The notes beneath the pieces were generated by a model that searched no databases, was not told the DNA's origin, and saw only the letters and a list, made by a program, of their open reading frames with translations. DNA of 64,000 nucleotides, from contig NZ_NFKT01000025.1 of the NCBI RefSeq assembly GCF_002160525.1, positions 1 through 64,000 of the forward strand. Direction: 5' to 3'. Source of the stretch: Lachnoclostridium sp. An169 (GTDB lineage: Bacteria > Bacillota > Clostridia > Lachnospirales > Lachnospiraceae). The stretch's first letter is position 1. Every line of letters begins with the position of its first letter. This document shows positions 1 to 64,000 of the stretch, piece by piece. A program made the position numbers and the translations under genes.

Positions 1-106
1 ATCCTATTACTTAGTAAAAGTTGGAATATAAGTTGTAGAGCCGTATACGAGACCCGTACGTACGGTTCAATGGGAGGGGCGAGATTTTATTCTCCCTCTA
101 CCCTAT
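1..106 (+). mobile_element. Group II intron, 3' end (domains V and VI), partial
   Basis: Positions 38-68 fold as a group II intron domain V. An 8-bp lower stem (GAGCCGTA with TACGGTTC) carries the catalytic AGC triad at 39-41, followed by a 2-nt CG bulge, a 4-bp upper stem (TACG/CGTA) and a short AGACC loop. A second hairpin (GGGAG at 72-76 with CTCCC) follows, as expected for domain VI, and the sequence ends in CTCTACCCTAT near 106, which resembles group II intron 3' ends. The rest of the intron, probably with a reverse transcriptase gene, would lie before the window. The loop is not the usual GNRA tetraloop, so subclass is not assigned. Confidence 0.72.
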
Positions 107-137
107 TTCGCGTCAGGAAAATGGCGCGATATTTTTT
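105..137 (+). terminator. Possible intrinsic terminator just after the intron
   Basis: A roughly 10-bp stem with one mismatch (105-114 with 123-132) is followed by a T-rich run, ATTTTTTCGC then seven T. It would isolate the following ABC operon from intron transcription. The stem overlaps the inferred intron end by two bases, so it is only a candidate. Confidence 0.4.
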
Positions 138-215
138 CGCTTTTTTTCAGCCGTTGTCTTTTTGTTGTCATTTCCATTTTACACTGTACTCATCAAAGGA
201 AAGGAAGTGACATCT

Positions 216-1280
216 ATGACAGCGATCATAAAACGGGAGATCCGGAATTATCTGAAAAGGCCGCTGTTCTGGCTGGGGATTGTGATCGTAATCTTCGGCG
301 TGTTTCAGCAGTTGGAGCCTTATCTGAACATTCATTACATTACCTCGGAGAAAGAAATAGAAAATGACTACCCGGATGTTGTCCCGGAAGCGGATGTCTA
401 CGAAGGGTATATCCCGGCCAGTGAGGCGGAGAGAAGAGCGGGCTGGGAGGAGGAAATCCGCGAGACACTGACCGCAGAGTTCGGGATGAGCAGTCAGGAG
501 GCGGAAACAGTCATCGAAAGTTTGAGTGATATGACAGTGGAAGCAGCCTGCCGGTATCTGCGGGATGAGTACGGATACTACGGCGCCATTAATGCCTGGG
601 AGAATTCTGCCTATCGGAAAGGGACGAAAGAGGAGATCAATGCCTATATTGAGAGCAGGCTTGGGGAACATCCTTTTTCCTATTATTTCTCCCGGAAATT
701 TGCAGATTTTACCGGTCTGTTCATGGCGTTTCTGGCAACGGTGCTGCTGGCGTTCCTCTTTATGCAGGATATGCGGAAGAATACCTATGAGCTTCTGCAC
801 ACGAAACCTGTCAGTGCCGGGCAGTATGTACTTGGAAAGACGGCGGGAGGATTTCTGGTGTGTCTGCTGGTTCTTGTTATTATGAATCTTGTGTTCTACA
901 CTGCATGCCGGATCTATACGGCGGACGCCGGGTTCGAGGTGCGGCTAATGGATTTTATCGGGGCGACATGCATATATCTCCTGCCGAACATGCTGATGAT
1001 CGTGTGCGTGTATGCGCTGATCTCGCTGCTCTTTAGGAATCCTCTGCCCGCGGTGCCCATGCTCGTGCTCTACATCCTGTATTCCAATATGGGCAGCAGG
1101 AATGCGGACGGAGTGTTCGGATACTATGGGAGACCTCTGGCGATTATAGTGCGGTTTCCGGGGATGTTTTTTGATACGGCACCTCCGCCGATGGCTTTGT
1201 TTAACCAGTGTTTCCTGATCATTGCCTCCATCGGTGTGATCCTGATCTGTATGCAGCTCTGGAGGAGGCGGAAGATATGA
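216..1280 (+). CDS. ABC-2 type transporter permease
   Basis: Membrane subunit of an ABC exporter of the ABC-2 class, about 354 residues. One N-terminal membrane helix (about residues 17-35) is followed by a roughly 140-residue acidic extracytoplasmic loop and then five hydrophobic segments in the C-terminal half, the usual ABC-2 layout with a large first loop. The ATG at 216 has AAAGGAAGTGA just upstream; an in-frame ATG at 162 has no ribosome site. The stop overlaps the next gene's start (ATGA at 1277-1280), so the two are translationally coupled. With the second permease and the ATPase it forms a complete exporter. Substrate is unknown; a bacteriocin, antibiotic or lipid exporter is possible. 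Confidence 0.85.
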   Translation: MTAIIKREIRNYLKRPLFWLGIVIVIFGVFQQLEPYLNIHYITSEKEIENDYPDVVPEADVYEGYIPASEAERRAGWEEEIRETLTAEFGMSSQEAETVIESLSDMTVEAACRYLRDEYGYYGAINAWENSAYRKGTKEEINAYIESRLGEHPFSYYFSRKFADFTGLFMAFLATVLLAFLFMQDMRKNTYELLHTKPVSAGQYVLGKTAGGFLVCLLVLVIMNLVFYTACRIYTADAGFEVRLMDFIGATCIYLLPNMLMIVCVYALISLLFRNPLPAVPMLVLYILYSNMGSRNADGVFGYYGRPLAIIVRFPGMFFDTAPPPMALFNQCFLIIASIGVILICMQLWRRRKI

Positions 1281-2020
1281 GAACCGGGAAATCGGAACGT
1301 AAGACCGTCGGATCGGAACGGAAGAACGCCGGGCTGGGACTGAACAATGTCAGGCTGGAAATGAAGATCAGCCTGCCCTTATATAAGATCGCATATTCCC
1401 TGTGCTTTACTGTGATCTTAAGTATGATCCGGGGCGTGATCCTCACTTATGAGATCGGCATATCCATGGAGGCTCCGATGGCACTGCTTGCCCTGGTATT
1501 CTGCGCGGACACTTATGTGCAGGAGATCACAGGCAGGCGCTCGGAGGTGTGGCGACTGTATCCCATGAAGAACAAACTTGCCTCCATGGCGCTGCGGATG
1601 GGAATCCAGGAGGGAATGCTGTTTCTGCTTTCCGCGGCGGGCTACGGAATGTTCATCCTCATCCAGAGACCGCTCTCCCTCTACACGGCAGGCGAGAGTA
1701 CGGAAAATGAGTGGAGCATGTTTCTGGGATTCCTTCTGGCCATGTTCGTGACTTTATGGTTCTGGGGAATGTTCTCCGCTGTGCTGTCCTGCCTGCTCCG
1801 CAGCCAGTGGGCAGGGATCGGCTGCGGACTTGTCCTGTGGCTAGTGACGAATTCCACGTTTGGAAAGGCAGTCCTGGGAGACTGGAATCTTTTCTCCTAT
1901 ACATTCCGGGACATCGAAAACGGCGGGGATCTGAGCTGGCTGTGGGGGAAAGCCCTGTGTGCAGGACTCTGTGTAATCATGGCGCTTCTGGCGCCGCAGA
2001 TCATGAGGAAAAGAGGTTAA
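1277..2020 (+). CDS. Second ABC transporter membrane subunit
   Basis: About 247 residues with roughly six hydrophobic segments and a charged, basic N-terminus (first about 40 residues rich in K, R and E). It starts in an ATGA overlap with the preceding permease and has GGAGGAGGCG upstream, so it is part of the same operon. The sequence is less conserved than the first permease and I recognise no signature motif. Its position between an ABC-2 permease and an ATPase suggests it is the second half of a heterodimeric membrane domain. Function beyond this is not visible. Confidence 0.8.
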   Translation: MRTGKSERKTVGSERKNAGLGLNNVRLEMKISLPLYKIAYSLCFTVILSMIRGVILTYEIGISMEAPMALLALVFCADTYVQEITGRRSEVWRLYPMKNKLASMALRMGIQEGMLFLLSAAGYGMFILIQRPLSLYTAGESTENEWSMFLGFLLAMFVTLWFWGMFSAVLSCLLRSQWAGIGCGLVLWLVTNSTFGKAVLGDWNLFSYTFRDIENGGDLSWLWGKALCAGLCVIMALLAPQIMRKRG

Positions 2021-2025
2021 AAATT

Positions 2026-2910
2026 ATGAGTATAAAAATCAAAGATCTGACTGTGACATTTAAAAATAACGTGACCGCCATTGACCACGCAGATCTGGAG
2101 ATCCCCGGCGGCATCTATGGGCTTCTGGGAGAAAACGGCGCGGGAAAAACCACGCTGATGCGCGTGCTGACTACCGTGCTGCGTCCGGCGGGCGGCGCAG
2201 TAAGCCTGGACGGAATCATTTACTGTGAAGGAAATTACCCGAAGATCCAGAAGAAGATCGGGTATCTTCCCCAGGAGATTGACCTGTATCCGAATCTGAC
2301 GCTGCAGGAGTGCCTGGAATATATGGGAGCGCTCTCCGGGATACCGAAAGACAAATGCAGGGAGCGGATCCGCTATTACCTGGAGAAAACCAACCTGACG
2401 CAGCACCGCAGAAAAAAGATGCGCCAGCTCTCCGGCGGAATGAAACGGCGGGCAGGGCTGATCCAGGCGCTGTTAAGCGAGCCGGAGTTCCTGATCGTTG
2501 ACGAGCCCACTACAGGCCTGGACCCGGAGGAGAGAATCCGCATCCGCAATCTGTTGGTGGATTTCTCCGAGAACCGAACCGTCCTTTTTTCCACCCATGT
2601 GGTGGAGGACCTGACGGCGGTCTGCAGCCAGCTTGCAGTGATGAAGAAGGGAAAGTTCCTCTACTCCGGCAGTATGAAAGAGCTGTTACGAGAGACGGCC
2701 GGACATGTGTGGACCTGCCATATGGCGGATGAGAGACAGGCAAGAGAACTGGAGAGAAAGTATCATGTCTCGTCGAAACAGTTTTCGGAAAACGGAATGG
2801 AAATCCGGCTGATCAGCCGGGAAAGACCGGAGATCCAGTGCGCGCCGGCACAGCCTACTCTTGAGGATGCATATATCTATATCGATCGCAGATCTTCATT
2901 GACAAAATGA
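2026..2910 (+). CDS. ABC transporter ATP-binding protein
   Basis: Nucleotide-binding subunit, about 294 residues. Walker A GENGAGKTT lies at about 35-43, the Q-loop near PQEIDLYP, the signature LSGGMKRR near 140, and Walker B FLIVDEPTTGLDP follows with the switch His in STHVVED. After about residue 215 comes a variable C-terminal region common in exporter ATPases. The ATG at 2026 follows AAGAGGT; longer in-frame upstream sequence overlaps the permease gene and lacks a ribosome site. It completes the operon beginning at 216. The promoter of the pheST leader begins inside its last codons, so the two transcription units overlap. Confidence 0.9.
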   Translation: MSIKIKDLTVTFKNNVTAIDHADLEIPGGIYGLLGENGAGKTTLMRVLTTVLRPAGGAVSLDGIIYCEGNYPKIQKKIGYLPQEIDLYPNLTLQECLEYMGALSGIPKDKCRERIRYYLEKTNLTQHRRKKMRQLSGGMKRRAGLIQALLSEPEFLIVDEPTTGLDPEERIRIRNLLVDFSENRTVLFSTHVVEDLTAVCSQLAVMKKGKFLYSGSMKELLRETAGHVWTCHMADERQARELERKYHVSSKQFSENGMEIRLISRERPEIQCAPAQPTLEDAYIYIDRRSSLTK

Positions 2911-2926
2911 GAAATCTATGTAATAA
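2899..2926 (+). promoter_or_regulatory. Promoter for the T-box pheST operon
   Basis: A perfect -35 TTGACA (2899-2904) is separated by 16 bases from TAATAA (2921-2926). The -35 box lies within the last codons of the preceding ABC ATPase gene. Transcription would begin just before the T-box leader. Confidence 0.6.
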
Positions 2927-2937
2927 TATTTTCGATT

Positions 2938-3210
2938 TTAGGCTGTGAACATACGTGAGTACAGGAGATGTAGTGGTCCAGAGACGGAGTGCCACCGGCT
3001 GAAAGCATTCCTCGCGAACCTTCTGGAAGTTTCAGTATGGGAGCCTTCCGGCGAAAAGCATATGTAATCTGCGTTAAGCCGGATGTTCGTGTAGCAGGAT
3101 ATTACACAAAATGAGTGCAGAGTATAAAGAGAAGATACTCTGAAATAGGGTGGTACCGCGATTAACATCGTCCCTTGCATGAATGACAGGGGACGGTGTT
3201 TTTTTCGTCT
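2938..3210 (+). promoter_or_regulatory. T-box leader of pheST
   Basis: tRNA-sensing leader RNA that couples transcription of phenylalanyl-tRNA synthetase to uncharged tRNA-Phe. The conserved T-box AGGGTGGTACCGCG is at 3147-3160. A GC-rich hairpin follows (about 3165-3174 with 3189-3199) and then seven T, which is the terminator that competes with the antiterminator. Stem I features precede it, including the bulge region around 2960-2990. A likely specifier codon is TTC (Phe) at 3031-3033, inferred from position and from the downstream genes. The leader lies directly upstream of pheS. Confidence 0.88.
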
Positions 3211-3237
3211 CCCAAACGATCAGAAAGGAGAATCGCA

Positions 3238-4275
3238 ATGAAAGATAAAATCAACAGTGTTTTATCAGAAGCAAAAACAAAGATTGCTGAGGCGGCCAGT
3301 GAGAGCGGGCTGCAGAGCGTGAAAAGCGCGTATGTTGGAAAACAGGGCTCTCTGACACTTTTGATGAAGGAGCTTCCGAAACTGGATGCTGCTCTTCGTC
3401 CGGAAATGGGGAAACTGCTGAACCAGGCAAAGAATCAGGTTACAGAGCTGATCGATGCCAAGAGAACGGAGCTGAAGCTGAAGGCGTCGGAGGTATCTCC
3501 GGATTTTGACTGTTCGGTTCCGGGAATTATGCCGTCCGGCGGAGGACTTCATCCGATCACACAGATGTGCTACGACCTGAACGATACCTTCCGTTCCATG
3601 GGATTTGAAATCTTTGAGGAGGATGAGATCACAAGCGAGCTGTACGCCTTCGACAAGCTGAATTTCCCGCCGAATCATCCGGCCCGCGAGAGCATGGACA
3701 CATACTGGCTGGAGGGACATGACAGCGGCAGCACGAACGAGAAGCTCTGCCTGCGTCCTCATCTGACAGGCGGAAGCGTCCGTTATATGCAGACTCATAA
3801 GCCTCCTTACCGTTTCGTTTATCCCGGACGTGTATACAGAAATGAGACGACAGACGCCCACCATGAGAGAGCGTTCTTCCAGTATGAAGCGCTGATCGTG
3901 GACAAGGACATCACATTTACATCCGGAAAGGTTATGATCCAGAGCATCCTGAGCAAAGTGTTCGGAAGACATGTTCCGGTGAGGATGCGCTCCGGTTTCT
4001 TCCCCTTTGTGGAACCTGGATTTGAGATCGACATGCAGTGCCAGGTATGTGGAGGAAAAGGGTGCAGCGTATGCAAACATGTAGGATGGATCGAGGTTAT
4101 GCCGGGCGGTTCGCCTCATCCCAATGTACTGAGGGCAGCAGGCCTGGATCCGGATGTATATACCGGATTCTATGTAAATATCGGCCTGGACCGTCTTGTT
4201 ATGATGCGTTACGGTGTAGATGACGTCAGACTGTTCCACAGCGCTGACTTAAGATTCCTGAAACAGTTTAAATAA
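3238..4275 (+). CDS. pheS: Phenylalanine--tRNA ligase alpha subunit
   Basis: Catalytic subunit of the cytoplasmic alpha2beta2 phenylalanyl-tRNA synthetase, 345 residues. An N-terminal coiled-coil arm (about 1-90) is followed by the class II core: motif 2 around FVYPGRVYRNETTDAHH, the FFPFVEPGFEID segment, a CxxC...CxxC knuckle (CQVCGGKGCSVC) and motif 3 near the C-terminus ending in DLRFLKQF. The usual motif 3 GMGxER is replaced by NIGLDRL and the usual GMVHPNV by GSPHPNV, so this is a divergent member. The ATG at 3238 has AGAAAGGAG upstream. It follows the T-box and is 11 bases from pheT. Confidence 0.95.
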   Translation: MKDKINSVLSEAKTKIAEAASESGLQSVKSAYVGKQGSLTLLMKELPKLDAALRPEMGKLLNQAKNQVTELIDAKRTELKLKASEVSPDFDCSVPGIMPSGGGLHPITQMCYDLNDTFRSMGFEIFEEDEITSELYAFDKLNFPPNHPARESMDTYWLEGHDSGSTNEKLCLRPHLTGGSVRYMQTHKPPYRFVYPGRVYRNETTDAHHERAFFQYEALIVDKDITFTSGKVMIQSILSKVFGRHVPVRMRSGFFPFVEPGFEIDMQCQVCGGKGCSVCKHVGWIEVMPGGSPHPNVLRAAGLDPDVYTGFYVNIGLDRLVMMRYGVDDVRLFHSADLRFLKQFK

Positions 4276-4286
4276 GGAGAGAGAAA

Positions 4287-6731
4287 ATGAAGTTATCATT
4301 ATCATGGATAAAGGATTTTGTAAATATCCCGGAAGATATGGATCTGAAAAAACTGGCATATGATCTGACCATGTCTACCGTAGAGGTGGAAGATGTGGAA
4401 TACCTTGCCCGCCGTTTTGACAACATGATCGTAGGCGTCATCGAGAAGATCGAGGCCCATCCGAACGCAGACCGGCTGAGAGTGTGCAAAGTCGATATCG
4501 GCGGTGGAGAGATCAGGGATATCGTCTGCGGCGGCAGCAACCTGGAAGAAGGAATGCGCGTCGCTGTATCCTGCCCGGGCGCTGTCGTGCGCTGGCACGG
4601 GGAAGGGGAACCTGTCGTGATCAAAAATTCCAAGCTCCGCGGGGTTGAGTCATACGGCATGATCTGTGCGTCCGATGAGATCGGACTGGGAGACCTGTTC
4701 CCTGCAAAGCAGGAGGCGGAGATCCTGGATCTTTCTGCTTTTGACGTACCGGCAGGTACTTCTCTGGCAGACGCGCTGGATATGAACGATGTGATCCTTG
4801 AGATCGACAATAAATCAATGACAAACAGACCGGACCTGTGGGGCCACTATGGGATCGCCCGTGAGATCGCGGCTCTTTATGATCTGCAGCTGGCAGAGAT
4901 CAGACCTTTCGAGACTGACGTTCAGTCTGATTTTCGGGTTGAGATTGAGGATCCGGACAGATGTACCAGATTTATGGGAGTGGAGATGTCCGGCGTATAT
5001 GTAAAGCCGTCGCCTTACAAGATGCAGAACCGGCTTTGGAAGGCAGGAATGCGTCCGATCAATGCGCTGGTGGATATCACCAACTATGTGATGCTGGCCA
5101 CCGGAAGTCCGTCTCATGCCTATGATGCGGATAATATTGTGGATCACATTGTAGTGAGACACGCTAAAGAAGATGAAAAGCTGATGCTGCTCAATGACAA
5201 GGTACTGGATCTGTGTACGGATGACCTGGTGATCGCTGATGGAGAAGGCCCTGTAGGGCTTGCAGGCGTTATGGGCGGTGCGAAAGATTCTATCCTTCCC
5301 AAAACCGAGCGAGTGATCCTTGAAGTGGCAAACTTTGACGCTGCGGGCATCAGGAGGACTGCGCTCCGCTACGACAACCGTACTGAGGCTTCTGCCCGGT
5401 ATGAGAAAGCAATCGACCCGGAGAGGTGCGAGCAGGCGGTTGCCCTTTCCATGCAGTATTTCAAAGAGCTTTATCCGGAGCTGAAAGTGACGGGATTCTG
5501 CGATAACTATGTGAAGAAACTTAATAGAGCGCAGATCGACGTCAGCCTGTCCTGGCTGGAAAAGAGACTGGGGAAACATCTGACAAATGATGTGATCCGG
5601 GGAAAACTGGAGAAACTGGGATTTGATGTACAGATCGACGGCGACAACATGCATGTGACTGCGCCTACATGGCGTTCTACAGGGGATATTTCCATCAAGG
5701 ACGATGTGATGGAAGAAGTTGCCAGGATGTACGGATATGATAATTTTGATGCGACGGAGTTTACCACTACATTTACAGGAGCCATCAACCAGAAAGACAA
5801 GAGCCTGATCAGAAATATCAAGGAATACCTTGCGATCCGCTGCGGGATGCAGGAGGTATATACCTACCCGTGGATGAATGATGTGTTTGTGAACGCAGTT
5901 CTGCAGAGCACGGACGGGATCTTAAGACTTTCGACCCCGCCTGCACCGGACCTGTCCTGCATCCGTTCCTCCCTGCTTCCGAATCTCTGTGAGGCAGTTG
6001 CAAAAAATGAACGCTATTTCAATGATTTTGCTATCTTTGAAGAGGCTCAGGTATTCTTTGACAGAAACTATACATCCGTATATGATCCGACAGAGTCTCT
6101 TCCGGAGCAGCGGAGACATATCGGAGCGGCATTTGCAAGTGATGTAAAAGATATCAATACACTTTTCAGAGAGGTAAAGGGTGTTCTTGAGTACATGCCG
6201 CGCTACACGCATATGGAGGCGTTTGAGTTCAGAAAAGAAGAAAAACCGGTATGGGCGGACAATGTTGTCTGGCTGAATATTTATCTCGGCGACAAGAGGA
6301 TCGGCGACATGGGACTTGTGGCAAAGAAGGTCTCCATGGACTGCGGCATCAAGAATCTTTCTGTGATGCTGTTCGAACTGGATGCTGCGAAACTGCAGCC
6401 GCTGAAGTCCAGAACAAACAAATTTACCCACCTTGCCGAGTATCCGGAGACAGATTACGATATTTCCATGCTGTTTGATTCCAATGTGGAATGGAACGAT
6501 ATCTATGACGCAGTCATGGGGCAGAAGAAGGCAAGCGCGCTTCTGAAGGAAGCATCCTTCGTGGATGAGTACAGAGGAAAACAGATCCCACAGGGGAAAA
6601 AGTCCGTGACGATCAGGCTGACAATCGGATCAGATGAAAAGACGCTGACTTCCCAGGAGATCGAGAGTGCGGCAAACCAGGTAATGAAGAAACTCGGAAA
6701 GAAGATGGGAGCGGAGCTTCGGACACAGTAA
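4287..6731 (+). CDS. pheT: Phenylalanine--tRNA ligase beta subunit
   Basis: Structural and editing subunit of phenylalanyl-tRNA synthetase, 814 residues and full length. It starts MKLSLSWIKDFV. A tRNA-binding OB fold covers about 40-150, a B3/B4 editing region about 210-370, a B5 DNA-binding-like domain about 400-475, a catalytic-like core about 480-690, and a C-terminal FDX-ACB domain about 720-810 (TDYDISMLFD, VTIRLTIGS). AAGGAGAG precedes the ATG. It forms a heterotetramer with the adjacent alpha subunit and is controlled by the same T-box. queA follows after nine bases. Confidence 0.97.
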   Translation: MKLSLSWIKDFVNIPEDMDLKKLAYDLTMSTVEVEDVEYLARRFDNMIVGVIEKIEAHPNADRLRVCKVDIGGGEIRDIVCGGSNLEEGMRVAVSCPGAVVRWHGEGEPVVIKNSKLRGVESYGMICASDEIGLGDLFPAKQEAEILDLSAFDVPAGTSLADALDMNDVILEIDNKSMTNRPDLWGHYGIAREIAALYDLQLAEIRPFETDVQSDFRVEIEDPDRCTRFMGVEMSGVYVKPSPYKMQNRLWKAGMRPINALVDITNYVMLATGSPSHAYDADNIVDHIVVRHAKEDEKLMLLNDKVLDLCTDDLVIADGEGPVGLAGVMGGAKDSILPKTERVILEVANFDAAGIRRTALRYDNRTEASARYEKAIDPERCEQAVALSMQYFKELYPELKVTGFCDNYVKKLNRAQIDVSLSWLEKRLGKHLTNDVIRGKLEKLGFDVQIDGDNMHVTAPTWRSTGDISIKDDVMEEVARMYGYDNFDATEFTTTFTGAINQKDKSLIRNIKEYLAIRCGMQEVYTYPWMNDVFVNAVLQSTDGILRLSTPPAPDLSCIRSSLLPNLCEAVAKNERYFNDFAIFEEAQVFFDRNYTSVYDPTESLPEQRRHIGAAFASDVKDINTLFREVKGVLEYMPRYTHMEAFEFRKEEKPVWADNVVWLNIYLGDKRIGDMGLVAKKVSMDCGIKNLSVMLFELDAAKLQPLKSRTNKFTHLAEYPETDYDISMLFDSNVEWNDIYDAVMGQKKASALLKEASFVDEYRGKQIPQGKKSVTIRLTIGSDEKTLTSQEIESAANQVMKKLGKKMGAELRTQ

Positions 6732-6740
6732 GCGAAAGAT

Positions 6741-7766
6741 ATGAAGACAAGTGATTTTTATTATGATCTTCCGGAGGAACTGATCGCTCAGGATCCTCTG
6801 GAGGACCGGTCATCCTCCCGGCTCCTTGTACTGGACAAAGAGACGGGAAAAACAGAACATCATGTATTCCGTGAGGTCATCAATTACCTGAACCCGGGGG
6901 ACTGCCTGGTTATCAATGACACAAAGGTAATCCCCGCCCGGCTGATCGGTGCAAAAGAGGGAACCGGGGCGAAGATCGAAGTGCTCCTCCTCAAAAGAGG
7001 GGCGGATGACGTCTGGGAGACGCTGGTGAAACCGGGACGGAAGGCAAAGCCGGGAACACGTATCAGCTTCGGCGACGGGCTTCTTGTCGGCGAAGTTGTG
7101 GATGTGGTGGACGAGGGAAACCGTCTGATCCACTTTGAATATGAGGGAATCTTCGAGGAGATTCTCGATCAGCTTGGTCAGATGCCCCTTCCACCCTATA
7201 TTACCCACCAGCTCAAGGACAAGGACCGCTACAATACTGTCTATGCGGCGCACCCCGGTTCTGCGGCGGCGCCTACAGCGGGACTTCACTTTACGCCGGA
7301 ACTTTTAAAGGCGATTGAAGAAAAAGGAATTGATATCGCCCACGTGACTCTCCATGTGGGACTGGGGACGTTCCGTCCGGTAAAGGTGGATGATGTGGAA
7401 AACCACCACATGCACTCGGAATTTTACATGATCGATGAAGAGGCTGCGGAAAAGATCAACCGCGCCAAAGAAAGCGGGGGAAAAGTGATCTGCGTGGGAA
7501 CCACGAGCTGCCGGACTATCGAGTCGGCGGCGGATGAGAACGGCAGGCTGAAACCATGCAGCGGATGGACGGAGATCTTCATCTATCCGGGCTATCAGTT
7601 CAAGATACTGGACGCCCTGATCACCAATTTCCATCTGCCGGAGTCCACCCTGATCATGCTTGTATCGGCGCTGGCAGGCAGAGAACATGTGCTGGCAGCG
7701 TATGAGGAAGCGGTGCGGGAGAGGTACCGGTTCTTTAGTTTCGGGGATGCGATGCTTATCATTTAA
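6741..7766 (+). CDS. queA: S-adenosylmethionine:tRNA ribosyltransferase-isomerase
   Basis: Transfers and isomerises the ribosyl group of SAM onto 7-aminomethyl-7-deazaguanine at position 34 of tRNA, giving epoxyqueuosine. The 341-residue protein is full length and begins [19 protein letters not shown]. Family motifs are clear: [42 protein letters not shown]-like FRPV region, and the C-terminal [15 protein letters not shown]. The gene follows pheT by nine bases, so it is probably cotranscribed and ends at the strong terminator at 7797-7832. Linking to pheST is unusual but not unprecedented; no other queuosine gene is seen here. Confidence 0.96.
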
Positions 7767-7796
7767 CACCGTTTTTGAACATTTGTGAGGAAATAG

Positions 7797-7832
7797 AATT
7801 CCGGAAGTCGATGAAGCTTCCGGAATTTTTTT
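7797..7832 (+). terminator. Intrinsic terminator after queA
   Basis: An 11-bp perfect stem (AATTCCGGAAG at 7797-7807 with CTTCCGGAATT at 7817-7827) with a 9-nt loop is followed by a run of T to 7832. It closes the pheST-queA transcription unit. Confidence 0.9.
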
Positions 7833-7920
7833 GATCATAGATATTCTGATTACGGACGGAAGAGTTCCGGAGCTTTGCCTGGTGGGGATAATTCTGCAGA
7901 AACATATGTCAGAGATGATA

Positions 7921-7950
7921 TTGACAAATATGTTGGATACGACATATAAT
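7921..7950 (+). promoter_or_regulatory. Promoter and probable operator of the toxin-antitoxin locus
   Basis: Consensus TTGACA (7921-7926) and TATAAT (7945-7950) are separated by 18 bases. An inverted repeat ATATGT...ACATAT (7929-7948) lies between and over the boxes, and a further palindrome ACATATGT sits at 7902-7909. Such dyads suit autorepression by the XRE antitoxin encoded downstream. Confidence 0.75.
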
Positions 7951-7977
7951 AAAAGAAAAGGACAAAGGGGAAGGACA

Positions 7978-8216
7978 ATGGATCAGTTTAAGATTGAATT
8001 TTACACAAAAGACAATGGCGAAAAACCGGCAAAAGATTTTCTCCTGAGTCTGGATATAAAGATGCGGGCGAAATTATCGGGAATTCTTGCTATTTTGGAA
8101 ACAGAATTATACTGACGAATGGTTTTATAAAGAAGTCACAGAAAACACCGAAATCAGAAATTAAACTTGCAAAAAAATATCGTGATGATTATGAAAGGAG
8201 AACAAATCATGACTAA
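7978..8216 (+). pseudogene. HigB/RelE-type toxin, internal deletion and frameshift
   Basis: The first 45 codons, starting at ATG 7978 (MDQFKIEFYTKDNGEKPAKD...), match the N-terminus of phage-derived Gp49/HigB-like RelE-superfamily toxins. The frame then stops. In another frame from about 8097 the sequence reads YFGNRIILTNGFIKKSQKTP and continues to a stop at 8214-8216, which is the conserved C-terminal end of the same family. About 40 internal residues are missing. The junction bases TATTTTGGAA fit both the upstream (AILE) and downstream (YFGN) readings, suggesting deletion at a short direct repeat. The remnant C-terminus still overlaps the antitoxin start, the normal toxin-first arrangement. 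Confidence 0.8.
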
Positions 8217-8499
8217 ATATGAAGATGTAAGAGAACAACTGTTAAATAATCCGGAAGTAAAAGCAGAATACGAAAACCTTCAGCCGGAATTCGATATCAT
8301 CCATGCGATGATCAAAGCGAGAAAAGAGCAGAACCTGACTCAGAAAGAGTTATCTGAGAGGACAGGAATCACCCAGGCAGATATCAGCCGGATTGAAAAT
8401 GGAACGCGCAACCCGAGTCTGAATATGATTAAACGTCTGGCAAAGGGGATGGGAATGAGATTAAAACTGGAATTCATTCCGGAGCCGGAAAAGAAATAA
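8209..8499 (+). CDS. XRE-family antitoxin (HigA-like)
   Basis: 96-residue DNA-binding antitoxin. A helix-turn-helix spans about residues 40-95 (KEQNLTQKELSERTGITQADISRIENGTRNPS, cited in parts: LTQKELSERT, QADISRIENG). The N-terminal 35 residues (YEDVREQLL, EYENLQPEFD) are typical of antitoxins paired with Gp49/HigB toxins and serve toxin binding. The ATG at 8209 has AAAGGAG at 8194-8200; a longer frame from 8167 lacks a ribosome site. The partner toxin is broken, so the antitoxin may now act only as a repressor, possibly of its own promoter or as a trans antidote. Confidence 0.88.
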   Translation: MTKYEDVREQLLNNPEVKAEYENLQPEFDIIHAMIKARKEQNLTQKELSERTGITQADISRIENGTRNPSLNMIKRLAKGMGMRLKLEFIPEPEKK

Positions 8500-8510
8500 T
8501 CCCATTCGCA

Positions 8511-8545
8511 TCACAGCTCTACCGGCGTCTCACAGTTCTACCGGC
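8511..8545. repeat. Short tandem duplication at the DUF554 stop codon
   Basis: Two 16-bp copies differing at one base (8511-8526 and 8530-8545) with a 19-bp period. The inner copy contains the last codons and stop of the minus-strand DUF554 gene, so the duplication lies just after the stop. Confidence 0.6.
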
Positions 8546-9255
8546 AAAAAGGCAAATATCACCGCGATCACCACTGCCGGGAGAAAATTTGCCACCCGGA
8601 TCTTCTTTTCCCAGAGCAGATTGACTCCCACGCAGAAAATGAGGATGGAGCCCACCAGTGAGAGGTTGAAGAGAGCGGCGTCCGTCATAATGGGCTTCAA
8701 AAAGCCTGCAAGAAGGGTGAGTACGCCCTCAAATACAGCCACAGGGATTGCGGAGAAGATGCAGCCGATGCCCATAGAGCAGGTCATCACCATGATGATG
8801 ATCAGGTCAAGCACCATTTTGGTGGCAAGGATCGAATAATCGCCGTACAGACCGTCCTGGATGGCGCCCACGATTGCCATGGCTCCGATGCATACAGTCA
8901 GGGAAGAGGTGACGAAAGCATCGAGAAAACGGCTGTCTTTTGCATTGCCGGATCTGATCTTCAGCCATTCCCCAAAGCGCTCAAACAGACCTTCAATATT
9001 GATGATCTCACCGATCAGGGCACCCACCACAAGGGAGAGTACAATGAGCATGGAATGTCCGCTGCTCAAAGCCGCCCCGTCGACAGAGAGCATGCACTCC
9101 ATTGCTCCGGCGGTTCCGATGAAAAGAACGCTGATTCCGCATGCTTTATTTACCGTGTCCTGTATCCTTTCTGTGAGAAATTTTCCAAAAAAGAAACCGG
9201 CAGCTCCGCCGGCGATAATTCCAATTACGTTAATTAATGTACCGAAACCTGGCAT
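8530..9255 (-). CDS. DUF554 family membrane protein
   Basis: 241-residue integral membrane protein of the DUF554 family (YqgA/YdfK type). It starts MPGFGTLINVIGIIAGG, the usual glycine-rich first helix, and has about seven hydrophobic segments separated by short loops, including GAMAIVGAIQDGLYGDYS, which is characteristic of the family. AGGAGG lies eight bases before the ATG. It is monocistronic with its own minus-strand promoter and convergent with the antitoxin gene. The physiological role of the family is unknown; transport is only a guess. Confidence 0.9.
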   Translation of the reverse strand: MPGFGTLINVIGIIAGGAAGFFFGKFLTERIQDTVNKACGISVLFIGTAGAMECMLSVDGAALSSGHSMLIVLSLVVGALIGEIINIEGLFERFGEWLKIRSGNAKDSRFLDAFVTSSLTVCIGAMAIVGAIQDGLYGDYSILATKMVLDLIIIMVMTCSMGIGCIFSAIPVAVFEGVLTLLAGFLKPIMTDAALFNLSLVGSILIFCVGVNLLWEKKIRVANFLPAVVIAVIFAFLPVEL

Positions 9256-9315
9256 GGTTATCCTCCTGTGCTGTCTTTCTGACAGCGCTTTTTTCTGCTG
9301 TCACACATGAGTATT

Positions 9316-9344
9316 ATTATAGCTTTTTCTTTTGTTTTACGCAA
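9316..9344 (-). promoter_or_regulatory. Promoter of the DUF554 gene
   Basis: Read on the minus strand, TTGCGT (9344-9339) is followed after 17 bases by TATAAT (9321-9316). A short hairpin (GCTGTC/GACAGC, 9270-9286) then lies immediately before the ribosome-binding site. Confidence 0.65.
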
Positions 9345-9497
9345 TGAAAAAACAGGAACCTGCGCCAGGGGTATCAGCTGCTCTGTTTATATTTATTTTA
9401 TAAAATTAACACACTGCAGCCAATGTTCAATCACAGACCCCTCTTAGAATAGAACAATCGACGGAGTCGAAGTAAGTAGATAAGAGAGGGTTGTAAA

Positions 9498-10478
9498 ATG
9501 ATCGAAGTGAAACATCTGACGAAATTCTATGGAGATCACAAGGCGGTGGATGACATTTCTTTTACCGTCAGGGACGGTACGGTCTGTGGTTTCCTGGGAC
9601 CCAACGGAGCGGGAAAGTCAACGACCATGAATATCATGACCGGGTGTCTCTCCGCGACTGAGGGCACCATTACCATCGGTGGTTATGACATATTTGAGAA
9701 TCCCATAGAAGCGAAAAAATGTATCGGCTATCTGCCGGAACAGCCGCCTCTGTATTTTGAGGAGACGCCCAGAGAATACCTGCGTTTTGTGGCTGAGGCA
9801 AAAAAGATCCCCCGGGAGAAGATCAGAGAGGAGATCGACCGGATCATGGAGGAGACACAGCTCACCGCCGTGGCGGACCGGCTGATCAAGAACCTGTCAA
9901 AAGGATATAAGCAGAGAGTGGGGATCGCCCAGACTCTGTTGGGGAATCCGAAAGTGATTATCCTCGACGAGCCTACTGTGGGGCTGGACCCCATTCAGGT
10001 AGTTGAGATCCGCGACCTGATCAAATCTCTGGGAGAAAAGCACACGGTAATCCTGAGCAGCCACATTCTCTCAGAGGTCCAGAACATGTGCGACGAGATT
10101 CTAATTATCTCGAAGGGTAAACTGATCGCCTATGACACGGCGGAGAATCTGGAGAAAATGATGCAGCCGCGGACATCCATCGAAGTCCTGACGGATGCGG
10201 ATGAAGAGGAGAGCAAGGCGGTGCTCTCATCCGTTGAAGGTATTGAGAAGCTGGAATTCTCGGAAGGGGAGCAGGGGCTTTTAAAGATCCTGATCGATAC
10301 TGCCCCGGAGAATGAATTCGCAGTGAGAAAGGTGCTTTCCCGCAGGTTCGCCGCAGTGGACAGGGCGGTGCTGAAAATGGATGTGGTGAAGGCAAATCTG
10401 GAAGAAATCTTTATCGAACTGACAAGTCCGGAAGAGACTCCGGAAAATCAAGAAAACGAGGAGGAGAAAGTACAATGA
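9498..10478 (+). CDS. ABC transporter ATP-binding protein, GldA-like
   Basis: 326-residue ATPase subunit. Walker A GPNGAGKS is at about 34-41, the Q-loop near LPEQPPLY, the signature LSKGYKQR near 135, Walker B VIILDEPTVGLDP, and the switch His in SSHILSEV. A C-terminal domain of about 100 residues follows with an acidic end (EETPENQENEEE). It starts at ATG 9498 after AGAGGG. The stop overlaps the permease start (ATGA, 10475-10478). Gene order ATPase, permease, GldG-like, DUF4340 is a recurrent Clostridia operon related to the Gld ABC system of gliding Bacteroidota, but gliding is not implied. Substrate is unknown. Confidence 0.9.
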   Translation: MIEVKHLTKFYGDHKAVDDISFTVRDGTVCGFLGPNGAGKSTTMNIMTGCLSATEGTITIGGYDIFENPIEAKKCIGYLPEQPPLYFEETPREYLRFVAEAKKIPREKIREEIDRIMEETQLTAVADRLIKNLSKGYKQRVGIAQTLLGNPKVIILDEPTVGLDPIQVVEIRDLIKSLGEKHTVILSSHILSEVQNMCDEILIISKGKLIAYDTAENLEKMMQPRTSIEVLTDADEEESKAVLSSVEGIEKLEFSEGEQGLLKILIDTAPENEFAVRKVLSRRFAAVDRAVLKMDVVKANLEEIFIELTSPEETPENQENEEEKVQ

Positions 10479-11338
10479 CAGCGGTTTTTCGACATGAGAT
10501 CCGATTATTGTTTTCCGGCCTGACAGGGTATGTGTACGGCGCGTTTTCCCTGTTTTTTGTGGCGGTCTACATGATGTATTACAATCTGAGCGCCGCTTAT
10601 GCCAATTTTGAGTTTGCCCTGGCAGGGGCTTCTTTTGCGTTTATCATCACGATTCCGATCCTGACCATGCGGATCATCGCGGAGGAGAAAAAGCAGAAAA
10701 CAGATCAGCTTCTGTATTCTCTTCCGATTTCCACCACGCAGATCGTGATGGGGAAATTTCTGGCGGTGTTTGTCACATCGATTATCCCCATGTGTTTTGT
10801 GGTGTTTTATCCCCTGATTCTGGCAAACTACGGAAACCTGTATCTGCCGACAGCGTTTGGCGCCATGTTCGGCTATGTGATGACAGCGGCGGCGCTGATG
10901 GCGATGGGAATTTTCATCTCCTCTGTCACGGAGTCCCAGCCCATGGCCGCGGGAATCTGTTTTGCGGCAATGCTGCTCAACTACTATATGGTGACACTGG
11001 CGGAATATGCCACATCTTCTGCCTACGGTTCCCTGATAGCGCTTATTGTGATTGAAGTGATTATCGCACTGCTGATTCAGCATATGACGCGCAATTCTGT
11101 TCTTTCCCAGGGGGTTGCCATTGTGGCGGTGATCGCCACGGCGGGGACTTATATCTATAACAGCGACTGGTTTGTGGGGCTGTTCCCGAAGATTCTGGAA
11201 AATATATCGGTCTATGAACGGTTCTACGAATTTGTGGACGGAATCTTTGACTACACTCATGTAGTTTATTTTATCAGCGTGATTGCTTTTTTCCTGTTTT
11301 TAACCGTCCAGTCACTTGAGAAAAGGAGATATAACTGA
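10475..11338 (+). CDS. ABC-2 type permease, GldF-like
   Basis: 287-residue membrane subunit with six predicted helices: one near residues 17-35, then pairs near 48-68, 90-118, 128-155, 165-190 and a last one near 265-282. MRIIAEEKKQKTDQLLYSLPIS, here cited as MRIIAEEK and QLLYSLPIS, is the conserved cytoplasmic loop of ABC-2 permeases that docks on the ATPase. ATGA overlaps at both ends (10475-10478 and the stop base 11338 shared with the next ATG) show strict translational coupling to both neighbours. Confidence 0.9.
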   Translation: MTAVFRHEIRLLFSGLTGYVYGAFSLFFVAVYMMYYNLSAAYANFEFALAGASFAFIITIPILTMRIIAEEKKQKTDQLLYSLPISTTQIVMGKFLAVFVTSIIPMCFVVFYPLILANYGNLYLPTAFGAMFGYVMTAAALMAMGIFISSVTESQPMAAGICFAAMLLNYYMVTLAEYATSSAYGSLIALIVIEVIIALLIQHMTRNSVLSQGVAIVAVIATAGTYIYNSDWFVGLFPKILENISVYERFYEFVDGIFDYTHVVYFISVIAFFLFLTVQSLEKRRYN

Positions 11339-12798
11339 TGAAGGTTTCGATAAAAGATTCTTTACAGAAATTAAAAGAACAGTTTGCCACCCGTTCCACC
11401 AGAGCGGGCAGCTACAGCTTTTTTGTGACGGTCATTGTACTGGCAATTCTTGTCACGGTGAATTTCGCCTTAAGTTTTTTCCCGGACAGTTATACGCAGA
11501 AGGATCTGACGGCGAATCAGCTCTATTCACTCTCCAGTCAGTCAAAGGTGCTTCTCGGAACGCTGGAGGATGACATTACGATCTACTGGATCGTCACAAC
11601 CGGAAATGAGGATGAATATCTGGAACGGCTTCTGCACAATTACGAGGATTACAGCAGCCATGTGACGGTGGAGCAGGTTGACCCGGATCTGAATCCGGAT
11701 TTTACAAATTCCTATACGTCAGAAACAATCTACAACAACTCCCTGATCGTGGAGTGCGGAGACCGTTACCGCTACATCAGCTATGAGGACGTCTATGAGA
11801 CGAGCGGCTATTCCTATTATTCCAGTTATACAAACGACAGTAAATTTGCCGGGGAGAGCCTGATCACATCGGCGATTTCCTACTGTACAACAGAGGAGCT
11901 TCCGGTGATTCACATCCTGGAGGGACACGGCGAGGCGGCGATGACCTCATCTTTTGAGGAGGCGCTGGAGCGGGACAACATTGAGACGGAGACCCTGTCG
12001 CTTTTAAGCTATGAATCCGTTCCCGAGGAGGTGGAGTGTATTCTGATTAACGCACCATCCACGGACATTTCAGAGACGGAGCGGGATATGCTGACCGCGT
12101 TTCTGGACAATGGAGGAAGGGTTCTGATCATCAGCGGAACAGCCGAGGGGGATGAACTGACCAATCTGAACAGTGTGATGGAGTATTACGGAATCTCGGT
12201 TAAGGAAGGTGTTGTAATCGAGGAAAATATGGAAAACTATGTTTTCGGAAGCCCGGTTCTTCTGATGCCGGAAATGAATTCCAGCGATATCACGAACCCG
12301 CTGATCGAGGATAACTACCATGTGATTGTCCCGGTTGCCAAGGCTCTGGACGTTTCCGGTGCGGCAGATGATGTTGATGTGACCTCACTTCTGGAATCCT
12401 CGGAAGATTCATTTATCAAAGAGGAAGGCTATGGGATTACGACCTATGAAAAAGAAGCCGGAGATACGGAAGGTCCGCTGACGCTTGCAGCGCTGGTCAC
12501 AAAGGATCTGGATGACGACAGACAGATGCAGCTTGTGTGGATTGCTTCGTCCGAGATGCTGAGCGATGTGTATAACTCATATTCTTCAGATGCAAATGAA
12601 GATTTTGTATTAAATGCACTGGAGATGATGAGCGAGAAGGACAACAGCATTTCCGTGCGTTCCAAGAGCCTTTCCTATGAATATCTGACGATCAGCACAA
12701 GTGATGCAACCTACATCCAGGTTCTGACAATGGTGCTGATCCCGGCGGCTTATCTGATCGTCGGCATTGTGGTAGTAGTAAGGAGGAAACGCAGATGA
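11338..12798 (+). CDS. GldG-family ABC auxiliary protein
   Basis: 486-residue protein anchored at both ends. A cytoplasmic N-terminus of about 25 residues and a membrane helix (about 27-46) lead into a large extracytoplasmic region (about 50-455) of the GldG/ABC_transp_aux type. Recognisable parts are the QLYSLSSQSK segment and the VIHILEGHGEA and LDNGGRVLIISG segments. A C-terminal helix (about 462-481) is followed by basic VRRKRR. It sits between the permease and the DUF4340 protein, sharing its start with the upstream stop and its stop with the downstream start. It is presumably the extracytoplasmic part of the transporter. Confidence 0.88.
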   Translation: MKVSIKDSLQKLKEQFATRSTRAGSYSFFVTVIVLAILVTVNFALSFFPDSYTQKDLTANQLYSLSSQSKVLLGTLEDDITIYWIVTTGNEDEYLERLLHNYEDYSSHVTVEQVDPDLNPDFTNSYTSETIYNNSLIVECGDRYRYISYEDVYETSGYSYYSSYTNDSKFAGESLITSAISYCTTEELPVIHILEGHGEAAMTSSFEEALERDNIETETLSLLSYESVPEEVECILINAPSTDISETERDMLTAFLDNGGRVLIISGTAEGDELTNLNSVMEYYGISVKEGVVIEENMENYVFGSPVLLMPEMNSSDITNPLIEDNYHVIVPVAKALDVSGAADDVDVTSLLESSEDSFIKEEGYGITTYEKEAGDTEGPLTLAALVTKDLDDDRQMQLVWIASSEMLSDVYNSYSSDANEDFVLNALEMMSEKDNSISVRSKSLSYEYLTISTSDATYIQVLTMVLIPAAYLIVGIVVVVRRKRR

Positions 12799-14165
12799 AA
12801 CGGCAGAGAAGATTGATGGTGCTTCTGGGAATACTGGTGATCTGCATCGGTGCGGCGGCAGTCATTTCCAATATTAATTTCGAGGAGAAGATGGTAGGCA
12901 CCGAGACGGCAATCGTGGATGTGGAGAGCTCGGAGATCACTTCCCTTTCCTGGAACTATGAGGAAGCGGTGTCATTTACCTGTGAAGATGACCAGTGGAA
13001 ATATACAGAAGACGAAAATATGCCCGTGAACCAGGAACTGCTCGGGGAGATCGCGGAAAATCTTTCCGATATTACATCAGACAAAATGGTGGAAGAGCCT
13101 CAGGCGTTAAGTGTCTACGGACTGGATGACCCGGCATATTCCCTGTCGGTGGGAACGGCGGATGAGACGGTGGAGATCTCCATTGGAAATGAGAGTTTTA
13201 CAGACGGTGAGGTCTATATCTCCACAGGCGACGGCTATGTCTATCTGACGGATTCGTCTCTGATCGATGAGATTTCCTACTCGCTGTACGATCTTGTCCA
13301 GACGGACGAGATCCCGGAGATGGAAACAGTCACAGAGGTTGCCATTGACAAAGAAGATCCGGCGGATATTGTTTATCAGGAGAACAGCGGGTACGGCTAC
13401 AGTGATGCTTATACCTATTATCTGAAAAACGGAGAAGAATACCAGAATCTGGACAATGAAAATACGGAAACGCTTTTCTCCACTCTGTCCGGCTTCTCCT
13501 GGGAGGAATGTGTGGATTATTATGCGGAAGATTCGGAGCTTGCCACCTATGGACTGGACGACCCGGATGCAGTGGTTACGGTTTCCTATGAGGATGAGGA
13601 AGGAACGGCGCAGCAGTTTATCTACGAGGTGGCGTCTGCTGACGGCAGTTTTTACGGAAGAGTGAAGGACTCTGCGGTGGTATGCGGCATCAGTCAGGAT
13701 GTGTATGACGCTGCGGTTAATGCTTCCTATGACGAGCTGAAACCGGATGAGATCATTCTCCTCGACTGGGAGACTGTGGACAGTATTGATGTTGAGATCG
13801 ATGGAAATGTTTATACGGTCGAGATCACTCATGGCGGCGAGGATGAAGATGACACATATACATTAAATGATGAAAAAATCGAATTCGGCGATGTTCTGGA
13901 TGATCTGCTGACCGTGACACGGGCGGATGATGAAGAGCTGGAGGAAGCAGGGCTTGGAGATCCGGAAGCCGGGGATAATACTCTGGAAATGGCCCTGACC
14001 TTCCACAGAAATACGGAGGAATATGATACGGTGGAACTTGATTTCTACCAGTATAACGGAACATACTGTATCTCTGTACTGAACGGAGAAGAGAAAAATT
14101 ATGTGAGCAGAGAGGATGTGGTGTCACTTAAAGAGGCAGTGAATACGATAGTGCTGGATCAGTGA
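12795..14165 (+). CDS. DUF4340 domain-containing membrane-anchored protein
   Basis: 456-residue protein with one N-terminal membrane helix (about 9-27) and a long, very acidic extracytoplasmic region made of repeated DUF4340-like units. The phrase YGLDDP occurs twice (about residues 107 and 254), marking the repeats, along with WKYTEDENMPVN and LSDITSDKMVEEP, typical of the family. It begins in an ATGA overlap with the GldG-like gene and ends the operon. DUF4340 proteins commonly accompany GldG-type proteins and probably form the extracellular part of the same machine. No terminator is obvious after it. Confidence 0.87.
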   Translation: MKRQRRLMVLLGILVICIGAAAVISNINFEEKMVGTETAIVDVESSEITSLSWNYEEAVSFTCEDDQWKYTEDENMPVNQELLGEIAENLSDITSDKMVEEPQALSVYGLDDPAYSLSVGTADETVEISIGNESFTDGEVYISTGDGYVYLTDSSLIDEISYSLYDLVQTDEIPEMETVTEVAIDKEDPADIVYQENSGYGYSDAYTYYLKNGEEYQNLDNENTETLFSTLSGFSWEECVDYYAEDSELATYGLDDPDAVVTVSYEDEEGTAQQFIYEVASADGSFYGRVKDSAVVCGISQDVYDAAVNASYDELKPDEIILLDWETVDSIDVEIDGNVYTVEITHGGEDEDDTYTLNDEKIEFGDVLDDLLTVTRADDEELEEAGLGDPEAGDNTLEMALTFHRNTEEYDTVELDFYQYNGTYCISVLNGEEKNYVSREDVVSLKEAVNTIVLDQ

Positions 14166-14252
14166 TTGAAAATTGAGGAGTGTGGAAGAAATTTTCGGGA
14201 TAAAAAGCAAATAGAATAAATTCACCTGTTTTTCACATTCAGGAGTGCCTTA

Positions 14253-14290
14253 GTTTAAATTCAGTTTAGCTTCATCGGCTAAAGTATACC
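14253..14290 (+). promoter_or_regulatory. OmpR-type direct repeats and promoter of the winged-helix gene
   Basis: Two adjacent 11-bp direct repeats (TTTAAATTCAG at 14253-14263 and TTTAGCTTCAT at 14264-14274) overlap the -35 position of a -10-like TATACC (14285-14290). The arrangement is typical of OmpR/PhoB-class regulators. Confidence 0.5.
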
Positions 14291-14320
14291 CATGATTCTG
14301 ACACAGGGAGGACAGAGCCG

Positions 14321-14941
14321 ATGGAAGTACTGGCAGTTATAAATGCAGTAATTGAAAAAACGTTGAAGGAGAAGGTGGAACAGTATGCTTTCCTGGAAGG
14401 CTTTCTTTCATATGAATTAAAGCTGCATACGGAAAAAAAGAAAATCCGGTACAGGACAGTTATGGTATTTGTGGATCAGAGAGGCATGGAAAAATATCGG
14501 GATACGCTTCAGCAGTTGAAAAATCTGGACTATCCCATTATCCTGCTCTCTGATCCGTATTCATTTGAAGATTTCCAGAACACGGTCAGTCAGTATGTGA
14601 AAAACCGGGAACTGGAAGAACGGCGGCTGTGTTTCGGTCAGCTTCTTGTAGACCGGAGCCAGCACAGGATCATACTGGCTGGGGAAGAGGTGAAGATGGG
14701 ACCGTTTGAGTTTGAAATTCTTCTCTTTCTGCTGAATCATCCCGGAAAGGCCATGACCCGGAAGGAGCTGAATTATCTTCTTCCGGAGCGGAAGCGGGAG
14801 AGCGGGCGCAATATCGATACGCATATCAAGAATATCAGGAAGCTCCTTCATATGGAGGATGTGATCAAGAGCGTGCGGTCGGTGGGATACCGGATTGAGC
14901 GGGAGAACTTTTACCGGGAGATGACGGGAGAAATTAGATGA
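14321..14941 (+). CDS. Orphan winged-helix transcriptional regulator without a receiver motif
   Basis: 206-residue protein. The C-terminal half (about 105-195) is an OmpR-type winged helix: MGPFEFEILLFLLNHPGKAMTR, cited as FEFEILLFLL, then RNIDTHIKNIRKLL and SVRSVGYRIE. The N-terminal about 100 residues have the length of a receiver domain but none of its hallmarks; I find no acidic pair, no phosphoacceptor Asp in context and no conserved Lys, so it is not a normal response regulator. GGGAGGA precedes ATG 14321. No kinase is adjacent; the XRE protein and an intact two-component pair follow. It may be phosphorylation-independent. Direct repeats in its promoter suggest autoregulation. Confidence 0.82.
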   Translation: MEVLAVINAVIEKTLKEKVEQYAFLEGFLSYELKLHTEKKKIRYRTVMVFVDQRGMEKYRDTLQQLKNLDYPIILLSDPYSFEDFQNTVSQYVKNRELEERRLCFGQLLVDRSQHRIILAGEEVKMGPFEFEILLFLLNHPGKAMTRKELNYLLPERKRESGRNIDTHIKNIRKLLHMEDVIKSVRSVGYRIERENFYREMTGEIR

Positions 14942-15048
14942 AGGCGGCAGGCAGCAGCGGGAGAAAGTAATTCAGACATTGACGGATATATTTCCGCAGG
15001 CTATGATAGAAGCAGATCAAACTCAGGGAGAGAAGCCGAAAAATAGGG

Positions 15049-15097
15049 ATGTAAAAGCATTTTGACGGGGAAAATCCCGCATGTAAAAGCGGTTTGA
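15049..15097 (+). repeat. Two spaced copies of ATGTAAAAGC-NN-TTTGA
   Basis: Copies at 15049-15065 and 15081-15097, 32 bp apart (three helical turns), lie 60-110 bases before the XRE membrane-regulator gene. Spacing on one face of the DNA suggests a protein-binding pair, but no protein can be assigned. Confidence 0.45.
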
Positions 15098-15159
15098 TAG
15101 ACATTGGTTTTTCTTTTATTTAAGATACAGACAAAGAAAAAAGAGGGAGGGAAAGACTG

Positions 15160-15816
15160 GTGGATATAGGAGGCAAGATCAAAAACGCAAGGATAAATGC
15201 CGGTCTCACCCAGGAACAGGTGGCGGAATTCCTAAGTGTCAGCCGCCAGACCATTTCCAACTGGGAGAACGGAAAGACATATCCGGACATCGTGAGTGTT
15301 GTAAAAATGAGCGACTTATATGACATCAGCCTTGACCATCTGCTGAAGGAGGAAAAGCCTATGTCAAAGTCAGACTATCTGAATTATCTGGAAGAAAGCA
15401 CGAACACTGTAAAAAGCAGAACCAGGTTGTCCATCATAATCCTGATTGCTGTATATCTGGGAATCTGGGCTGCCTCGCTCATCGCATTCTGGTTTTTCGG
15501 CAGCGGCTCGGATGCGTTGGGGTACAGCATTTTGTATCTGTGGATACTGCTTCCCGTAACGACATTTATCGTATCGCTGATAATCGGAAGAAATAATTAC
15601 TGGGGACATAAGAAATGGTTTGCTGCTGCCGGGTTCGGGCTGATGTATATGCTCGCAGAGTACGGGACGTTCAGCGCGGCCAATATGGTAACATTTCATA
15701 AGATCAATGTACCGGAATTTATTATGATCCCAGTCGGGGCAGTTATATCGCTGATTGGGATGGGAATCGGTGCAGGTGTCCGTTACGTGAATATTAAAAG
15801 AAAAAAATGTTCTTAA
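15160..15816 (+). CDS. XRE-family regulator with C-terminal membrane domain
   Basis: 218 residues. Residues 1-62 form an XRE helix-turn-helix (NAGLTQEQVAEFLSVSRQTI cited in part as LTQEQVAEFL, SRQTISNWENGKTYPD). After a charged linker (70-90) come four hydrophobic helices, about 92-112, 125-145, 155-175 and 185-205, ending in a basic KRKKCS tail. The start is GTG at 15160 after GAGGGAGGG; no ATG is nearby. Such proteins tether a DNA-binding domain to the membrane and may sense envelope state. It lies immediately upstream of a two-component pair, with the pair's promoter starting at its stop codon. Confidence 0.83.
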   Translation: MDIGGKIKNARINAGLTQEQVAEFLSVSRQTISNWENGKTYPDIVSVVKMSDLYDISLDHLLKEEKPMSKSDYLNYLEESTNTVKSRTRLSIIILIAVYLGIWAASLIAFWFFGSGSDALGYSILYLWILLPVTTFIVSLIIGRNNYWGHKKWFAAAGFGLMYMLAEYGTFSAANMVTFHKINVPEFIMIPVGAVISLIGMGIGAGVRYVNIKRKKCS

Positions 15817-15844
15817 CAATCCATTAACAGTCAGTGGGTATAAT
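15813..15844 (+). promoter_or_regulatory. Direct repeats and promoter of the two-component operon
   Basis: Two 11-bp repeats TTAACAATCCA (15813-15823) and TTAACAGTCAG (15824-15834) overlap the -35 region of a perfect -10 TATAAT (15839-15844). This is the layout expected for autoactivation by an OmpR-class response regulator. Confidence 0.65.
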
Positions 15845-15876
15845 AGTCAAAAATCAATAGAATTGAGGTGTCCCCA

Positions 15877-16548
15877 ATGATAAATATACTTGTTGTGGAA
15901 GATGACAGAGATCTGAATCAGACAGTATGCCGCCACTTAATTACCCGAAAATACAATGCTGTCAGTGCATTAAATGCTGCGGAGGCATTTGATCAGCTCT
16001 ATGCGCATCCTGTGGACCTGATTATCTCTGATATCATGATGCCCGGAATGGATGGTTTCGATTTTGCGAAGGCAGTGCGGCAGCAGGACAAGAATATTCC
16101 TATTCTGTTTATGACCGCCCGTGACGATTTTACATCCAAGGAGCGGGGATATCATCTGGGCATTGATGATTATCTTGTAAAACCCATTGATCTCAATGAA
16201 CTTGTGCTCCATGTCGAGGCGCTGATTCGCCGTGCCAATATCGCTGCGGAGAAAAAACTTACCGTGGGAAATCTGGTGATGAATGAAGATGAAATGAGCG
16301 CAGAGGTAGACGGAGAGCCGGTTATACTGACTTTGCGGGAGTTCCAGATTCTGTTCAAGCTGCTGTCCTATCCAAAGCGGACCTTTACCCGCAGCCAGCT
16401 TCTGGATGAGTTTTCCGGTATAGAGAGAGAAAGCGGCCTGCGGACAGTGGATGTGCATATTACGAATCTGCGCTCCAAACTGGCAAAGTGTACCGGCTTT
16501 CAGATTGTTACTGTACGGGGACTGGGGTATAAGGCGGTGATTCTATGA
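15877..16548 (+). CDS. OmpR-family response regulator
   Basis: 223-residue DNA-binding response regulator. The receiver domain (1-118) has the acidic pair EDD near residue 8, phosphoacceptor Asp52 (IISDIMMPGMDG), Thr in MTARDD and Lys in YLVKPID. The C-terminal winged helix (128-222) has LTLREFQILFKLL and VTVRGLGYKA. The ATG at 15877 follows TTGAGGTG; a GTG nine bases upstream lies in the ribosome site itself. The stop overlaps the kinase start (ATGA at 16545-16548). The TTAACA direct repeats in its own promoter are its probable binding site. Confidence 0.93.
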   Translation: MINILVVEDDRDLNQTVCRHLITRKYNAVSALNAAEAFDQLYAHPVDLIISDIMMPGMDGFDFAKAVRQQDKNIPILFMTARDDFTSKERGYHLGIDDYLVKPIDLNELVLHVEALIRRANIAAEKKLTVGNLVMNEDEMSAEVDGEPVILTLREFQILFKLLSYPKRTFTRSQLLDEFSGIERESGLRTVDVHITNLRSKLAKCTGFQIVTVRGLGYKAVIL

Positions 16549-17603
16549 AGGATGCAAAGGGTGATTCCCGTATCAATGCAAGGAGCATGACTTTTCGCAA
16601 CTATTTTTATATATTCCTGTCCATGCTTCTGTTTTGCGGAAGCTATGCCGGACTGTATTTTTTACAGATTCAGGCAAGTGAAACAGTTTATATCGTACTG
16701 TCCATGCTGACATATATTGTGGTAATCAGTCTTGTGACATGTTTCCTTTTCGCTTTTTTCAGGCGTCACTTTCTTATGCGTCCAATCCGCCGCGTGTGTG
16801 TGGCTGCCCAGAGGGTTGCAGCAGGGGATTTTTCCGTCCGGTTGTCTTCTATGCGATGCGACGGGAAAAAGGACGAGTTTGAGGTGTTGTTTGAGGACTT
16901 CAACACCATGGTCGAGGAACTGGCGAGCACAGAAATGTTGAAAAATGACTTCGTTTCCAATGTGTCACACGAACTCAAGACTCCTCTGGCAGTGATTCAG
17001 AACTATGCAACCATTCTTCAAAGCGGAGAACTGACCGAGACGGAGCGAAAGGAGTATTCTCAGCGCATTGGTCAGGCTGCCGGGCGGCTGTCAATACTGA
17101 TCACTAATATTTTGCAGGTGAACCGGTTGGAAAATCAGAAAATCAAGCCTGCATACCAGCCCTTCAATCTCAGCGAAGCGCTGAGCCGCTGCATCCTGAA
17201 CTACGATACTCTGCTGGAGGAAAAAGACATTGAACTGGAAGCAGATATGGATCAGAATCTGGTTCTGAACAGCGATGAAGGTCTGCTTGATATGGTATGG
17301 AACAATTTACTGTCCAATGCAGTGAAGTTCACTCCGGAGCATGGCTGTATTAAAGTCAAACTGGAGCAGAAGGAAAATTCTGCTGTTGTATCAGTGACCG
17401 ACAACGGATGTGGAATGGATGAAGAAACCCTTCGGCACATCTTTGACAAATTTTATCAGGGAGACACTTCTCATGCTACCCAGGGCAACGGTCTGGGGCT
17501 GGCTCTTGTCAGGCGGATTGTAGAATTGCTGGAAGGGGATATTTCTGTGGAAAGCATACCCGGGAAAGGGTCAATATTTACCGTAGGATTTGCGATACAA
17601 TAA
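16545..17603 (+). CDS. Two-component sensor histidine kinase
   Basis: 352 residues. Two membrane helices (about 18-40 and 48-70) are joined by a very short external loop of only a few residues, so it probably senses within the membrane or through a partner. A HAMP domain (about 75-127) is followed by HisKA with His142 in SHELKTPLA, then HATPase_c with the N box NNLLSNAVKFTPE, DNGCGMD, and GNGLGLALV. It is translationally coupled to the response regulator. The intramembrane-sensing layout and the neighbouring membrane proteins suggest a cell-envelope stress function, which is inference. Confidence 0.92.
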   Translation: MKDAKGDSRINARSMTFRNYFYIFLSMLLFCGSYAGLYFLQIQASETVYIVLSMLTYIVVISLVTCFLFAFFRRHFLMRPIRRVCVAAQRVAAGDFSVRLSSMRCDGKKDEFEVLFEDFNTMVEELASTEMLKNDFVSNVSHELKTPLAVIQNYATILQSGELTETERKEYSQRIGQAAGRLSILITNILQVNRLENQKIKPAYQPFNLSEALSRCILNYDTLLEEKDIELEADMDQNLVLNSDEGLLDMVWNNLLSNAVKFTPEHGCIKVKLEQKENSAVVSVTDNGCGMDEETLRHIFDKFYQGDTSHATQGNGLGLALVRRIVELLEGDISVESIPGKGSIFTVGFAIQ

Positions 17604-17638
17604 ATGCAGTGTAATAATTTCTGAATGAACTTTTGGCG

Positions 17639-17673
17639 AAAGCCTGTCTGGAAGATTCCGGGCAGGCTTTTTC
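17639..17673 (+). terminator. Intrinsic terminator after the histidine kinase
   Basis: A 12-bp stem with G-U pairs (AAGCCTGTCTGG at about 17640-17651 with CCGGGCAGGCTT at 17658-17669) is followed by five T. Confidence 0.8.
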
Positions 17674-17687
17674 TTCTTAATCGAGCA

Positions 17688-17730
17688 TTAACAATCTGTT
17701 GATGATTGCAAAATAAATGAGGACTATTCT
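17688..17730 (+). promoter_or_regulatory. Direct repeats and promoter of the zinc-ribbon cluster
   Basis: TTAACAATCTG (17688-17698) and TTGATGATTGC (17699-17709) resemble the 11-bp repeats before the response-regulator gene. A weak -10 TATTCT (17725-17730) places the second repeat over the -35 position. The same response regulator could control the downstream genes. Confidence 0.45.
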
Positions 17731-17792
17731 AAGCACAGATTCAGAAAACAAGAATATTCTGAATTCAAAATTTCATTTCGCAGGAGGTATGA

Positions 17793-17882
17793 ATGATGAA
17801 GAAAATTATTGGAATTATCCTGGCAGGTGTTGGAATCACAGTTGGCGGGTATGTCTGGAATAAAAGGAGGCATGCGGCATGA
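17793..17882 (+). CDS. 29-residue single-span membrane peptide
   Basis: Small protein starting MMKKIIGIILAGVGITVGG, with one hydrophobic helix (about 5-21) and a basic end (KRRHAA). A near-perfect CAGGAGGT (17781-17788) precedes the ATG, and the stop overlaps the next start in ATGA (17879-17882), so it is translated in tandem with the zinc-ribbon gene. The ribosome site, coupling and position as first gene after the operator support a real gene. No family is recognised; it could be an accessory peptide of the membrane proteins or of the kinase. Confidence 0.72.
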   Translation: MMKKIIGIILAGVGITVGGYVWNKRRHAA

Positions 17883-18382
17883 GATACTGCACTTTCTGTG
17901 GAACAGCTTTGGAAGATGGGGATGTGTACTGCAGCAAATGCGGGAGAAAAACAACTGCACAGACCTGGCAGATCCCGCATTGTTCGCTACCGAAATCTGC
18001 TCCGGCGGAACCCAAAAACAAGCTGTGCTGTGAGCTGGCATATACCGGGACGCTGTTTTGGCTGCCTCTGATCGTCTGCCCCGGGGAGAAGGATGCCAGG
18101 TACCACGCCAATCAGGGACTCTGGCTGCTAATACTGTCTGTAGCAGCCTGCACAGGAATTCGTCTTTTGTCTGCTGTCAATGAATTTCTGGCAGGCAGAC
18201 TGTTGGGAGCGGTGTTCGGCGGCGTATATTCGCTGCTGTTTATCCTCTTCCTGTTCGGGATGCTTTTCCTGCTTTGGAGCGCTGTGACCCGGGCTATGGA
18301 CATCCATCGGGACGAAGCAGCCAGACCGATTTTATTTTTTGAGAAAATACCCATTATCCGTGTTAAGAAGGAGGGAGAATAA
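17879..18382 (+). CDS. Zinc-ribbon membrane protein (DUF4870-like)
   Basis: 167 residues. An N-terminal zinc ribbon has two CxxC knuckles (YCTFCG and YCSKCG, residues 3-22). A linker (25-55) leads to three hydrophobic segments, about 57-70, 82-100 and 112-145; RYHANQGLWLLI resembles the DUF4870 motif. It is coupled to the upstream 29-residue peptide and followed two bases later by a second zinc-ribbon protein. The paired zinc ribbon and membrane domain suggests a regulatory or scaffold protein at the inner face of the membrane. No function is established. Confidence 0.8.
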   Translation: MRYCTFCGTALEDGDVYCSKCGRKTTAQTWQIPHCSLPKSAPAEPKNKLCCELAYTGTLFWLPLIVCPGEKDARYHANQGLWLLILSVAACTGIRLLSAVNEFLAGRLLGAVFGGVYSLLFILFLFGMLFLLWSAVTRAMDIHRDEAARPILFFEKIPIIRVKKEGE

Positions 18383-18383
18383 A

Positions 18384-18845
18384 ATGTTTTGTCCATTCTG
18401 TGGAAAAGAGATTCGCAGCGGTTCGATTTACTGCCCACACTGTGGAAAATCAGTGCACACCAACTCTGAAAATGCCCAAATGTGGGATGGATTTGCGTGT
18501 TTCCTGGCGGAAGGAAGTCTCGGACTGGCAAAGGCAATGGCTGCTGTTCTGCTTGGCGGTCTGTCCGGTGCATGTGGGATTGCAGCAACAGCTTCCTTCG
18601 CACTGGCCTGTTACCTCATCTATAATTTTTCAAAAGGACTGGCAGTGACGATTCCCTGGTTCCTGGTGGATACACTGCCTGTTGTGTCGGTTGGAGGGAT
18701 GCCGCTCCTGCTGAGCGGTCTTACCGGGCTTTTAGTCGCACTGCTTCTGGGAATGGCCGCTGCTGCAATGATCTACTGCCTGCGAACCGGTATTGCAGGG
18801 GGTGCTGGGAAGAAAAACAAAACTTCACCGGCACAGAATGTCTGA
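18384..18845 (+). CDS. Second zinc-ribbon membrane protein
   Basis: 153 residues starting MFCPFCGKEIRSG. Zinc knuckles are FCPFCG and YCPHCG (residues 2-21), followed by three long hydrophobic segments (about 48-72, 75-95, 110-140) and a basic tail. GGAGGGAG precedes the ATG, which is two bases after the previous stop. Its TGA stop at 18843-18845 is in the same frame as the next reading frame, which has no start codon of its own until 18888. This is either two adjacent genes or one gene of about 291 codons split by a nonsense codon. Confidence 0.75.
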   Translation: MFCPFCGKEIRSGSIYCPHCGKSVHTNSENAQMWDGFACFLAEGSLGLAKAMAAVLLGGLSGACGIAATASFALACYLIYNFSKGLAVTIPWFLVDTLPVVSVGGMPLLLSGLTGLLVALLLGMAAAAMIYCLRTGIAGGAGKKNKTSPAQNV

Positions 18846-18887
18846 GAGTGGTTTAACCTCGGCGTTCTTGGTCTGAACAGCTTTATT

Positions 18888-19259
18888 ATGTTATATTACC
18901 GCGGCGCTCAGGGGGCGATCCAGTATGTAGTCTGCGCCGGAGCGCTTGGATATGCCCTGGTTCTCCTTTCCCAGTCGGTTCTGTACCGACGCTGTCCGGA
19001 ACAGCGAATGCAGACCTTGAAACTGACCCGAAAAATATTCCGGCTGATTTATACTGCCGTCTACCTTACGTCCACTATGATGAATATTATCGTGGCATCC
19101 CAGATGCAAAACAGCATACCGTTTATGGTCTATTACGGCTGGATCTTTATCTGGGCAGCAGTGTGGGGAACAAACTGCTTCTGGGCACAAAAAGTATGCC
19201 GTTTATTTAAAGTACTGATTCCTCTAATTAAAGTAAAAATTATCGGAATAAAACTGTAA
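18888..19259 (+). CDS. Hypothetical membrane protein, start uncertain (possibly truncated or split)
   Basis: The frame is open from directly after the TGA at 18845 to 19259. The first ATG at 18888 (MLYYRGAQGAIQYV) has no ribosome site, and the 14 preceding codons (WFNLGVLGLNSFI) look like coding sequence. Hydrophobic segments are near 9-27, 50-68 and 82-100, counted from 18888. I recognise no family. Either it is the downstream part of the preceding zinc-ribbon gene separated by a stop codon, or it has lost its own start. Confidence 0.5.
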   Translation: MLYYRGAQGAIQYVVCAGALGYALVLLSQSVLYRRCPEQRMQTLKLTRKIFRLIYTAVYLTSTMMNIIVASQMQNSIPFMVYYGWIFIWAAVWGTNCFWAQKVCRLFKVLIPLIKVKIIGIKL

Positions 19260-19354
19260 TATTTTTTCTGTTGCCTGGTGTGGGCCGGGGGAGTATGATA
19301 AAGGAAGATGCAGAAAGCAGCTCAACGAGACCGGATAAAAGGAGAAGAACACCC

Positions 19355-20176
19355 GTGAACAGAGCAGAGGTATCATCCGAAAAGAAAATTGTATTGCAGT
19401 TTACTGCTTTGACCTTTTGTATTGCCTATGGTGTATCAGGTGTGCTGATTATTCTGGGACAATTCGGATATAGATTTTACGGAATGGTGTATTCACTGCA
19501 GCATTTTGCAATGAATATCCCCTTTGCTGTCTATATTCTATCACCTGCGATTGCTTCCTATATTGTTCTGAAGAAGAATGAGAAGATTTCGGGTTTTCGG
19601 GAATGGGTGAAACCGATTATTTTCATAAAAAATAAGCTTACTGTCTATTTGCTTATTGTTGGAGGAATCGTTCTGTATTTTGGAATACGCATGATAGCAG
19701 CGGGACGTGAGGAAATGCAGCTTCCTTTTTACATGTTCCTCCTTTCCCTGCCGGGAAATTTCATTATCGGCGGTCTGGAGGAAGCGGGCTGGACATATGT
19801 ACTGCAGCCCAGGCTGGATAAAAAGTACGGCTTTATCCTTGCATCTGCTGCAGTCGGAGTCATTTGGATTTTCTGGCATATTCCCCTCTTTTTCATTCCC
19901 GGCACCAATCACTGTGAAGGCATGATCGATTTCTGGATGTTTAATGTCCAGGTGATGTCGTTAAGCTTTTTCAGAGGGGCAGTCTGTAGAATAGCGGGGA
20001 AAGGGCGCGTGTCTGCGTATGTGCTTTTTCATACGATGTTCAACGCCGCGTCCTCTCTGTTTGGACCTGTGACATGGTCGGAAACGGTTGGGGCGAATAC
20101 TGCAATGATCGTTTTTTCAATAATAATTGTTATTGTAGATAAGAGATTTAGGGAGACATTTTATGGGAAATTTTAA
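19355..20176 (+). CDS. CPBP-family intramembrane metalloprotease
   Basis: About 273 residues counted from GTG 19355, which has AAAAGGAG ten bases upstream; in-frame ATG 19295 and TTG 19271 are alternatives with poor sites. It is a multi-helix membrane protein of the CAAX protease/Abi family. Motif 1 EEAGW lies in GGLEEAGWTYVLQPRL, motif 2 is FWHIPLFF and motif 3 is LFHTMFNA, together giving the two Glu and two His of the glutamic-type active site. Members process prenylated proteins or confer bacteriocin immunity; the actual substrate here is unknown. The stop overlaps the next gene by 14 bases. Confidence 0.88.
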   Translation: MNRAEVSSEKKIVLQFTALTFCIAYGVSGVLIILGQFGYRFYGMVYSLQHFAMNIPFAVYILSPAIASYIVLKKNEKISGFREWVKPIIFIKNKLTVYLLIVGGIVLYFGIRMIAAGREEMQLPFYMFLLSLPGNFIIGGLEEAGWTYVLQPRLDKKYGFILASAAVGVIWIFWHIPLFFIPGTNHCEGMIDFWMFNVQVMSLSFFRGAVCRIAGKGRVSAYVLFHTMFNAASSLFGPVTWSETVGANTAMIVFSIIIVIVDKRFRETFYGKF

Positions 20177-20786
20177 AGCATATTTAGAAGAGACAATTCC
20201 GGAAAAAGATAGTTTAAGAATTGTAAAAAAAGAAGCGGAAAATTATTACAAAGAGCACTCGCCTGCTGAATGTTTTTCTATGGGACTGGAATTATATCAG
20301 TCGAACAATTTTCAAATACAGGAAGTAGGAGTTTTTCTACTGGGATATGCGGCTTGTGAAAATAATGCTGCTCTGTCTTTTATGAAAGAAACAGTAAGTC
20401 AGCATGACAGTTGGAAGGTACAGGAAATCCTGGCAATGGCATTTGATAATTATTGTAAAATCATTGGTTATGAAACAGCATTGCCGGTGATTGAAGAATG
20501 GCTGGGCAGCGGGCAGGCTAATGTGAGACGGGCTGTGACGGAAGGATTGCGAATATGGACAAGCCGTCCTTTTTTCAGGGATAATCCTCAGATCGCAATA
20601 AAGTTATTATCCGCCTGTAAAGATGATGAGAGCGAGTATGTGCGCAAGTCGGCAGGAAATGCGCTGAGAGATATAAGCAAGAAATATCCGGAAATGATTT
20701 TTAGCGAACTTGATTCGTGGGATTTATCATCAAAAGAAGTAAAGCAGGTATACAAACTGGCATCTAAATTTTTGGAATCACGATAA
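20163..20786 (+). CDS. HEAT-repeat protein, DNA alkylation repair (AlkD/AlkC)-like
   Basis: 207 residues, almost entirely helical, with repeated hairpins such as VQEILAMAFDNYCKII, ANVRRAVTEGLRIW and EYVRKSAGNALRDISKKYP. This pattern is typical of the HEAT-like DNA alkylation-repair family. Whether the catalytic Asp/Trp pocket of AlkD is retained cannot be judged without alignment; TEGLRIWTSRPFF resembles the conserved AlkC/AlkD segment. It starts at ATG 20163 within the end of the CPBP gene, with TTAGGGAGA upstream, so the two are coupled. Confidence 0.72.
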   Translation: MGNFKAYLEETIPEKDSLRIVKKEAENYYKEHSPAECFSMGLELYQSNNFQIQEVGVFLLGYAACENNAALSFMKETVSQHDSWKVQEILAMAFDNYCKIIGYETALPVIEEWLGSGQANVRRAVTEGLRIWTSRPFFRDNPQIAIKLLSACKDDESEYVRKSAGNALRDISKKYPEMIFSELDSWDLSSKEVKQVYKLASKFLESR

Positions 20787-20881
20787 GTAATGATGAGATC
20801 CTGTTTGGCTATAATGTGGATGACAGTATTCCGGCATCAAAGGTTTTAGATGATGGATATGGACAGTGCAATAGGGAATAA
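20783..20881 (+). pseudogene. Fragment of a transglutaminase-like protein
   Basis: In one frame the sequence reads YNVDDSIPASKVLDDGYGQC followed by NRE and a stop. DDSIPASKVL...GYGQCN is the conserved region around the catalytic Cys of bacterial transglutaminase-like proteins. No start and no further domain is present, so this is a remnant. It begins at the stop codon of the HEAT-repeat gene. From 20882 to about 20965 I see nothing else. Confidence 0.5.
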
Positions 20882-20969
20882 CCGACTAGCTCCAACGTGG
20901 TTCCCAAAAGAACTGCCAACACCGCATACAGTTCGCATCTCAACACGACTTTGATGCGTTTTGGAAAAA

Positions 20970-21081
20970 CATCCGTAAAAATCTTAAAATTGCGGATGAA
21001 AATTAAAATAACTGGCTTGACTTTCATGCTGCTATCAGTTATAATTTTAAAAATGTCCGCAAAATAATAAAAAAGGCGGAT
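20970..21081 (+). promoter_or_regulatory. AbiE promoter with flanking inverted repeats
   Basis: A promoter TTGACT (21017-21022), 17-bp spacer, TATAAT (21040-21045) is flanked by two inverted repeats: CATCCG...CGGATG (20970-20998) upstream and TCCGC...GCGGA (about 21056-21081) downstream. Both begin with CCGYAAAAT-like half-sites. AbiEi antitoxins are known to autorepress by binding inverted repeats at their promoter, so these are candidate operators. Confidence 0.65.
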
Positions 21082-21109
21082 GGAATTCGAAATGAAAGGA
21101 GATGCCAGT

Positions 21110-21649
21110 ATGAAAAGTCGGGCTGAGTGTTTAAAAGAATACGGTTCTGATTATCTGATTCAGCAAAAAGTTAAATCAGGCGAACTGTTTCGTGTTGGAA
21201 AGGCGCTTTACTCGGATGAAAAGAGCGTGCCGGAAGTGGCAGTGCTGGCATATAAATACCCGCAGGCTGTCCTGACCATGCACAGCGCTTTTTATTTTCA
21301 TGGTCTGACCGATGTTATCCCGGAAAGATATGATCTGGCAACAGACCGGAATGCTGCAAAGATCAGGGACAGAAGAGTGAAACAATACTTCATTCCTTCT
21401 CATTTTGTGGATCAGGGTATTGAGACAACGATATACAAAGGATATCCCATAAGAGTGTACAATAAAGAACGGATGCTGATAGAACTGCTCCGATATAAGT
21501 CAAAGCTGCCTTTTGATTTTTATAAAGAAGTCCTTCTTAATTACAGGAAGATCCTACCAAAGCTAAATATCCAGGAAATTCAGGATTATGCTATGGATGC
21601 ACCCAAGAGCAGTAAGATAATGGAGACACTACAGATGGAGGTTATGTGA
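21110..21649 (+). CDS. abiEi: AbiEi-type antitoxin (type IV toxin-antitoxin)
   Basis: 179 residues. An N-terminal winged-helix (about 1-60: LIQQKVKSGELFRVGKALYS) is followed by the AbiEi C-terminal domain (VAVLAYKYPQAVLTMHSAFY, cited as ALTMHSAF-like; HGLTDVIPERYDLATDRN). The family antagonises the AbiEii toxin without binding it and represses its own operon. The ATG at 21110 follows GAAAGGAGATG; an earlier in-frame ATG at 21080 is less well placed. The stop overlaps the toxin start. Identification comes from fold motifs plus the toxin partner. Confidence 0.88.
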   Translation: MKSRAECLKEYGSDYLIQQKVKSGELFRVGKALYSDEKSVPEVAVLAYKYPQAVLTMHSAFYFHGLTDVIPERYDLATDRNAAKIRDRRVKQYFIPSHFVDQGIETTIYKGYPIRVYNKERMLIELLRYKSKLPFDFYKEVLLNYRKILPKLNIQEIQDYAMDAPKSSKIMETLQMEVM

Positions 21650-22452
21650 TGGCAAATTTGGAGGAACTGGCTACGCAGGTAAAAAACGAAGGCCATTCAG
21701 AAGTAAATGCTGAAGCGAAGGTATGTCAGGACATTGTGTTGAAGGCAATATCACAAAGCAGTCTTAGCCGAAATGTGACGGTGAAAGGCGGCGTGGTGAT
21801 GCGGAGCATAACAGGTGATGTCAGACGTGCCACTCAGGATATGGATCTGGATTTTCTCAGGTACTCACTTTCTGAAACAGCCATCAGGGATTTCGTTGAG
21901 AAACTGAACTGTCTGGAAGGAATCACGATCACAATTACAGGAGATATTGAAGAATTATCCCAACAGGAATACAGGGGAAAACGGGTATATGTGACACTGT
22001 CTGATGATACAGGTCATTCATTTTTAAGTAAGATCGACCTTGGGGTACATAAACAGGTTCAAATTGAACAGGATGAATACTGCTTTGATGTGTGCCTGGA
22101 TGATGTAGGAGCAAGCCTTTTGATAAATTCGAAAGAGCAGATTTTCACAGAGAAATTAAGGTCTCTACTTAGATTTGGTCCATTATCCACAAGATACAAA
22201 GATATTTTTGATCTTTGCTACCTTTCTGACTACCTGGATAACACAAAACTCCGTCAATGCATGGACACTTATATCTTTAAAGACCCTGGCATGCGTGAAA
22301 CGAACATGAAAGCTGTGATGAACCGAGTGAACCGGACATTTTCTGACCGCCTCTACAGAAGAAATATAGAGAGGGCAGGAAGGGCAAACTGGATCGGGAT
22401 AAAAACTTCCGATGCGCTTGAAAAGATAAAGGATTTTTTGGACTCGTTATAA
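21649..22452 (+). CDS. abiEii: AbiEii/AbiGii-type nucleotidyltransferase toxin
   Basis: 267 residues of the DNA polymerase beta-like nucleotidyltransferase superfamily. The core includes VKGGVVMRSI, ATQDMDLDFL (paired catalytic Asp residues), SKIDLGVHK (third acidic position) and EKLRSLLRFG...RYKDIFDLCYL, the order expected for AbiEii. Known members block tRNA charging or otherwise stop growth and abort phage infection. It starts at ATG 21649 in a TGATG overlap with the antitoxin stop, with GGAGG eight bases upstream. Both genes look intact, so this is probably a working defence or stabilisation locus. Confidence 0.88.
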   Translation: MANLEELATQVKNEGHSEVNAEAKVCQDIVLKAISQSSLSRNVTVKGGVVMRSITGDVRRATQDMDLDFLRYSLSETAIRDFVEKLNCLEGITITITGDIEELSQQEYRGKRVYVTLSDDTGHSFLSKIDLGVHKQVQIEQDEYCFDVCLDDVGASLLINSKEQIFTEKLRSLLRFGPLSTRYKDIFDLCYLSDYLDNTKLRQCMDTYIFKDPGMRETNMKAVMNRVNRTFSDRLYRRNIERAGRANWIGIKTSDALEKIKDFLDSL

Positions 22453-22519
22453 GGCAAACTAAGAATACTATTTAAGAAGTATCGTAAGCGCTCAATAAAA
22501 TAATGGATATCTTTTCACA

Positions 22520-22703
22520 GGATATTCAGCTTATGATGTGATTGTTGCTTATGATGGAAATATTCCGGTTGGATGCGCCAGCTTTAAGCGCTATGATGAG
22601 GAATGTGCCGAAGTGAAACGGGTCTTTGTGAAACAGGCTTATCGGAAAAAGACTTTATAAGTTCTTAGATAAATGGAAAGAAGCGCAGGAGGTACCTGTA
22701 TGA
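22520..22703 (+). pseudogene. GNAT acetyltransferase fragment, frameshifted
   Basis: From 22520 one frame reads GYSAYDVIVAYDGNIPVGCA, continuing through VKRVFVKQAYRKK to a stop at 22658-22660. This is the beta4 and acetyl-CoA-binding region of a GNAT acetyltransferase. A shifted frame then gives YKFLDKWKEAQ to 22703. The N-terminus and C-terminal strands are missing. Between 22453 and 22519 nothing recognisable remains. Confidence 0.6.
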
Positions 22704-23347
22704 AGATTGAGATAGGAAAAGAATTTCCCGAGTATTTTAAACCGTTATATCCGGAAGAGTTTGACCTGTTCTCACATTTTGAGGTGACGGCAGGGATACC
22801 GACGGTTTTATTTGCCGTCACTACATGGAAAGAAAACGGACAGCCGAATATATGTTTTCATTCCTGGAGCTGTTTCCACGGAGATAAAACGGCGTTTTTT
22901 GCTGTTATGGGAAATCTGTACCAGCACACGCATACTTATGCAAATATCCTGAGAGAGAAATGTTTCTGCATTAATTTTCTGCCGATCAGCCATTACGAAA
23001 ACCTTGTGGAGACGATTCGCCATAATGAGTACGAAGATGATGAATTTGCATCAGGAAATTTTACCCTTTCCAATGCCGGCACCATTCATGCGCCGATGAT
23101 ACAGGAGGCATTTATCAGTATGGAGTGCACGTTAAAAGAGGTGCAGGATCTCAGCGGGGCAGGGGTCACCGCCATGGTTATCGGGCAGGTGCAGCACATC
23201 TCTGTTGAGGAAGAGTATGCAAGAGGATATCAGAAACGGTACGGAAAAGAGGGATTCATGATGCTGGTGCCGGCGCCTCAGGATCTTGTCTCCGGAGAGC
23301 CGAATCAGTCCGCGATCGCTACTGTGAATATCGAAAAATATGACTGA
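22700..23347 (+). CDS. Flavin reductase family protein (FMN-binding split barrel)
   Basis: 215 residues. The N-terminal part has the flavin-reductase barrel pattern: EVTAGIPTVLFAVTTW, NICFHSWSCFHG, FAVMGNLYQHTHTY and REKCFCINFLPISHYENL, followed by the GAGVTAMVIGQVQHI strand. Proteins of this group bind FMN and transfer electrons from NAD(P)H or act on small flavin acceptors; substrate is unknown. The ATG at 22700 follows CAGGAGGTACCTGT. No partner oxygenase is present. The start overlaps the end of the GNAT remnant. Confidence 0.85.
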   Translation: MKIEIGKEFPEYFKPLYPEEFDLFSHFEVTAGIPTVLFAVTTWKENGQPNICFHSWSCFHGDKTAFFAVMGNLYQHTHTYANILREKCFCINFLPISHYENLVETIRHNEYEDDEFASGNFTLSNAGTIHAPMIQEAFISMECTLKEVQDLSGAGVTAMVIGQVQHISVEEEYARGYQKRYGKEGFMMLVPAPQDLVSGEPNQSAIATVNIEKYD

Positions 23348-23498
23348 CCGTGTTGGTGATGAAAAGAGATGTATTACAAACAGCTCTATAATTAATAAAA
23401 CAGAAGCGATTTGAAAACAAAAGAATAACAGAAACCCGTTAAGATAAGACCTGTCAGATGAACATAATAATATGTTTAAGAAAGAGAGGTCTTTTTCA

Positions 23499-24527
23499 AT
23501 GGGTAAAACAGTTTATTTGGTAACAGGGGCAGCAGGTTTTCTTGGAAGCCATGTATGTGATGAACTTCTGGAGCGGGGAGATCATGTGAGGGCTCTTGTA
23601 CTCCCTGGTGATAAATCCGTAAAATACGTTCCGGAGGAAGTGGACATTGTTGAGGGTGACCTCTGCGACGTGGATTCACTGGAACGGTTTTTTACGATCT
23701 CCGAAGGAGAGGAGTCTGTAGTCATCCACTGTGCGAGCATGGTGACGACGAATGCAGAGTTCAGCCAGAAGCTGATGGACGTCAATGTGGGCGGAACGAA
23801 AAATATGATCGATATGTGCCTGAAGCATCCGGAATGTAAGAAGATGGTCTACGTCAGTTCCACAGGCGCAATCCCGGAGCAGCCAAAAGGCACGGTGATC
23901 CGTGAGACAGACCATTTCACCCCTATCGATGAGAAACGTCAGGTGGGATGTTACAGCCAGTCCAAAGCTCTGGCGACCCAGGCAGTGTTGGATGCATGTA
24001 AAGAGAGAGGTCTGAAAGCCTGCGTGGTGCATCCGAGCGGGATCCTGGGACCAAAAGACTACGCAGTCAGTGAGACGACAGGCACGGTCATCAAGATCAT
24101 GAACGGAAAGATGCCTGTGGGAATGGGCGGTTCTTTTAATCTCTGCGATGTGCGCGATCTGGCGCACGGATGCGTGGGCGCGGCAGACAGGGGCAGGATC
24201 GGAGAGTGCTACATCCTGGGGAATAAAGAAGTGACCTTAAAGGAGATGTGCAGGATGCTCCATGAGGCAAGCGGGTGTAAGACGCCGTATTTCTATGTCC
24301 CGATCAGCATGGCATATAAACTTGCGGAACAGATGGAGAAAAAAGCGGAAAAGACGGGAGAAAAACCGATGATGACGAATTTCGCCGTATATAATCTGGC
24401 GAGAAATAATAAGTTTGATTACTCCAAGGCGGAGCGGGAGCTGGGATATCATACCAGACCGTATGAGGAAACCCTCCGGGACGAAGCCAGATGGCTGATG
24501 GCAGAAGGATATCTTGAGACGGCATAA
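23499..24527 (+). CDS. NAD(P)-dependent epimerase/dehydratase (extended SDR)
   Basis: 342 residues of the extended short-chain dehydrogenase family, close to dihydroflavonol-4-reductase-like members. The nucleotide-binding motif TGAAGFLGSHV is at about 8-18, followed by VEGDLCD, VIHCAS, the catalytic YSQSK motif (Tyr-x-x-x-Lys) near 152 and HPSGILGP. The C-terminal half (from about 200) is substrate-specific. The ATG at 23499 follows AAGAGAGGT. A truncated classical SDR gene is 36 bases downstream. Substrate is unknown. Confidence 0.88.
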   Translation: MGKTVYLVTGAAGFLGSHVCDELLERGDHVRALVLPGDKSVKYVPEEVDIVEGDLCDVDSLERFFTISEGEESVVIHCASMVTTNAEFSQKLMDVNVGGTKNMIDMCLKHPECKKMVYVSSTGAIPEQPKGTVIRETDHFTPIDEKRQVGCYSQSKALATQAVLDACKERGLKACVVHPSGILGPKDYAVSETTGTVIKIMNGKMPVGMGGSFNLCDVRDLAHGCVGAADRGRIGECYILGNKEVTLKEMCRMLHEASGCKTPYFYVPISMAYKLAEQMEKKAEKTGEKPMMTNFAVYNLARNNKFDYSKAERELGYHTRPYEETLRDEARWLMAEGYLETA

Positions 24528-24563
24528 CGCATAAAAACAGGAGAAAATGGAGGGAGAACAATC

Positions 24564-25112
24564 ATGGAGAAGAAAATCTGTGTTATCACCGGAGGCGGAA
24601 GCGGCATGGGACTGGAGAGCGCAAAGCTCATGGGCAGGACCCACTATGTGATCATCTGCGGACGTACTGTCGGCAAACTGAAAGACGCCATTGAAAATCT
24701 GAAGAGGGAAGGTGTGGAGTGCGAGGCATTTCCCTGTGATGTGGGAGACTATACTTCTGTGCGGAAGCTTGCGGAACACGCCCGAAAGCTTGGCGAGGTG
24801 CAGGCGGTGATCCATGCGGCCGGGATGAGTCCGCATATGGGAGATGCGGAGGATATCATGCAGACTAATGCACTGGGCACGGTCTATATGAATACGGAGT
24901 TTGCCAGAGTGATGGGCGAAGGGGGATGCATCCTGGATGTCTCTTCCATGTCAGCCTATCTCACTCCGTCACTTGTGATGCCGCGAAAACTCTACAAATA
25001 TGCTCTGGAAGATGTGGAACTGTTCCGGGAGAAGATCAACAGGAGCCTGAGGATTTTCCCGAAGTCTGTGCGGCCGGGTGTGGCATCCGGGGTATCTGCG
25101 TTTAGCCGGTGA
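24564..25112 (+). pseudogene. Short-chain dehydrogenase, C-terminally truncated
   Basis: 182 codons. The Rossmann motif TGGGSGMGLESA, CDVGDY, the NAAG-equivalent HAAGMS and the catalytic Ser strand ILDVSSMSAYL are all present. The frame ends as VRPGVASGVSAFSR just where the Tyr-x-x-x-Lys active site should be; SGVSAF seems a corrupted YGVSKNF. Classical SDRs of this type are about 260 residues, so roughly the last 80 residues with the catalytic Tyr and Lys are gone. A short product could still be made from ATG 24564 (GGAGGGAG upstream) but would not be active. Confidence 0.75.
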
Positions 25113-25161
25113 AGATTTCCAAGTTGATAATTTCTGGCGAGATGATCTCTTATTTTTTCCG

Positions 25162-25191
25162 TTGCACAGTGAGGGGCTCAGGGAGTATGAT
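25162..25191 (+). promoter_or_regulatory. Candidate promoter of the DUF362 gene
   Basis: TTGCAC (25162-25167) and TATGAT (25186-25191) with an 18-bp spacer, about 55 bases before the start codon at 25249. Confidence 0.5.
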
Positions 25192-25248
25192 ATAAATGGT
25201 GCAAAAAGTGACTCAATCAGGATTCGCAGTAAAAAGGAGGAGTTTGCA

Positions 25249-26250
25249 ATGTCAGATCAGAAACCAGTACCGGGCACCGGAGGAAACCGCTATATTCCAT
25301 ATGAAGAGCGGACCGGCGGGGAATCCACGGTTTATTTTACAAGAGACCTGTCCGCGGAGGGACTTCGGAAAATATTCAAAAGAGTGAGCGGTGAGCTTAC
25401 GGGCAAGGTGGGAATCAAGCTTCACACCGGGGAGCCGCATGGCCCCAACATTATCCCCCGTCCATGGGTGGAGGCGCTGATCAGAAATGAGCTGCCGGAG
25501 GCTAATATCGTGGAGACGAACACGTATTATGACGGTGGACGTTATACGACGGAAGCCCACAGGGAGACGCTGAAAGTAAACGGATGGACGTTCTGTCCGG
25601 TAGACATCCTGGATGAGGACGGTGCGGTTCCGTTTCCGGTGGAAGGCGGCAAGTGGTTCCACGAGATGTACATGGGGAAAAATCTTCAGAACTATGATTC
25701 CCTCTTTGTCCTGACTCATTTCAAGGGGCATACCCAGGGCGGCTTCGGCGGTTCCGGCAAGAATATCGGCATCGGATGTGCGGATGGAAGGATCGGAAAG
25801 GCGATGATCCACACGACGCCGGGATCCGATGATATGTGGGATATTGCGAAAGAAGAATTTATGGAGCGGATGATGGAGTCCGCAAAAGCTGTGGTGGATC
25901 ATTTCGGAAAACATATCTGTTTTGTAAATGTTCTGCGCAACATGTCAGTTTCCTGCGACTGTGAGGGAGTGGCGGCAGCGCCGGTTGTGACGCCGAACAT
26001 CGGGATTGTCGCTTCCACGGATATCCTTGCGGCAGATCAGGCGTCCGTTGATCTGGTTTATGCGCTGAAGGAAGAGGACCGGCATGCTCTGACCGAGCGG
26101 ATGGAGTCCCGGCACGGATTAAGGCAGCTCACCTATATGAAGGAGCTTCATATGGGAAATGACAGATACCATCTGTTCGATATCGACAATGAGGACAGAG
26201 AGATTACACTGGCGGAGGCTGTGAAAGATGTTGTTCCATTCGAAGGATAG
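25249..26250 (+). CDS. DUF362 domain-containing protein
   Basis: 333 residues. DUF362 features are GKVGIKLHTGEP, EANIVETNTYYDGGRYTTEAH, the THFKGHTQGGFGGSGKNIGIGC region (cited in parts: THFKGHTQGGFGG, KNIGIGCADGR) and DQASVDLVYAL near the C-terminus. Many relatives carry a 4Fe-4S ferredoxin pair; here no CxxCxxC cluster is present, only SCDCEG. The function of the family is not established; an iron-sulfur or redox role is inferred from relatives. ATG 25249 follows AAAAAGGAGG. The next gene, apbE, starts inside its 3' end. Confidence 0.85.
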   Translation: MSDQKPVPGTGGNRYIPYEERTGGESTVYFTRDLSAEGLRKIFKRVSGELTGKVGIKLHTGEPHGPNIIPRPWVEALIRNELPEANIVETNTYYDGGRYTTEAHRETLKVNGWTFCPVDILDEDGAVPFPVEGGKWFHEMYMGKNLQNYDSLFVLTHFKGHTQGGFGGSGKNIGIGCADGRIGKAMIHTTPGSDDMWDIAKEEFMERMMESAKAVVDHFGKHICFVNVLRNMSVSCDCEGVAAAPVVTPNIGIVASTDILAADQASVDLVYALKEEDRHALTERMESRHGLRQLTYMKELHMGNDRYHLFDIDNEDREITLAEAVKDVVPFEG

Positions 26251-27307
26251 GGAACGCGCGGCAGAAAATTCTCTTATGCGGCGGGGATTTCTGACCCTGC
26301 CGCTTCTTGCTGCGCTGTTGTTCACGGGATGTTCTTCTCTGGGGGCGGTAAATGAGGAGCCGGTGCAGTCCGATCTCTTTGCCATGGACACTTATATGAC
26401 GTTTACTGCATACGGGGACGGGGCAGAGCAGGCGCTTGCAGACGTAGAAGAACGGATAAAGGAACTGGAAGGAGAATGGTCTGTCACAGATGAAGGCAGT
26501 GAGATCTACAGGGTCAACCACAGCGGCGGCGCACCGGTGGAACTTGGAGCGGATACGGCGGGAATCGTAAGCTTTGCCCTGGAGATGGCAGAGGAGACCG
26601 GAGGGGCTCTGGATCCTACAATCTACCCGGTGCTGACGGCGTGGGGATTTACCACGGATGAAAACCGGATTCCCTCCCAGGAGGAGATCGACAGCCTTCT
26701 TGAACATGTGGGATATGAAAAAGTAGAAATGTCAGGAAATCAGATCTCCCTTCCGGAAGGGATGGAGATAGACCTGGGTGCAGTGGGAAAAGGATATGCC
26801 GGGGATCTTGCGGCGGAGATTATAAGAGAAAAGGGGATCACCAGCGCGCTCCTGGATATCGGCGGCAATATTCAGGCAGTCGGCTCCCGCCCCGGCGGAG
26901 GGGACTGGCGGCTGGGAATTCAGAATCCATTCGGGGACGGGCAGATCGGGCTGCTCACAGTGTCTGACTGCGCGGTGGTGACTTCAGGCAATTATGAGCG
27001 CTATTTTATTGGAGAAGATGGAAAACGGTACTGCCACATTATCGATCCGAAGACCGGATATCCGGTGGATAACGGTCTGGCTTCCGTCACAGTAATCACA
27101 GAGGAGGGAAGGAGAGGAGACGCTCTTTCCACAGCGCTGTTTGTGATGGGCGCGGAAGAAGCGGAAAATTACTGGAGGGATAACAGCGGATTTGAGCTGA
27201 TTATCATCACGGAGGAGGGAAAAGTCCTTATTACCGAAGGCGTGTCGGATCAGTTCACTCTGGGAAGTTCCTTTTCAAATATGGAGGTCAGTGTGATCTC
27301 CAGATAA
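26228..27307 (+). CDS. apbE: FAD:protein FMN transferase, lipoprotein
   Basis: 359 residues. It attaches FMN covalently to a Thr/Ser of extracytoplasmic electron-transfer proteins. A lipoprotein signal (RRGFLTLPLLAALLFTGC, lipid on Cys at about residue 35) exports it. ApbE motifs are present: DLGAVGKGYAGD, LLDIGGNIQAVG, TSGNYERYF, HIIDPKTGYPV and GDALSTALFVMG with the Mg-binding Asp and Thr. The ATG at 26228 has GGAGG nine bases upstream within the DUF362 gene, whose stop it precedes by 22 bases; an ATG at 26276 lacks a site. Pairing with DUF362 suggests a shared redox role. Confidence 0.92.
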   Translation: MLFHSKDRERAAENSLMRRGFLTLPLLAALLFTGCSSLGAVNEEPVQSDLFAMDTYMTFTAYGDGAEQALADVEERIKELEGEWSVTDEGSEIYRVNHSGGAPVELGADTAGIVSFALEMAEETGGALDPTIYPVLTAWGFTTDENRIPSQEEIDSLLEHVGYEKVEMSGNQISLPEGMEIDLGAVGKGYAGDLAAEIIREKGITSALLDIGGNIQAVGSRPGGGDWRLGIQNPFGDGQIGLLTVSDCAVVTSGNYERYFIGEDGKRYCHIIDPKTGYPVDNGLASVTVITEEGRRGDALSTALFVMGAEEAENYWRDNSGFELIIITEEGKVLITEGVSDQFTLGSSFSNMEVSVISR

Positions 27308-27318
27308 AGGAGGAGTTC

Positions 27319-27459
27319 AATGAGAGCAAACTTTTGTCAGAGATTCCTCCGGCAGACATTGTGATTACAATGGGGTGCAACGTGAACTGCCCGTATCTGC
27401 CATGCAGTTACAGAGAGGACTGGGGGCTGTATAAGCTCCCTTTTTTGATGGAAAAATAA
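27319..27459 (+). pseudogene. Arsenate reductase (LMW-phosphatase type) C-terminal fragment
   Basis: One frame reads LLSEIPPADIVITMGCNVNC followed by PYLPCSYREDWGL and then unrelated residues to a stop at 27459. ADIVITMGC...CP.LP...EDWGL is the conserved second half of thioredoxin-coupled arsenate reductases. The N-terminal CxxxxxR loop is absent, so it is a remnant. Confidence 0.65.
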
Positions 27460-27469
27460 AAAACTTAAA

Positions 27470-27537
27470 TGTAACTGTTGACATTACAATAAAGACGTGC
27501 TACTTTAATAACGCGAGATGTAATAAAAACGATTACA
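27470..27537 (+). promoter_or_regulatory. Promoter of the sirtuin-macrodomain operon with two matching operator dyads
   Basis: The -35 TTGACA (27478-27483) and -10-like TACTTT (27501-27506) are 17 bp apart. Two 19-bp dyads of the form TGTAAY-N7-ATTACA flank the -10: site 1 at 27470-27488 (TGTAAC...ATTACA, centred on the -35) and site 2 at 27519-27537 (TGTAAT...ATTACA). Their centres are 49 bp apart. Binding at either would block initiation, so repression by an unidentified regulator is likely. Confidence 0.65.
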
Positions 27538-27617
27538 ACAAAGAAGGAAAGCAAAATGAAAAAATAATAGAATTCAAAAGATAGCAGTGACGGAATTAAA
27601 AAGGAGGCAGAGGGCAA

Positions 27618-28625
27618 ATGGCGATCCAGATTTTACACAGGAAAAACCAGGCAGAGAGCACCCATAAGATAGAGAAAATAGATTTTTCCCGGTTTTTGAG
27701 CGGGATGCCTGCCAGAGACTATATTTTTCAGAATATTCCTTATGAGGAACAGATCCGGCAGGTGGCAGAGCTTCTGGAGGATGCGGACGCGGTGATTATC
27801 GGCGCGGGCGCCGGTTTGTCCACAGCGGCAGGAATGAATTACGGGGGACGGCGTTTTACGGATAATTTTCAGGAGTTTATCGACCGGTACGGACCGGCAT
27901 ATATGACAGATATGTACAGTGCGGGATTCTACCCGTTCCCCACCCAGGAGGAAAAATGGGGCTACTGGTCCAAACACGCTTACCTGAACCGGATCGAGCC
28001 GGATGCGCTCCCCCTTTACCGTTCCGTTTATGATCTGGTGAAAGAGAAACCACACTTTGTGCTGACTACAAATGTGGACCATCAGTTCTGGAAAGTGGGA
28101 TTTTCCGATGAGGAGATCTTCGCCACCCAGGGGGATTACGGAGAGATCCAGTGTGAAAAAGGCTGTCATCCGAAAGTATATGATGCTGTGGAGCTTTTCA
28201 GCAGAATGAATGAGGCGAGAACAGGCTGTCAGATCCCCTCGGAGCTGGTGCCGAAATGTCCGGTGTGCGGCGGCAATATGACCATGCATCTGCGGTGCGA
28301 CCAGTATTTTTTGGAAGATGAGCACTGGCATGAGGCCGCGGCGCGTTACGGAGATTTCTTAAGTGAGTACAGCGGGAAAAAAGTCGTGCTTCTGGAGCTT
28401 GGCGTCGGCTTCAATACACCGACCATCATCCGTTTCCCCTTTGAAAAGATGGTGCGCCAGGAGGCGGGCTGGTCTCTGGTGCGTCTGAATCTGAACGAGG
28501 CGGTAGTGCCGGAAAGCCTCGGAGAGCGGGCGGTAGGGATCAATGCCGATCTTGCCGGAAGTATTGAAGATATACGGAAGCTATGTGCGGGGACCGGAGA
28601 GGAGCGTGCAGAAAATGACGCATGA
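27618..28625 (+). CDS. Class M sirtuin (SirTM), protein ADP-ribosyltransferase
   Basis: 335 residues. NAD-binding motifs of the Sir2 fold are clear: GAGAGLSTAAGMNYGG (about 59-74) and TTNVDHQFWKVGF. The catalytic His of deacetylase sirtuins is replaced by Gln171 (FATQGDYG), and Asn152 lies 19 residues before it, the same spacing as the Asn118/Gln137 pair of streptococcal SirTM, which ADP-ribosylates rather than deacetylates. Zinc ligands are Cys179, Cys183, Cys214 and Cys217. AAGGAGG precedes ATG 27618. The macrodomain gene overlaps its end. No GcvH-like substrate or lipoate ligase gene, the usual partners, is nearby. Confidence 0.92.
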   Translation: MAIQILHRKNQAESTHKIEKIDFSRFLSGMPARDYIFQNIPYEEQIRQVAELLEDADAVIIGAGAGLSTAAGMNYGGRRFTDNFQEFIDRYGPAYMTDMYSAGFYPFPTQEEKWGYWSKHAYLNRIEPDALPLYRSVYDLVKEKPHFVLTTNVDHQFWKVGFSDEEIFATQGDYGEIQCEKGCHPKVYDAVELFSRMNEARTGCQIPSELVPKCPVCGGNMTMHLRCDQYFLEDEHWHEAAARYGDFLSEYSGKKVVLLELGVGFNTPTIIRFPFEKMVRQEAGWSLVRLNLNEAVVPESLGERAVGINADLAGSIEDIRKLCAGTGEERAENDA

Positions 28626-29394
28626 AGAACAGAGAATCTGGCTGATCCGGGAATTGCTGGCGGAACTTCCTCAGTACAGTGAGATGAAAGTTCCGGACAA
28701 TGAGGAAGAGCAGAAGAGGCTCCTGAGAAGCCTGATGAATATCCGCGTTCTCCGCCCGATCAGTGATGAATTTCTTAAAATTCAGGATGAATACTTGAGG
28801 GAAGAGGTCGCAGAAAAAGGAATTACAGACAGTGCATCGCTGCCTCCGTCATCCCTTGACAGCCGTCTGGTATTATGGCGCGGGGATATTACAACGCTGA
28901 AGATCGATGCGATCGTAAACGCAGCCAACAGTGCTTTGAGGGGATGTTTTGTGCCCTGCCATTCCTGCGTGGACAACATCATTCACAGCGTAAGCGGCAT
29001 ACAGCTCCGTCTGGCATGCGATCGGCTTATGAATGAGCAGGGGCACGACGAGCCCACGGGGAAAGCAAAGATCACGCCTGCATATAACCTGCCCTGCAGG
29101 TATGTACTCCACACGGTAGGACCGATCGTATCGGGAATCCTGACGGAGCAGCACTGCAGACTGCTCGCGGACTGCTACCGCTCCTGTCTGGAACTGGCAG
29201 CAGAAAGTGGTCTGAAAAGCATTGCATTCTGCTGTATTTCCACGGGAGAGTTTCATTTTCCGCAGAAAAAAGCGGCAAAGATCGCGGTGCGCACAGTCAG
29301 GGAATTTCTGGATAAAGATGATCGAATTGAGCGGGTTGTGTTTAATGTATTCAAAGAAACGGATTACGAAATTTACAGAGAACTGCTGGAATAA
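28615..29394 (+). CDS. Zinc-dependent macrodomain protein-ADP-ribose hydrolase
   Basis: 259 residues. After an N-terminal helical region (1-80) the macrodomain begins at LVLWRGDITTLKIDAIVNAANS. The insertion GCFVPCHSCVDNIIH with Cys111, Cys115, His116 and Cys118 is the hallmark of zinc-containing macrodomains that remove ADP-ribose placed by SirTM. GPIVSG and CCISTGEFHFP form the remaining ADP-ribose loops. The ATG at 28615 lies 11 bases inside the sirtuin gene with GGAGAGGAG upstream, so the pair is translationally coupled. It is the eraser of the two-gene module. Confidence 0.92.
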   Translation: MTHEEQRIWLIRELLAELPQYSEMKVPDNEEEQKRLLRSLMNIRVLRPISDEFLKIQDEYLREEVAEKGITDSASLPPSSLDSRLVLWRGDITTLKIDAIVNAANSALRGCFVPCHSCVDNIIHSVSGIQLRLACDRLMNEQGHDEPTGKAKITPAYNLPCRYVLHTVGPIVSGILTEQHCRLLADCYRSCLELAAESGLKSIAFCCISTGEFHFPQKKAAKIAVRTVREFLDKDDRIERVVFNVFKETDYEIYRELLE

Positions 29395-29424
29395 TGTACA
29401 GCGGTTCTTTTTTTGCAATCGTCT

Positions 29425-29453
29425 TCCTGCGGATTCTTCCCGCAGATTTTTTT
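29425..29453 (+). terminator. Intrinsic terminator of the sirtuin-macrodomain operon
   Basis: A 6-bp GC-rich stem CTGCGG (29427-29432) with CCGCAG (29440-29445), 7-nt loop, followed by seven T (29447-29453). Confidence 0.75.
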
Positions 29454-29558
29454 CCAGATTTCCGCAGGCCATGCAACTGACAGTGGAAATGCCTTTCAGG
29501 CATAAAATTGCATGAAAAATAAGTATTGGATATATCGGGAGAGAACAATTATACTTTC

Positions 29559-29815
29559 ATGGTGAGTTATGCGGGTGAGGCGGCTGGATCAGGCGTTTCG
29601 CTCGTCAATATGTTCAACACGGTGTTTATTTATCTGTTTTCCGCACTGACAGCAGGCGGTGCCGAGTGGTGTTCTCTGTTCTTTTCGGGATCGGGATGAA
29701 CCTGGGCGTAATCGGAGTCGCTTTTGCCATGTGTCTGGACTGGATGATCCGGGCGGCATTCTTCTGGGGCAGGTTCCGGCGGGGAAAGTGGAAAAGCTTC
29801 CGGGTGATCGGATAA
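29559..29815 (+). pseudogene. MATE-family efflux pump with the middle deleted
   Basis: The 5' part reads MVSYAGEAAGSGVSLVNMFN and VFIYLFSALTAGGA, the first and second helix region of a MATE pump. After a frame change the 3' part reads MNLGVIGVAFAMCLDWMIRA and FFWGRFRRGKWKSFRVIG, then stops at 29815, which is the last helix and tail of the same family. About 350 residues between are absent. The remnant lies between the macrodomain terminator and the alcohol dehydrogenase gene; 29454-29558 holds only a small ATGCC/GGCAT hairpin and no gene. Confidence 0.75.
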
Positions 29816-29868
29816 GCTGTTTCCCGGGCGACCGGATCGGTTGCTTTCCGGGGAATCGGACAGCATCA
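29797..29868. repeat. Three degenerate 24-bp tandem units
   Basis: Units at 29797-29820, 29821-29844 and 29845-29868 share the core TTCCGGG-GA-CGGA. They begin in the last codons of the MATE remnant and extend beyond its stop. A short CCGTGC/GCACGG hairpin follows at 29886-29902. Confidence 0.5.
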
Positions 29869-29951
29869 ATGCATAATGATATCTCCCGTGCTTTATGCAC
29901 GGTTTATTATAGATGATAAAGATAAGACTTATTTTTCAGGAGGTATTTGCG

Positions 29952-31124
29952 ATGAGTTACAATTTTTTTGATCCTACACGGGTTCTTTTCGGTGCAGGCC
30001 AGTTAAACCATCTTCATGAGCAGACCATGCCGGGCAAAAAGGCCATGGTTGTCATTTCCAACGGAAAATCAACGAGAGAAAACGGTTCCCTGGACCGGAC
30101 TCTGGATGAACTTCACAAAGCGGGCGTGGAAACCGTCCTTTTTGACAAGGTTGGCGCCAATCCGCTGAAAAGTGTGGTGGAGGAAGGCGGAAGATTCGCC
30201 CGGGACAATGGATGCGATTTCGTAGTGGCACTGGGCGGAGGCTCTGTCATGGATGCGGCGAAGATCATGGCAATGTACGCTCTTCAGCCGGGAGATCTGT
30301 GGGATTATGTGGCAGGGGCGACAGGAAAGATGCAGCCCCTCGCGAACCCGACACTTCCGGTGATTGCGATCACGACCACAGCGGGAACAGGATCTGAAGT
30401 AGATCAGTGGGGCGTTGTCACGAACCCGGAGACCAACGAGAAGATCGGCTGTGGCGGGCAGGACAGCCTGTTCCCTGTAATCGCAGTTGTAGACCCGGAA
30501 CTGATGGCGACCGTTCCTCCGAAATTTACCGCTTACCAGGGATTTGACGCGCTGTTCCACTCCACGGAAGGATACATCTCCGGCGTCACCAGCCTGATGG
30601 GAGATATGGTTCAGCTCGCAGCCATCGAGAATATCGGAAAATATCTGGCACGGGCAGTAAAGGACGGCAGCGACATGGAGGCAAGGGAGCATGTGGCGTT
30701 TGCCAACACCATGTCAGGCTATTCCATGGTTGTGGGGGCATGTACAAGCGAGCACGCCATGGAGCATGCCATGAGCGCTTATCATCAGGAACTGCCCCAC
30801 GGAGCCGGACTGATCATGATCTCAAAAGAGTACTATACTCATTTTGTCAACAAGCACTGCTGCGATGAGCGTTTTGTCCGCATGGCGCAGGCACTTGGAA
30901 AAACAGATGCGAAAGATCCCATGGATTTCGTGACGGCGCTTGTGGAACTTCAGGAGGCGTGCGGGGTTGCTGATCTGAAGATGTCAGATTACGGAATTCA
31001 GAAAGATGAGTGTATGACTCTGGCAAAAAATGCACGGGCTACCATGGGCGGGCTCTTTGCCTCTGATCCGGTGCAGATGACGGATGAGGAGTGCGCGGCG
31101 ATCTATGAGAAGTCTTACCGTTGA
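29952..31124 (+). CDS. Iron-containing alcohol dehydrogenase
   Basis: 390 residues of the group III (Fe-ADH) family, interconverting alcohols and aldehydes or ketones with NAD(P)H. The N-terminal domain has FGAGQL, the GGGSVMDAAK motif near 96 and ITTTAGTGSE. The metal site has DALFHSTEGYISG, TSEHAMEHAMSAYH and LPHGAGL (His residues in each). It resembles butanol dehydrogenase-like members; substrate is not fixed by sequence. ATG 29952 follows CAGGAGGTATTTGCG. It is monocistronic and ends at the hairpin at 31162-31198. Confidence 0.92.
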   Translation: MSYNFFDPTRVLFGAGQLNHLHEQTMPGKKAMVVISNGKSTRENGSLDRTLDELHKAGVETVLFDKVGANPLKSVVEEGGRFARDNGCDFVVALGGGSVMDAAKIMAMYALQPGDLWDYVAGATGKMQPLANPTLPVIAITTTAGTGSEVDQWGVVTNPETNEKIGCGGQDSLFPVIAVVDPELMATVPPKFTAYQGFDALFHSTEGYISGVTSLMGDMVQLAAIENIGKYLARAVKDGSDMEAREHVAFANTMSGYSMVVGACTSEHAMEHAMSAYHQELPHGAGLIMISKEYYTHFVNKHCCDERFVRMAQALGKTDAKDPMDFVTALVELQEACGVADLKMSDYGIQKDECMTLAKNARATMGGLFASDPVQMTDEECAAIYEKSYR

Positions 31125-31161
31125 CGGATCGTTTCAACTTTGTATGTCAATTAAGAAAACA

Positions 31162-31198
31162 GGAGTGCTTATGTGATGCGATTTCACATAAGCACTCC
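31162..31198 (+). terminator. Hairpin after the alcohol dehydrogenase gene
   Basis: A 15-bp perfect stem (31162-31176 with 31184-31198, GGAGTGCTTATGTGA paired) and a 7-nt loop, followed by a modest GTAATTTT. The stem is strong but the T-tract is weak; it may act on both strands. Confidence 0.75.
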
Positions 31199-31232
31199 GT
31201 AATTTTACACAAAAACATCCGCGAAAAAGTAT

Positions 31233-31349
31233 TCATTCTGTCTGTACAAGACATTCTTTTTTGTAAAAACAGATCCCGTATTTCCGGATATTCCTGTATC
31301 CTTCTGCCCTCAGAGCGGCTTCATATCCTATGGGCATTGTTTTCTTCAT
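31233..31349 (-). pseudogene. 38-codon remnant of a DUF1703 AAA-ATPase: start and end only
   Basis: On the minus strand, ATG at 31349 follows AGAGAGGGATCAGC and begins MKKTMPIG, the N-terminus typical of DUF1703 (AAA-ATPase-like plus PDDEXK_9) proteins. It continues RAEGYRNIRKYGICFYKKEC, which matches their extreme C-terminus (compare EGIDRILKYGIACYKKRCKV in the other remnant near 58000). The roughly 500 residues between are missing. Whether the miniature frame is translated is unknown. The rest of the gap from 31125 to 31591 holds a terminator and the next promoter. Confidence 0.55.
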
Positions 31350-31493
31350 GCTGATCCCTCTCTTAAGAAATAACCTGTGTATAGTATAACCGGTAATCCG
31401 CGGGAGGGCAAGCGGAGTTCAGAATAGAAAATAAGCAAGAAAATTCAAAAAGTCTCTTTTATCAAAAAAATACCCGCAAAAGCAAATTTTTGC

Positions 31494-31523
31494 ATGACAG
31501 CCGGTGCCTTTCTCTTATATAAT
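31494..31523 (+). promoter_or_regulatory. Candidate promoter of the GH3-GH42-YesL operon
   Basis: ATGACA (31494-31499), 18-bp spacer, perfect TATAAT (31518-31523), about 68 bases before the GH3 start. Confidence 0.5.
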
Positions 31524-31591
31524 AGAGCCATGCCATTTATGCTGCGAAAAAAGCAGATGACAGAGAATACAGTTACTGGGAGGAGAACATC

Positions 31592-34384
31592 ATGGGAAAC
31601 CGTTATGAGATTGACTGGAAGAAATACGCGTCCCTCGCCCGTCAGGCGGCTGCAGAGGGAGCCGTGCTTCTGCGCAATGAATACACGGGCGGGAAGGGAA
31701 ACGGGAAACGGGCGCTTCCGCTGCATGCAGAAGAGCACATCGCCGTGTTCGGAAGAATCCAGTTCGACTATTACAAGAGCGGTACAGGATCGGGCGGTCT
31801 GGTGAATACGAAATATGTAGTGGGGATCCTGGACGCCCTGAAGGAAGAGAATCTGGTCATTGACAGTGAGGTGGAAGCGTATTACACGGAATGGCTTGCA
31901 TCTCATCCTTTTGATCAGGGAACCGGCTGGGCGCAGGAGCCCTGGAGTCAGGAGGAGGCGCCTCTTCCGGATGAACTTGTGAGAAATGCGGCGGAAAGGT
32001 CTGATGCCGCCGTGATCGTTATCGGCAGGACTGCCGGGGAGGACCGCGACGCGGCGGCTGAGAAGGGGAGCTATCTTCTGACAGATCAGGAGGAAGAGAT
32101 GCTCGCAAAGGTATGCGGGGCATTTGACCGGACCATCGTGCTGCTCAATGTGGGCAGTATTATCGATATGAACTGGGTGGAACAGTACAGGCCATCCGCT
32201 GTCCTCTATGTCTGGCAGGGCGGTATGGAAGGCGGACACGGCGCTGCGGACGTACTTATGGGACGGGTAAATCCCTGTGGAAAACTGCCGGATACGATTG
32301 CGCGCGACATCAGCGATTATCCGTCCACTGCGAATTTCGGTGGGGAGGATTCCAATATCTATGCGGAAGATATCTATGTGGGATACCGGTATTTTGAGAC
32401 GTTTGCAAAGGAAAAGACGGCATACCCCTTCGGATACGGGCTTTCCTATACGGATTTCTCGGTGGAGTGCGTGAAAGCGGAGCGTAAGAACACGGGAAGC
32501 GAAAAGGCGGAAACTGTCCTTACTGTGAAAGTGACGAATACGGGTGCGGTTCCGGGAAAAGAAGTGGTTCAGGTCTATGCAGGCGCTCCACAGGGCGTGC
32601 TCGGGAAACCTGCCCGTACTCTTGCCGCATTTGCCAAGACAGGAGAGCTTAAGTCCGGGGAGACGGAAGAGCTGCTTCTGACCGTGGCGGACCGCTCTCT
32701 TGCCTCCTATGACGATGCGGGACTGACCGGACACCGCGCCTGTTATGTCCTGGAGGCGGGAGACTATGAGTTCTATGTGGGAACAGATGTGAGAAGCGCG
32801 TCTCCGGCGGGCGGCTTTACACAGGAGGAAACAGTGGTGGCAAAGCAGTGCAGCGAGGCGGCAGCGCCGGAACATTCCTTTAAGCGTATGGCTCCGGAAG
32901 GATGCGGCAATACACTGGCTCCGGCAAAGACGGCTTCCATGAAAGACCATATGGCACAGGAGAATATTTCGGAAATTCCATATACCGGCAACCGGAGGTG
33001 GAAGCTGGCAGATGTGTACGACGGAAAGACAGATATGGATACATTCCTGGGGCAGCTCTCGGACAGCGACCTGTGTGCGCTGGTGAAAGGGGAGGGCATG
33101 TGTTCGCCCAAGGTTACACCGGGAACGGCAGCGGCGTTCGGCGGGCTGACAGAGAGTCTGAAGAATTTCGGTGTTCCCTGCGGCTGCTGTGCGGACGGAC
33201 CTTCCGGCATCCGTATGGACTGCGGGACAAAGGCATTCAGCATGCCGAACGGCGTCTGCCTTGCCTCTACCTTTAATGAGGAACTTCTGGAAGAACTCTA
33301 TGAGATGGAAGGCGCAGAACTCAGGAAGAACCGGATCGATACCCTCCTGGGACCGGGGATGAACATCCACAGGAATCCGCTGAATGGCAGAAACTTCGAA
33401 TACTTCTCCGAGGATCCCCTGCTCACCGGAAAGATGGCCGCAGCACAGCTCCGTGGGATGAACCGCTACGGAGTGACAGGAACAGTGAAGCATTTTGCCG
33501 GCAATAATCAGGAACATAACCGCAGAAAATATAATTCCATTATGTCGGAGCGCGCACTGCGGGAGATCTACCTGAAAGGCTTTGAAATCGCGGTAAAAGA
33601 AGGCGGCGCGTATTCCGTGATGACCACATACGGCGCGGTGAACGGCGTGTGGACGGCGTCAAACTACGATCTGGTTACGACCATTCTCCGGAAAGAATGG
33701 GGCTTTGACGGTATGGTCATGACCGACTGGTGGGCGGAGATGAACGACGAGGGAGAGGTTCCTTCCATACAGAATCTTGCCGCCATGGTGCGTGCGCAGA
33801 ATGATGTGTTCATGGTGGTTCCGGATACGGAGAATTATCCCTGCAATCTGGAAGAAAGCCTGAAAAACGGTTTGCTAAAGCGGGCTTCTCTGCAGAGATG
33901 TGCAGCTAATGTACTGAACATGCTGATGCGTTCTCCGGTGATGGAACGTTTCCTGGGCCGTATCAGTGAGGAAGAGAAGGAGGCTTTTGAGAAGCTGGAA
34001 AGCGAGGATCAGGTGGACTTTGATCTGGTTTACCACGATGTGGACGGAGAGCTGGTTCTGCCTGGCGGGGAGATCTGCACGGACAAAGGCTCTTCCGCGG
34101 TAATCGGTGTAAGACTTCTCCGCAGGGGAAAATATCATCTGTCCATGCGTGTGAAAGCCGACGCCGGAGAACTGGCTCAGATCCCGGTATCGGTATTCCT
34201 GGGAGGAAACCTTGCCGGCACAGTGACCATCAACGGAACCAACGGAGAATGGATTGAGACAGAAATGGATCTGGGCGTGGTGGTATTTCCCAACAATTAC
34301 ATCCGCCTTTATTTTGCCCAGAGCGGCATGGAGATCGAATCGCTGAAGATCTGGTGGGAAGAGATGAAGGGGCTGCAGGCTTAA
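31592..34384 (+). CDS. GH3 beta-glycosidase with permuted domain order
   Basis: 930 residues, cytoplasmic (no signal peptide). The usual GH3 order is inverted. The alpha/beta sandwich C-domain comes first (about 1-290: GRTAGEDRD, LNVGSIIDMNW, NPCGKLPDT, YPFGYGLSYTDF), then a fibronectin-III-like domain (about 290-410: GKEVVQVYAG). The TIM barrel follows at about 460-760 (CCADGPSGIR, LLGPGMNIHRNPLNGRNFEYFSEDP, KHFAGNNQE) with nucleophile Asp712 in GMVMTDWW. About 130 further residues form a beta-rich, CBM-like end. This order is known from some rumen GH3 enzymes. ATG 31592 follows TGGGAGGAG. It leads an operon with GH42 and YesL-like genes. Confidence 0.92.
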   Translation: MGNRYEIDWKKYASLARQAAAEGAVLLRNEYTGGKGNGKRALPLHAEEHIAVFGRIQFDYYKSGTGSGGLVNTKYVVGILDALKEENLVIDSEVEAYYTEWLASHPFDQGTGWAQEPWSQEEAPLPDELVRNAAERSDAAVIVIGRTAGEDRDAAAEKGSYLLTDQEEEMLAKVCGAFDRTIVLLNVGSIIDMNWVEQYRPSAVLYVWQGGMEGGHGAADVLMGRVNPCGKLPDTIARDISDYPSTANFGGEDSNIYAEDIYVGYRYFETFAKEKTAYPFGYGLSYTDFSVECVKAERKNTGSEKAETVLTVKVTNTGAVPGKEVVQVYAGAPQGVLGKPARTLAAFAKTGELKSGETEELLLTVADRSLASYDDAGLTGHRACYVLEAGDYEFYVGTDVRSASPAGGFTQEETVVAKQCSEAAAPEHSFKRMAPEGCGNTLAPAKTASMKDHMAQENISEIPYTGNRRWKLADVYDGKTDMDTFLGQLSDSDLCALVKGEGMCSPKVTPGTAAAFGGLTESLKNFGVPCGCCADGPSGIRMDCGTKAFSMPNGVCLASTFNEELLEELYEMEGAELRKNRIDTLLGPGMNIHRNPLNGRNFEYFSEDPLLTGKMAAAQLRGMNRYGVTGTVKHFAGNNQEHNRRKYNSIMSERALREIYLKGFEIAVKEGGAYSVMTTYGAVNGVWTASNYDLVTTILRKEWGFDGMVMTDWWAEMNDEGEVPSIQNLAAMVRAQNDVFMVVPDTENYPCNLEESLKNGLLKRASLQRCAANVLNMLMRSPVMERFLGRISEEEKEAFEKLESEDQVDFDLVYHDVDGELVLPGGEICTDKGSSAVIGVRLLRRGKYHLSMRVKADAGELAQIPVSVFLGGNLAGTVTINGTNGEWIETEMDLGVVVFPNNYIRLYFAQSGMEIESLKIWWEEMKGLQA

Positions 34385-34417
34385 AATGCACATTACAGAA
34401 ATGAGGAGGAAATATAT

Positions 34418-36463
34418 ATGAAGATCAGAAAATTACCGGAGAAGCTGCTCCACGGCGGCGACTACAATCCGGATCAGTGGTTGGACTGCCCGGAGGTCCT
34501 TGAGGAGGACATCCGGCTGATGAAAGAAGCACATGTTAATTGCGTAAGCCTGGGCATCTTTGCCTGGGGAAAACTGGAGCCTGAGGAGGGCAGATATGAA
34601 CTGGACTGGCTGGGCGGGATCATCGACCGGCTCTATGACAACGGGATCAGCACGATCCTGGCAACCCCCACCGGGGCGATGCCTCACTGGCTGCAGGAAA
34701 ATTACGAGGAAGTGCGCCAGGTGCTCTCTAACGGGATCAGAAAACTTCCGGGCGGACGGCATAATTTCTGCCCTTCTTCTCCGGTGATGAGAAAGAAGAT
34801 GCAGGGAATCGACCGTGCGCTGTCCAAAAAGTTCGGGAAACATCCGGGCGTGATTGCATGGCATCTCTCCAATGAGTATGCGGGCGGCGCGGGAGATAAC
34901 GGGGACGGAGCGTGCTACTGTCCGCTTTGCCAGGCGAATTTCCGGAAATGGCTCAAAGAGCGCTACCATACGCTTGACAACTTAAATCATGCATGGTGGA
35001 ACTCCTTCTGGAGTAATGACATTACCGACTGGGAGCAGATTCATGCGCCGTCCACAATCGGGGAATCCACTCTGGACGGGCTGAAACTGGACTGGAGACG
35101 GTTCGTCAGCGACCAGATTCTGGACTTCTGTAAAGAAGAAAGAGATGTGGTGCGGGAATTTTCCGACCGCCCGGTGGTGACAAACCTGATGGGGGCATTC
35201 TATCCGCTGGACTATTTCAAATGGGCAAAGGAACTGGATATCGTCTCGCTGGACAATTATCCGTTCTGGCATTACATGGAGGACGAGTCGCTCATGGCAT
35301 CCGCATCGTCCTTTGCACATACGCTGATGAGAAGCCTGAAGAAACAGCCGTACCTTCTGATGGAGAGCGTGCCGTCCGCCGTACAGTGGGGACCGAAAAA
35401 CACGCTGAAGCGTCCGGGCATGCATGCCCTTTCCTCTCTCCAGGCGATTGCCTGCGGCTCCGACAGCGTCCAGTATTTCCAGTGGCGCAAGGGCAGAGGC
35501 GGCAGCGAGAAGTACCACGGCGCTGTAGTGGATCACAAAAACGGCGGAAATACGAGAGTGTTCCGGGATGTGGCGGATCTGGGAGAACGTTTGGAGGACA
35601 TTGCCTCAAGAGTGCTCAGAACATGCAACCGCCCGAGAGCAGCCATCGTATTTGACTGGGAGAACAGGTGGGCTGTGGACGGAACGGCGGCGGTTACGAA
35701 TCCGTTTGACTATACGCACAGGTGGCAGAGATACTACCGGGCATTCTGGGATCTGGGAATGGATGTGGATATCATCAATATGGACGATCCGCTGGAAGGT
35801 TACTCGCTGATCGTTGCGCCTTATAACTACATGTACCGGGGAGATTATGCAGACCGTGTGAGAAAGTTCACCGCGGGGGGCGGCACTTATGTGACGACCT
35901 GCTGGAGCGGCGAGGTGGATGAGAGCAGTCTCTGCTTTACGGGAAAACATCCTCTTTCCGATGTGCTGGGAATCCGCACCGAGGAAATCGACGTTATGCC
36001 GGATTACGTACACAACCGGGTGATCTGCGGGGACAAAGCTTACGACATTCAGGATCTGTGCGCTCTGGTGCATGCGGAGGCGGCAGAGGTTCTCGGCACC
36101 TATGAGAAAGATTTCTATGCCGGATACCCGGCAGTGACCGTGAACCGTTACGGAGAGGGGAAGGCCTATTTCATCGCCTCGGCAAATGAGGAGCCGTTTT
36201 ACCGGGATTTCCTGAAGATGGTGGCAGAAGAGACAGGGACGGGATGCACACTGAAAGTGTCCGGGGAGCTGCCGAAAGGAGTGACAGTGAATGAGCGCCG
36301 GGGAGAAGAGGAAAATGACTCCCTCTGGTTTGTCCAGAATTTCAATGCGGGCGAGACGGCGGTTGTATTTGAGGATACATACCGGGATATTGAAACAGGA
36401 GAAGAAGTAAGCGGTGAGTGCGTGATGAAAGGATACCAGTGCCTGATCCTGAAAAAAATATAA
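34418..36463 (+). CDS. GH42 beta-galactosidase (YesZ-like)
   Basis: 681 residues, full length and cytoplasmic. The catalytic (beta/alpha)8 barrel starts LLHGGDYNPDQW; the acid/base is Glu153 (HLSNEYAG) and the nucleophile Glu316 (LLMESVPS). A Cys cluster (CYCPLCQANF) matches the metal-binding site of some GH42 enzymes. A trimerisation domain (about 385-600) and a beta domain follow. GAGGAGG precedes ATG 34418, 34 bases after the GH3 stop. It would release beta-galactose from short oligosaccharides; the closest functional analogue in context is B. subtilis YesZ, which acts with rhamnogalacturonan utilisation. Confidence 0.93.
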   Translation: MKIRKLPEKLLHGGDYNPDQWLDCPEVLEEDIRLMKEAHVNCVSLGIFAWGKLEPEEGRYELDWLGGIIDRLYDNGISTILATPTGAMPHWLQENYEEVRQVLSNGIRKLPGGRHNFCPSSPVMRKKMQGIDRALSKKFGKHPGVIAWHLSNEYAGGAGDNGDGACYCPLCQANFRKWLKERYHTLDNLNHAWWNSFWSNDITDWEQIHAPSTIGESTLDGLKLDWRRFVSDQILDFCKEERDVVREFSDRPVVTNLMGAFYPLDYFKWAKELDIVSLDNYPFWHYMEDESLMASASSFAHTLMRSLKKQPYLLMESVPSAVQWGPKNTLKRPGMHALSSLQAIACGSDSVQYFQWRKGRGGSEKYHGAVVDHKNGGNTRVFRDVADLGERLEDIASRVLRTCNRPRAAIVFDWENRWAVDGTAAVTNPFDYTHRWQRYYRAFWDLGMDVDIINMDDPLEGYSLIVAPYNYMYRGDYADRVRKFTAGGGTYVTTCWSGEVDESSLCFTGKHPLSDVLGIRTEEIDVMPDYVHNRVICGDKAYDIQDLCALVHAEAAEVLGTYEKDFYAGYPAVTVNRYGEGKAYFIASANEEPFYRDFLKMVAEETGTGCTLKVSGELPKGVTVNERRGEEENDSLWFVQNFNAGETAVVFEDTYRDIETGEEVSGECVMKGYQCLILKKI

Positions 36464-36579
36464 AAATGTCGTTTTCAGGATAAAAGAGAACGGATTTCCG
36501 AAATACAAGGTCGGCGGAATGTGGCAGTATTAATTCAGGATAACTTGTTGGAACAGGTAAAACAGGAGATGAGGAGATA

Positions 36580-37215
36580 ATGCAGAGCATAAAACTGAGT
36601 GCGGTCGTTAATAAGATAATGGATCTGGTGTTCCTGACCATATACTGGCTGGTGTGCTGTATTCCGGTATTCACGATCGGCGCGGCCACTACAGCATTAT
36701 ATTATACGATGCAGAAAGTAATCAAAAATGACCGTGGATATGCGGCGGGCGAGTACTGGAGCGCGTTCAAATCGAATTTTAAAGTTTCCACGCTGTGCTG
36801 GCTGATTCATCTGGCGTTGGGATTCCTGTTTGCGGATGAATGCTATATCTGCTATCAGATGTGGGCGGATGGAGATCCGGTCGGATGGCTGTGGCTTTTG
36901 TTTGCCCTGCTTGAGGCGATTAATGTTATGATGGCGCTGTTTACATTTCCGTATATTGCGCGGTTTGATGACCGGGTAGGACGCACGATGAAGAATTCGC
37001 TGTTCATCATGCTCCTTAATCTGCCGAAAGCTGTGCTTCAGCTTCTGCTGATCGCAATGTTTGTATATTGTATTTACCGCTTTGTGCCCGTCATTCTGGT
37101 GGCTCCGGCAGCGTATATGCTGCTCTCCACATATCTGTTGGAGAAGACTTTCCGGAAATATATGTCCAAAGAAGATCTGGCTGCGGAGCAGGAGAGAAAC
37201 GCCGCGGTACAGTAG
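36580..37215 (+). CDS. DUF624 (YesL) family membrane protein
   Basis: 211 residues with five or six membrane helices: about 22-42, 75-98, 105-128, 155-175 and 178-198. The start VNKIMDLVFLTIYWLVCCIPVFTIGAATTALYY, cited in parts as YWLVCCIPVFTIG and ATTALYY, is the signature of DUF624. YesL-family proteins accompany sugar importers and glycosidases in Firmicutes; their role is unknown. ATG 36580 follows GATGAGGAG. It is the third gene of the GH3-GH42 operon and is followed by a bidirectional terminator. Confidence 0.9.
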   Translation: MQSIKLSAVVNKIMDLVFLTIYWLVCCIPVFTIGAATTALYYTMQKVIKNDRGYAAGEYWSAFKSNFKVSTLCWLIHLALGFLFADECYICYQMWADGDPVGWLWLLFALLEAINVMMALFTFPYIARFDDRVGRTMKNSLFIMLLNLPKAVLQLLLIAMFVYCIYRFVPVILVAPAAYMLLSTYLLEKTFRKYMSKEDLAAEQERNAAVQ

Positions 37216-37254
37216 TGTAATATCGTGAAAGATAACAAAAAAAAGATAACAGAA

Positions 37255-37310
37255 AAAAGGAGAAGGCTTTTATCCCTACAGTATAGTAAGGATTGAAGCC
37301 TTCTCCTTTT
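37255..37310. terminator. Bidirectional intrinsic terminator
   Basis: A 15-bp perfect stem (AAAAGGAGAAGGCTT at 37255-37269 with its complement at 37296-37310) has A-rich and T-rich flanks, so it can terminate the plus-strand YesL operon and the convergent minus-strand rhamnosidase gene. The loop contains a smaller ATCC/GGAT pairing. Confidence 0.85.
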
Positions 37311-37367
37311 ACTGATCCGTTTTCCCAATCCGTTTTCTGAATCGGGGCAGGCGGGGGAGCTGCCTTG

Positions 37368-40148
37368 TTACAGCTCCCGCAGTGCGCGGTCCAGTTCCCG
37401 GATGCTTTCTTCGCTGATGTGCGTGTCAAGTTTCTCATTGATCTGACGGAGCGTGTAAGAAATAAACTGTTTTGGCAGGGACTCTGCGCCGGGAATGATA
37501 CGCTCTAATACTTCTCTTGATTCCGGATCGGACAGCAGTTCCTGAACAGACATATCCGCATGGTAGATTTTCTTCAGCGGACGGTCCGTTTCATAGGAAA
37601 CTGTATATTTTCCAGGTCCCAGAATACATATATGATCTTTTACATTGTCGAATACGGGGTTCCCGCCTTCTGTAAAGAGGCTTTCCGGCGCATGCGGAAG
37701 GGTCAGATATCCCTCGCATCCAAATGGGATCTCAGCTCCGATCTCCACATGATTTTTATCCGGGATTTTCCAGGATACCGTGTATTTTCCCGCCGGGGAG
37801 TTGTACTCTGCGGAAGCTTCACGGAGATGCCATTCCGGAAGCGGAGCCAGAAGGGCTCTGCGGCAGCCCGGCACATCCGGATCGAAATCCAGTCCGGCGG
37901 CATGGCGGAATACCCACTCCAGAACGGAACCATATGCGTAATGGTTCAGGCTGTTCATTCCGGTGCTCGAGATGGAACCGTCGTCCAGGACGCTGTTCCA
38001 ACGCTCCCATACTGTAGTGGCGCCAAGAAGAATCTCGTGGAGCCATCCGGGTGTCTCTTCATTCAGGAGCAGTTTGTATGCCAGATCGGAAAACCCGTTT
38101 TCGGTCAGGATGTTTCCGAGAAGAGGAGTTCCAACAAATCCGGTTTTCAGCTTATCTCCGGAGTCAAGGAAGAGTTTCCGCAGATTTTTGCGGATCTTTT
38201 CTTCATCGTTTGACAGGTGGTATTTCAGTGTAAGAAGATGCGCGGTCTGGGTATTGACGCAGCATCTGCCCAGGGGACTGTAATATTCCTGCTTTACGGC
38301 ATCGAACTGCTCAGCGGAAAGCTTCCTGTATGTTTTCTCATCTTCTGTTTTCCCAAGAACGGCAGCGGCGTTTGCGACAAGCCCTGCACTGGCTGCATAG
38401 TAGATATTGGCGATGAATCCTTCATCCGTGCCGCCAAGGACGGAATCTTCCTTCCCGTTCGGGTTATCCAACGCAAGCCAGTCGCCGTAATGGAAAACGT
38501 TCCGCCATCCGTGGTTTTCGCCGTCCACGGTGCCGATAAAGTCAACCCAGGATTTCATGCTTTCATACTGATCTTTAAGGATGGAGACATCTCCATAGAA
38601 CTCATAGAGAGTCCATGGAATGATACACGCCGCATCTCCCCACACGGAAGCTGTTGTCTCCACGGAAAAGCTCGGCACAACATCAGGCACCCTGCCGCCG
38701 CGCACGGCCTGTTCCAGCTTCATATCATACAGGTATTTTGCATAGAAGGCATAAGTGTCTGCCAGATAGGTGGCCGTGGGAACAAACACCTGTGTATCTG
38801 CTGTCCAGCCCATGCGCTCGTCTCTCTGCGGACAGTCTGTCGGCACATCTACAAAGTTCCCCTTCATTCCCCAGCGGACATTGGAGATCAGACGGTTTAC
38901 CAGGTCGTGGCCGGTTGTCACGTTCCCCTTCATTTCCACATCGCTGTACAGGGCAAGTCCGGTGAAGTCTTCTTTTCTCAGATCCGTGATTCCTTCGATC
39001 TTTACATAACGGTATCCGTAGAATGTAAAATGCGGTTTCAGGACAGTATCCCTGCCGTCTGTGACAAAATAATATTCCGATTTTGCTGACCGGAGATTTT
39101 CGTTGTAGAAATTTCCGCCCTGCAGGATCTCTCCTGTCTGGATATGGATGAGCGTACCTTCCGGCTCATGGACATTCAGGGTGAAGATTCCGGTAAATTC
39201 CTGTCCCATATCGAGGACGGTTTCTCCTGCCGGTGTGTGGACCAGCTCTTTCGGCTCCATGTGTTCGTGTACGGTAACCGGAAGGCTCATCCGGTCGGTC
39301 AGCGTCCCTTTTGGTGCGTCGCAGAGAAGAGCGCTCTCCGGCGGAAGTTCCGGAATCGTGTCATCCCGGTGCTCGCCGTCATAAATGTTGGAGAAAGTGA
39401 TCGTGCTCCGCCGTACCGCCCAGCTTTCATCAGTCCCGATTACCTGCTCTGTTCCGTCTTCATAAAGAATGCGGAGTTCTGCGATGAGCTTCCATTCATT
39501 TCCGTAAAATCCTCCTTTTCCTGCGGCGTCAAACCCGAATCTTCCCTTGTACCAGCCGTTCCCGAGAAGTATGCTGAGTTTTCCGGAGCTTTTCAGTTCC
39601 TTTGTTACATCATACGTCTGGTACTGTACCCATTCGTTGTAGTCGCTGCAGTAGGGAGTCAGATATTCATTGCCGATCCGCTTTCCATTATAGAAGGCTT
39701 CATAGAGTCCCAGACCGCATATGTAGAATCTTGCCCGGGCAACGGTTTTCTCAGGGCTGATTTCCTTCTCAAAAAAGGGATGACGCGGTTCGGTATTATC
39801 ACAGGTGATCCATTTCGCGTCCCAGGCCTCGTCTCTTTTGCCTGTTTCAAACCACTGAACCGGGCTTTCTGCCTCCTCGCCTGCGTCTGTGCGCACTGTG
39901 ACAGTCCACCAGTAGCGGGTGCGGGGATACAGAGGAATATGGACACTGGTTCCGAGGCTGTCCGCACGGTCATCAAATCCGGTATCTGCCAGTATGTTTT
40001 CCATGGCGCTGTCCAGAGCCACCCTGATTCTGGCTGAAACCTGTTCCCGTCCTTCCGCTTCTGCGGTTTTCCATGTAAATACCGTTCGCTCCATACGGAA
40101 TCCGAGGGGATTCTTAAGATGATTGACTTTCAGATCATAGAGTTTCAT
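37368..40148 (-). CDS. GH78 alpha-L-rhamnosidase
   Basis: 926 residues, no signal peptide. N-terminal beta domains (1-150, with the lectin-like region GLGYEAFYNGKRIG-type GLGLYEAFYNG and LLGNGWYKGRFGF) lead to the (alpha/alpha)6 barrel (about 420-770). The general acid is Glu444 in DCPQRDERMGW, followed by TADTQVFVPTATYLADTYAF. A C-terminal beta domain ends near 850. A further helical tail of about 60 residues (VQELLSDPESREVLERI...) is not part of the catalytic fold. It hydrolyses terminal alpha-L-rhamnose. AGAGGTG precedes the ATG. It is the only minus-strand gene of the locus and is divergent from the importer. Confidence 0.94.
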   Translation of the reverse strand: MKLYDLKVNHLKNPLGFRMERTVFTWKTAEAEGREQVSARIRVALDSAMENILADTGFDDRADSLGTSVHIPLYPRTRYWWTVTVRTDAGEEAESPVQWFETGKRDEAWDAKWITCDNTEPRHPFFEKEISPEKTVARARFYICGLGLYEAFYNGKRIGNEYLTPYCSDYNEWVQYQTYDVTKELKSSGKLSILLGNGWYKGRFGFDAAGKGGFYGNEWKLIAELRILYEDGTEQVIGTDESWAVRRSTITFSNIYDGEHRDDTIPELPPESALLCDAPKGTLTDRMSLPVTVHEHMEPKELVHTPAGETVLDMGQEFTGIFTLNVHEPEGTLIHIQTGEILQGGNFYNENLRSAKSEYYFVTDGRDTVLKPHFTFYGYRYVKIEGITDLRKEDFTGLALYSDVEMKGNVTTGHDLVNRLISNVRWGMKGNFVDVPTDCPQRDERMGWTADTQVFVPTATYLADTYAFYAKYLYDMKLEQAVRGGRVPDVVPSFSVETTASVWGDAACIIPWTLYEFYGDVSILKDQYESMKSWVDFIGTVDGENHGWRNVFHYGDWLALDNPNGKEDSVLGGTDEGFIANIYYAASAGLVANAAAVLGKTEDEKTYRKLSAEQFDAVKQEYYSPLGRCCVNTQTAHLLTLKYHLSNDEEKIRKNLRKLFLDSGDKLKTGFVGTPLLGNILTENGFSDLAYKLLLNEETPGWLHEILLGATTVWERWNSVLDDGSISSTGMNSLNHYAYGSVLEWVFRHAAGLDFDPDVPGCRRALLAPLPEWHLREASAEYNSPAGKYTVSWKIPDKNHVEIGAEIPFGCEGYLTLPHAPESLFTEGGNPVFDNVKDHICILGPGKYTVSYETDRPLKKIYHADMSVQELLSDPESREVLERIIPGAESLPKQFISYTLRQINEKLDTHISEESIRELDRALREL

Positions 40149-40163
40149 GCTGCACCTCTTTCC

Positions 40164-40180
40164 GGAACGCCGGGCGTTCC
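40164..40180. promoter_or_regulatory. 17-bp perfect inverted repeat before the rhamnosidase
   Basis: GGAACGCC, one base, GGCGTTCC, lying a few bases upstream of the rhamnosidase ribosome-binding site. It could be an operator in the divergent control region or a 5' UTR hairpin that limits translation. Confidence 0.5.
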
Positions 40181-40438
40181 ATGTTAAAATAATAAAGCTG
40201 TAATAAAGTATAATTTATTTCTCATAATCAGGACAGGTCTTATTTTGGTTTTACTGTATTCGGATTCGTTTTTTTGCATATCGGCATGGATCGGTTTTCC
40301 GTTAAAGATGTCGGAATCGGGCAAAAGCGAATCGGATTTCGCAGAGATTTTCCCGGAGAATTGTGGCACAATAAGTATCAGAAAAAGGAACAACACCCGA
40401 AAGGGAAGAAGGAAACAAAAAAGGGAGGCAATGTACAC

Positions 40439-42223
40439 ATGAAGCTGAAAACGACGAAGAAAATCGTAAGCGCTGCAATGTGCGGCGCGCTTGCTACAGG
40501 CCTGCTTGCGGGGTGCGGCGCAGGCGGAGGAAGTTCATCGGATACATCTTATACGATGTGGATCTATCAGGGAGCGGATTCCCAGTATTACACAGAGTAT
40601 TCGGACAACCCGGTTTACCAGTATCTGGCATCCAAGACCTGGGGAGAAGAGGAGAAGACGATCGATATCAACTTCTGGGTTCCGGCTTCAGGAACCGCTT
40701 CTGACAGCTATTCGACCATGATGGGATCCGGAGATTACCCGGATATCCTGGATATGTCTATCAGCGATGGAGAGAAGCTGATGTATGAACAGGGCATTAT
40801 CCTCGATCTGACAGACTATGTCCAGGAGTATATGCCGAACTACATGGCTTATCTGGAAGCACATCCGGAAGTAGCGGTGTACGCGACGACGGATATTGAC
40901 GGAGAGGAAAAGTATCTCAGTATTATCACCGTCAATGACGATTATCCGTTTACATACTGCGGCTACCAGTACAGAAGAGACTGGATTGTAAAATACGGGA
41001 CAAACCCGCAGACAGGAGAGCCGTTTACCGGCGGATATACGGACGAGAATGATCCGGACAGCTGGGAGGATGATGTTGTGTTCCCGAGCGGCGGAACGGA
41101 TCCGGTCTACATCAGTGACTGGGAGTGGATGTTCGAGATTTTCGAAAAAGCATATGATGATCTGGGAATCGATGATTCCTACTGTATCAGTGTTTACTAT
41201 CCGGGATATACCTGGACCGGCGATCTTGTTTCCTGCTTCGGCGGCGGTAACTTTGCGTTTTATGAGGATGCCGACGGTCAGATCCAGTACGGCGCTGTGA
41301 CAGACAGTGCGAGAGCTTATCTGGAGTGTATGAATACATGGTATGAGAACGGTTGGCTGGATCCAAGCTTCAATGAGCGTACTTCTGATATGTTCTATGC
41401 AATCGATGATACCTCTGTCCGTCAGGGCAAGGTTGGCATGTGGTGCGGCATGCAGTCAGAACTTGGCGGACGTATGGATGCAGGAGATGAATATACGAGC
41501 GGTATCTATGTGGCGGGCTGTGAACTTCCAATCAATGATATCTATGGAACAGACGCCTGCAAGAATGTGGAGCCCAACTGTATTATGACAGGTCAGGGAC
41601 TGAACGGAACCGGATATGCACTTACATCTGCAGCGGAAGATAAAGACATCCCGACTCTTCTTACCATGATTGATTACCTGTATTCTGAGGAGGGAGCGCT
41701 CATGGCGACCCTGGGTCTGAATCCGGAGCAGATGGAAGAGACTGGTACAACGTTCTACAGTGACAATGGGATTCCGGACGGAGCATATACAGTTCAGGAT
41801 GACGGCACCTATCTGCTGGCAGATGCGGTCCGCAACGACAGCGGCGGACTCTGGTCAGCAGCATCCCTGGAAAAATTCCCGCACCTGCAGATGGTGGCAA
41901 ATGTAGATTACGGATATGCGGACACTTATGAGCACTCCATGGAACTGTGGGTGAAATATCATAATACAGCCCAGATCAACGGAACTCCGGTTACGACAAA
42001 TATGGAACAGGATGTTTCCGATACAATGTCCAATGCGCAGAGCCGACTGATGGAGTACACAGATATGAATGCAGTTGATTTCATCAAAGGCAACAAGGAT
42101 ATCAACAGCGATGCTGACTGGGAGACATGGTGCAAGGCACTTGCAAAATATGATTACCAGGGAGCAATCGAAGAGATCCAGCCGTACGCAGACAAATATG
42201 AGATCAACCCGACAGTAGAATAA
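40439..42223 (+). CDS. ABC sugar transporter solute-binding lipoprotein (LplA/LipO-type)
   Basis: 594 residues. A lipoprotein signal ends in GLLAGCGAGG (lipidated Cys at about residue 24). The mature part is a large type of extracellular binding protein for oligosaccharides, with FWVPASGTASDSYSTMMGSGDYPDILDM, cited as MMGSGDYPDILDM, and WNSFL-type hinge regions such as CGYQYRRDWIVKYG. The ATG at 40439 follows AAGGGAGG; upstream in-frame codons from 40274 are non-coding leader. It is followed by two permeases but, as usual for this class, no ATPase; a shared MsmX-like ATPase elsewhere is expected. Likely cargo is an oligosaccharide processed by the adjacent hydrolases. Confidence 0.92.
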   Translation: MKLKTTKKIVSAAMCGALATGLLAGCGAGGGSSSDTSYTMWIYQGADSQYYTEYSDNPVYQYLASKTWGEEEKTIDINFWVPASGTASDSYSTMMGSGDYPDILDMSISDGEKLMYEQGIILDLTDYVQEYMPNYMAYLEAHPEVAVYATTDIDGEEKYLSIITVNDDYPFTYCGYQYRRDWIVKYGTNPQTGEPFTGGYTDENDPDSWEDDVVFPSGGTDPVYISDWEWMFEIFEKAYDDLGIDDSYCISVYYPGYTWTGDLVSCFGGGNFAFYEDADGQIQYGAVTDSARAYLECMNTWYENGWLDPSFNERTSDMFYAIDDTSVRQGKVGMWCGMQSELGGRMDAGDEYTSGIYVAGCELPINDIYGTDACKNVEPNCIMTGQGLNGTGYALTSAAEDKDIPTLLTMIDYLYSEEGALMATLGLNPEQMEETGTTFYSDNGIPDGAYTVQDDGTYLLADAVRNDSGGLWSAASLEKFPHLQMVANVDYGYADTYEHSMELWVKYHNTAQINGTPVTTNMEQDVSDTMSNAQSRLMEYTDMNAVDFIKGNKDINSDADWETWCKALAKYDYQGAIEEIQPYADKYEINPTVE

Positions 42224-42243
42224 AATTACAGAACATTTACTTT

Positions 42244-42269
42244 CCGGCGGAGATGCATATCTCCGCCGG
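42244..42269 (+). promoter_or_regulatory. Intercistronic hairpin between binding protein and permease genes
   Basis: An 11-bp GC-rich perfect stem (CCGGCGGAGAT with ATCTCCGCCGG) with a GCAT tetraloop and no T-run. Such hairpins protect the upstream message and allow excess binding protein over permease. Confidence 0.7.
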
Positions 42270-42298
42270 GGACGTTAAGGAAAGAGAGGAGGCTCTTT

Positions 42299-43249
42299 AT
42301 GGCGAAAAATAAAGCGGCGGTTTTAAAGGCGCCGAAAGTGACATGGAAACAGGATTTCCGGCGCAACTGGCCGGTATACTGCATGTTTATTCCTGCGGTC
42401 GTGTTCATGATTGTACTGCACTTTATTCCCATGTTCGGTATTGTGATGGCGTTTCAGAACTTCAGTATTTCAAAAGGGTATTTTGGAAGTGAGTTTGTAG
42501 GACTGAAGAACTTTGTGGATCTGTTTACCGGGGATCAGTTCCCCATTGCACTGCGCAATACAATCTGTATCGCATTGCTGAAGAATACACTGGGGTTTAT
42601 CCCCCCGATTATTTTTGCGCTTCTTTTAAGTATGATTGAGAACAAGAGGTTTAAGCGGATCTGCCAGACTATGTCCTATCTGCCGAACTTTGTGGCAGCA
42701 GTGGTCGTGGCTTCTCTTGTTCAGGAATTTCTGGATCAGGATGGCCCGCTGACCATGCTTCTGACCAATGTGTTTGGTCTGGAGAACCAGAACTGGCTTG
42801 CCAACAACCATATTCCGATCTTCTGGATCATCTACATTCTGATGGGAGTCTGGCAGGGAATCGGCTGGGGATCCATCATGTATGTGGCGGCAATCTCAAC
42901 AGTCAGCGGTGATCTCCATGAGGCAGCGGCGATCGATGGTGCAAACCGCTGGCAGCGACTGACGAAGATCACTCTTCCGTGCATCATGCCGACGATCATG
43001 ATGATGTTTGTGCTTGGCGTGGGATTAAGCTTCTCCACCGGCTATGACAGTATCATTCTTCTGTATATGCCTTCCACGTACAATGTGGCGGATACCGTAT
43101 ACACCTATACATACCGTACTGCGTTCGGTGCGGCGACGAACTACAGCCTTTCCGCGGCATCCGGTCTGTTCCAGTCCGTTGTGGGAACCGTGCTGCTGAT
43201 CGGATCCAACTGGATAAGCAGAAAGACGACAGAATCGTCCTTATTCTAA
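42299..43249 (+). CDS. ABC sugar transporter permease (LplB type)
   Basis: 316 residues with six membrane helices. After a 28-residue cytoplasmic start come YCMFIPAVVFMIVLHFIPMFG (first helix, cited in part), and the permease EAA loop ISTVSGDLHEAAAIDGANRWQR (cited as LHEAAAIDGANRW), which contacts the ATPase. AGAGAGGAGG precedes the ATG. It pairs with the next permease (14 bases downstream) and the upstream lipoprotein. Confidence 0.93.
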   Translation: MAKNKAAVLKAPKVTWKQDFRRNWPVYCMFIPAVVFMIVLHFIPMFGIVMAFQNFSISKGYFGSEFVGLKNFVDLFTGDQFPIALRNTICIALLKNTLGFIPPIIFALLLSMIENKRFKRICQTMSYLPNFVAAVVVASLVQEFLDQDGPLTMLLTNVFGLENQNWLANNHIPIFWIIYILMGVWQGIGWGSIMYVAAISTVSGDLHEAAAIDGANRWQRLTKITLPCIMPTIMMMFVLGVGLSFSTGYDSIILLYMPSTYNVADTVYTYTYRTAFGAATNYSLSAASGLFQSVVGTVLLIGSNWISRKTTESSLF

Positions 43250-43262
43250 CAGGAGGTGCAGG

Positions 43263-44195
43263 ATGAGCGTGATAAGCAGAAAGAAAAAAGTAAGAACACC
43301 GGCAGAGGAAGAGACTTCTCTGAACATGGTGGAACATAAAAGTGTTGTTGACCACATAGCAGACGTGATCATTTATGTGATTGTGGCACTGATCGCCTTT
43401 GTCTGTGTTATCCCCATGTGGCATGTGCTGATGATTTCCCTTTCGGACGGGCGTGCGGCCATGGCTTATGAAGGACTGGCGTGGAAATGGATCGGAAATT
43501 TCAATCTGGGAGGTTATGAACTGATTTTCCAGGATTCCAGTATCATAAGCGGCTATGCCAATACACTGATTTATACAATAGGGGCTACGGCAATTGGCTT
43601 CATTCTCTCAGCGGTTACCGGTTATGCGCTGAGCAGAGAAACGAAGCTGAAAACTCCTGTATCCCTGATCCTGATGGCGACTATGCTGTTTTCCGGCGGT
43701 ATGGTACCGACCTATATGGTCATCAAGGCACTCGGTTGGGTCGGAACCCGTTGGGCTCTTCTGATCCCGGGATGTACCAATGCCATGTTCATGATCATGA
43801 TGATGAATGCATTTAATTCCGTGCCGAAGGAGATGTACGAGGCGGCGAGAATTGACGGGGCAGGGCATCTGAGAACCATGTGGCAGGTCATGCTTCCCCA
43901 GGCAATGAACCTCGGTTTCGTTATTATTCTGAACAGCGTGGTTGGTCAGTGGAACTCCTGGCTGCCGGCTTCCATCTATGTGACGAACAAGAAAGACCTC
44001 TGGCCGCTGCAGCTGTGGATCCGCCAGATCACGGCGGACAGCGAGAACTTCCTGCGAAGTTCGAATCCGGACTACAACCGGTATCTGATTGAATACGCGG
44101 TCATTGTGGCGGCAACGCTGCCTATCCTTCTGGCGTTCCCGTTCTTCCAGAACAAACTGGAGAAGGGCGTGATCGCCGGAGGAGTCAAAGGATAG
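43263..44195 (+). CDS. ABC sugar transporter permease (LplC/YtcP type)
   Basis: 310 residues with six helices. The EAA loop is VPKEMYEAARIDGAGHLR, followed by the conserved LPQAMNLGFVIILNSVVGQWNSW. A polar N-terminus of about 35 residues precedes the first helix. ACAGGAGGTGC lies before ATG 43263. It is the last gene of the importer operon; a GC-rich imperfect hairpin (about 44220-44250) follows without a T-run. Confidence 0.93.
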   Translation: MSVISRKKKVRTPAEEETSLNMVEHKSVVDHIADVIIYVIVALIAFVCVIPMWHVLMISLSDGRAAMAYEGLAWKWIGNFNLGGYELIFQDSSIISGYANTLIYTIGATAIGFILSAVTGYALSRETKLKTPVSLILMATMLFSGGMVPTYMVIKALGWVGTRWALLIPGCTNAMFMIMMMNAFNSVPKEMYEAARIDGAGHLRTMWQVMLPQAMNLGFVIILNSVVGQWNSWLPASIYVTNKKDLWPLQLWIRQITADSENFLRSSNPDYNRYLIEYAVIVAATLPILLAFPFFQNKLEKGVIAGGVKG

Positions 44196-44257
44196 ATTAA
44201 TTTCATACAGAAAAGTTACAGGGCTGGGTCCGTTTTCGGGCCCGGCCTGAAGTCGTG

Positions 44258-44286
44258 TTGTGGAGAAAAGAAAGAGATGTTATAAT
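44258..44286 (+). promoter_or_regulatory. Promoter of the kinase-regulator-binding protein operon
   Basis: TTGTGG (44258-44263), 17-bp spacer, perfect TATAAT (44281-44286), 73 bases before the kinase start. Confidence 0.6.
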
Positions 44287-44358
44287 AATATCCATAATTT
44301 TAGTGAATCCGTGATTGAGTGGATGAACGGAAATATGAAGGACTGAAGGAGGAGCAAG

Positions 44359-46062
44359 ATGCGCGGTACTGCAGGAAATAAAGACAGAAAAAATACTCTG
44401 ACGATACGTTTTGTCCGCGTGCTGGGCATGACATTCATTCCTATGGGAATCCTGACATTTCTGGCGGCATGTATCATTGTGTGGATGACTGTGGGACAGA
44501 CCTATGAGTCTTACGAAAGATCCCTGGACAGCGTACTGTCTCCTCTGGAGGAGAGCCTGCAGGAGATGGAGACGGATCTGGACCTGTTTGTGCTGGAATA
44601 TCTGGCGGAGCTGACGCGGGAGACCGGACATGAAGAGATGAGAAATTATGAAATGATACAGGAACTGGGAGCGATCCAGGACGGCCGCCAGAATGAGGGG
44701 GCTGCCTATCTTTTTGACCGGAACAGCGGAACTCTCTATCTGGACTACAATTACCGGAATTATCTCTACGAGGATATGGAGAGTTTCCGGGCAAAGCTTT
44801 TAAGCCGGGGATTCCCTCAGGGGACAACAGACGGATGGAGCCTGTATCTCTATGGACAGACGTGTTATCTGGTTCACGGATATTCCTATGCCGGATATTA
44901 TCTCGGATTCTATGTGGATATGAACCGGTATCTGGATGCGGCGGACCTGGATCCGGAGATCAACAGCCGGGAATGGTATGTCGGAGACTACTCAAAGATC
45001 ATGTATCTGGATGACGGAGCTGCAGAACAGCTCCGTGGGTTGAGCACAGAAGAAATCGAAGCGCACACGGGGGATTACCAGTATCTGCTCTGGGAGAGCG
45101 GGAAGCTGGGAATCCGCATTGCTCTGCGGATGGCGGATACTACCTTTTTCCGCAACATGGCCGGTTTCCTTGGTTTCCTGCTTCTTACGCTTCTGGCGGA
45201 ATTCATGTTTGTGTGGCTGTTCTGGAAAATGGTGAAAAAGTGGGTGACAGATCCGATCCGTGTGATGAATCAGGCAATGACGGCACTGGGGCACGATTCG
45301 GATGAAAAATACAGGATAGCCGGGGCACCGGAAGGAACTGCCATAGAATTCCGGAAAATGTACTGGAATTTTAACCGCATGGCGGAAGAGATTGAAAATG
45401 GAAAGAAGCGGGAACGCCAGCTCTATGATATGACACTGGACAATCTGAAGCTTCGAATGAATCCGCATATGCTGATGAATTCCCTGAACCTGATCTACAG
45501 CATGGCGCAGATTGAGGATTATCACAGCATTCAGGAGTTTTCCCTTTGCATGACGGACTATTTCCGCTATGTGCTCAAGGAGACCCGTGATATGGTCACG
45601 GTAAAGGAAGAGATGAACTTTGTAAAGAGTTATCTGGGAATCCAGAAGATCCGTTTCCCGAACCGGTTTAACTGTGTGTATACTATGGAGCCGGAAGCGG
45701 AATACGGATTGATTCCCCCTCTGCTGATTGAGAACTTTGTGGAAAATGCTGTGAAATATGCTCTGATTCCGGGAAAAGTAACAGAGATTCTCATCAATAT
45801 CCGCAGACAGGAACAGTGGCTGTACATCTCGGTTACGGATACCGGACGGGGGATCGACCCGGCGGTGATGAAATGTATCTTAAGCGGACAGAATTACGTG
45901 GATGCCATGGGGAATGAGCATATCGGAATCCAGAACTGCAGGAAATGGATTGATTACCGGTACCGGGGAAAAGGTAATATCCGCATTACAAGCAGTCCGG
46001 GGGCAGGTACTCAGATATGGATTGAAGTGCCTTACATAGAAAAAGAGGAGGAGCAGGTATGA
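44359..46062 (+). CDS. YesM-type sensor histidine kinase
   Basis: 567 residues. Two membrane helices (about 20-45 and 263-290) enclose an extracytoplasmic sensor of about 215 residues; HAMP (about 290-345) follows. The kinase part has the His_kinase motif with His370 in RMNPHMLMNSLNLI (usual PHFLFN altered to PHMLMN) and an HATPase region with IPPLLIENFVENAVKYAL and DTGRGID. GAAGGAGGAGC precedes the ATG. The stop overlaps the response-regulator start (ATGA 46059-46062). Kinases of this group control sugar-uptake loci; with the next two genes it is a candidate three-component sensor. Confidence 0.93.
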   Translation: MRGTAGNKDRKNTLTIRFVRVLGMTFIPMGILTFLAACIIVWMTVGQTYESYERSLDSVLSPLEESLQEMETDLDLFVLEYLAELTRETGHEEMRNYEMIQELGAIQDGRQNEGAAYLFDRNSGTLYLDYNYRNYLYEDMESFRAKLLSRGFPQGTTDGWSLYLYGQTCYLVHGYSYAGYYLGFYVDMNRYLDAADLDPEINSREWYVGDYSKIMYLDDGAAEQLRGLSTEEIEAHTGDYQYLLWESGKLGIRIALRMADTTFFRNMAGFLGFLLLTLLAEFMFVWLFWKMVKKWVTDPIRVMNQAMTALGHDSDEKYRIAGAPEGTAIEFRKMYWNFNRMAEEIENGKKRERQLYDMTLDNLKLRMNPHMLMNSLNLIYSMAQIEDYHSIQEFSLCMTDYFRYVLKETRDMVTVKEEMNFVKSYLGIQKIRFPNRFNCVYTMEPEAEYGLIPPLLIENFVENAVKYALIPGKVTEILINIRRQEQWLYISVTDTGRGIDPAVMKCILSGQNYVDAMGNEHIGIQNCRKWIDYRYRGKGNIRITSSPGAGTQIWIEVPYIEKEEEQV

Positions 46063-46835
46063 AGCTGTTGATTGTAGACGATGAACCGATCGCCATCGCA
46101 GGCATTCAGAGGGGCATTGATCTGAAAAAACTGGGGTTCCAGGAGGTGTTTACTGCGGGAAGTTACACAGAGGCGGTGGACGTCCTTTCGAAAGAAAAGA
46201 TTGATCTTGCAGTCTGTGACATCGAGATGCCGGATCAGAGCGGGATCGAGCTGATGGGGTGGATTACAGAGAATTCTCCGGATACGGAGACAATCGTGTT
46301 GAGCTGTCATGACGAATTTGCCTATGCACAGCAGGCGATCCGCCTGCATTGTCTGGAATATGTCCTTAAGCCGGTGCGTTATGAGATCCTCTCGGAAGTT
46401 CTGGAACGTGCTGTCCGAACCATCAATGAGAAGCGTCAGCAGACGCTGATGACGGAGTACGGCCAACGCTATATTGACCGGATGGGAGAGGGCGGAGCAG
46501 AAAGTACGGGCAATGCGGTGGAAAAAGTGGCCCACTATATTGATACCCATCTGGATGAAGACCTGTCGGTCAAGGCTCTGGCAGGGATGGTGTTTTTAAG
46601 TGCAGATCATCTGACCAGAATGTTTAAAAAGGAGTATGGGAAGACCGTATCCGATTATATTCTGGAAAAGAGAATGGACCTTGCCCGGGAACTGCTGCGC
46701 AGTTCGGATCTGACGATCACCATGGTGGCAGGACGGATCGGGTTCAGCAGCTACTCTCATTTTACGGAACAGTTTAAGAAAATCTATGGCATGACGCCCA
46801 GGAAATTCCAGAGAGAGGAGCGGGAGAAAAAGTGA
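46059..46835 (+). CDS. YesN-type response regulator with AraC output domain
   Basis: 258 residues. The receiver (1-120) has VDDEP, phosphoacceptor Asp54 (AVCDIEMPDQSG) and the Lys in VLKPVRYE. The AraC-type double helix-turn-helix covers about 155-255 (LDEDLSVKALAGMVFLSADHLTRMFKKE, cited as LSADHLTRMFKKEYG; GFSSYSHFTEQFKKIYGMTPR). It is coupled by ATGA to the kinase and by GTGA (46832-46835) to the solute-binding protein gene, so the three are made together. It probably activates the importer and glycosidase genes around it. Confidence 0.94.
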   Translation: MKLLIVDDEPIAIAGIQRGIDLKKLGFQEVFTAGSYTEAVDVLSKEKIDLAVCDIEMPDQSGIELMGWITENSPDTETIVLSCHDEFAYAQQAIRLHCLEYVLKPVRYEILSEVLERAVRTINEKRQQTLMTEYGQRYIDRMGEGGAESTGNAVEKVAHYIDTHLDEDLSVKALAGMVFLSADHLTRMFKKEYGKTVSDYILEKRMDLARELLRSSDLTITMVAGRIGFSSYSHFTEQFKKIYGMTPRKFQREEREKK

Positions 46836-48370
46836 GAGTTTGGAAACGTCTGATACAGGGCGGATGCCTGCTTGCCTTTGCCGGAATCCTGTGCCTTGAA
46901 GCGGTATCCTCCGGCGATCCGGGAGACGGCGGAGAGGAAAGTTTACGGACAGGGGGAAACGGCAGTGTCTGTGTTCTCCGCATGACATATCCTGTGGACA
47001 GTAATCTGTCGCAGATTGGTGACCTGGACAGAATTGCGGATGCCGTCAATGAGATTGCAGCAGAGAAGATCGGTGCGGTGGTAGAGTTGATTCCCGTGGA
47101 TATGACAGAGGCACAGGACAGCTATATGCTCTGGCTTGCGCGGGGGGACACCATTGATCTGATGCTGGTCCGGGACCAGGATATCTCGTCTTACATAGAC
47201 AGAGGATTCCTTCAGCCCCTGAATTCTTATCTGAAATGGAACGGGGAGGATATCGTCTCAGCGGAAGAAGAACTGGGAGGCATGCTGACAAAGGGAGCCC
47301 GGCAGCAGGGGCGGACATATGGTATCGCCAACCTGACAGGACAGGAGGCAGAGGGATATGGCCTCTGGATATCGGAAGCGGTTCTCGAGGAAGCGGGAAT
47401 TTCCTATGATGAAAATCATATCTATACTTTCGGCGAAATTGACCGGATTCTCGGCAGCCTGAAGCGGATTTATCCGGACAGTTACCCTCTGGGACAGATT
47501 ACTGCAAGGCAGCGCAGTTCCACCGCAAAATATTTTATTCCCTGCGGGGACAGTCTGGAGAGCAGTCTGATTACCGGTGTGGTACAGGGGGAAAATGATA
47601 CGGTAATTAACTTGTTTGCGATAGAGGAGTATGAGGATTTCCTTACTTATATGAGAAGGTGGTTTGAGGCGGAATATGCATTCCCGGATGCAGTTACTTA
47701 TGATGCGTCTGTACTCCCGCTTCTGGAGGAGGGGAGAATTCTTATGTACCCGGCATCCAGTTATCCGGGGACAATGGATCGCCTGCTCGGTCATGAGACG
47801 GATTATGTCTGCCTGAAAATGACAGATACCGTTCAGAGAACCGATTATTCGGAGAACGGGTACTGGACGGTTCCCGTCACGGGAAACTATCCGGAGGAGG
47901 CTATGGAATTCCTGAATCTTATGTACTCGGATCCGGAGATTATCAGCCTGCTGAATTACGGAATCGAAGGCGAACACTATGAGCTTTCTGATTCGGGAGA
48001 GAGAATGTGGATTCAGACTGATGAGGGGGACCAAGAGATCGGCTTTTACAACCCGGCGGCGCAGATCGGGGATCTTCGGGAAATTCAGCCCTTCGGCACG
48101 GAAGATGTCCTGCAGGCTGCCGCAGAGTACAATGCGGGGGCAGCGGAAGCGGACAGCCGCTATGATGGATTTGTCTTTACAACATCACGGATCAGCCAGC
48201 AGTCAGAAGCGGTCCGGAACGTTGTGAGAAACTATGCGCCGGTTCTGGAAAGCGGCAGCGTGGATCTGTCGGATGCTTACCCGGAATTTCTTCAGAGTCT
48301 GAGCGAAGCGGGGATTGACAGTATTATTGAAGAAAAACAGGCGCAGCTCGATGAATGGCTGGAAAACTGA
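46832..48370 (+). CDS. Extracellular solute-binding protein coupled to the two-component system
   Basis: 512 residues, starting at GTG 46832 inside the GTGA overlap with the regulator stop. A signal-like hydrophobic segment (about 9-27, LLAFAGILCLEAVSSG) lacks a canonical lipobox, although the Cys in GILC might serve. The mature part has the binding-protein pattern (DTIDLMLVRDQD, YGLWISEAVLEEAGI, GYWTVPVTGNYPEEAMEFLNLMYSD cited in parts) and a C-terminal DUF3502-like region (GFYNPAAQIGDLREIQPFG near 405, then RISQQSEAVRNVV). No permease is linked to it, while a separate importer with its own binding protein lies upstream. It may present ligand to the kinase rather than feed transport. Confidence 0.88.
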   Translation: MRVWKRLIQGGCLLAFAGILCLEAVSSGDPGDGGEESLRTGGNGSVCVLRMTYPVDSNLSQIGDLDRIADAVNEIAAEKIGAVVELIPVDMTEAQDSYMLWLARGDTIDLMLVRDQDISSYIDRGFLQPLNSYLKWNGEDIVSAEEELGGMLTKGARQQGRTYGIANLTGQEAEGYGLWISEAVLEEAGISYDENHIYTFGEIDRILGSLKRIYPDSYPLGQITARQRSSTAKYFIPCGDSLESSLITGVVQGENDTVINLFAIEEYEDFLTYMRRWFEAEYAFPDAVTYDASVLPLLEEGRILMYPASSYPGTMDRLLGHETDYVCLKMTDTVQRTDYSENGYWTVPVTGNYPEEAMEFLNLMYSDPEIISLLNYGIEGEHYELSDSGERMWIQTDEGDQEIGFYNPAAQIGDLREIQPFGTEDVLQAAAEYNAGAAEADSRYDGFVFTTSRISQQSEAVRNVVRNYAPVLESGSVDLSDAYPEFLQSLSEAGIDSIIEEKQAQLDEWLEN

Positions 48371-48497
48371 AAGTGGAAAAAGTGTCGGATTCCGGCAGAA
48401 ATATATCGGATTTCTGAAATCAAAAAATCGCATTTCGTGGGACAATTAACCTATCTTCATTGGAGAGACCAAATGAAAGATAGGAGGAGGTTGTAAC

Positions 48498-49634
48498 ATG
48501 AAAAAAAGGAAAGTAGCAGCGCTGTTCTTCTGCGGAGCACTGGCAGTATCCATGCTTGCAGGATGCTCACAGGGGCAGACCGGAGGAGATGACAAAGCAG
48601 GTGCGGAGGATGACAAGAAAGCTGAGGCTGAGGCAGATCCGTCCGATCCGGCAGGATACTATCAGTACAGCTATGAAGTAGAGGGGATGGGAACATGGGT
48701 AAACTACATCCATCTCTATGAGGAGTCATCTATCGGACAGGTATTCTATGCCGGATTTGCGTCCAACCAGATTACGGTGGCAGGTACATATGAGATCACG
48801 GAAACACCCTGTGATTACAGTGTTTACATGACAAGAGAGGATCAGGAAGGTGGCAAGCTGACAGATGGCAGCGCGGACTATACGATCACTTTCAAAGGAT
48901 TTGACGGTGCGGATCTCGGAAGCTGCGCATATGACGGAGAGTATATCTACAACGATACAACCGGCGTGGCAGGAACCGGCGCGGAAAACGTGGCGTACCA
49001 GAAAGACCCGGAAGGAATGGACGGCAAGTACGGACAGGCGGATTCCGGATATAAGGGAGAGGTTGGAGTAGCTTATCTCTCAGCCGTATCTCCGGATGAT
49101 GAGACATGTACTGTGAAACTGAACCACAATGGAACGTATGAGGATCTGATGGATGTCCTTGTTGAAGGAACCTGGACGATGTCAGATGATGGCAAGACAT
49201 TCACGCTGACTCCGGATGACGAGGGAGATACAGCAGCAACTCTGGTACTTTCCGATGACGGAACAACAGCTACATACACACCGGACGGCGGAACGGCTGT
49301 TACGCTGAATGTAGATACACAGAAAGCTGTTTCCTACTGCTTCGCAGCAGTGATCCCGGCTGCAGAGAATAACACCGGTGCAGATGTGGATATCAAACTG
49401 AACTGCTATGGCGATTCAACATGTGAGGTAATCATCAGCGCTTACGGCGTAGACATGCCGCTGGATCAGGGAACATATGAGGTCAGCGCAGAGGGAACAG
49501 CGACTGTTCACCTTGACACAGCAGGCAACCTGACATCTGAGGTAATCGACAATCTTCCGTCTATTGTTGTTTCCTATACAGGAACACCGATCGGAGATAT
49601 CAATGCAACACTGGCATTTGCAATGACAGAGTAA
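48498..49634 (+). CDS. Repeat-containing lipoprotein of unknown function
   Basis: 378 residues. Lipoprotein signal VSMLAGCSQG (Cys about residue 23) is followed by an acidic linker of about 25 residues (DDKAGAEDDKKAEAEADPSD, cited once). The rest consists of beta-rich units of similar shape: GTYEITETPCDYSVY, GTWTMSDDGKTFTL, and GTYEVSAEGTATVHL, each a G-T-[YW]-x-[VIM] strand followed by a hairpin. I recognise no family. TAGGAGGAGGTTG precedes the ATG. It stands between the three-component operon and a terminator; a surface-exposed glycan-binding or envelope role is possible but unproven. Confidence 0.8.
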   Translation: MKKRKVAALFFCGALAVSMLAGCSQGQTGGDDKAGAEDDKKAEAEADPSDPAGYYQYSYEVEGMGTWVNYIHLYEESSIGQVFYAGFASNQITVAGTYEITETPCDYSVYMTREDQEGGKLTDGSADYTITFKGFDGADLGSCAYDGEYIYNDTTGVAGTGAENVAYQKDPEGMDGKYGQADSGYKGEVGVAYLSAVSPDDETCTVKLNHNGTYEDLMDVLVEGTWTMSDDGKTFTLTPDDEGDTAATLVLSDDGTTATYTPDGGTAVTLNVDTQKAVSYCFAAVIPAAENNTGADVDIKLNCYGDSTCEVIISAYGVDMPLDQGTYEVSAEGTATVHLDTAGNLTSEVIDNLPSIVVSYTGTPIGDINATLAFAMTE

Positions 49635-49679
49635 AAACTTTCACGGACTTTACTTTTGTTACAGATTGTCCTAAAATAG

Positions 49680-49727
49680 TATCGGTTCCGGAACAGGATC
49701 TCCCCGTTCCGGGATCGATATTTTTTT
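49680..49727 (+). terminator. Intrinsic terminator after the lipoprotein gene
   Basis: A long imperfect stem (TATCGGTTCCGGAAC at 49680-49694 with GTTCCGGGATCGATA at 49706-49720) runs into seven to eight T. It ends only about 12 bases before the start codon of the following YczE remnant, so it could also act as that gene's attenuator. Confidence 0.85.
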
Positions 49728-49738
49728 GGAGGGACAGT

Positions 49739-50133
49739 ATGAAAAAAACAGTTTTATACCGCGTTATCTTCTATGGAACTATCTATTTCCCGACAGCCCC
49801 ATGACGCTGAGAGTGGTTCTGCTCCTTACCGCCATTATCCTCACCGGGATCGGCGCTGCCATGTCGCTGAATATGAGAATCATTCCGAACCCCGGGGACG
49901 GAATCGTCCAGGCAATCGCTGACTGTATCCATAAGAGTACCGGATTTGCCAAGAACTGCTTTGATCTTGTCAATATTACCTTTGCTGTGGCGGTCAGCCT
50001 GATCTTTGCCGGGGAGCTCCGCGGAGTCGGCATCGGGACTGTTCTGGCTGTAATCGGCGTGGGCAGGGCGATTGCCGTGTTTAATCACTTTACATATGAC
50101 AGGATGAAGAAGATGGCCGGAGTGGAGGAATAG
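49739..50133 (+). pseudogene. YczE/YitT-like membrane protein, internal deletion and frameshift
   Basis: The true start is ATG 49739 after GGAGGGACAG, reading MKKTVLYRVIFYGTIYF and stopping at 49804. From about 49785 another frame carries the rest of the family sequence: SPMTLRVVLLLTAIILTGIG, IPNPGDGIVQAIADC, TGFAKNCFDLVNITF and the C-terminus to 50133. About 70 residues, two helices, have been lost at the join. The upstream extension of the longer frame (from TTG 49726) is only a shadow of the real N-terminus. Confidence 0.75.
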
Positions 50134-50171
50134 AAACGCCGGTGTATTTATCACGACCGTGCATATATCTG

Positions 50172-50200
50172 TTTTCAAACAAAATCAAAAGAAGTATAAT
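50172..50200 (+). promoter_or_regulatory. Promoter before the membrane protein-AraC pair
   Basis: TTTTCA (50172-50177), 17-bp spacer, perfect TATAAT (50195-50200). Confidence 0.55.
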
Positions 50201-50270
50201 GAAAGAGAGATATTTTGATAACTCGAAATAATTATTGTACGGAAAATTGATTTTGGGAGGAGGAAAGATT

Positions 50271-50906
50271 ATGGCTGAATCACAGAAAAATTTAAGTGTA
50301 AATGCAGCGCTGCTTGCAGGATGTACCCGGAGATTGTTCTGGGTTCTGATCGTGTGGAATATAGTGGAATTATTTATATCGCTGATAGGAAAAACGGAAA
50401 TGGCTCCGTTTTACGTTTCCGGAGCGATCCTTGAGGCGGTCGTCTCTGTCATCTATGGAATATTGCTGCTTCGTCTGGTCTCGGAAAGCCCTCGCTACCG
50501 TATTGCGGCAGTCTGCTGGTTTATCAACGCGGCAGGCAGCGCAGTACAGATTCCTCTCTCCGCAGGGGAAAACGCCATGGCAGTGCTGGCCGGAATGATC
50601 AATTTAGGAGTTTTGGCGGCAACTCTGTTGGGAACATATTATGAATGTGCGGGTCATTCGGAAGTTTTACAGGAAGCAGACTGGGATCTTTCCGATAAGT
50701 GGCAAAGATTGTGGAAATGGTATGTCAGGTTCTTTCTGGTGATGATCGGCGGGATTTTTCTTGGCGCGGTGATCCCGGCTGTCGGACTGCTCATTCTTAT
50801 CGCGGCAGTGGCAGTGTCGCTGATTGCCGCGCTCGTCATCAGTGTGTTCAGGCTTATATATCTGTACAGAATGTCGAAGGTTTTTCAGACCTGTTCGAGA
50901 GCATAA
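50271..50906 (+). CDS. Hypothetical multi-spanning membrane protein
   Basis: 211 residues. About six hydrophobic segments: 23-42, 53-74, 80-98, 106-127, 158-175 and 178-205. A conserved-looking cytoplasmic stretch HSEVLQEADWDLSDKWQRLWKWY lies before the last two helices. I recognise no family. ATG 50271 follows TTGGGAGGAGG. The AraC-type regulator follows 14 bases later, so the two are probably cotranscribed. Confidence 0.78.
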   Translation: MAESQKNLSVNAALLAGCTRRLFWVLIVWNIVELFISLIGKTEMAPFYVSGAILEAVVSVIYGILLLRLVSESPRYRIAAVCWFINAAGSAVQIPLSAGENAMAVLAGMINLGVLAATLLGTYYECAGHSEVLQEADWDLSDKWQRLWKWYVRFFLVMIGGIFLGAVIPAVGLLILIAAVAVSLIAALVISVFRLIYLYRMSKVFQTCSRA

Positions 50907-50919
50907 AGGGAGTCGGAAG

Positions 50920-52134
50920 ATGCGGATACGGGAACACGAATTTTTAAAGGCACTGATGCGCTCGCTGGGAATCGACGTCACGGTGTACCATGAGCCGTAT
51001 ACGGATGATTTTGCCTTTGACAAGGGATTAAGAGAGCAGCTTTACCGGGACTACAGTTACAGGGACCTCCTTCTGCAAATGGATGTAAGATGCCGGGAGA
51101 AAGGGCTGTATCCCTTTCGGGATTCTTTCGGAGTGTCCTACGTGATATTCGGAGGCGTCAAGTGGGAAGGACAGAGAGTACTGATTCTGGCAGGTCCTTA
51201 TCTTGACGGCCGGTGGAAGGCAGATCCGGACGAAGTGATCCGGGAGAATCATCTGGAGCTGTATCACGTCCCGGTCCTGCAGGACTACTATGCAAGACTT
51301 GCGGCAATGGAGAATATGGAGGCTGTCCTCCGGCCTTTTTTTTCTTATTTCCAGGGGGAAGATATGGAGATCCGGCCTCTGGAAGTTCAGTTCCGGGAGA
51401 CGGAAGAGACGCTGGAACTGAAGATCGGGGATGAGGACGACGGTCTGAGCGCGCGGATGACAGAAGAGCGGTACCATTATGAAGATGAGCTGCTGGACGC
51501 AGTAGAGCAGGGGGATCTGGATCGTGTCATCTCTCTGCAGAGAGAACTGAAAAAATACCATATTCCCAGACGGAGCGCAGATGATATCCGGAACGAGAAA
51601 AATATGGTTCTTACGCTGAACGTGCTATACCGGAAGGCTGTGCAGAAGGCGCATGTCCATCCTTTTCATATTGATGCGGTTTCCAACCGGTTTGCAAAGC
51701 AGATCGAGAACAGCCTGACATCAGGGTGCCTGGAGGCGACGGCCATGGAGATGGCGGAAGAGTACTGCCGCCTTGTGCGGAGATACTCTCTGAAAGGATA
51801 TTCCGAACTGGTTGAGCGGGCAGTGAATTACATGGATTTTCATTTCCGGGAGCCCCTTTCTGTGGGAACACTGGCAGAGGTTCTATCGGTCAGCAGCGGC
51901 TACCTGTCCGCACAGTTTAAAAAAGAGACGGGAAAAACGGTGATCGGATGGCTGAATGAAAGAAGAGTTGACCGGGCGCTGCACCTGCTTGAGACGACAA
52001 AGCTTCCTGTCCATGAGGTGGCGGCAAGAGTGGGGATATACGATGAGAATTATTTTACCCGGCTGTTTAAAAAGGTGAAAGGCGAGACTCCGAGGGAACA
52101 CAGAAAGGCGTTTGAGAGGAAAAAAGCAGAATAA
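50920..52134 (+). CDS. AraC-family transcriptional regulator
   Basis: 404 residues. A long N-terminal region (1-290) has a domain rich in YHEPYTDDFAFD and FGVSYVIFGGVKWEG, followed by a helical middle part (LLDAVEQGDLDRVISLQREL). This layout is shared by AraC regulators that sit beside Lachnospiraceae glycosidase genes. The AraC helix-turn-helix pair covers about 305-400 (LSVGTLAEVLSVSSGYLSAQF cited in part; VGIYDENYFTRLFKKVKGETP). The ATG at 50920 follows AAAGGGAG. It immediately precedes the GH2 gene in the same direction and is its likely regulator. The effector is unknown. Confidence 0.9.
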   Translation: MRIREHEFLKALMRSLGIDVTVYHEPYTDDFAFDKGLREQLYRDYSYRDLLLQMDVRCREKGLYPFRDSFGVSYVIFGGVKWEGQRVLILAGPYLDGRWKADPDEVIRENHLELYHVPVLQDYYARLAAMENMEAVLRPFFSYFQGEDMEIRPLEVQFRETEETLELKIGDEDDGLSARMTEERYHYEDELLDAVEQGDLDRVISLQRELKKYHIPRRSADDIRNEKNMVLTLNVLYRKAVQKAHVHPFHIDAVSNRFAKQIENSLTSGCLEATAMEMAEEYCRLVRRYSLKGYSELVERAVNYMDFHFREPLSVGTLAEVLSVSSGYLSAQFKKETGKTVIGWLNERRVDRALHLLETTKLPVHEVAARVGIYDENYFTRLFKKVKGETPREHRKAFERKKAE

Positions 52135-52266
52135 CCGGACAATTATTCGCATAACCGGAGAAAATGATGAGGATTGTGCTGTTTTTCCTGAGATATATTC
52201 TATAAGATTTCCGGATTTTCTATTATACTGATCTTACAGAATTCAGTGAGAAGGAGAATGAGGAAA

Positions 52267-54744
52267 ATGAAGAAAAACAGTTTTAATACCGGATGGCTCT
52301 TTGAGGATGAGGCTTCCGGACGGAAGGAACAGGTCACTCTGCCCCATGACGCCATGATCAACACAGAGCGGAATCCGCAGATGCGGAATTATTTCCTGAC
52401 TGCCGGGTTTCAGGGAAGCAGATACCGGTATACGAAAACATTTTTCGTGCCGGAGGAGTACCGGGATAAAACTGTGATTCTGGAGTTTGAGACGGTTTAC
52501 TGTATGAGTACGGTGCTGTTAAACGGAGAGAAGATCTTTGAGAAGGCGTATGGGTATACCCCGCTCCAGATTCCTCTTACAGAGCGGCTCCGCTTCGGAG
52601 AAGAGAACACAGTGGAGGTCATCGCCGATGTGCCGAAGGAGGGATACGCCCGTTGGTATACCGGAGGGGGCATCTACCGTCCGGTGAACCTGTATGTGGG
52701 AGAGAAAGATCACATTCGTCTTTACGGTGTGAAAGTTACCACGCTTTCCATTCATCCGGCGAAGATCCGCGTGGATGTGGAGGTTGAAGGAGAAGGCGAG
52801 GTATATGTGGAGATCTCTAAAAAAGGGAAGGAAGACGGAGCAGTGGCGGCGGACGCAGAAAATGTGGCGGCACATGCAGCGGCGGCAGGTACGGGAACGG
52901 CTGCTGCCGCATCTGCTGCGGTATCCGGCGGACATGCTTCCCTGGAGTTCACCCTGGAGAATGCGGCGCTATGGAGCGCCGAGACGCCGGAACTCTACTG
53001 TGCGTCAGTGACGCTGAAAAAGGACGGGCAGGCAGTGGACACTGCGGAGGAGACATTCGGAATCCGCACCATTGACAAAGACCCGGAGAGAGGGCTACTG
53101 ATCAACGGCGTCCCGACTTTCCTGCGGGGAGGCTGCATCCACAACGACAACGGCGTGATCGGCGTAATTAACAACGACGCCACAGAGCTGCACCGCGCGA
53201 AGCGGATCAAAGAGTCAGGATTTAATACTATCCGTTCCGCCCATCATCCCATGTCGAGAAGCCTGATGAAGGCATGCGACGAGGTGGGGCTTTATGTGAT
53301 GGACGAGGCCTTCGACTACTGGTACCGTCCGAAGGTGCTCAATCCCCACAGGGAGACTTTCCTGGAGACGTTCCGGGAGGACACCCGTCTGATGGTGCAG
53401 GATGCATATAACCATCCCTGCGTGATTCTGTATTCCATCGGAAATGAGATCCCGGAGGCGGGAGGAGTCAAGGGCGTCCGCGTCGGGAAGGCGATTGTTG
53501 AGGAGATACGCCGGATCGATACCAGCCGGCTGACGACGCTTTGTCCGAGTGTACACTGGCTCAGGGAATATCTGGACGGCACTCCGTACCTGACGGAAGA
53601 TGAAGATGAGTGGATGGCAAAGAGCCCGGAGAATAAGGAAGCGGACGGGAAACATTACATCCGGATTTTTATGGGCGCAGCGGAGAACCTTCCCGACAGT
53701 GAGAAAGGGGATCCCTATCCGCCGACTTTTGTGAAGGCGGACGAGGACGCCACGAAGAATCTCTATCCATTCCTCGATGTGGCGGGCTATAACTACTACG
53801 AGGACCGCTATGAAAAGCTGCACGAGCTTCATCCGGAGCGGGTTCTCCTGGGGACGGAGACGAGAGGAGACAGGATCGTGGATACCATGCGCTATGCCCG
53901 GAACCATCCGTTTCTGATCGGCGATTTCATCTGGACGCTCCAGGACCATCTCGGCGAGGTCAACTGCTGTAATATCCGTTATGGGGATGAGGATACGAAG
54001 GCGTACCCGTGGATCTCCAACTACGGCGGCGTGATCGATCTTTCCGGGCATATCCTTCCTGCCATCCACCGGTATGAGTTTGCCTGGAATCCGGAGAAGC
54101 ACGGTCTGTATCTGGCGTCACAGCCGCCGGTGCATAAGGGAATCCGTCCGGAATTCGGCAGCTACAAATGGACGGACACAGTGGACGGCTGGACTTATGA
54201 AGGCTGTGAAGGGGAGAAAACCTGGGTGGACTTCTATACGGACGCCGACAGTGTGGAGCTGCAGATCAACGGGAAGACACTGGGAAGAGAGAAAGTGACC
54301 GATTATTTTGCCAAAATCCCCTGTGTCTATGAGCCGGGAATCCTGACCGGTATCGGGTATGACGGGGACGGAAAAGAACTGTACCGGACGGAAGTAAAGA
54401 CGGCCGGGAAAGAAACGGTGCTGCGGGCGGTGCCGGATAAGACGGTGCTGAAAGAAGGAGGGGAAGATTTCTGCTTTATCGAGGTTGAAGTTACAGACTC
54501 TGAAGGCAACCGGAAACTTCTGCCGGAGAGGAAGGTTTCCGTGCAGGCGGAGGGCTGCGGGGTGATCCAGGGATTCGGCAGCGCTTGCCATAAAAATGCG
54601 GAAAAATATAACCAGGCGTCCCACACGACATATCTGGGGCGGCTTATGGCAGTGGTGCGCAGCACGGAAGAGAAAGGGGAGATCCGGATCCGTTTTTCCT
54701 GTGACGGACTGGAAGACACAGAGGTTATTCTTCTGTCAGAATAG
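52267..54744 (+). CDS. GH2 beta-galactosidase/beta-glucuronidase-type hydrolase
   Basis: 825 residues, no signal peptide. The sugar-binding domain (1-180; ARWYTGGGIYRPVNLYV) and immunoglobulin-like domain precede the TIM barrel (about 285-590; FLRGGCIHNDNG, RSAHHPMSRSLMKACDEVG). The acid/base is Glu394 (YSIGNEIPE) and the nucleophile Glu531 (LLGTETRGD). DUF4982-like and C-terminal beta domains follow. Residues about 190-222 are an unusual Ala-rich low-complexity stretch inserted in the Ig-like domain. The ATG at 52267 has AAGGAG ten bases upstream; an ATG at 52258 is too close to it. Substrate is a beta-galactoside or similar; not fixed by sequence. Confidence 0.9.
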   Translation: MKKNSFNTGWLFEDEASGRKEQVTLPHDAMINTERNPQMRNYFLTAGFQGSRYRYTKTFFVPEEYRDKTVILEFETVYCMSTVLLNGEKIFEKAYGYTPLQIPLTERLRFGEENTVEVIADVPKEGYARWYTGGGIYRPVNLYVGEKDHIRLYGVKVTTLSIHPAKIRVDVEVEGEGEVYVEISKKGKEDGAVAADAENVAAHAAAAGTGTAAAASAAVSGGHASLEFTLENAALWSAETPELYCASVTLKKDGQAVDTAEETFGIRTIDKDPERGLLINGVPTFLRGGCIHNDNGVIGVINNDATELHRAKRIKESGFNTIRSAHHPMSRSLMKACDEVGLYVMDEAFDYWYRPKVLNPHRETFLETFREDTRLMVQDAYNHPCVILYSIGNEIPEAGGVKGVRVGKAIVEEIRRIDTSRLTTLCPSVHWLREYLDGTPYLTEDEDEWMAKSPENKEADGKHYIRIFMGAAENLPDSEKGDPYPPTFVKADEDATKNLYPFLDVAGYNYYEDRYEKLHELHPERVLLGTETRGDRIVDTMRYARNHPFLIGDFIWTLQDHLGEVNCCNIRYGDEDTKAYPWISNYGGVIDLSGHILPAIHRYEFAWNPEKHGLYLASQPPVHKGIRPEFGSYKWTDTVDGWTYEGCEGEKTWVDFYTDADSVELQINGKTLGREKVTDYFAKIPCVYEPGILTGIGYDGDGKELYRTEVKTAGKETVLRAVPDKTVLKEGGEDFCFIEVEVTDSEGNRKLLPERKVSVQAEGCGVIQGFGSACHKNAEKYNQASHTTYLGRLMAVVRSTEEKGEIRIRFSCDGLEDTEVILLSE

Positions 54745-54921
54745 CGGCGGATGGTGCCGCAGATCAGCCGGGAGAAGCGGGAGCGGCTTTTTGAAGAGGC
54801 GGCGGAAGGTAAGAGTCCCACATAAAAAAACAAATATATAAAAAAACGTACAAATGCATAATACAAATCTGTCCTTTCCGTTTAGGATTAAATTATTCGG
54901 AAGAAAGAGAGGACAGAGTCT

Positions 54922-57006
54922 ATGAAAAATGTGGAAGAAATTTAAAAAACACTGACACTGCGTGAAAAAGCATCCCTGCTTTCAGGAGAGGATTTCTGGC
55001 ATACAAAGGGAATCCCGGACAAGGGCGTACCGTCCGTTATGGTGACGGACGGTCCCCACGGTCTGAGAAAGCAGAGCGGGGAGAGCGATATGCTTGGAAT
55101 CAATGACAGCGTGCCTGCCACCTGCTTTCCGTCCGCAGCCTGCGTCTGCAACAGCTGGGATGAAGAACTGATCGGCAGGATCGGAAAAGCATTGGGCGAG
55201 GAGTGCCAGGCGGAGGAAGTAGGCGTTCTGCTCGGACCCGGAAATAACATCAAGAGAAGCCCTCTGTGCGGCAGGAACTTCGAGTATTTCTCCGAGGATC
55301 CCTATCTGGCGGGGCATATGGCAAAAAGCCATATCAATGGTGTGCAGAGTATGGGTGTGGGTACCAGCCTGAAGCATTTCGCCGTGAATAATCAGGAGAA
55401 TTACCGCATGAGCGTGGATGCCGTAGTCGATGAGAGAACGCTGAGGGAGATCTATCTGGCAGCTTTCGAGACGGCGGTGAAAGAGGCGAAGCCGTGGACC
55501 ATCATGGGCGCTTACAACAAGGTGAACGGATCTTTCTGCTGCGAGAACCATCATCTGCTCCACGAGATCCTCCGGGATGAGTGGGGGTATGAGGGCGTTG
55601 TGATGTCTGACTGGGGCGCGGTAAACGACCATGTCAGCGGAATCCCGGAAGGGTTTGATCTGCGTATGCCATACTTAAGCGAGGCGAAAATCGACGAGAT
55701 CGTCCGCGCGGTGGAAGAGGGCAGGCTCGCAGAAGAAGATCTGGACAAGGCGGTGGAAAGAGTCCTTACATTGGTGAAAAAATGTGTGGAGAACCGCCGG
55801 GAAGGATTCTCCCTGACTGCGGAAGATGTGGATCCGGCAATGGAGGCGGATGCTGTAGCTGCGGTGAAGGAGGCTGACAGGGCGGTAGTCTGCATCGGTC
55901 TTCCGGACGGCTGGGAGAGCGAGGGATACGACCGCACGAAAATGGATATACCGGCGAATCAGATCCATCTCCTGAAAGAACTTTCCAGGACAGGCAGGCC
56001 GGTTATCGCAGTTCTGTTCTGCGGCGCGCCGGTGACGACAGGATGGACAGAATATGTGGATGCCCTCCTTGTTCCGTATACCGGAGGGCAGGCAGTTGCA
56101 CAGGCGCTGACGGATGTACTCTGTGGAACGGTGAATCCCTGTGGAAAACTGAGCGAGACATGGCCCCTTAAAATGAGCGACACACCCTGTTCCCTGACCT
56201 ATCCGCAGAAGAAAAAGGCGGTCTATGAGGAAGGTGTGTTCGTAGGATATCGCTACTATGAGAAGAAACAGATGCCCGTAGCATTCCCATTCGGTTTCGG
56301 TCTCTCCTATACGGAATTCTCTTATGGAAACCTTCAGATCGGGAAAGACCCGGTAAAGGATACGGAGACGGTAAAGGTGAGAGCAGATGTGACCAACATC
56401 GGAAAAGTGCCGGGTAAAGAGATTATTCAGCTCTATGTGGGAGAAAAAGATGCTCCGGTTCCGCGTCCGGTGAAGGAACTTAAAGGTTTCCGGAAAATAT
56501 CGCTGGAGCCGGGCGAAACCAGGACGGTGGAATTCACACTGGATAAGAGAAGCTTTGCATATTACGATGAAGAGATACATGACTGGTATGCCCCGACAGG
56601 CTCGTATGAGATCTCTGTGGGTGCGTCCAGTACGGATATCCGGCTGAGCGGAGAGATTCAGGTCGTCTCCACCGTACAGAAAAATGACGAGCTTACCGTC
56701 TATTCTTCTCTGGAAGAGATCCTGGCAGATCCGGTAGCTGTGCAGATCATGGGGGCGGCTATGGGAGGCGCATTCGGCGGAGCGCAGGGCGCGGAAGCCG
56801 GAGAGGGCAAAGCGGAGGACGGACAGCCGGCACAGTCTCCGGCAGGGGCAACGGCAGCCGCAGAAGGAGCGGCAATGGCGATGACCATGCCGATGATCAA
56901 GATCGCAGGCATGAGCGGCGGAGCATTCCCGGAGGAAGCGGTGTATCAGATGATCGGCGCGATCAATGCGGCGAAGAAAAATGCTTCACAGCCGGCAGAT
57001 AAATAA
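54922..57006 (+). pseudogene. GH3 beta-glucosidase with an in-frame stop at codon 8
   Basis: ATG 54922 starts MKNVEEI, meets TAA at 54943-54945, and the same frame continues KTLTLREKASLLSGEDFWHT, the normal GH3 N-terminus, to 57006. An ATT-TTA to ATT-TAA change would explain it. The remainder is intact: KHFAVNNQE, GVVMSDWGAV (nucleophile Asp at codon 230), the C-domain to about 480 and fibronectin-III (GKEIIQLYVGEKD). A tail follows with SSLEEILADP and an Ala/Gly-rich run. The next ATG is 55039, which would omit about 39 residues of the barrel. The gene is therefore probably dead, unless the stop is a sequencing error. Order is standard, unlike the GH3 at 31592. Confidence 0.8.
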
Positions 57007-57084
57007 ATTTACTTTATAAGTATTTTCGCTTATAATAGAAAAAGCTACAGTGTAAATCTGCAAGACTGAAATGATGCGTATTGT

Positions 57085-58084
57085 AATGGAAGTCTCCGGG
57101 ACCTGACCCGGTTACTGGAGAAACATCATGAAAAATCCGTCATTCTTCTCATTGACGAATATGACGTTCCTCTTGCAAAGGCGTTTGAAAACGGTTACTA
57201 TGACCGGATGGTCTTTCTGATTCGCAACCTGTTTGAACAGGCACTGAAAACAAACAGGAGCCTTAAGTTTGCAGTCCTTACCGGATGCATGAGAATTTCA
57301 AAGGAAAGTATTTTTACCGGATTGAACAATCCGAAAATCCGTTCTGTTTCAGACGTGGAGTTTGACGAATATTTCGGTTTTACTGACGGAGAGGTGCGGA
57401 GTCTTCTGCGCTATTACGGGTTATCCGATCACTATGACGTGGTGAAAGAATGGTACGATGGATACCGGTTTGGAAATATAGACGTGTACTGTCCCTGGGA
57501 TGTGCTGAATTACTGTGATACCCTGCGCAGTGATCCAAATGCACTGCCGCAGAATTACTGGATCAATACCAGCAGCAATGATGCTGTGAGAGTCTTTATT
57601 GAACAGTCTGATAACGGGACAACAAAGCGGGAGATTGAACGTCTCGTGGCCGGGGAAGAGATAAGAAAGGAGATCCGGCAGGAGCTGACTTATAAAGATA
57701 TGTACCGGAATATTGATAACCTCTGGAGTGTATTGTTCACCACAGGCTATCTGACACAGAGGGGCAGACAGGAGGGAAATGAAATCAGCCTGGTTATTCC
57801 GAATGTGGAGATCAGAAATATTTTCACCACTCAGATTATGGAATTTTTCCGGGAGCAGGTGAAAGCAGACGGAGAAGCCTTAAATCATTTCTGCGATGCT
57901 CTGGAAAAGGGTGATGCACAGGAAGTAGAAAAAAGGCTGTAAAAACGCACTCAGGCAGATTGAGCACACCCATTATGAAGAAGAACTGAAAAATGAAGGG
58001 ATTGACAGGATCCTGAAATACGGGATTGCCTGTTATAAGAAACGCTGCAAGGTCATGCTGCTTGGAGCGCAGGATATAGAATAG
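57085..58084 (+). pseudogene. DUF1703 AAA-ATPase-like protein, decayed
   Basis: From 57085 the frame reads SLRDLTRLLEKHHEKSVILL then IDEYDVPLAKAF (Walker B region), TGCMRISKESIFTGLNN and WYDGYRFG, and runs to a stop at 57942, all typical of the AAA-ATPase-like domain. The N-terminus with Walker A is missing. After the stop another frame gives HTHYEEELKNEGIDRILKYG and IACYKKRCKVML to a stop at 58084, the end of the PDDEXK_9 domain; the nuclease core is lost. An ATG at 57208 could start a fragment, but without the Walker A loop. A smaller remnant of the same family lies at 31233-31349. Confidence 0.82.
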
Positions 58085-58100
58085 TAATTCAGCAGCCAGA

Positions 58101-58134
58101 GCTGTACTCCCGGGGCAGTCTCCGGGAGTACAGC
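58101..58134. terminator. Strong hairpin between convergent units
   Basis: A 13-bp perfect GC-rich stem (GCTGTACTCCCGG at 58101-58113 with its complement at 58122-58134). It lacks a T-run on either side, so it may be an insulating hairpin rather than a full intrinsic terminator. Confidence 0.55.
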
Positions 58135-58174
58135 CGCCCCTACGCCTTGTATTTCCAGTAGAGATCCTGCAGTT

Positions 58175-58606
58175 TTAAAGGTATTCCCGCAGCTTTTTCA
58201 TGAGCTCGTCCTCAGCCTGGATGATCTTCCGGGTCAGATCGAGCGCTTTTTTATCTGCTTCCTTGAGTTCATTTGCCTTTTCTCCGAGTGTCTTGATCCC
58301 CATATTGCATCCGTCAATGAGAAGCTTTGCGATCTGGCTGTTGCTGCTGTCGAAAGTGAGCTTCATCTCTGTGGTAAACCAGGCGAAAGTGCTTGCCATG
58401 GCGCCGGGTTCTTTATCCTCATTTCCCGAGTCGTTCAGGAGAGTTACCGCCTCGGCTTCAAGCTGCCGGTGTTTCTCGGTGTAATTCTCAATAAGTTTTA
58501 AAAGCTCTGAGTCTTTGATAAATTCAGATGTCTGTTCCAGACTGTTTACTGCCATTTTGCATCCGGAAGAGCATTCTTCAAGAAGTAATCGCGTCTGTTC
58601 GTCCAT
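58175..58606 (-). CDS. Ferritin-like four-helix bundle protein
   Basis: 143 residues, almost all helical: about 2-25, 27-52, 68-100 and 103-142. The pattern LLEECSSGCKMAVNSLEQ, IENYTEKHRQLEAEA and GCNMGIKTLGEKAN resembles DUF2383/rubrerythrin-like bundles, but the paired ExxH iron ligands of true ferritins are not evident apart from YTEKHRQLE. AAAGGAG lies before the start at 58606; a longer frame from 58663 has no site. It is monocistronic with its own promoter. Function is unknown; a stress or metal role would be a guess. Confidence 0.75.
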   Translation of the reverse strand: MDEQTRLLLEECSSGCKMAVNSLEQTSEFIKDSELLKLIENYTEKHRQLEAEAVTLLNDSGNEDKEPGAMASTFAWFTTEMKLTFDSSNSQIAKLLIDGCNMGIKTLGEKANELKEADKKALDLTRKIIQAEDELMKKLREYL

Positions 58607-58674
58607 ATTCAGGAACTCCTTTCCCGTTTTTTTGTTAGTATGTGTAACTGTGTCCCGAATCATACGTCGGCTGT

Positions 58675-58704
58675 ATTATAATAGAAAACATCTATGGAAA
58701 ACAA
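58675..58704 (-). promoter_or_regulatory. Promoter of the four-helix protein gene
   Basis: On the minus strand TTGTTT (58704-58699), 18-bp spacer, TATAAT (58680-58675). Confidence 0.6.
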
Positions 58705-58718
58705 TAGCTTATGCGTAT

Positions 58719-58747
58719 TTGCCCTTTCTGATACAGTCCGATATAAT
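58719..58747 (+). promoter_or_regulatory. Promoter of the acetyltransferase gene
   Basis: TTGCCC (58719-58724), 17-bp spacer, perfect TATAAT (58742-58747), 36 bases before the start codon. It is back to back with the minus-strand promoter at 58675-58704. Confidence 0.62.
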
Positions 58748-58782
58748 ATAGGCTGACATAAAATATGAAAAAGGTGAAGAAG

Positions 58783-59346
58783 ATGAATACAGAAGAATAT
58801 CTTGTATATTTAAGAGAAGGAAAACGGGTAAGCGCCGGTTCAGGGCTCCATGAGATCATGCACCGACTCTCACAGGAGGCCCTTGAAATCACGGCGGAGC
58901 TCAACAATGGTTACCATTCACCGGAGGAGATCCGGAGTCTGATGGAGCGGCTGACGGGGAGGAAGATTGATCCCTCGTTTTCCATGTTTCCGCCGTTTTA
59001 CTCTGAGTGCGGCAGAAATATCTTTCTGGGGAAGAATGTTTTTATTAATTTCGGATGTCATTTCCAGGATCAGGGAGGCATCTACATCGGGGACGGGACG
59101 CTGATCGGCTCCGGTGTGGTGATCGCCACCATCAATCATGACCTGGACCCTGCACGCCGCCATGACAATATTCCTTCTCCGGTGCATATCGGGAAAAATG
59201 TCTGGATCGGTTCCCACGCGACCATTCTTCCCGGAGTGACAGTGGGGGATGACGCGGTGATCGCGGCAGGTGCGGTTGTGACAAAAGATGTTCCGGAGAA
59301 AACGGTTGCCGCGGGAGTGCCTGCCAGAGTGATCCGGAATATATAA
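58783..59346 (+). CDS. Sugar O-acetyltransferase (LacA/Maa-like)
   Basis: 187 residues. An N-terminal helical part (1-60) is followed by a left-handed beta-helix of hexapeptide repeats (about 70-180: IFLGKNVFINFGCHFQDQGG, IYIGDGTLIGSG, VHIGKNVWIGSHATILPGVTVG cited in parts). The catalytic His lies in ATINHDLDP. It transfers acetyl from acetyl-CoA to a sugar or similar hydroxyl. The ATG at 58783 has AAGGTGAAG upstream; an ATG at 58765 has none. It stands alone; acceptor unknown. Confidence 0.9.
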   Translation: MNTEEYLVYLREGKRVSAGSGLHEIMHRLSQEALEITAELNNGYHSPEEIRSLMERLTGRKIDPSFSMFPPFYSECGRNIFLGKNVFINFGCHFQDQGGIYIGDGTLIGSGVVIATINHDLDPARRHDNIPSPVHIGKNVWIGSHATILPGVTVGDDAVIAAGAVVTKDVPEKTVAAGVPARVIRNI

Positions 59347-59398
59347 GTGGAATAAATCGGAGAGCCCCCGCATAGGATTGTGCACGGGGGTGATCATT

Positions 59399-60511
59399 TT
59401 GATCTATGTTGTGCAGAAAGGCGATACTCTTGAGGGGATTTCCGAGAACACGGGAATTCCTCTCTGGAAAATTATATATGACAATCAGCTTGAGGACAGA
59501 GACCGGCTCGCACAGGGGCAGGCGCTTCTGCTCCTCGGGGAAAATGAGACAGGAAACCTTGGAGACGGGATGAGGACGGGAGGCTATGCCTATCCGTTTA
59601 TCGAGCCTGTGATTCTGGAACAGGCACTGGGGGCGCTGGGGGAACTTCTTGTCTTTTCTTATGGTTTTACCTTTGAAGGAAAACTGGTGCCGCCGCCCCA
59701 GGATGATCTGTGGATGATTGAGGCGGCGTGGAACCGGGGCGTGAAGCCTGTGCTCGTGCTGACTCCGTTTTCCGGAGGGGCATTCAACAATCAGCTGATC
59801 CGGGCGCTGGTGGAGAATCGGGAGATTCAGGACCGGGTGATCGAGGAACTGCTTGTGACCGTGGAAGACCGGGGCTACGCGGGAGTTGATGTGGATTTCG
59901 AGTATATTCTTCCGGAAAACAGAGTCTCCTATGCGGAATTTGTCGGAAGGCTGAAGAGACGGATGAATGAAAACGGATATCAGGTATCGGTTGCTGTTGC
60001 GCCGAAGACTGCGGACGACCAGAAAGGTCTTCTCGTGGAGGGCGTGGATTACGCCCGGCTCGGAGAAAACGCAGATTTCGTATTCCTTATGACTTATGAG
60101 TGGGGATATACCTACGGACCGCCCATGGCAGTGGCGCCCCTTGACAAGGTGCGGCAGGTGGTGGAGTATGCCGTCAGCAGGATCCCGGGGGAAAAGGTGA
60201 TTCTGGGGATTCCCAATTACGGGTATGACTGGCCGGTGCCCTATGAGCGGGGAATCACCCGGGCCCGCACCATCGGAAATGTGGAGGCGGTCAGTATCGC
60301 CGCGGAGAACGGCGCGAAGATTGAGTATGCGGAAGTTTCCCGGGCGCCGTGGTTTTCCTACCGGCAGGCGGGGGTGGAACATGTGGTCTGGTTCGAGGAT
60401 GTGAGAAGCGTTACGGCGAAGGTGGAGCTTGCCCGGGAGTTTGGCCTGGCGGGGGTGTGGTACTGGAATCTGATGCGGCCGTTCCGCGCCAACTGGCTTC
60501 TGCTGGAATAG
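59399..60511 (+). CDS. LysM-GH18 protein (spore germination YaaH-like)
   Basis: 370 residues. LysM (about 2-46: YVVQKGDTLEGISENTGIP) precedes a GH18 barrel (about 60-365) with the DxDxE motif GVDVDFEY, acid Glu168, and FVFLMTYEWGY and GVWYWNL strands. The family contains cortex-lytic or coat-associated glycosidases such as YaaH/SleL, so a spore role is likely. There is no signal peptide, consistent with spore-coat delivery. I choose TTG 59399, preceded by GGGGGTGAT; TTG 59378 and GTG 59390 are alternatives. The ribosome site lies in the 3' arm of a CCCCCG/CGGGGG hairpin (59365-59390). Confidence 0.85.
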   Translation: MIYVVQKGDTLEGISENTGIPLWKIIYDNQLEDRDRLAQGQALLLLGENETGNLGDGMRTGGYAYPFIEPVILEQALGALGELLVFSYGFTFEGKLVPPPQDDLWMIEAAWNRGVKPVLVLTPFSGGAFNNQLIRALVENREIQDRVIEELLVTVEDRGYAGVDVDFEYILPENRVSYAEFVGRLKRRMNENGYQVSVAVAPKTADDQKGLLVEGVDYARLGENADFVFLMTYEWGYTYGPPMAVAPLDKVRQVVEYAVSRIPGEKVILGIPNYGYDWPVPYERGITRARTIGNVEAVSIAAENGAKIEYAEVSRAPWFSYRQAGVEHVVWFEDVRSVTAKVELAREFGLAGVWYWNLMRPFRANWLLLE

Positions 60512-60577
60512 TTTGTCTTGACAATTGCTCCGGCGGCATCCAAAATAAAAGGCAAATGCAGAAAGTTGGAGAACACA

Positions 60578-61660
60578 ATGACAGACATGATTATATTCAG
60601 TTTTACAAGAACCGGAACGGAGCTGAACCGGAAGCTCTGCGGGCTCTGTGCGGCAGGAACGTGTCAGGGATATGCTGTGAAAAAATATGCCCTGGAATAT
60701 GAAAAGGACGGCATCCTGCCGCTGCCTGATCCCGTGAGAGAGTTTATCGGGAGGCAGTGGGGGAAAAGCGCCTTTCTTTTCGTCGGCGCTGCCGGAATCG
60801 CGGTGCGGTATATCGCACCTTTTGTGAAGGACAAGTTTACAGATTCCCCGGTCCTGGTGATCGATGAGAAGGGGCGCTATGTGATCCCGATCCTGTCCGG
60901 ACATGTGGGCGGTGCTGCATCCCTGGCGGATGAGATTGCCGCACAAATCGGGGCGACGGCGGTTCACACGACAGCGACGGATGTGCAGCAGAAGTTTGCG
61001 GTGGATGTATTTGCAAAAAGAAACAACCTTCTGATCGGGGACCGCACAGCGGCGAAGCGGATATCGGCGGCCGTTCTGGAAGGAGATAGGGTCGGGTTTT
61101 ATATTGCCTGCAAAGATGTGGAAATCCGGGGAAAGATGCCGGAAGAACTGATATTCTGTAAAACGGCGGAAGAAGCAGAAAGGCAGAAGTACAGGATTAT
61201 TGTGTCCGGAGAATCCTGCGGAATCAGTCCGTTTCCGGAAGAGAATACGCTTGTTCTGTATCCGCGGAGGATTACGGCAGGGATCGGATGCCGGCGGGGA
61301 GTCAGCCCGGAACTGTTGGAAAAAGGGTTCCTTGAGGTACTCGGGGAAAGCGGAATCCTGCCCGGGGAAGTGGAAGCCATCGCAAGCATAGACCTGAAAA
61401 AAAAGGAGCCTGCACTGCTGGCTCTCTCTGAAAAATATGGAATCCCGTTTTTTACATACTCTGCGGAACAGTTGAACGAAGTCCCGGCAGTGAGCTCGGA
61501 ATCCGCGTTTGTAAAGGAAATTACCGGCGTGGACAATGTATGTGAGAGAGCTGCCCTTTACCACAGGAAAGGGGCAAGGCTGATCCGGGAGAAGTGGAAG
61601 GGCGGGCAGATGACAGCGGCGCTTGCCGCACACCCGGTCATACTGAAATTTACGGATTAG
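60578..61660 (+). CDS. cbiG: Cobalt-precorrin-5A hydrolase
   Basis: 360 residues. It opens the delta-lactone of cobalt-precorrin-5A with loss of a two-carbon unit, in anaerobic cobalamin synthesis. The N-terminal domain (1-90) has FVGAAGIAVRYIAPF, the core (90-200) has ILSGHVGGAASLADEIA, and the C-terminal CbiG domain (from about 225) has GIGCRRGV and ASIDLKKKEPALL. GGAG precedes ATG 60578 by seven bases. Other cobalamin genes are not adjacent except cobK at the window end, separated by the convergent amt operon. Confidence 0.94.
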   Translation: MTDMIIFSFTRTGTELNRKLCGLCAAGTCQGYAVKKYALEYEKDGILPLPDPVREFIGRQWGKSAFLFVGAAGIAVRYIAPFVKDKFTDSPVLVIDEKGRYVIPILSGHVGGAASLADEIAAQIGATAVHTTATDVQQKFAVDVFAKRNNLLIGDRTAAKRISAAVLEGDRVGFYIACKDVEIRGKMPEELIFCKTAEEAERQKYRIIVSGESCGISPFPEENTLVLYPRRITAGIGCRRGVSPELLEKGFLEVLGESGILPGEVEAIASIDLKKKEPALLALSEKYGIPFFTYSAEQLNEVPAVSSESAFVKEITGVDNVCERAALYHRKGARLIREKWKGGQMTAALAAHPVILKFTD

Positions 61661-61688
61661 GGCTTCCGCGTTTTTGTCCGGGATGTCC

Positions 61689-61745
61689 GGAAAGAGAAAA
61701 AGAACGGAGCAGATATTCCACCCACTCCGTTCTTTTTCTCTTTCC
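61689..61745. terminator. Bidirectional terminator between cbiG and the PII gene
   Basis: A 21-bp perfect stem (61689-61709 with 61725-61745) with a 15-nt loop; the arms contain A-rich and T-rich tracts. It serves both convergent genes. Confidence 0.88.
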
Positions 61746-61754
61746 CCGCAGCTC

Positions 61755-62111
61755 TCAGTCATTGGACTGCAGTGCATCGTATCCGGTTTCCTGTGTACGG
61801 ATCTTTAAGGCACTGCGGATCTCATAGCTGAAGATCTTACCGTCTCCGACTTCCCCGGTGTATGCTGCCTTACAGATCGCCTCGATCGTTTTTTTCTCCC
61901 ATTCCTCGGAAGAGACGACGATCTCAAATTTGATCTTCGGCTGCATGAAGATTTCCACCTCGGATCCGCGGACGATTTCCTTGTACCCGCGCTGCGCTCC
62001 GCATCCCATAACCTGGGAGACCGTGATGCCGTTGACGTCGATATCGTTGAGCGCCTGCTTTACATCTTCAAATTTTTCTTCTCTGACGATTGCTTCTACT
62101 TTGATCATCAT
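61755..62111 (-). CDS. P-II family nitrogen regulatory protein
   Basis: 118 residues. Trimeric ATP/ADP and 2-oxoglutarate sensor that gates the ammonium channel. Family features: KVEAIVREEKFEDVKQAL, GCGAQRGYKE, the B-loop TGEVGDGKIF and C-loop LKIRT. In the T-loop the two tyrosines of enterobacterial GlnB/GlnK (46 and 51) are replaced by Val (KEIVRGSEV), so uridylylation at Tyr51 is impossible. It follows amt by 65 bases on the same strand, the usual amt-glnK pair. GAGGAGG precedes the start. It ends at the shared terminator. Confidence 0.94.
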   Translation of the reverse strand: MMIKVEAIVREEKFEDVKQALNDIDVNGITVSQVMGCGAQRGYKEIVRGSEVEIFMQPKIKFEIVVSSEEWEKKTIEAICKAAYTGEVGDGKIFSYEIRSALKIRTQETGYDALQSND

Positions 62112-62176
62112 AATAAATGTTTCCTCCTCACTTCACGAAACTTCACAATTATTTTCACGATACTGCCAAATCCGTC

Positions 62177-63418
62177 TTATGAATCCAGACCGTTGAAGGA
62201 CGGATAAGCACTCTCGCCATGCTGTGTAACGTCCATGCCGATCATCTCGTCTTTCTGGTCAACACGCAGCTTCGTGAAGATGCGGATGATGCCGATGCAG
62301 ATCAGTGTACCTGCAACTGCGACTGCAATGGTGACAAGGATACTGATGATCTGTGCCACGAACAGCCTTGTCTCGCCAAATACAAGACCATCCCACTGTG
62401 CCACGGAGTTGATGGATGACTGTCCGAACAATCCGGTTGCAATGCCGCCCCAGATACCGCCGATGCCATGGCATCCGAATGCGTCGAGGGCATCATCGAT
62501 TTTCAGTTTGTGTTTGATGAAGTTCATCATAAAGTAGCAGATCGGGCTTACCAGTGCGCCGATGATAAATGACGCCCAGATCGGGACGAATCCTGCTCCC
62601 GGAGTGATTGCCACAAGTCCTACTACAAGACCGGTACATGCGCCTACCAGGGTCGGTTTTCCGTCTTTTACCGTATCGAGGAGCATCCACATCAGAAGTG
62701 CGGCTGCCGCAGAGATGGATGTTGTCATAAATGCATGTGCTGCAAGACCGTCTGCTGCGAGAGCACTTCCTGCGTTGAATCCGTACCAGCCAAACCACAG
62801 AAGCGCTGCGCCCAGTGCGACAAACGGAATATTGTGGATGCGGTAGGATGTCTTCTCATATCCTTTTCTTCTGCCAAGGTAGATGGCAAGTACAAGAGCG
62901 CTGACACCGGAGCTGATATGTACGACGTTTCCGCCTGCAAAGTCAACAGAGCCGATGGATGCAAGGAATCCGCCCTGTCCCCATACCATGTGTGCCATCG
63001 GATAGTAAACAATAACAGACCAGAGGGCGATGAAAGCAAAGAGTGCTTTGAATTTCATTCTTCCGACCACTGCACCGGTGATCAGCGCCGGTGTGATCAT
63101 GGCAAACATCATCTGGAACGCTGCATAAACGAGGTGGGGAATACTGTCAGAATACGGTCCTGGCTCCCAGCCGACTCCGTTTAACGCTGCCCAGCGGAAA
63201 TCTCCGATAATGCCGCCGTGGTTGCCGCCGAATGCAAGGGAATAACCGAAAAGCGTCCACATGATAACGGAAAGCCCCATAATCGATACGCAGGCCATCA
63301 TCGTGTTTACAACGTTTTTCCTTCGAACCAGACCTCCATAGAAGAAAGCAAGTCCGGGCGTCATAATGAATACGAGCGCCGTGCAGATCATCATAAATCC
63401 TGTGTTTCCTGTGTCCAT
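62177..63418 (-). CDS. amt: Ammonium transporter (Amt/MEP/Rh family)
   Basis: 413 residues with about eleven membrane helices. It starts MDTGNTGFMMICTALVFIMT, followed by PGLAFFYGG, the family signature region DFAGGNVVHISSGVSALV with the first pore His region, FGWYGFNAGSAL, and DALDAFGCHGIGGIWG with the second. GGGAGG lies seven bases before the start at 63418; in-frame codons upstream to 63526 belong to the leader hairpin. It moves ammonium into the cell and is gated by the PII protein encoded next. Expression is probably controlled by the leader terminator. Confidence 0.95.
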   Translation of the reverse strand: MDTGNTGFMMICTALVFIMTPGLAFFYGGLVRRKNVVNTMMACVSIMGLSVIMWTLFGYSLAFGGNHGGIIGDFRWAALNGVGWEPGPYSDSIPHLVYAAFQMMFAMITPALITGAVVGRMKFKALFAFIALWSVIVYYPMAHMVWGQGGFLASIGSVDFAGGNVVHISSGVSALVLAIYLGRRKGYEKTSYRIHNIPFVALGAALLWFGWYGFNAGSALAADGLAAHAFMTTSISAAAALLMWMLLDTVKDGKPTLVGACTGLVVGLVAITPGAGFVPIWASFIIGALVSPICYFMMNFIKHKLKIDDALDAFGCHGIGGIWGGIATGLFGQSSINSVAQWDGLVFGETRLFVAQIISILVTIAVAVAGTLICIGIIRIFTKLRVDQKDEMIGMDVTQHGESAYPSFNGLDS

Positions 63419-63476
63419 AAAAATACCTCCCAAATTCCTGTTTGATTTAGTCTTTTGGAAATTTCCTAAAAACAAG

Positions 63477-63531
63477 AAAAGGTGCCTGATGGATGCCGGC
63501 GTTTTTTTCGCCTCATCATCAGACACCTTTG
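63477..63531 (-). promoter_or_regulatory. Leader terminator (attenuator) of the amt-PII operon
   Basis: On the minus strand an AAAGGTG-T-CTGATG arm pairs with CATCAG-G-CACCTTT, topped by GGCG/CGCC around an A7 loop, followed by TTTTCTTGTTTTT. It lies about 60 bases before the amt start codon, with a TATAAT-like box about 90 bases further upstream (63624-63619). The terminator would stop transcription before amt unless antitermination occurs, as in ANTAR-controlled nitrogen genes. The antiterminator itself is not identified. Confidence 0.7.
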
Positions 63532-63756
63532 TCTTGCAACAAGGATAACAGATCGCACTCTGGAAATCAAGAAAAAAAGAAAGAAAAAGCTGAGATTTGT
63601 TAAAATTTTAAGAAAATTATTATAAAAAAATAAAATTATCCGGCAGATTTACAGAAGAATATTCCGGTGGTAAAATAACAGGGGCATAAGTATATGCCGA
63701 AATGAAATCGGGAAGAACTGGCTGAAAAGCAGGCTGAAAAACAGACAGAGAAGGAA

Positions 63757-63791
63757 AACAGTATGACAGATAACAGTATGACAGATAACAG
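63757..63791 (+). repeat. 15-bp tandem duplication at the cobK start
   Basis: AACAGTATGACAGAT occurs twice in tandem (63757-63771, 63772-63786) plus five bases of a third. Each copy contains an ATG in the cobK frame, so the protein has two possible starts five codons apart. Confidence 0.85.
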
Positions 63792-64000
63792 AGAAAGACC
63801 GTCGCTGCTCATTTTCGCGGGGACAACCGAGGGACGGCTTCTGGCACAATACGCATCGGAGAAAAAGATCCCCTGTTATGTGAGCACGGCGACGGAGTAT
63901 GGAAAAAGTATCCTGGAAGGGATTGAGAACATTGAAAAAATATCCGGCAGGATGGACGAGAGAGAGATAAGGCGCTTTATTAAAGAGAAAAAGATCCGTC
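63763..64000 (+). CDS. cobK: Precorrin-6A reductase, N-terminal part (cut by window end)
   Basis: 79 codons are visible and the frame is open at the window edge. After MTDNSMTDNRERPS the sequence LLIFAGTTEGRLLAQYASEK is the nucleotide-binding start of CobK/CbiJ, which reduces (cobalt-)precorrin-6A with NAD(P)H. AGAAGGAA lies before ATG 63763; ATG 63778 is a second candidate created by the tandem duplication. The gene is in the same pathway as cbiG upstream, so a cobalamin cluster probably continues beyond the window. Confidence 0.85.
   Translation, partial: MTDNSMTDNRERPSLLIFAGTTEGRLLAQYASEKKIPCYVSTATEYGKSILEGIENIEKISGRMDEREIRRFIKEKKIR

Follow-up and report, generated by a model that had tools for sequence, protein, structure and literature searches.

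A minimal class M sirtuin–zinc-macrodomain operon of Lachnoclostridium sp. An169 with a putative SifR/YwnA-type twin operator

What does a pair of a class M sirtuin (SirTM) and a zinc-macrodomain act upon, and when is it produced, if no lipoyl carrier is encoded alongside? This question is raised by a locus of Lachnoclostridium sp. An169 located in a stretch of 64,000 nucleotides (contig NZ_NFKT01000025.1, positions 1 to 64,000), which is referred to below as the window. Class M sirtuins were defined by the His-to-Gln change and by linkage to a macrodomain, with Lachnospiraceae listed among their carriers (Rack 2015, PMC4518038). The SirTM/Zn-Macro pair occurs alone, in an extended operon or as a fusion, and the lone form has been named the 'minimal operon' (Ariza 2024, PMC11490716). 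A pair without GcvH-L, whose novelty the original prediction implied, is therefore not new in kind. GcvH-L is the only known SirTM substrate, and targets other than GcvH-L as well as the physiological role have been called elusive (Ariza 2024, PMC11490716).

The SirTM–macrodomain pair

In the window sirtuin, the catalytic His is replaced by Gln in a QG motif (Q171, G172), while the Asn (N152) and the Arg (R226) are kept. N152, Q171 and R226 all fall in conserved columns of the alignment of 52 fetched stretches and the window. The Asn152/Gln171 pair had been taken as diagnostic of class M; both residues are present, but the Asn is common to sirtuins generally, and only the change from His to Gln is diagnostic (Rack 2015, PMC4518038). 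Linkage to a zinc-macrodomain, the second mark of the class, takes the form of a gene overlap. The closest solved relatives are 5a3a (E 1.9e-49), which we take to be the S. pyogenes SirTM, and then the sirtuin half of the fungal fusion 8rsn (E 2.6e-29). As we read the 5a3a alignment, R226 is probably the counterpart of Arg192 in the S. pyogenes enzyme. The Pfam search assigned no family to the window SirTM, and the NCBIfam search gave a weak sirtuin match of 25.7 bits.

The macrodomain carries the zinc loop GCFVPCHSCVDNIIH in place of the Gly-rich loop, followed by Dx3H. In NCBIfam it scores 350.5 bits for NF003163 'protein-ADP-ribose hydrolase', for which the cut-off is 272. Its closest solved relative is 8rsi (E 5.8e-84), followed by 5kiv/8rsl and 8rsm. 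8RSI is MorMacro of M. oralis, an example from a minimal operon, 8RSL is SauMacro, 8RSM is SpyMacro (Table 1 of that paper) and 5KIV is an earlier SauMacro structure (Ariza 2024, PMC11490716). With motifs, NF003163 score and solved relatives in agreement, the identification of the module as sirtuin plus zinc-macrodomain holds.

Both open reading frames were confirmed at 27618-28625 and 28543-29394. Because the conserved region and the NF003163 match begin near residue 26 of the 283-aa frame (the match at residue 26 itself), the ATG at 28615 is the likely start of the macrodomain. The two genes overlap as described earlier, but by 11 nt (28615-28625) and not by 83. The locus holds these two genes only. 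The ApbE gene ends 311 nt before the SirTM start, and the next sizeable gene 3' of the macrodomain, Fe-ADH at 29913, is more than 500 nt away. Terminator-like sites are found on both sides (Table 1), the count of such hairpins in the region (4 versus 2.6 +/- 1.6 in shuffles) being not above chance.

Table 1. Features of the SirTM–macrodomain locus in window coordinates
Feature	Position	Strand	Basis or remark
Terminator-like hairpin between ApbE gene end (27307) and operator	27422-27440	+	Hairpin scan
Operator dyad 1, TGTAACTGTTGACATTACA	27470-27488	.	Perfect TGTAA-N9-TTACA
Presumed -35 TTGACA inside dyad 1	27478-27483	+	17-nt spacing recurs in relatives
Presumed weak -10 TACTTT, 17 nt past -35	27501-27506	+	Comparison with relatives
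Operator dyad 2, TGTAATAAAAACGATTACA	27519-27537	.	Perfect TGTAA-N9-TTACA
Class M sirtuin (SirTM), predicted protein mono-ADP-ribosyltransferase	27618-28625	+	335 aa ORF, motifs, solved relatives
Zinc-macrodomain, predicted ADP-ribosyl hydrolase	28615-29394	+	Open frame from 28543 (283 aa), likely start 28615
Terminator-like hairpin 3' of macrodomain gene	29427-29445	+	Hairpin scan

Pfam and NCBIfam identify the flanking genes as ApbE, DUF362, SDR, flavin reductase-like and Fe-ADH. Those lying 5' of the pair on the same strand (22673-27307: flavin reductase-like, two SDR-type, DUF362 and ApbE, a FAD:protein FMN transferase) form a possible flavin/Fe-S electron-transfer cluster adjoining the pair. 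The dN/dS ratio is low where computable, being 0.05-0.10 in five of nine comparisons for SirTM and 0.10-0.27 in four of eight for the macrodomain, with saturation in the rest. Both frames are open, and the window pair looks to be under constraint.

SirTM-like sirtuins (E <= 1e-20) were found in 120 of the 250 genomes of the window's family, the weaker ones including tandem paralogues. The SirTM loci of named relatives (32 loci) belong to Mediterraneibacter, Lachnoclostridium, Hungatella and other Lachnospiraceae. Some of the fetched sirtuins depart from the common form. The SirTMs of L070-L073 keep the Asn, Gln and Arg and lack the zinc-ribbon cysteines. In 12 fetched loci (L074-L085, e.g. L078:8836-10717), two or three sirtuins are adjacent, one being a class-M-like copy (NQD..QG, Arg kept) and one a degenerate copy (NGE or NAE..EG, Arg lost); such sets look like a writer with an inactive partner. 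A zinc-macrodomain is absent alongside them, L074 having an ordinary GGG-loop macrodomain about 6 kb off. Nine of the 12 have an Rrf2-family gene close by, and several carry DUF3786 or C_GCAxxG_C_C genes.

Operator and regulators

Upstream of the window SirTM lie two perfect TGTAA-N9-TTACA dyads, 49 bp apart from start to start and flanking the presumed promoter. This sequence has been published as the operator of two Rrf2 repressors, S. aureus HypR and S. pneumoniae SifR (PMC9218516). Of the 28 close dyad pairs (<80 bp) counted in the neighbourhood comparison described below, 19 have this spacing of 49. Relatives also share the 17-nt spacing of the promoter hexamers, with better -10 sequences (TATCCT, TATAGT, TATTTT). 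The window promoter was not listed by a generic promoter scan, since its -10 matches at only three of six positions.

Single dyads are at chance level in the window genome, with 8 against 8 in the reversed control. If up to three mismatches are allowed, the consensus of dyad 1 is found once, at SirTM, compared with three and two times for its reversed control; weight is therefore given to the twin arrangement and its recurrence only. The six dyads away from SirTM all lie within long open frames, and other genes under the operator in this genome were rejected. The twin arrangement is likewise found once, at SirTM. Across 80 SirTM genomes, 19 such places were counted, spread over 17 genomes, while the reversed control gave none in any of the 80; the search required exact half-sites with 18-40 bases between the dyads and thus undercounts. 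Seventeen of these places were returned as loci, and 11 of them lie at a SirTM operon or its immediate partners. Of the other six, five adjoin a different Rrf2-family gene, and three of the five also have a small cupin-like frame. In these three (L157, L163, L164), the twin operator is situated between the Rrf2 gene and the cupin-like frame, a name given by weak NCBIfam matches for one of the three frames. The frame is perhaps a second target of the SifR/YwnA-type Rrf2 regulator.

The neighbourhoods of 69 loci were compared (40 fetched, 32 from named genomes and the window, minus the duplicate contigs L090, L098, L107 and L115), near-identical strains such as L091/L093 being kept. Regulators were scanned from -3.5 to +4.5 kb and dyads within 2.5 kb upstream of SirTM; an Rrf2 gene was counted as SifR/YwnA-like if at least 55% identical to that of L090. 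A dyad is present in 34 of the 69 loci and a twin in 26. The SifR/YwnA-like gene is near in 28 of the 34 loci with a dyad versus 3 of the 35 without, an association that is softer than its Fisher p of 2.5e-10 because the loci are related and not independent. For HxlR-family genes the distribution is 3 of 34 with a dyad versus 19 of 35 without. Either regulator gene is near the pair in 50 of the 69 loci (Rrf2 in 31, HxlR in 22, some having both). Among the 42 loci with a SirTM at least 55% identical to that of the window, the window included, a dyad was found in 31, a twin in 25, the Rrf2 gene in 27 and HxlR in 9; the dyad is absent in 11.

The motif of the SifR/YwnA group, HxxPNPxC (PMC9218516), is strictly kept in 21 of 33 SirTM-linked Rrf2 proteins, a set including two duplicate contigs and one tandem-group copy, and most of the others have a one- or two-letter variant. 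With 63 and 62.5 bits, SirTM-linked Rrf2 proteins score far below the HypR equivalog cut-off of 180. Beside the window pair there is no Rrf2 gene. The genome carries its own SifR/YwnA-like gene in trans (L126, C88:52017-52421), with HENPNPNC, and the protein is 85% identical to the SirTM-linked Rrf2 of L093 and has 1ylf and YwnA 1xd7 as solved relatives. The gene is flanked on one side by a VOC-type gene and on the other by a permease gene, which at its start looks similar, by eye, to one adjoining SirTM in L100. No dyad with up to two mismatches was found within 1.5 kb of the trans Rrf2 gene.

SifR is described as sensing quinones via one cysteine. The HxlR-type regulators HypR, YodB and CatR of B. 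subtilis sense HOCl, quinones and diamide, and HxlR senses aldehydes (PMC6943732). The association of the pair with two unrelated regulator families thus points to thiol-reactive electrophiles as a candidate signal.

It is probable, in our view, that the pair forms an electrophile- or quinone-induced, lipoyl-independent two-gene ADP-ribosylation switch within a SifR/YwnA/HypR-type regulon, with the target encoded elsewhere. The SifR/YwnA-like Rrf2 repressor, encoded in trans, would bind both dyads flanking the promoter and block it. A reactive electrophile would modify the single conserved cysteine of the repressor, which would then leave the DNA, and SirTM and the macrodomain would be made together. 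SirTM would move ADP-ribose from NAD+ onto the target, and the zinc-macrodomain would take it off. The target would most likely be the product of a gene outside this locus. It would not be a lipoylated GcvH-like carrier, since neither of the lipoylation genes sought (GcvH, ligase) was found, nor an obligate operon partner, since this locus lacks the redox genes that adjoin related pairs. For the window pair itself, such regulation is suggested by comparison with the related loci.

Three known systems come closest to the window pair and its proposed wiring. With SifR of S. pneumoniae, YwnA/YwnB of B. subtilis and HypR of S. aureus it shares TGTAA-N9-TTACA, an HxxPNPxC Rrf2 protein and, in relatives, a YwnB-like gene; however, SirTM and the macrodomain are not among the SifR regulon genes in the published account available. 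With the minimal SirTM/Zn-Macro operon it shares the presence of two genes only, the class M Gln for His, the zinc-macrodomain and 8rsi as the best solved relative, whereas the available text of Ariza 2024 gives lone pairs no operator, regulator or redox partner. In the extended form, known from S. aureus and S. pyogenes (with GcvH-L, LplA2, OYE and LLM), writer and eraser are homologous to those of the window, and there is likewise a link to oxidative or thiol stress. In contrast, neither GcvH-L nor a ligase was detected in the window genome, and instead of OYE and LLM the window relatives have PNPOx-type flavin/ferredoxin and YwnB-like genes. The one paper found to bring Rrf2, sirtuin and macrodomain together, PMC12710355, is in its accessible text about the extended operon in S. 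aureus, and HypR is cited there in a separate place. The open literature searched, outside of which lie most subscription journals and preprints, yielded nothing linking the lone SirTM pair to an Rrf2 operator; as far as the searches show, this operator/regulator wiring of the lone pair is new.

Possible targets of the pair

Three redox proteins recur as neighbours (Pfam): a flavin/ferredoxin protein that joins a PNPOx fold to a 2[4Fe-4S] ferredoxin domain at its C-terminus (18 of 69 loci), a PNPOx-fold protein of 131 residues (12 of 69) and a YwnB-like NAD(P)H-binding protein (12 of 69), the last name being our reading, as NCBIfam assigns no family. Any of the three is present in 33 of the 69 loci, and none lies beside the window pair. 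It is conceivable, although doubtful, that the flavin/ferredoxin protein is the native target, and that the window pair, having lost it, either persists as a relic or acts on a substitute. The gene lies upstream in the 18 loci mentioned (12 apparently full-length, six partial or remnant matches) and is sometimes coupled to the pair, being located 3 bp before the macrodomain in L043 and overlapping SirTM in L037. Remnants between the operator and the pair in L087 and L106, and by eye also in L045 and L108, point to repeated loss. However, no copy is detectable in 51 of the 69 loci, the window pair looks constrained, and co-regulated neighbours are often not substrates. In the window genome, the flavin/ferredoxin query gave no more than ferredoxin-domain matches, and a copy in trans was rejected; the YwnB-like protein gave no match there, in a search without positive control that is weak evidence. 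The pair seems to be kept where partners were lost, which argues against any one partner as the sole target.

Trees of writer and eraser were built for 54 pairs, after removal of duplicates (L090, L098, L107, L115), broken or partial loci (L044, L070, L112, L114, L117, L118) and loci without an intact gene of each kind. The SirTM and macrodomain trees reject each other in IQ-TREE, with log-likelihood gaps of 1832 and 1670 and AU p values of 1.1e-8 and 2e-4, for which the program warns that 5000 replicates are too few to be reliable. In its tree, the macrodomain of the window clusters with the ones from L096, L050 and L055 (ultrafast bootstrap 98), whereas the window SirTM is only 47% identical to the SirTMs of L050 and L055 and sits in a separate clade of 22 (support 94). 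In L035, SirTM is 74% identical to that of the window and the macrodomain 42%. The macrodomain is second, as in the window, in 32 of the 54 intact pairs, and the order is reversed in 22. Seven of the 69 loci have a SirTM without a detectable macrodomain nearby (L087, L101, L047, L057, L067, L102, L116), some of them at contig ends or cut short.

Such strongly conflicting trees indicate that writers and erasers were re-paired, by exchange or by paralogue loss. Hidden paralogy could be behind part of the conflict, some genomes having two or more copies. The macrodomain had been called the matching eraser of the sirtuin: its gene does overlap that of SirTM, but its history differs, which questions the idea of a fixed, co-evolved pair. 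Re-pairing fits, without proving it, an eraser that reads the linkage and not a writer-specific partner. Members of the zinc-macrodomain family can split even the S-glycosidic linkage in ADP-ribosyl-cysteine (Ariza 2024, PMC11490716). It is rather unlikely, albeit worth considering, that lone pairs are a general electrophile-stress device, in which several housekeeping redox proteins would have reactive side chains, thiols or carboxylates, capped by SirTM and uncapped by the zinc-macrodomain after the stress. Erasers would then be exchangeable between distant writers because they read the linkage and not one partner protein.

The enzyme activities in this clade are predictions, and the locus might hold no protein switch at all: it could encode a deacylase or an NAD-consuming defence pair, or be in decay. 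This is improbable, as the catalytic His is Gln, like in enzymes without deacylase activity (Rack 2015, PMC4518038), and both window frames are open and constrained-looking. An anti-phage defence pair was rejected, no PADLOC model matching SirTM or the macrodomain. The frequent presence of a regulator gene near the pair (50 of 69 loci) would suit a SirTM that modifies Rrf2 or HxlR as feedback on its own operon, but this is hardly likely, given that the pair is found with two unrelated families of regulator and that neither is near in 19 of the 69 loci, the window included.

The window genome is a 4.85 Mb draft of 90 contigs, 98.47% complete. Genome-wide searches found neither GcvH (PF01597) nor lipoate ligase (PF21948), and control matches for each were obtained in 13 of 14 known genomes. 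PF03099 gave a single match, to an ORF that by eye is BirA-like and has a helix-turn-helix at its N-terminus, and it was rejected as a lipoate ligase. The absence of carrier and ligase, predicted for the neighbourhood, extends to the whole assembly, GcvH-L and LplA2 being found neither with the pair nor elsewhere under the same operator; we agree with the original prediction in leaving the substrate open. Among the best 80 of the 120 SirTM-carrying genomes, ranked by SirTM match, PF01597 matches occur in 35 and a full-length GcvH in 14 only. The remaining matches are short or broken and centred on the modified-lysine region; we read them as biotin carriers. A lipoate ligase above the cut-off is present in 16 of the 80 genomes, and neither GcvH nor ligase in 63. 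In four genomes (G149, G046, G085, G035) GcvH is on the SirTM contig, always at least 105 kb from SirTM.

A target of the S. aureus and S. pyogenes type, namely a lipoylated GcvH-like carrier, would agree with the sole known substrate, and in a draft genome its gene and that of the ligase might have been missed or left unassembled. This reading is very unlikely. No GcvH or lipoate ligase was found in a 98.5%-complete genome, both are lacking in 63 of the 80 SirTM genomes, and the lone-pair and fusion zinc-macrodomains tested are inactive on GcvH-L (Ariza 2024, PMC11490716). The Arg-Arg placed at the lipoyl-carrier contact of the S. aureus enzyme (Ariza 2024, PMC11490716) is Ser-Gly in the window protein, in an alignment judged by eye.

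Meaning for the lone pairs

The window pair is ordinary in kind and informative in its wiring, as it offers a hypothesis on timing and an excluded substrate class. A genome without detectable lipoylation genes (GcvH, ligase) argues against the lipoyl model for this branch. The operator suggests testable inducers (quinones, diamide, HOCl) and a testable repressor. Such an inducer would indicate when to look for ADP-ribosylated proteins, and this may explain why none are known for lone pairs.
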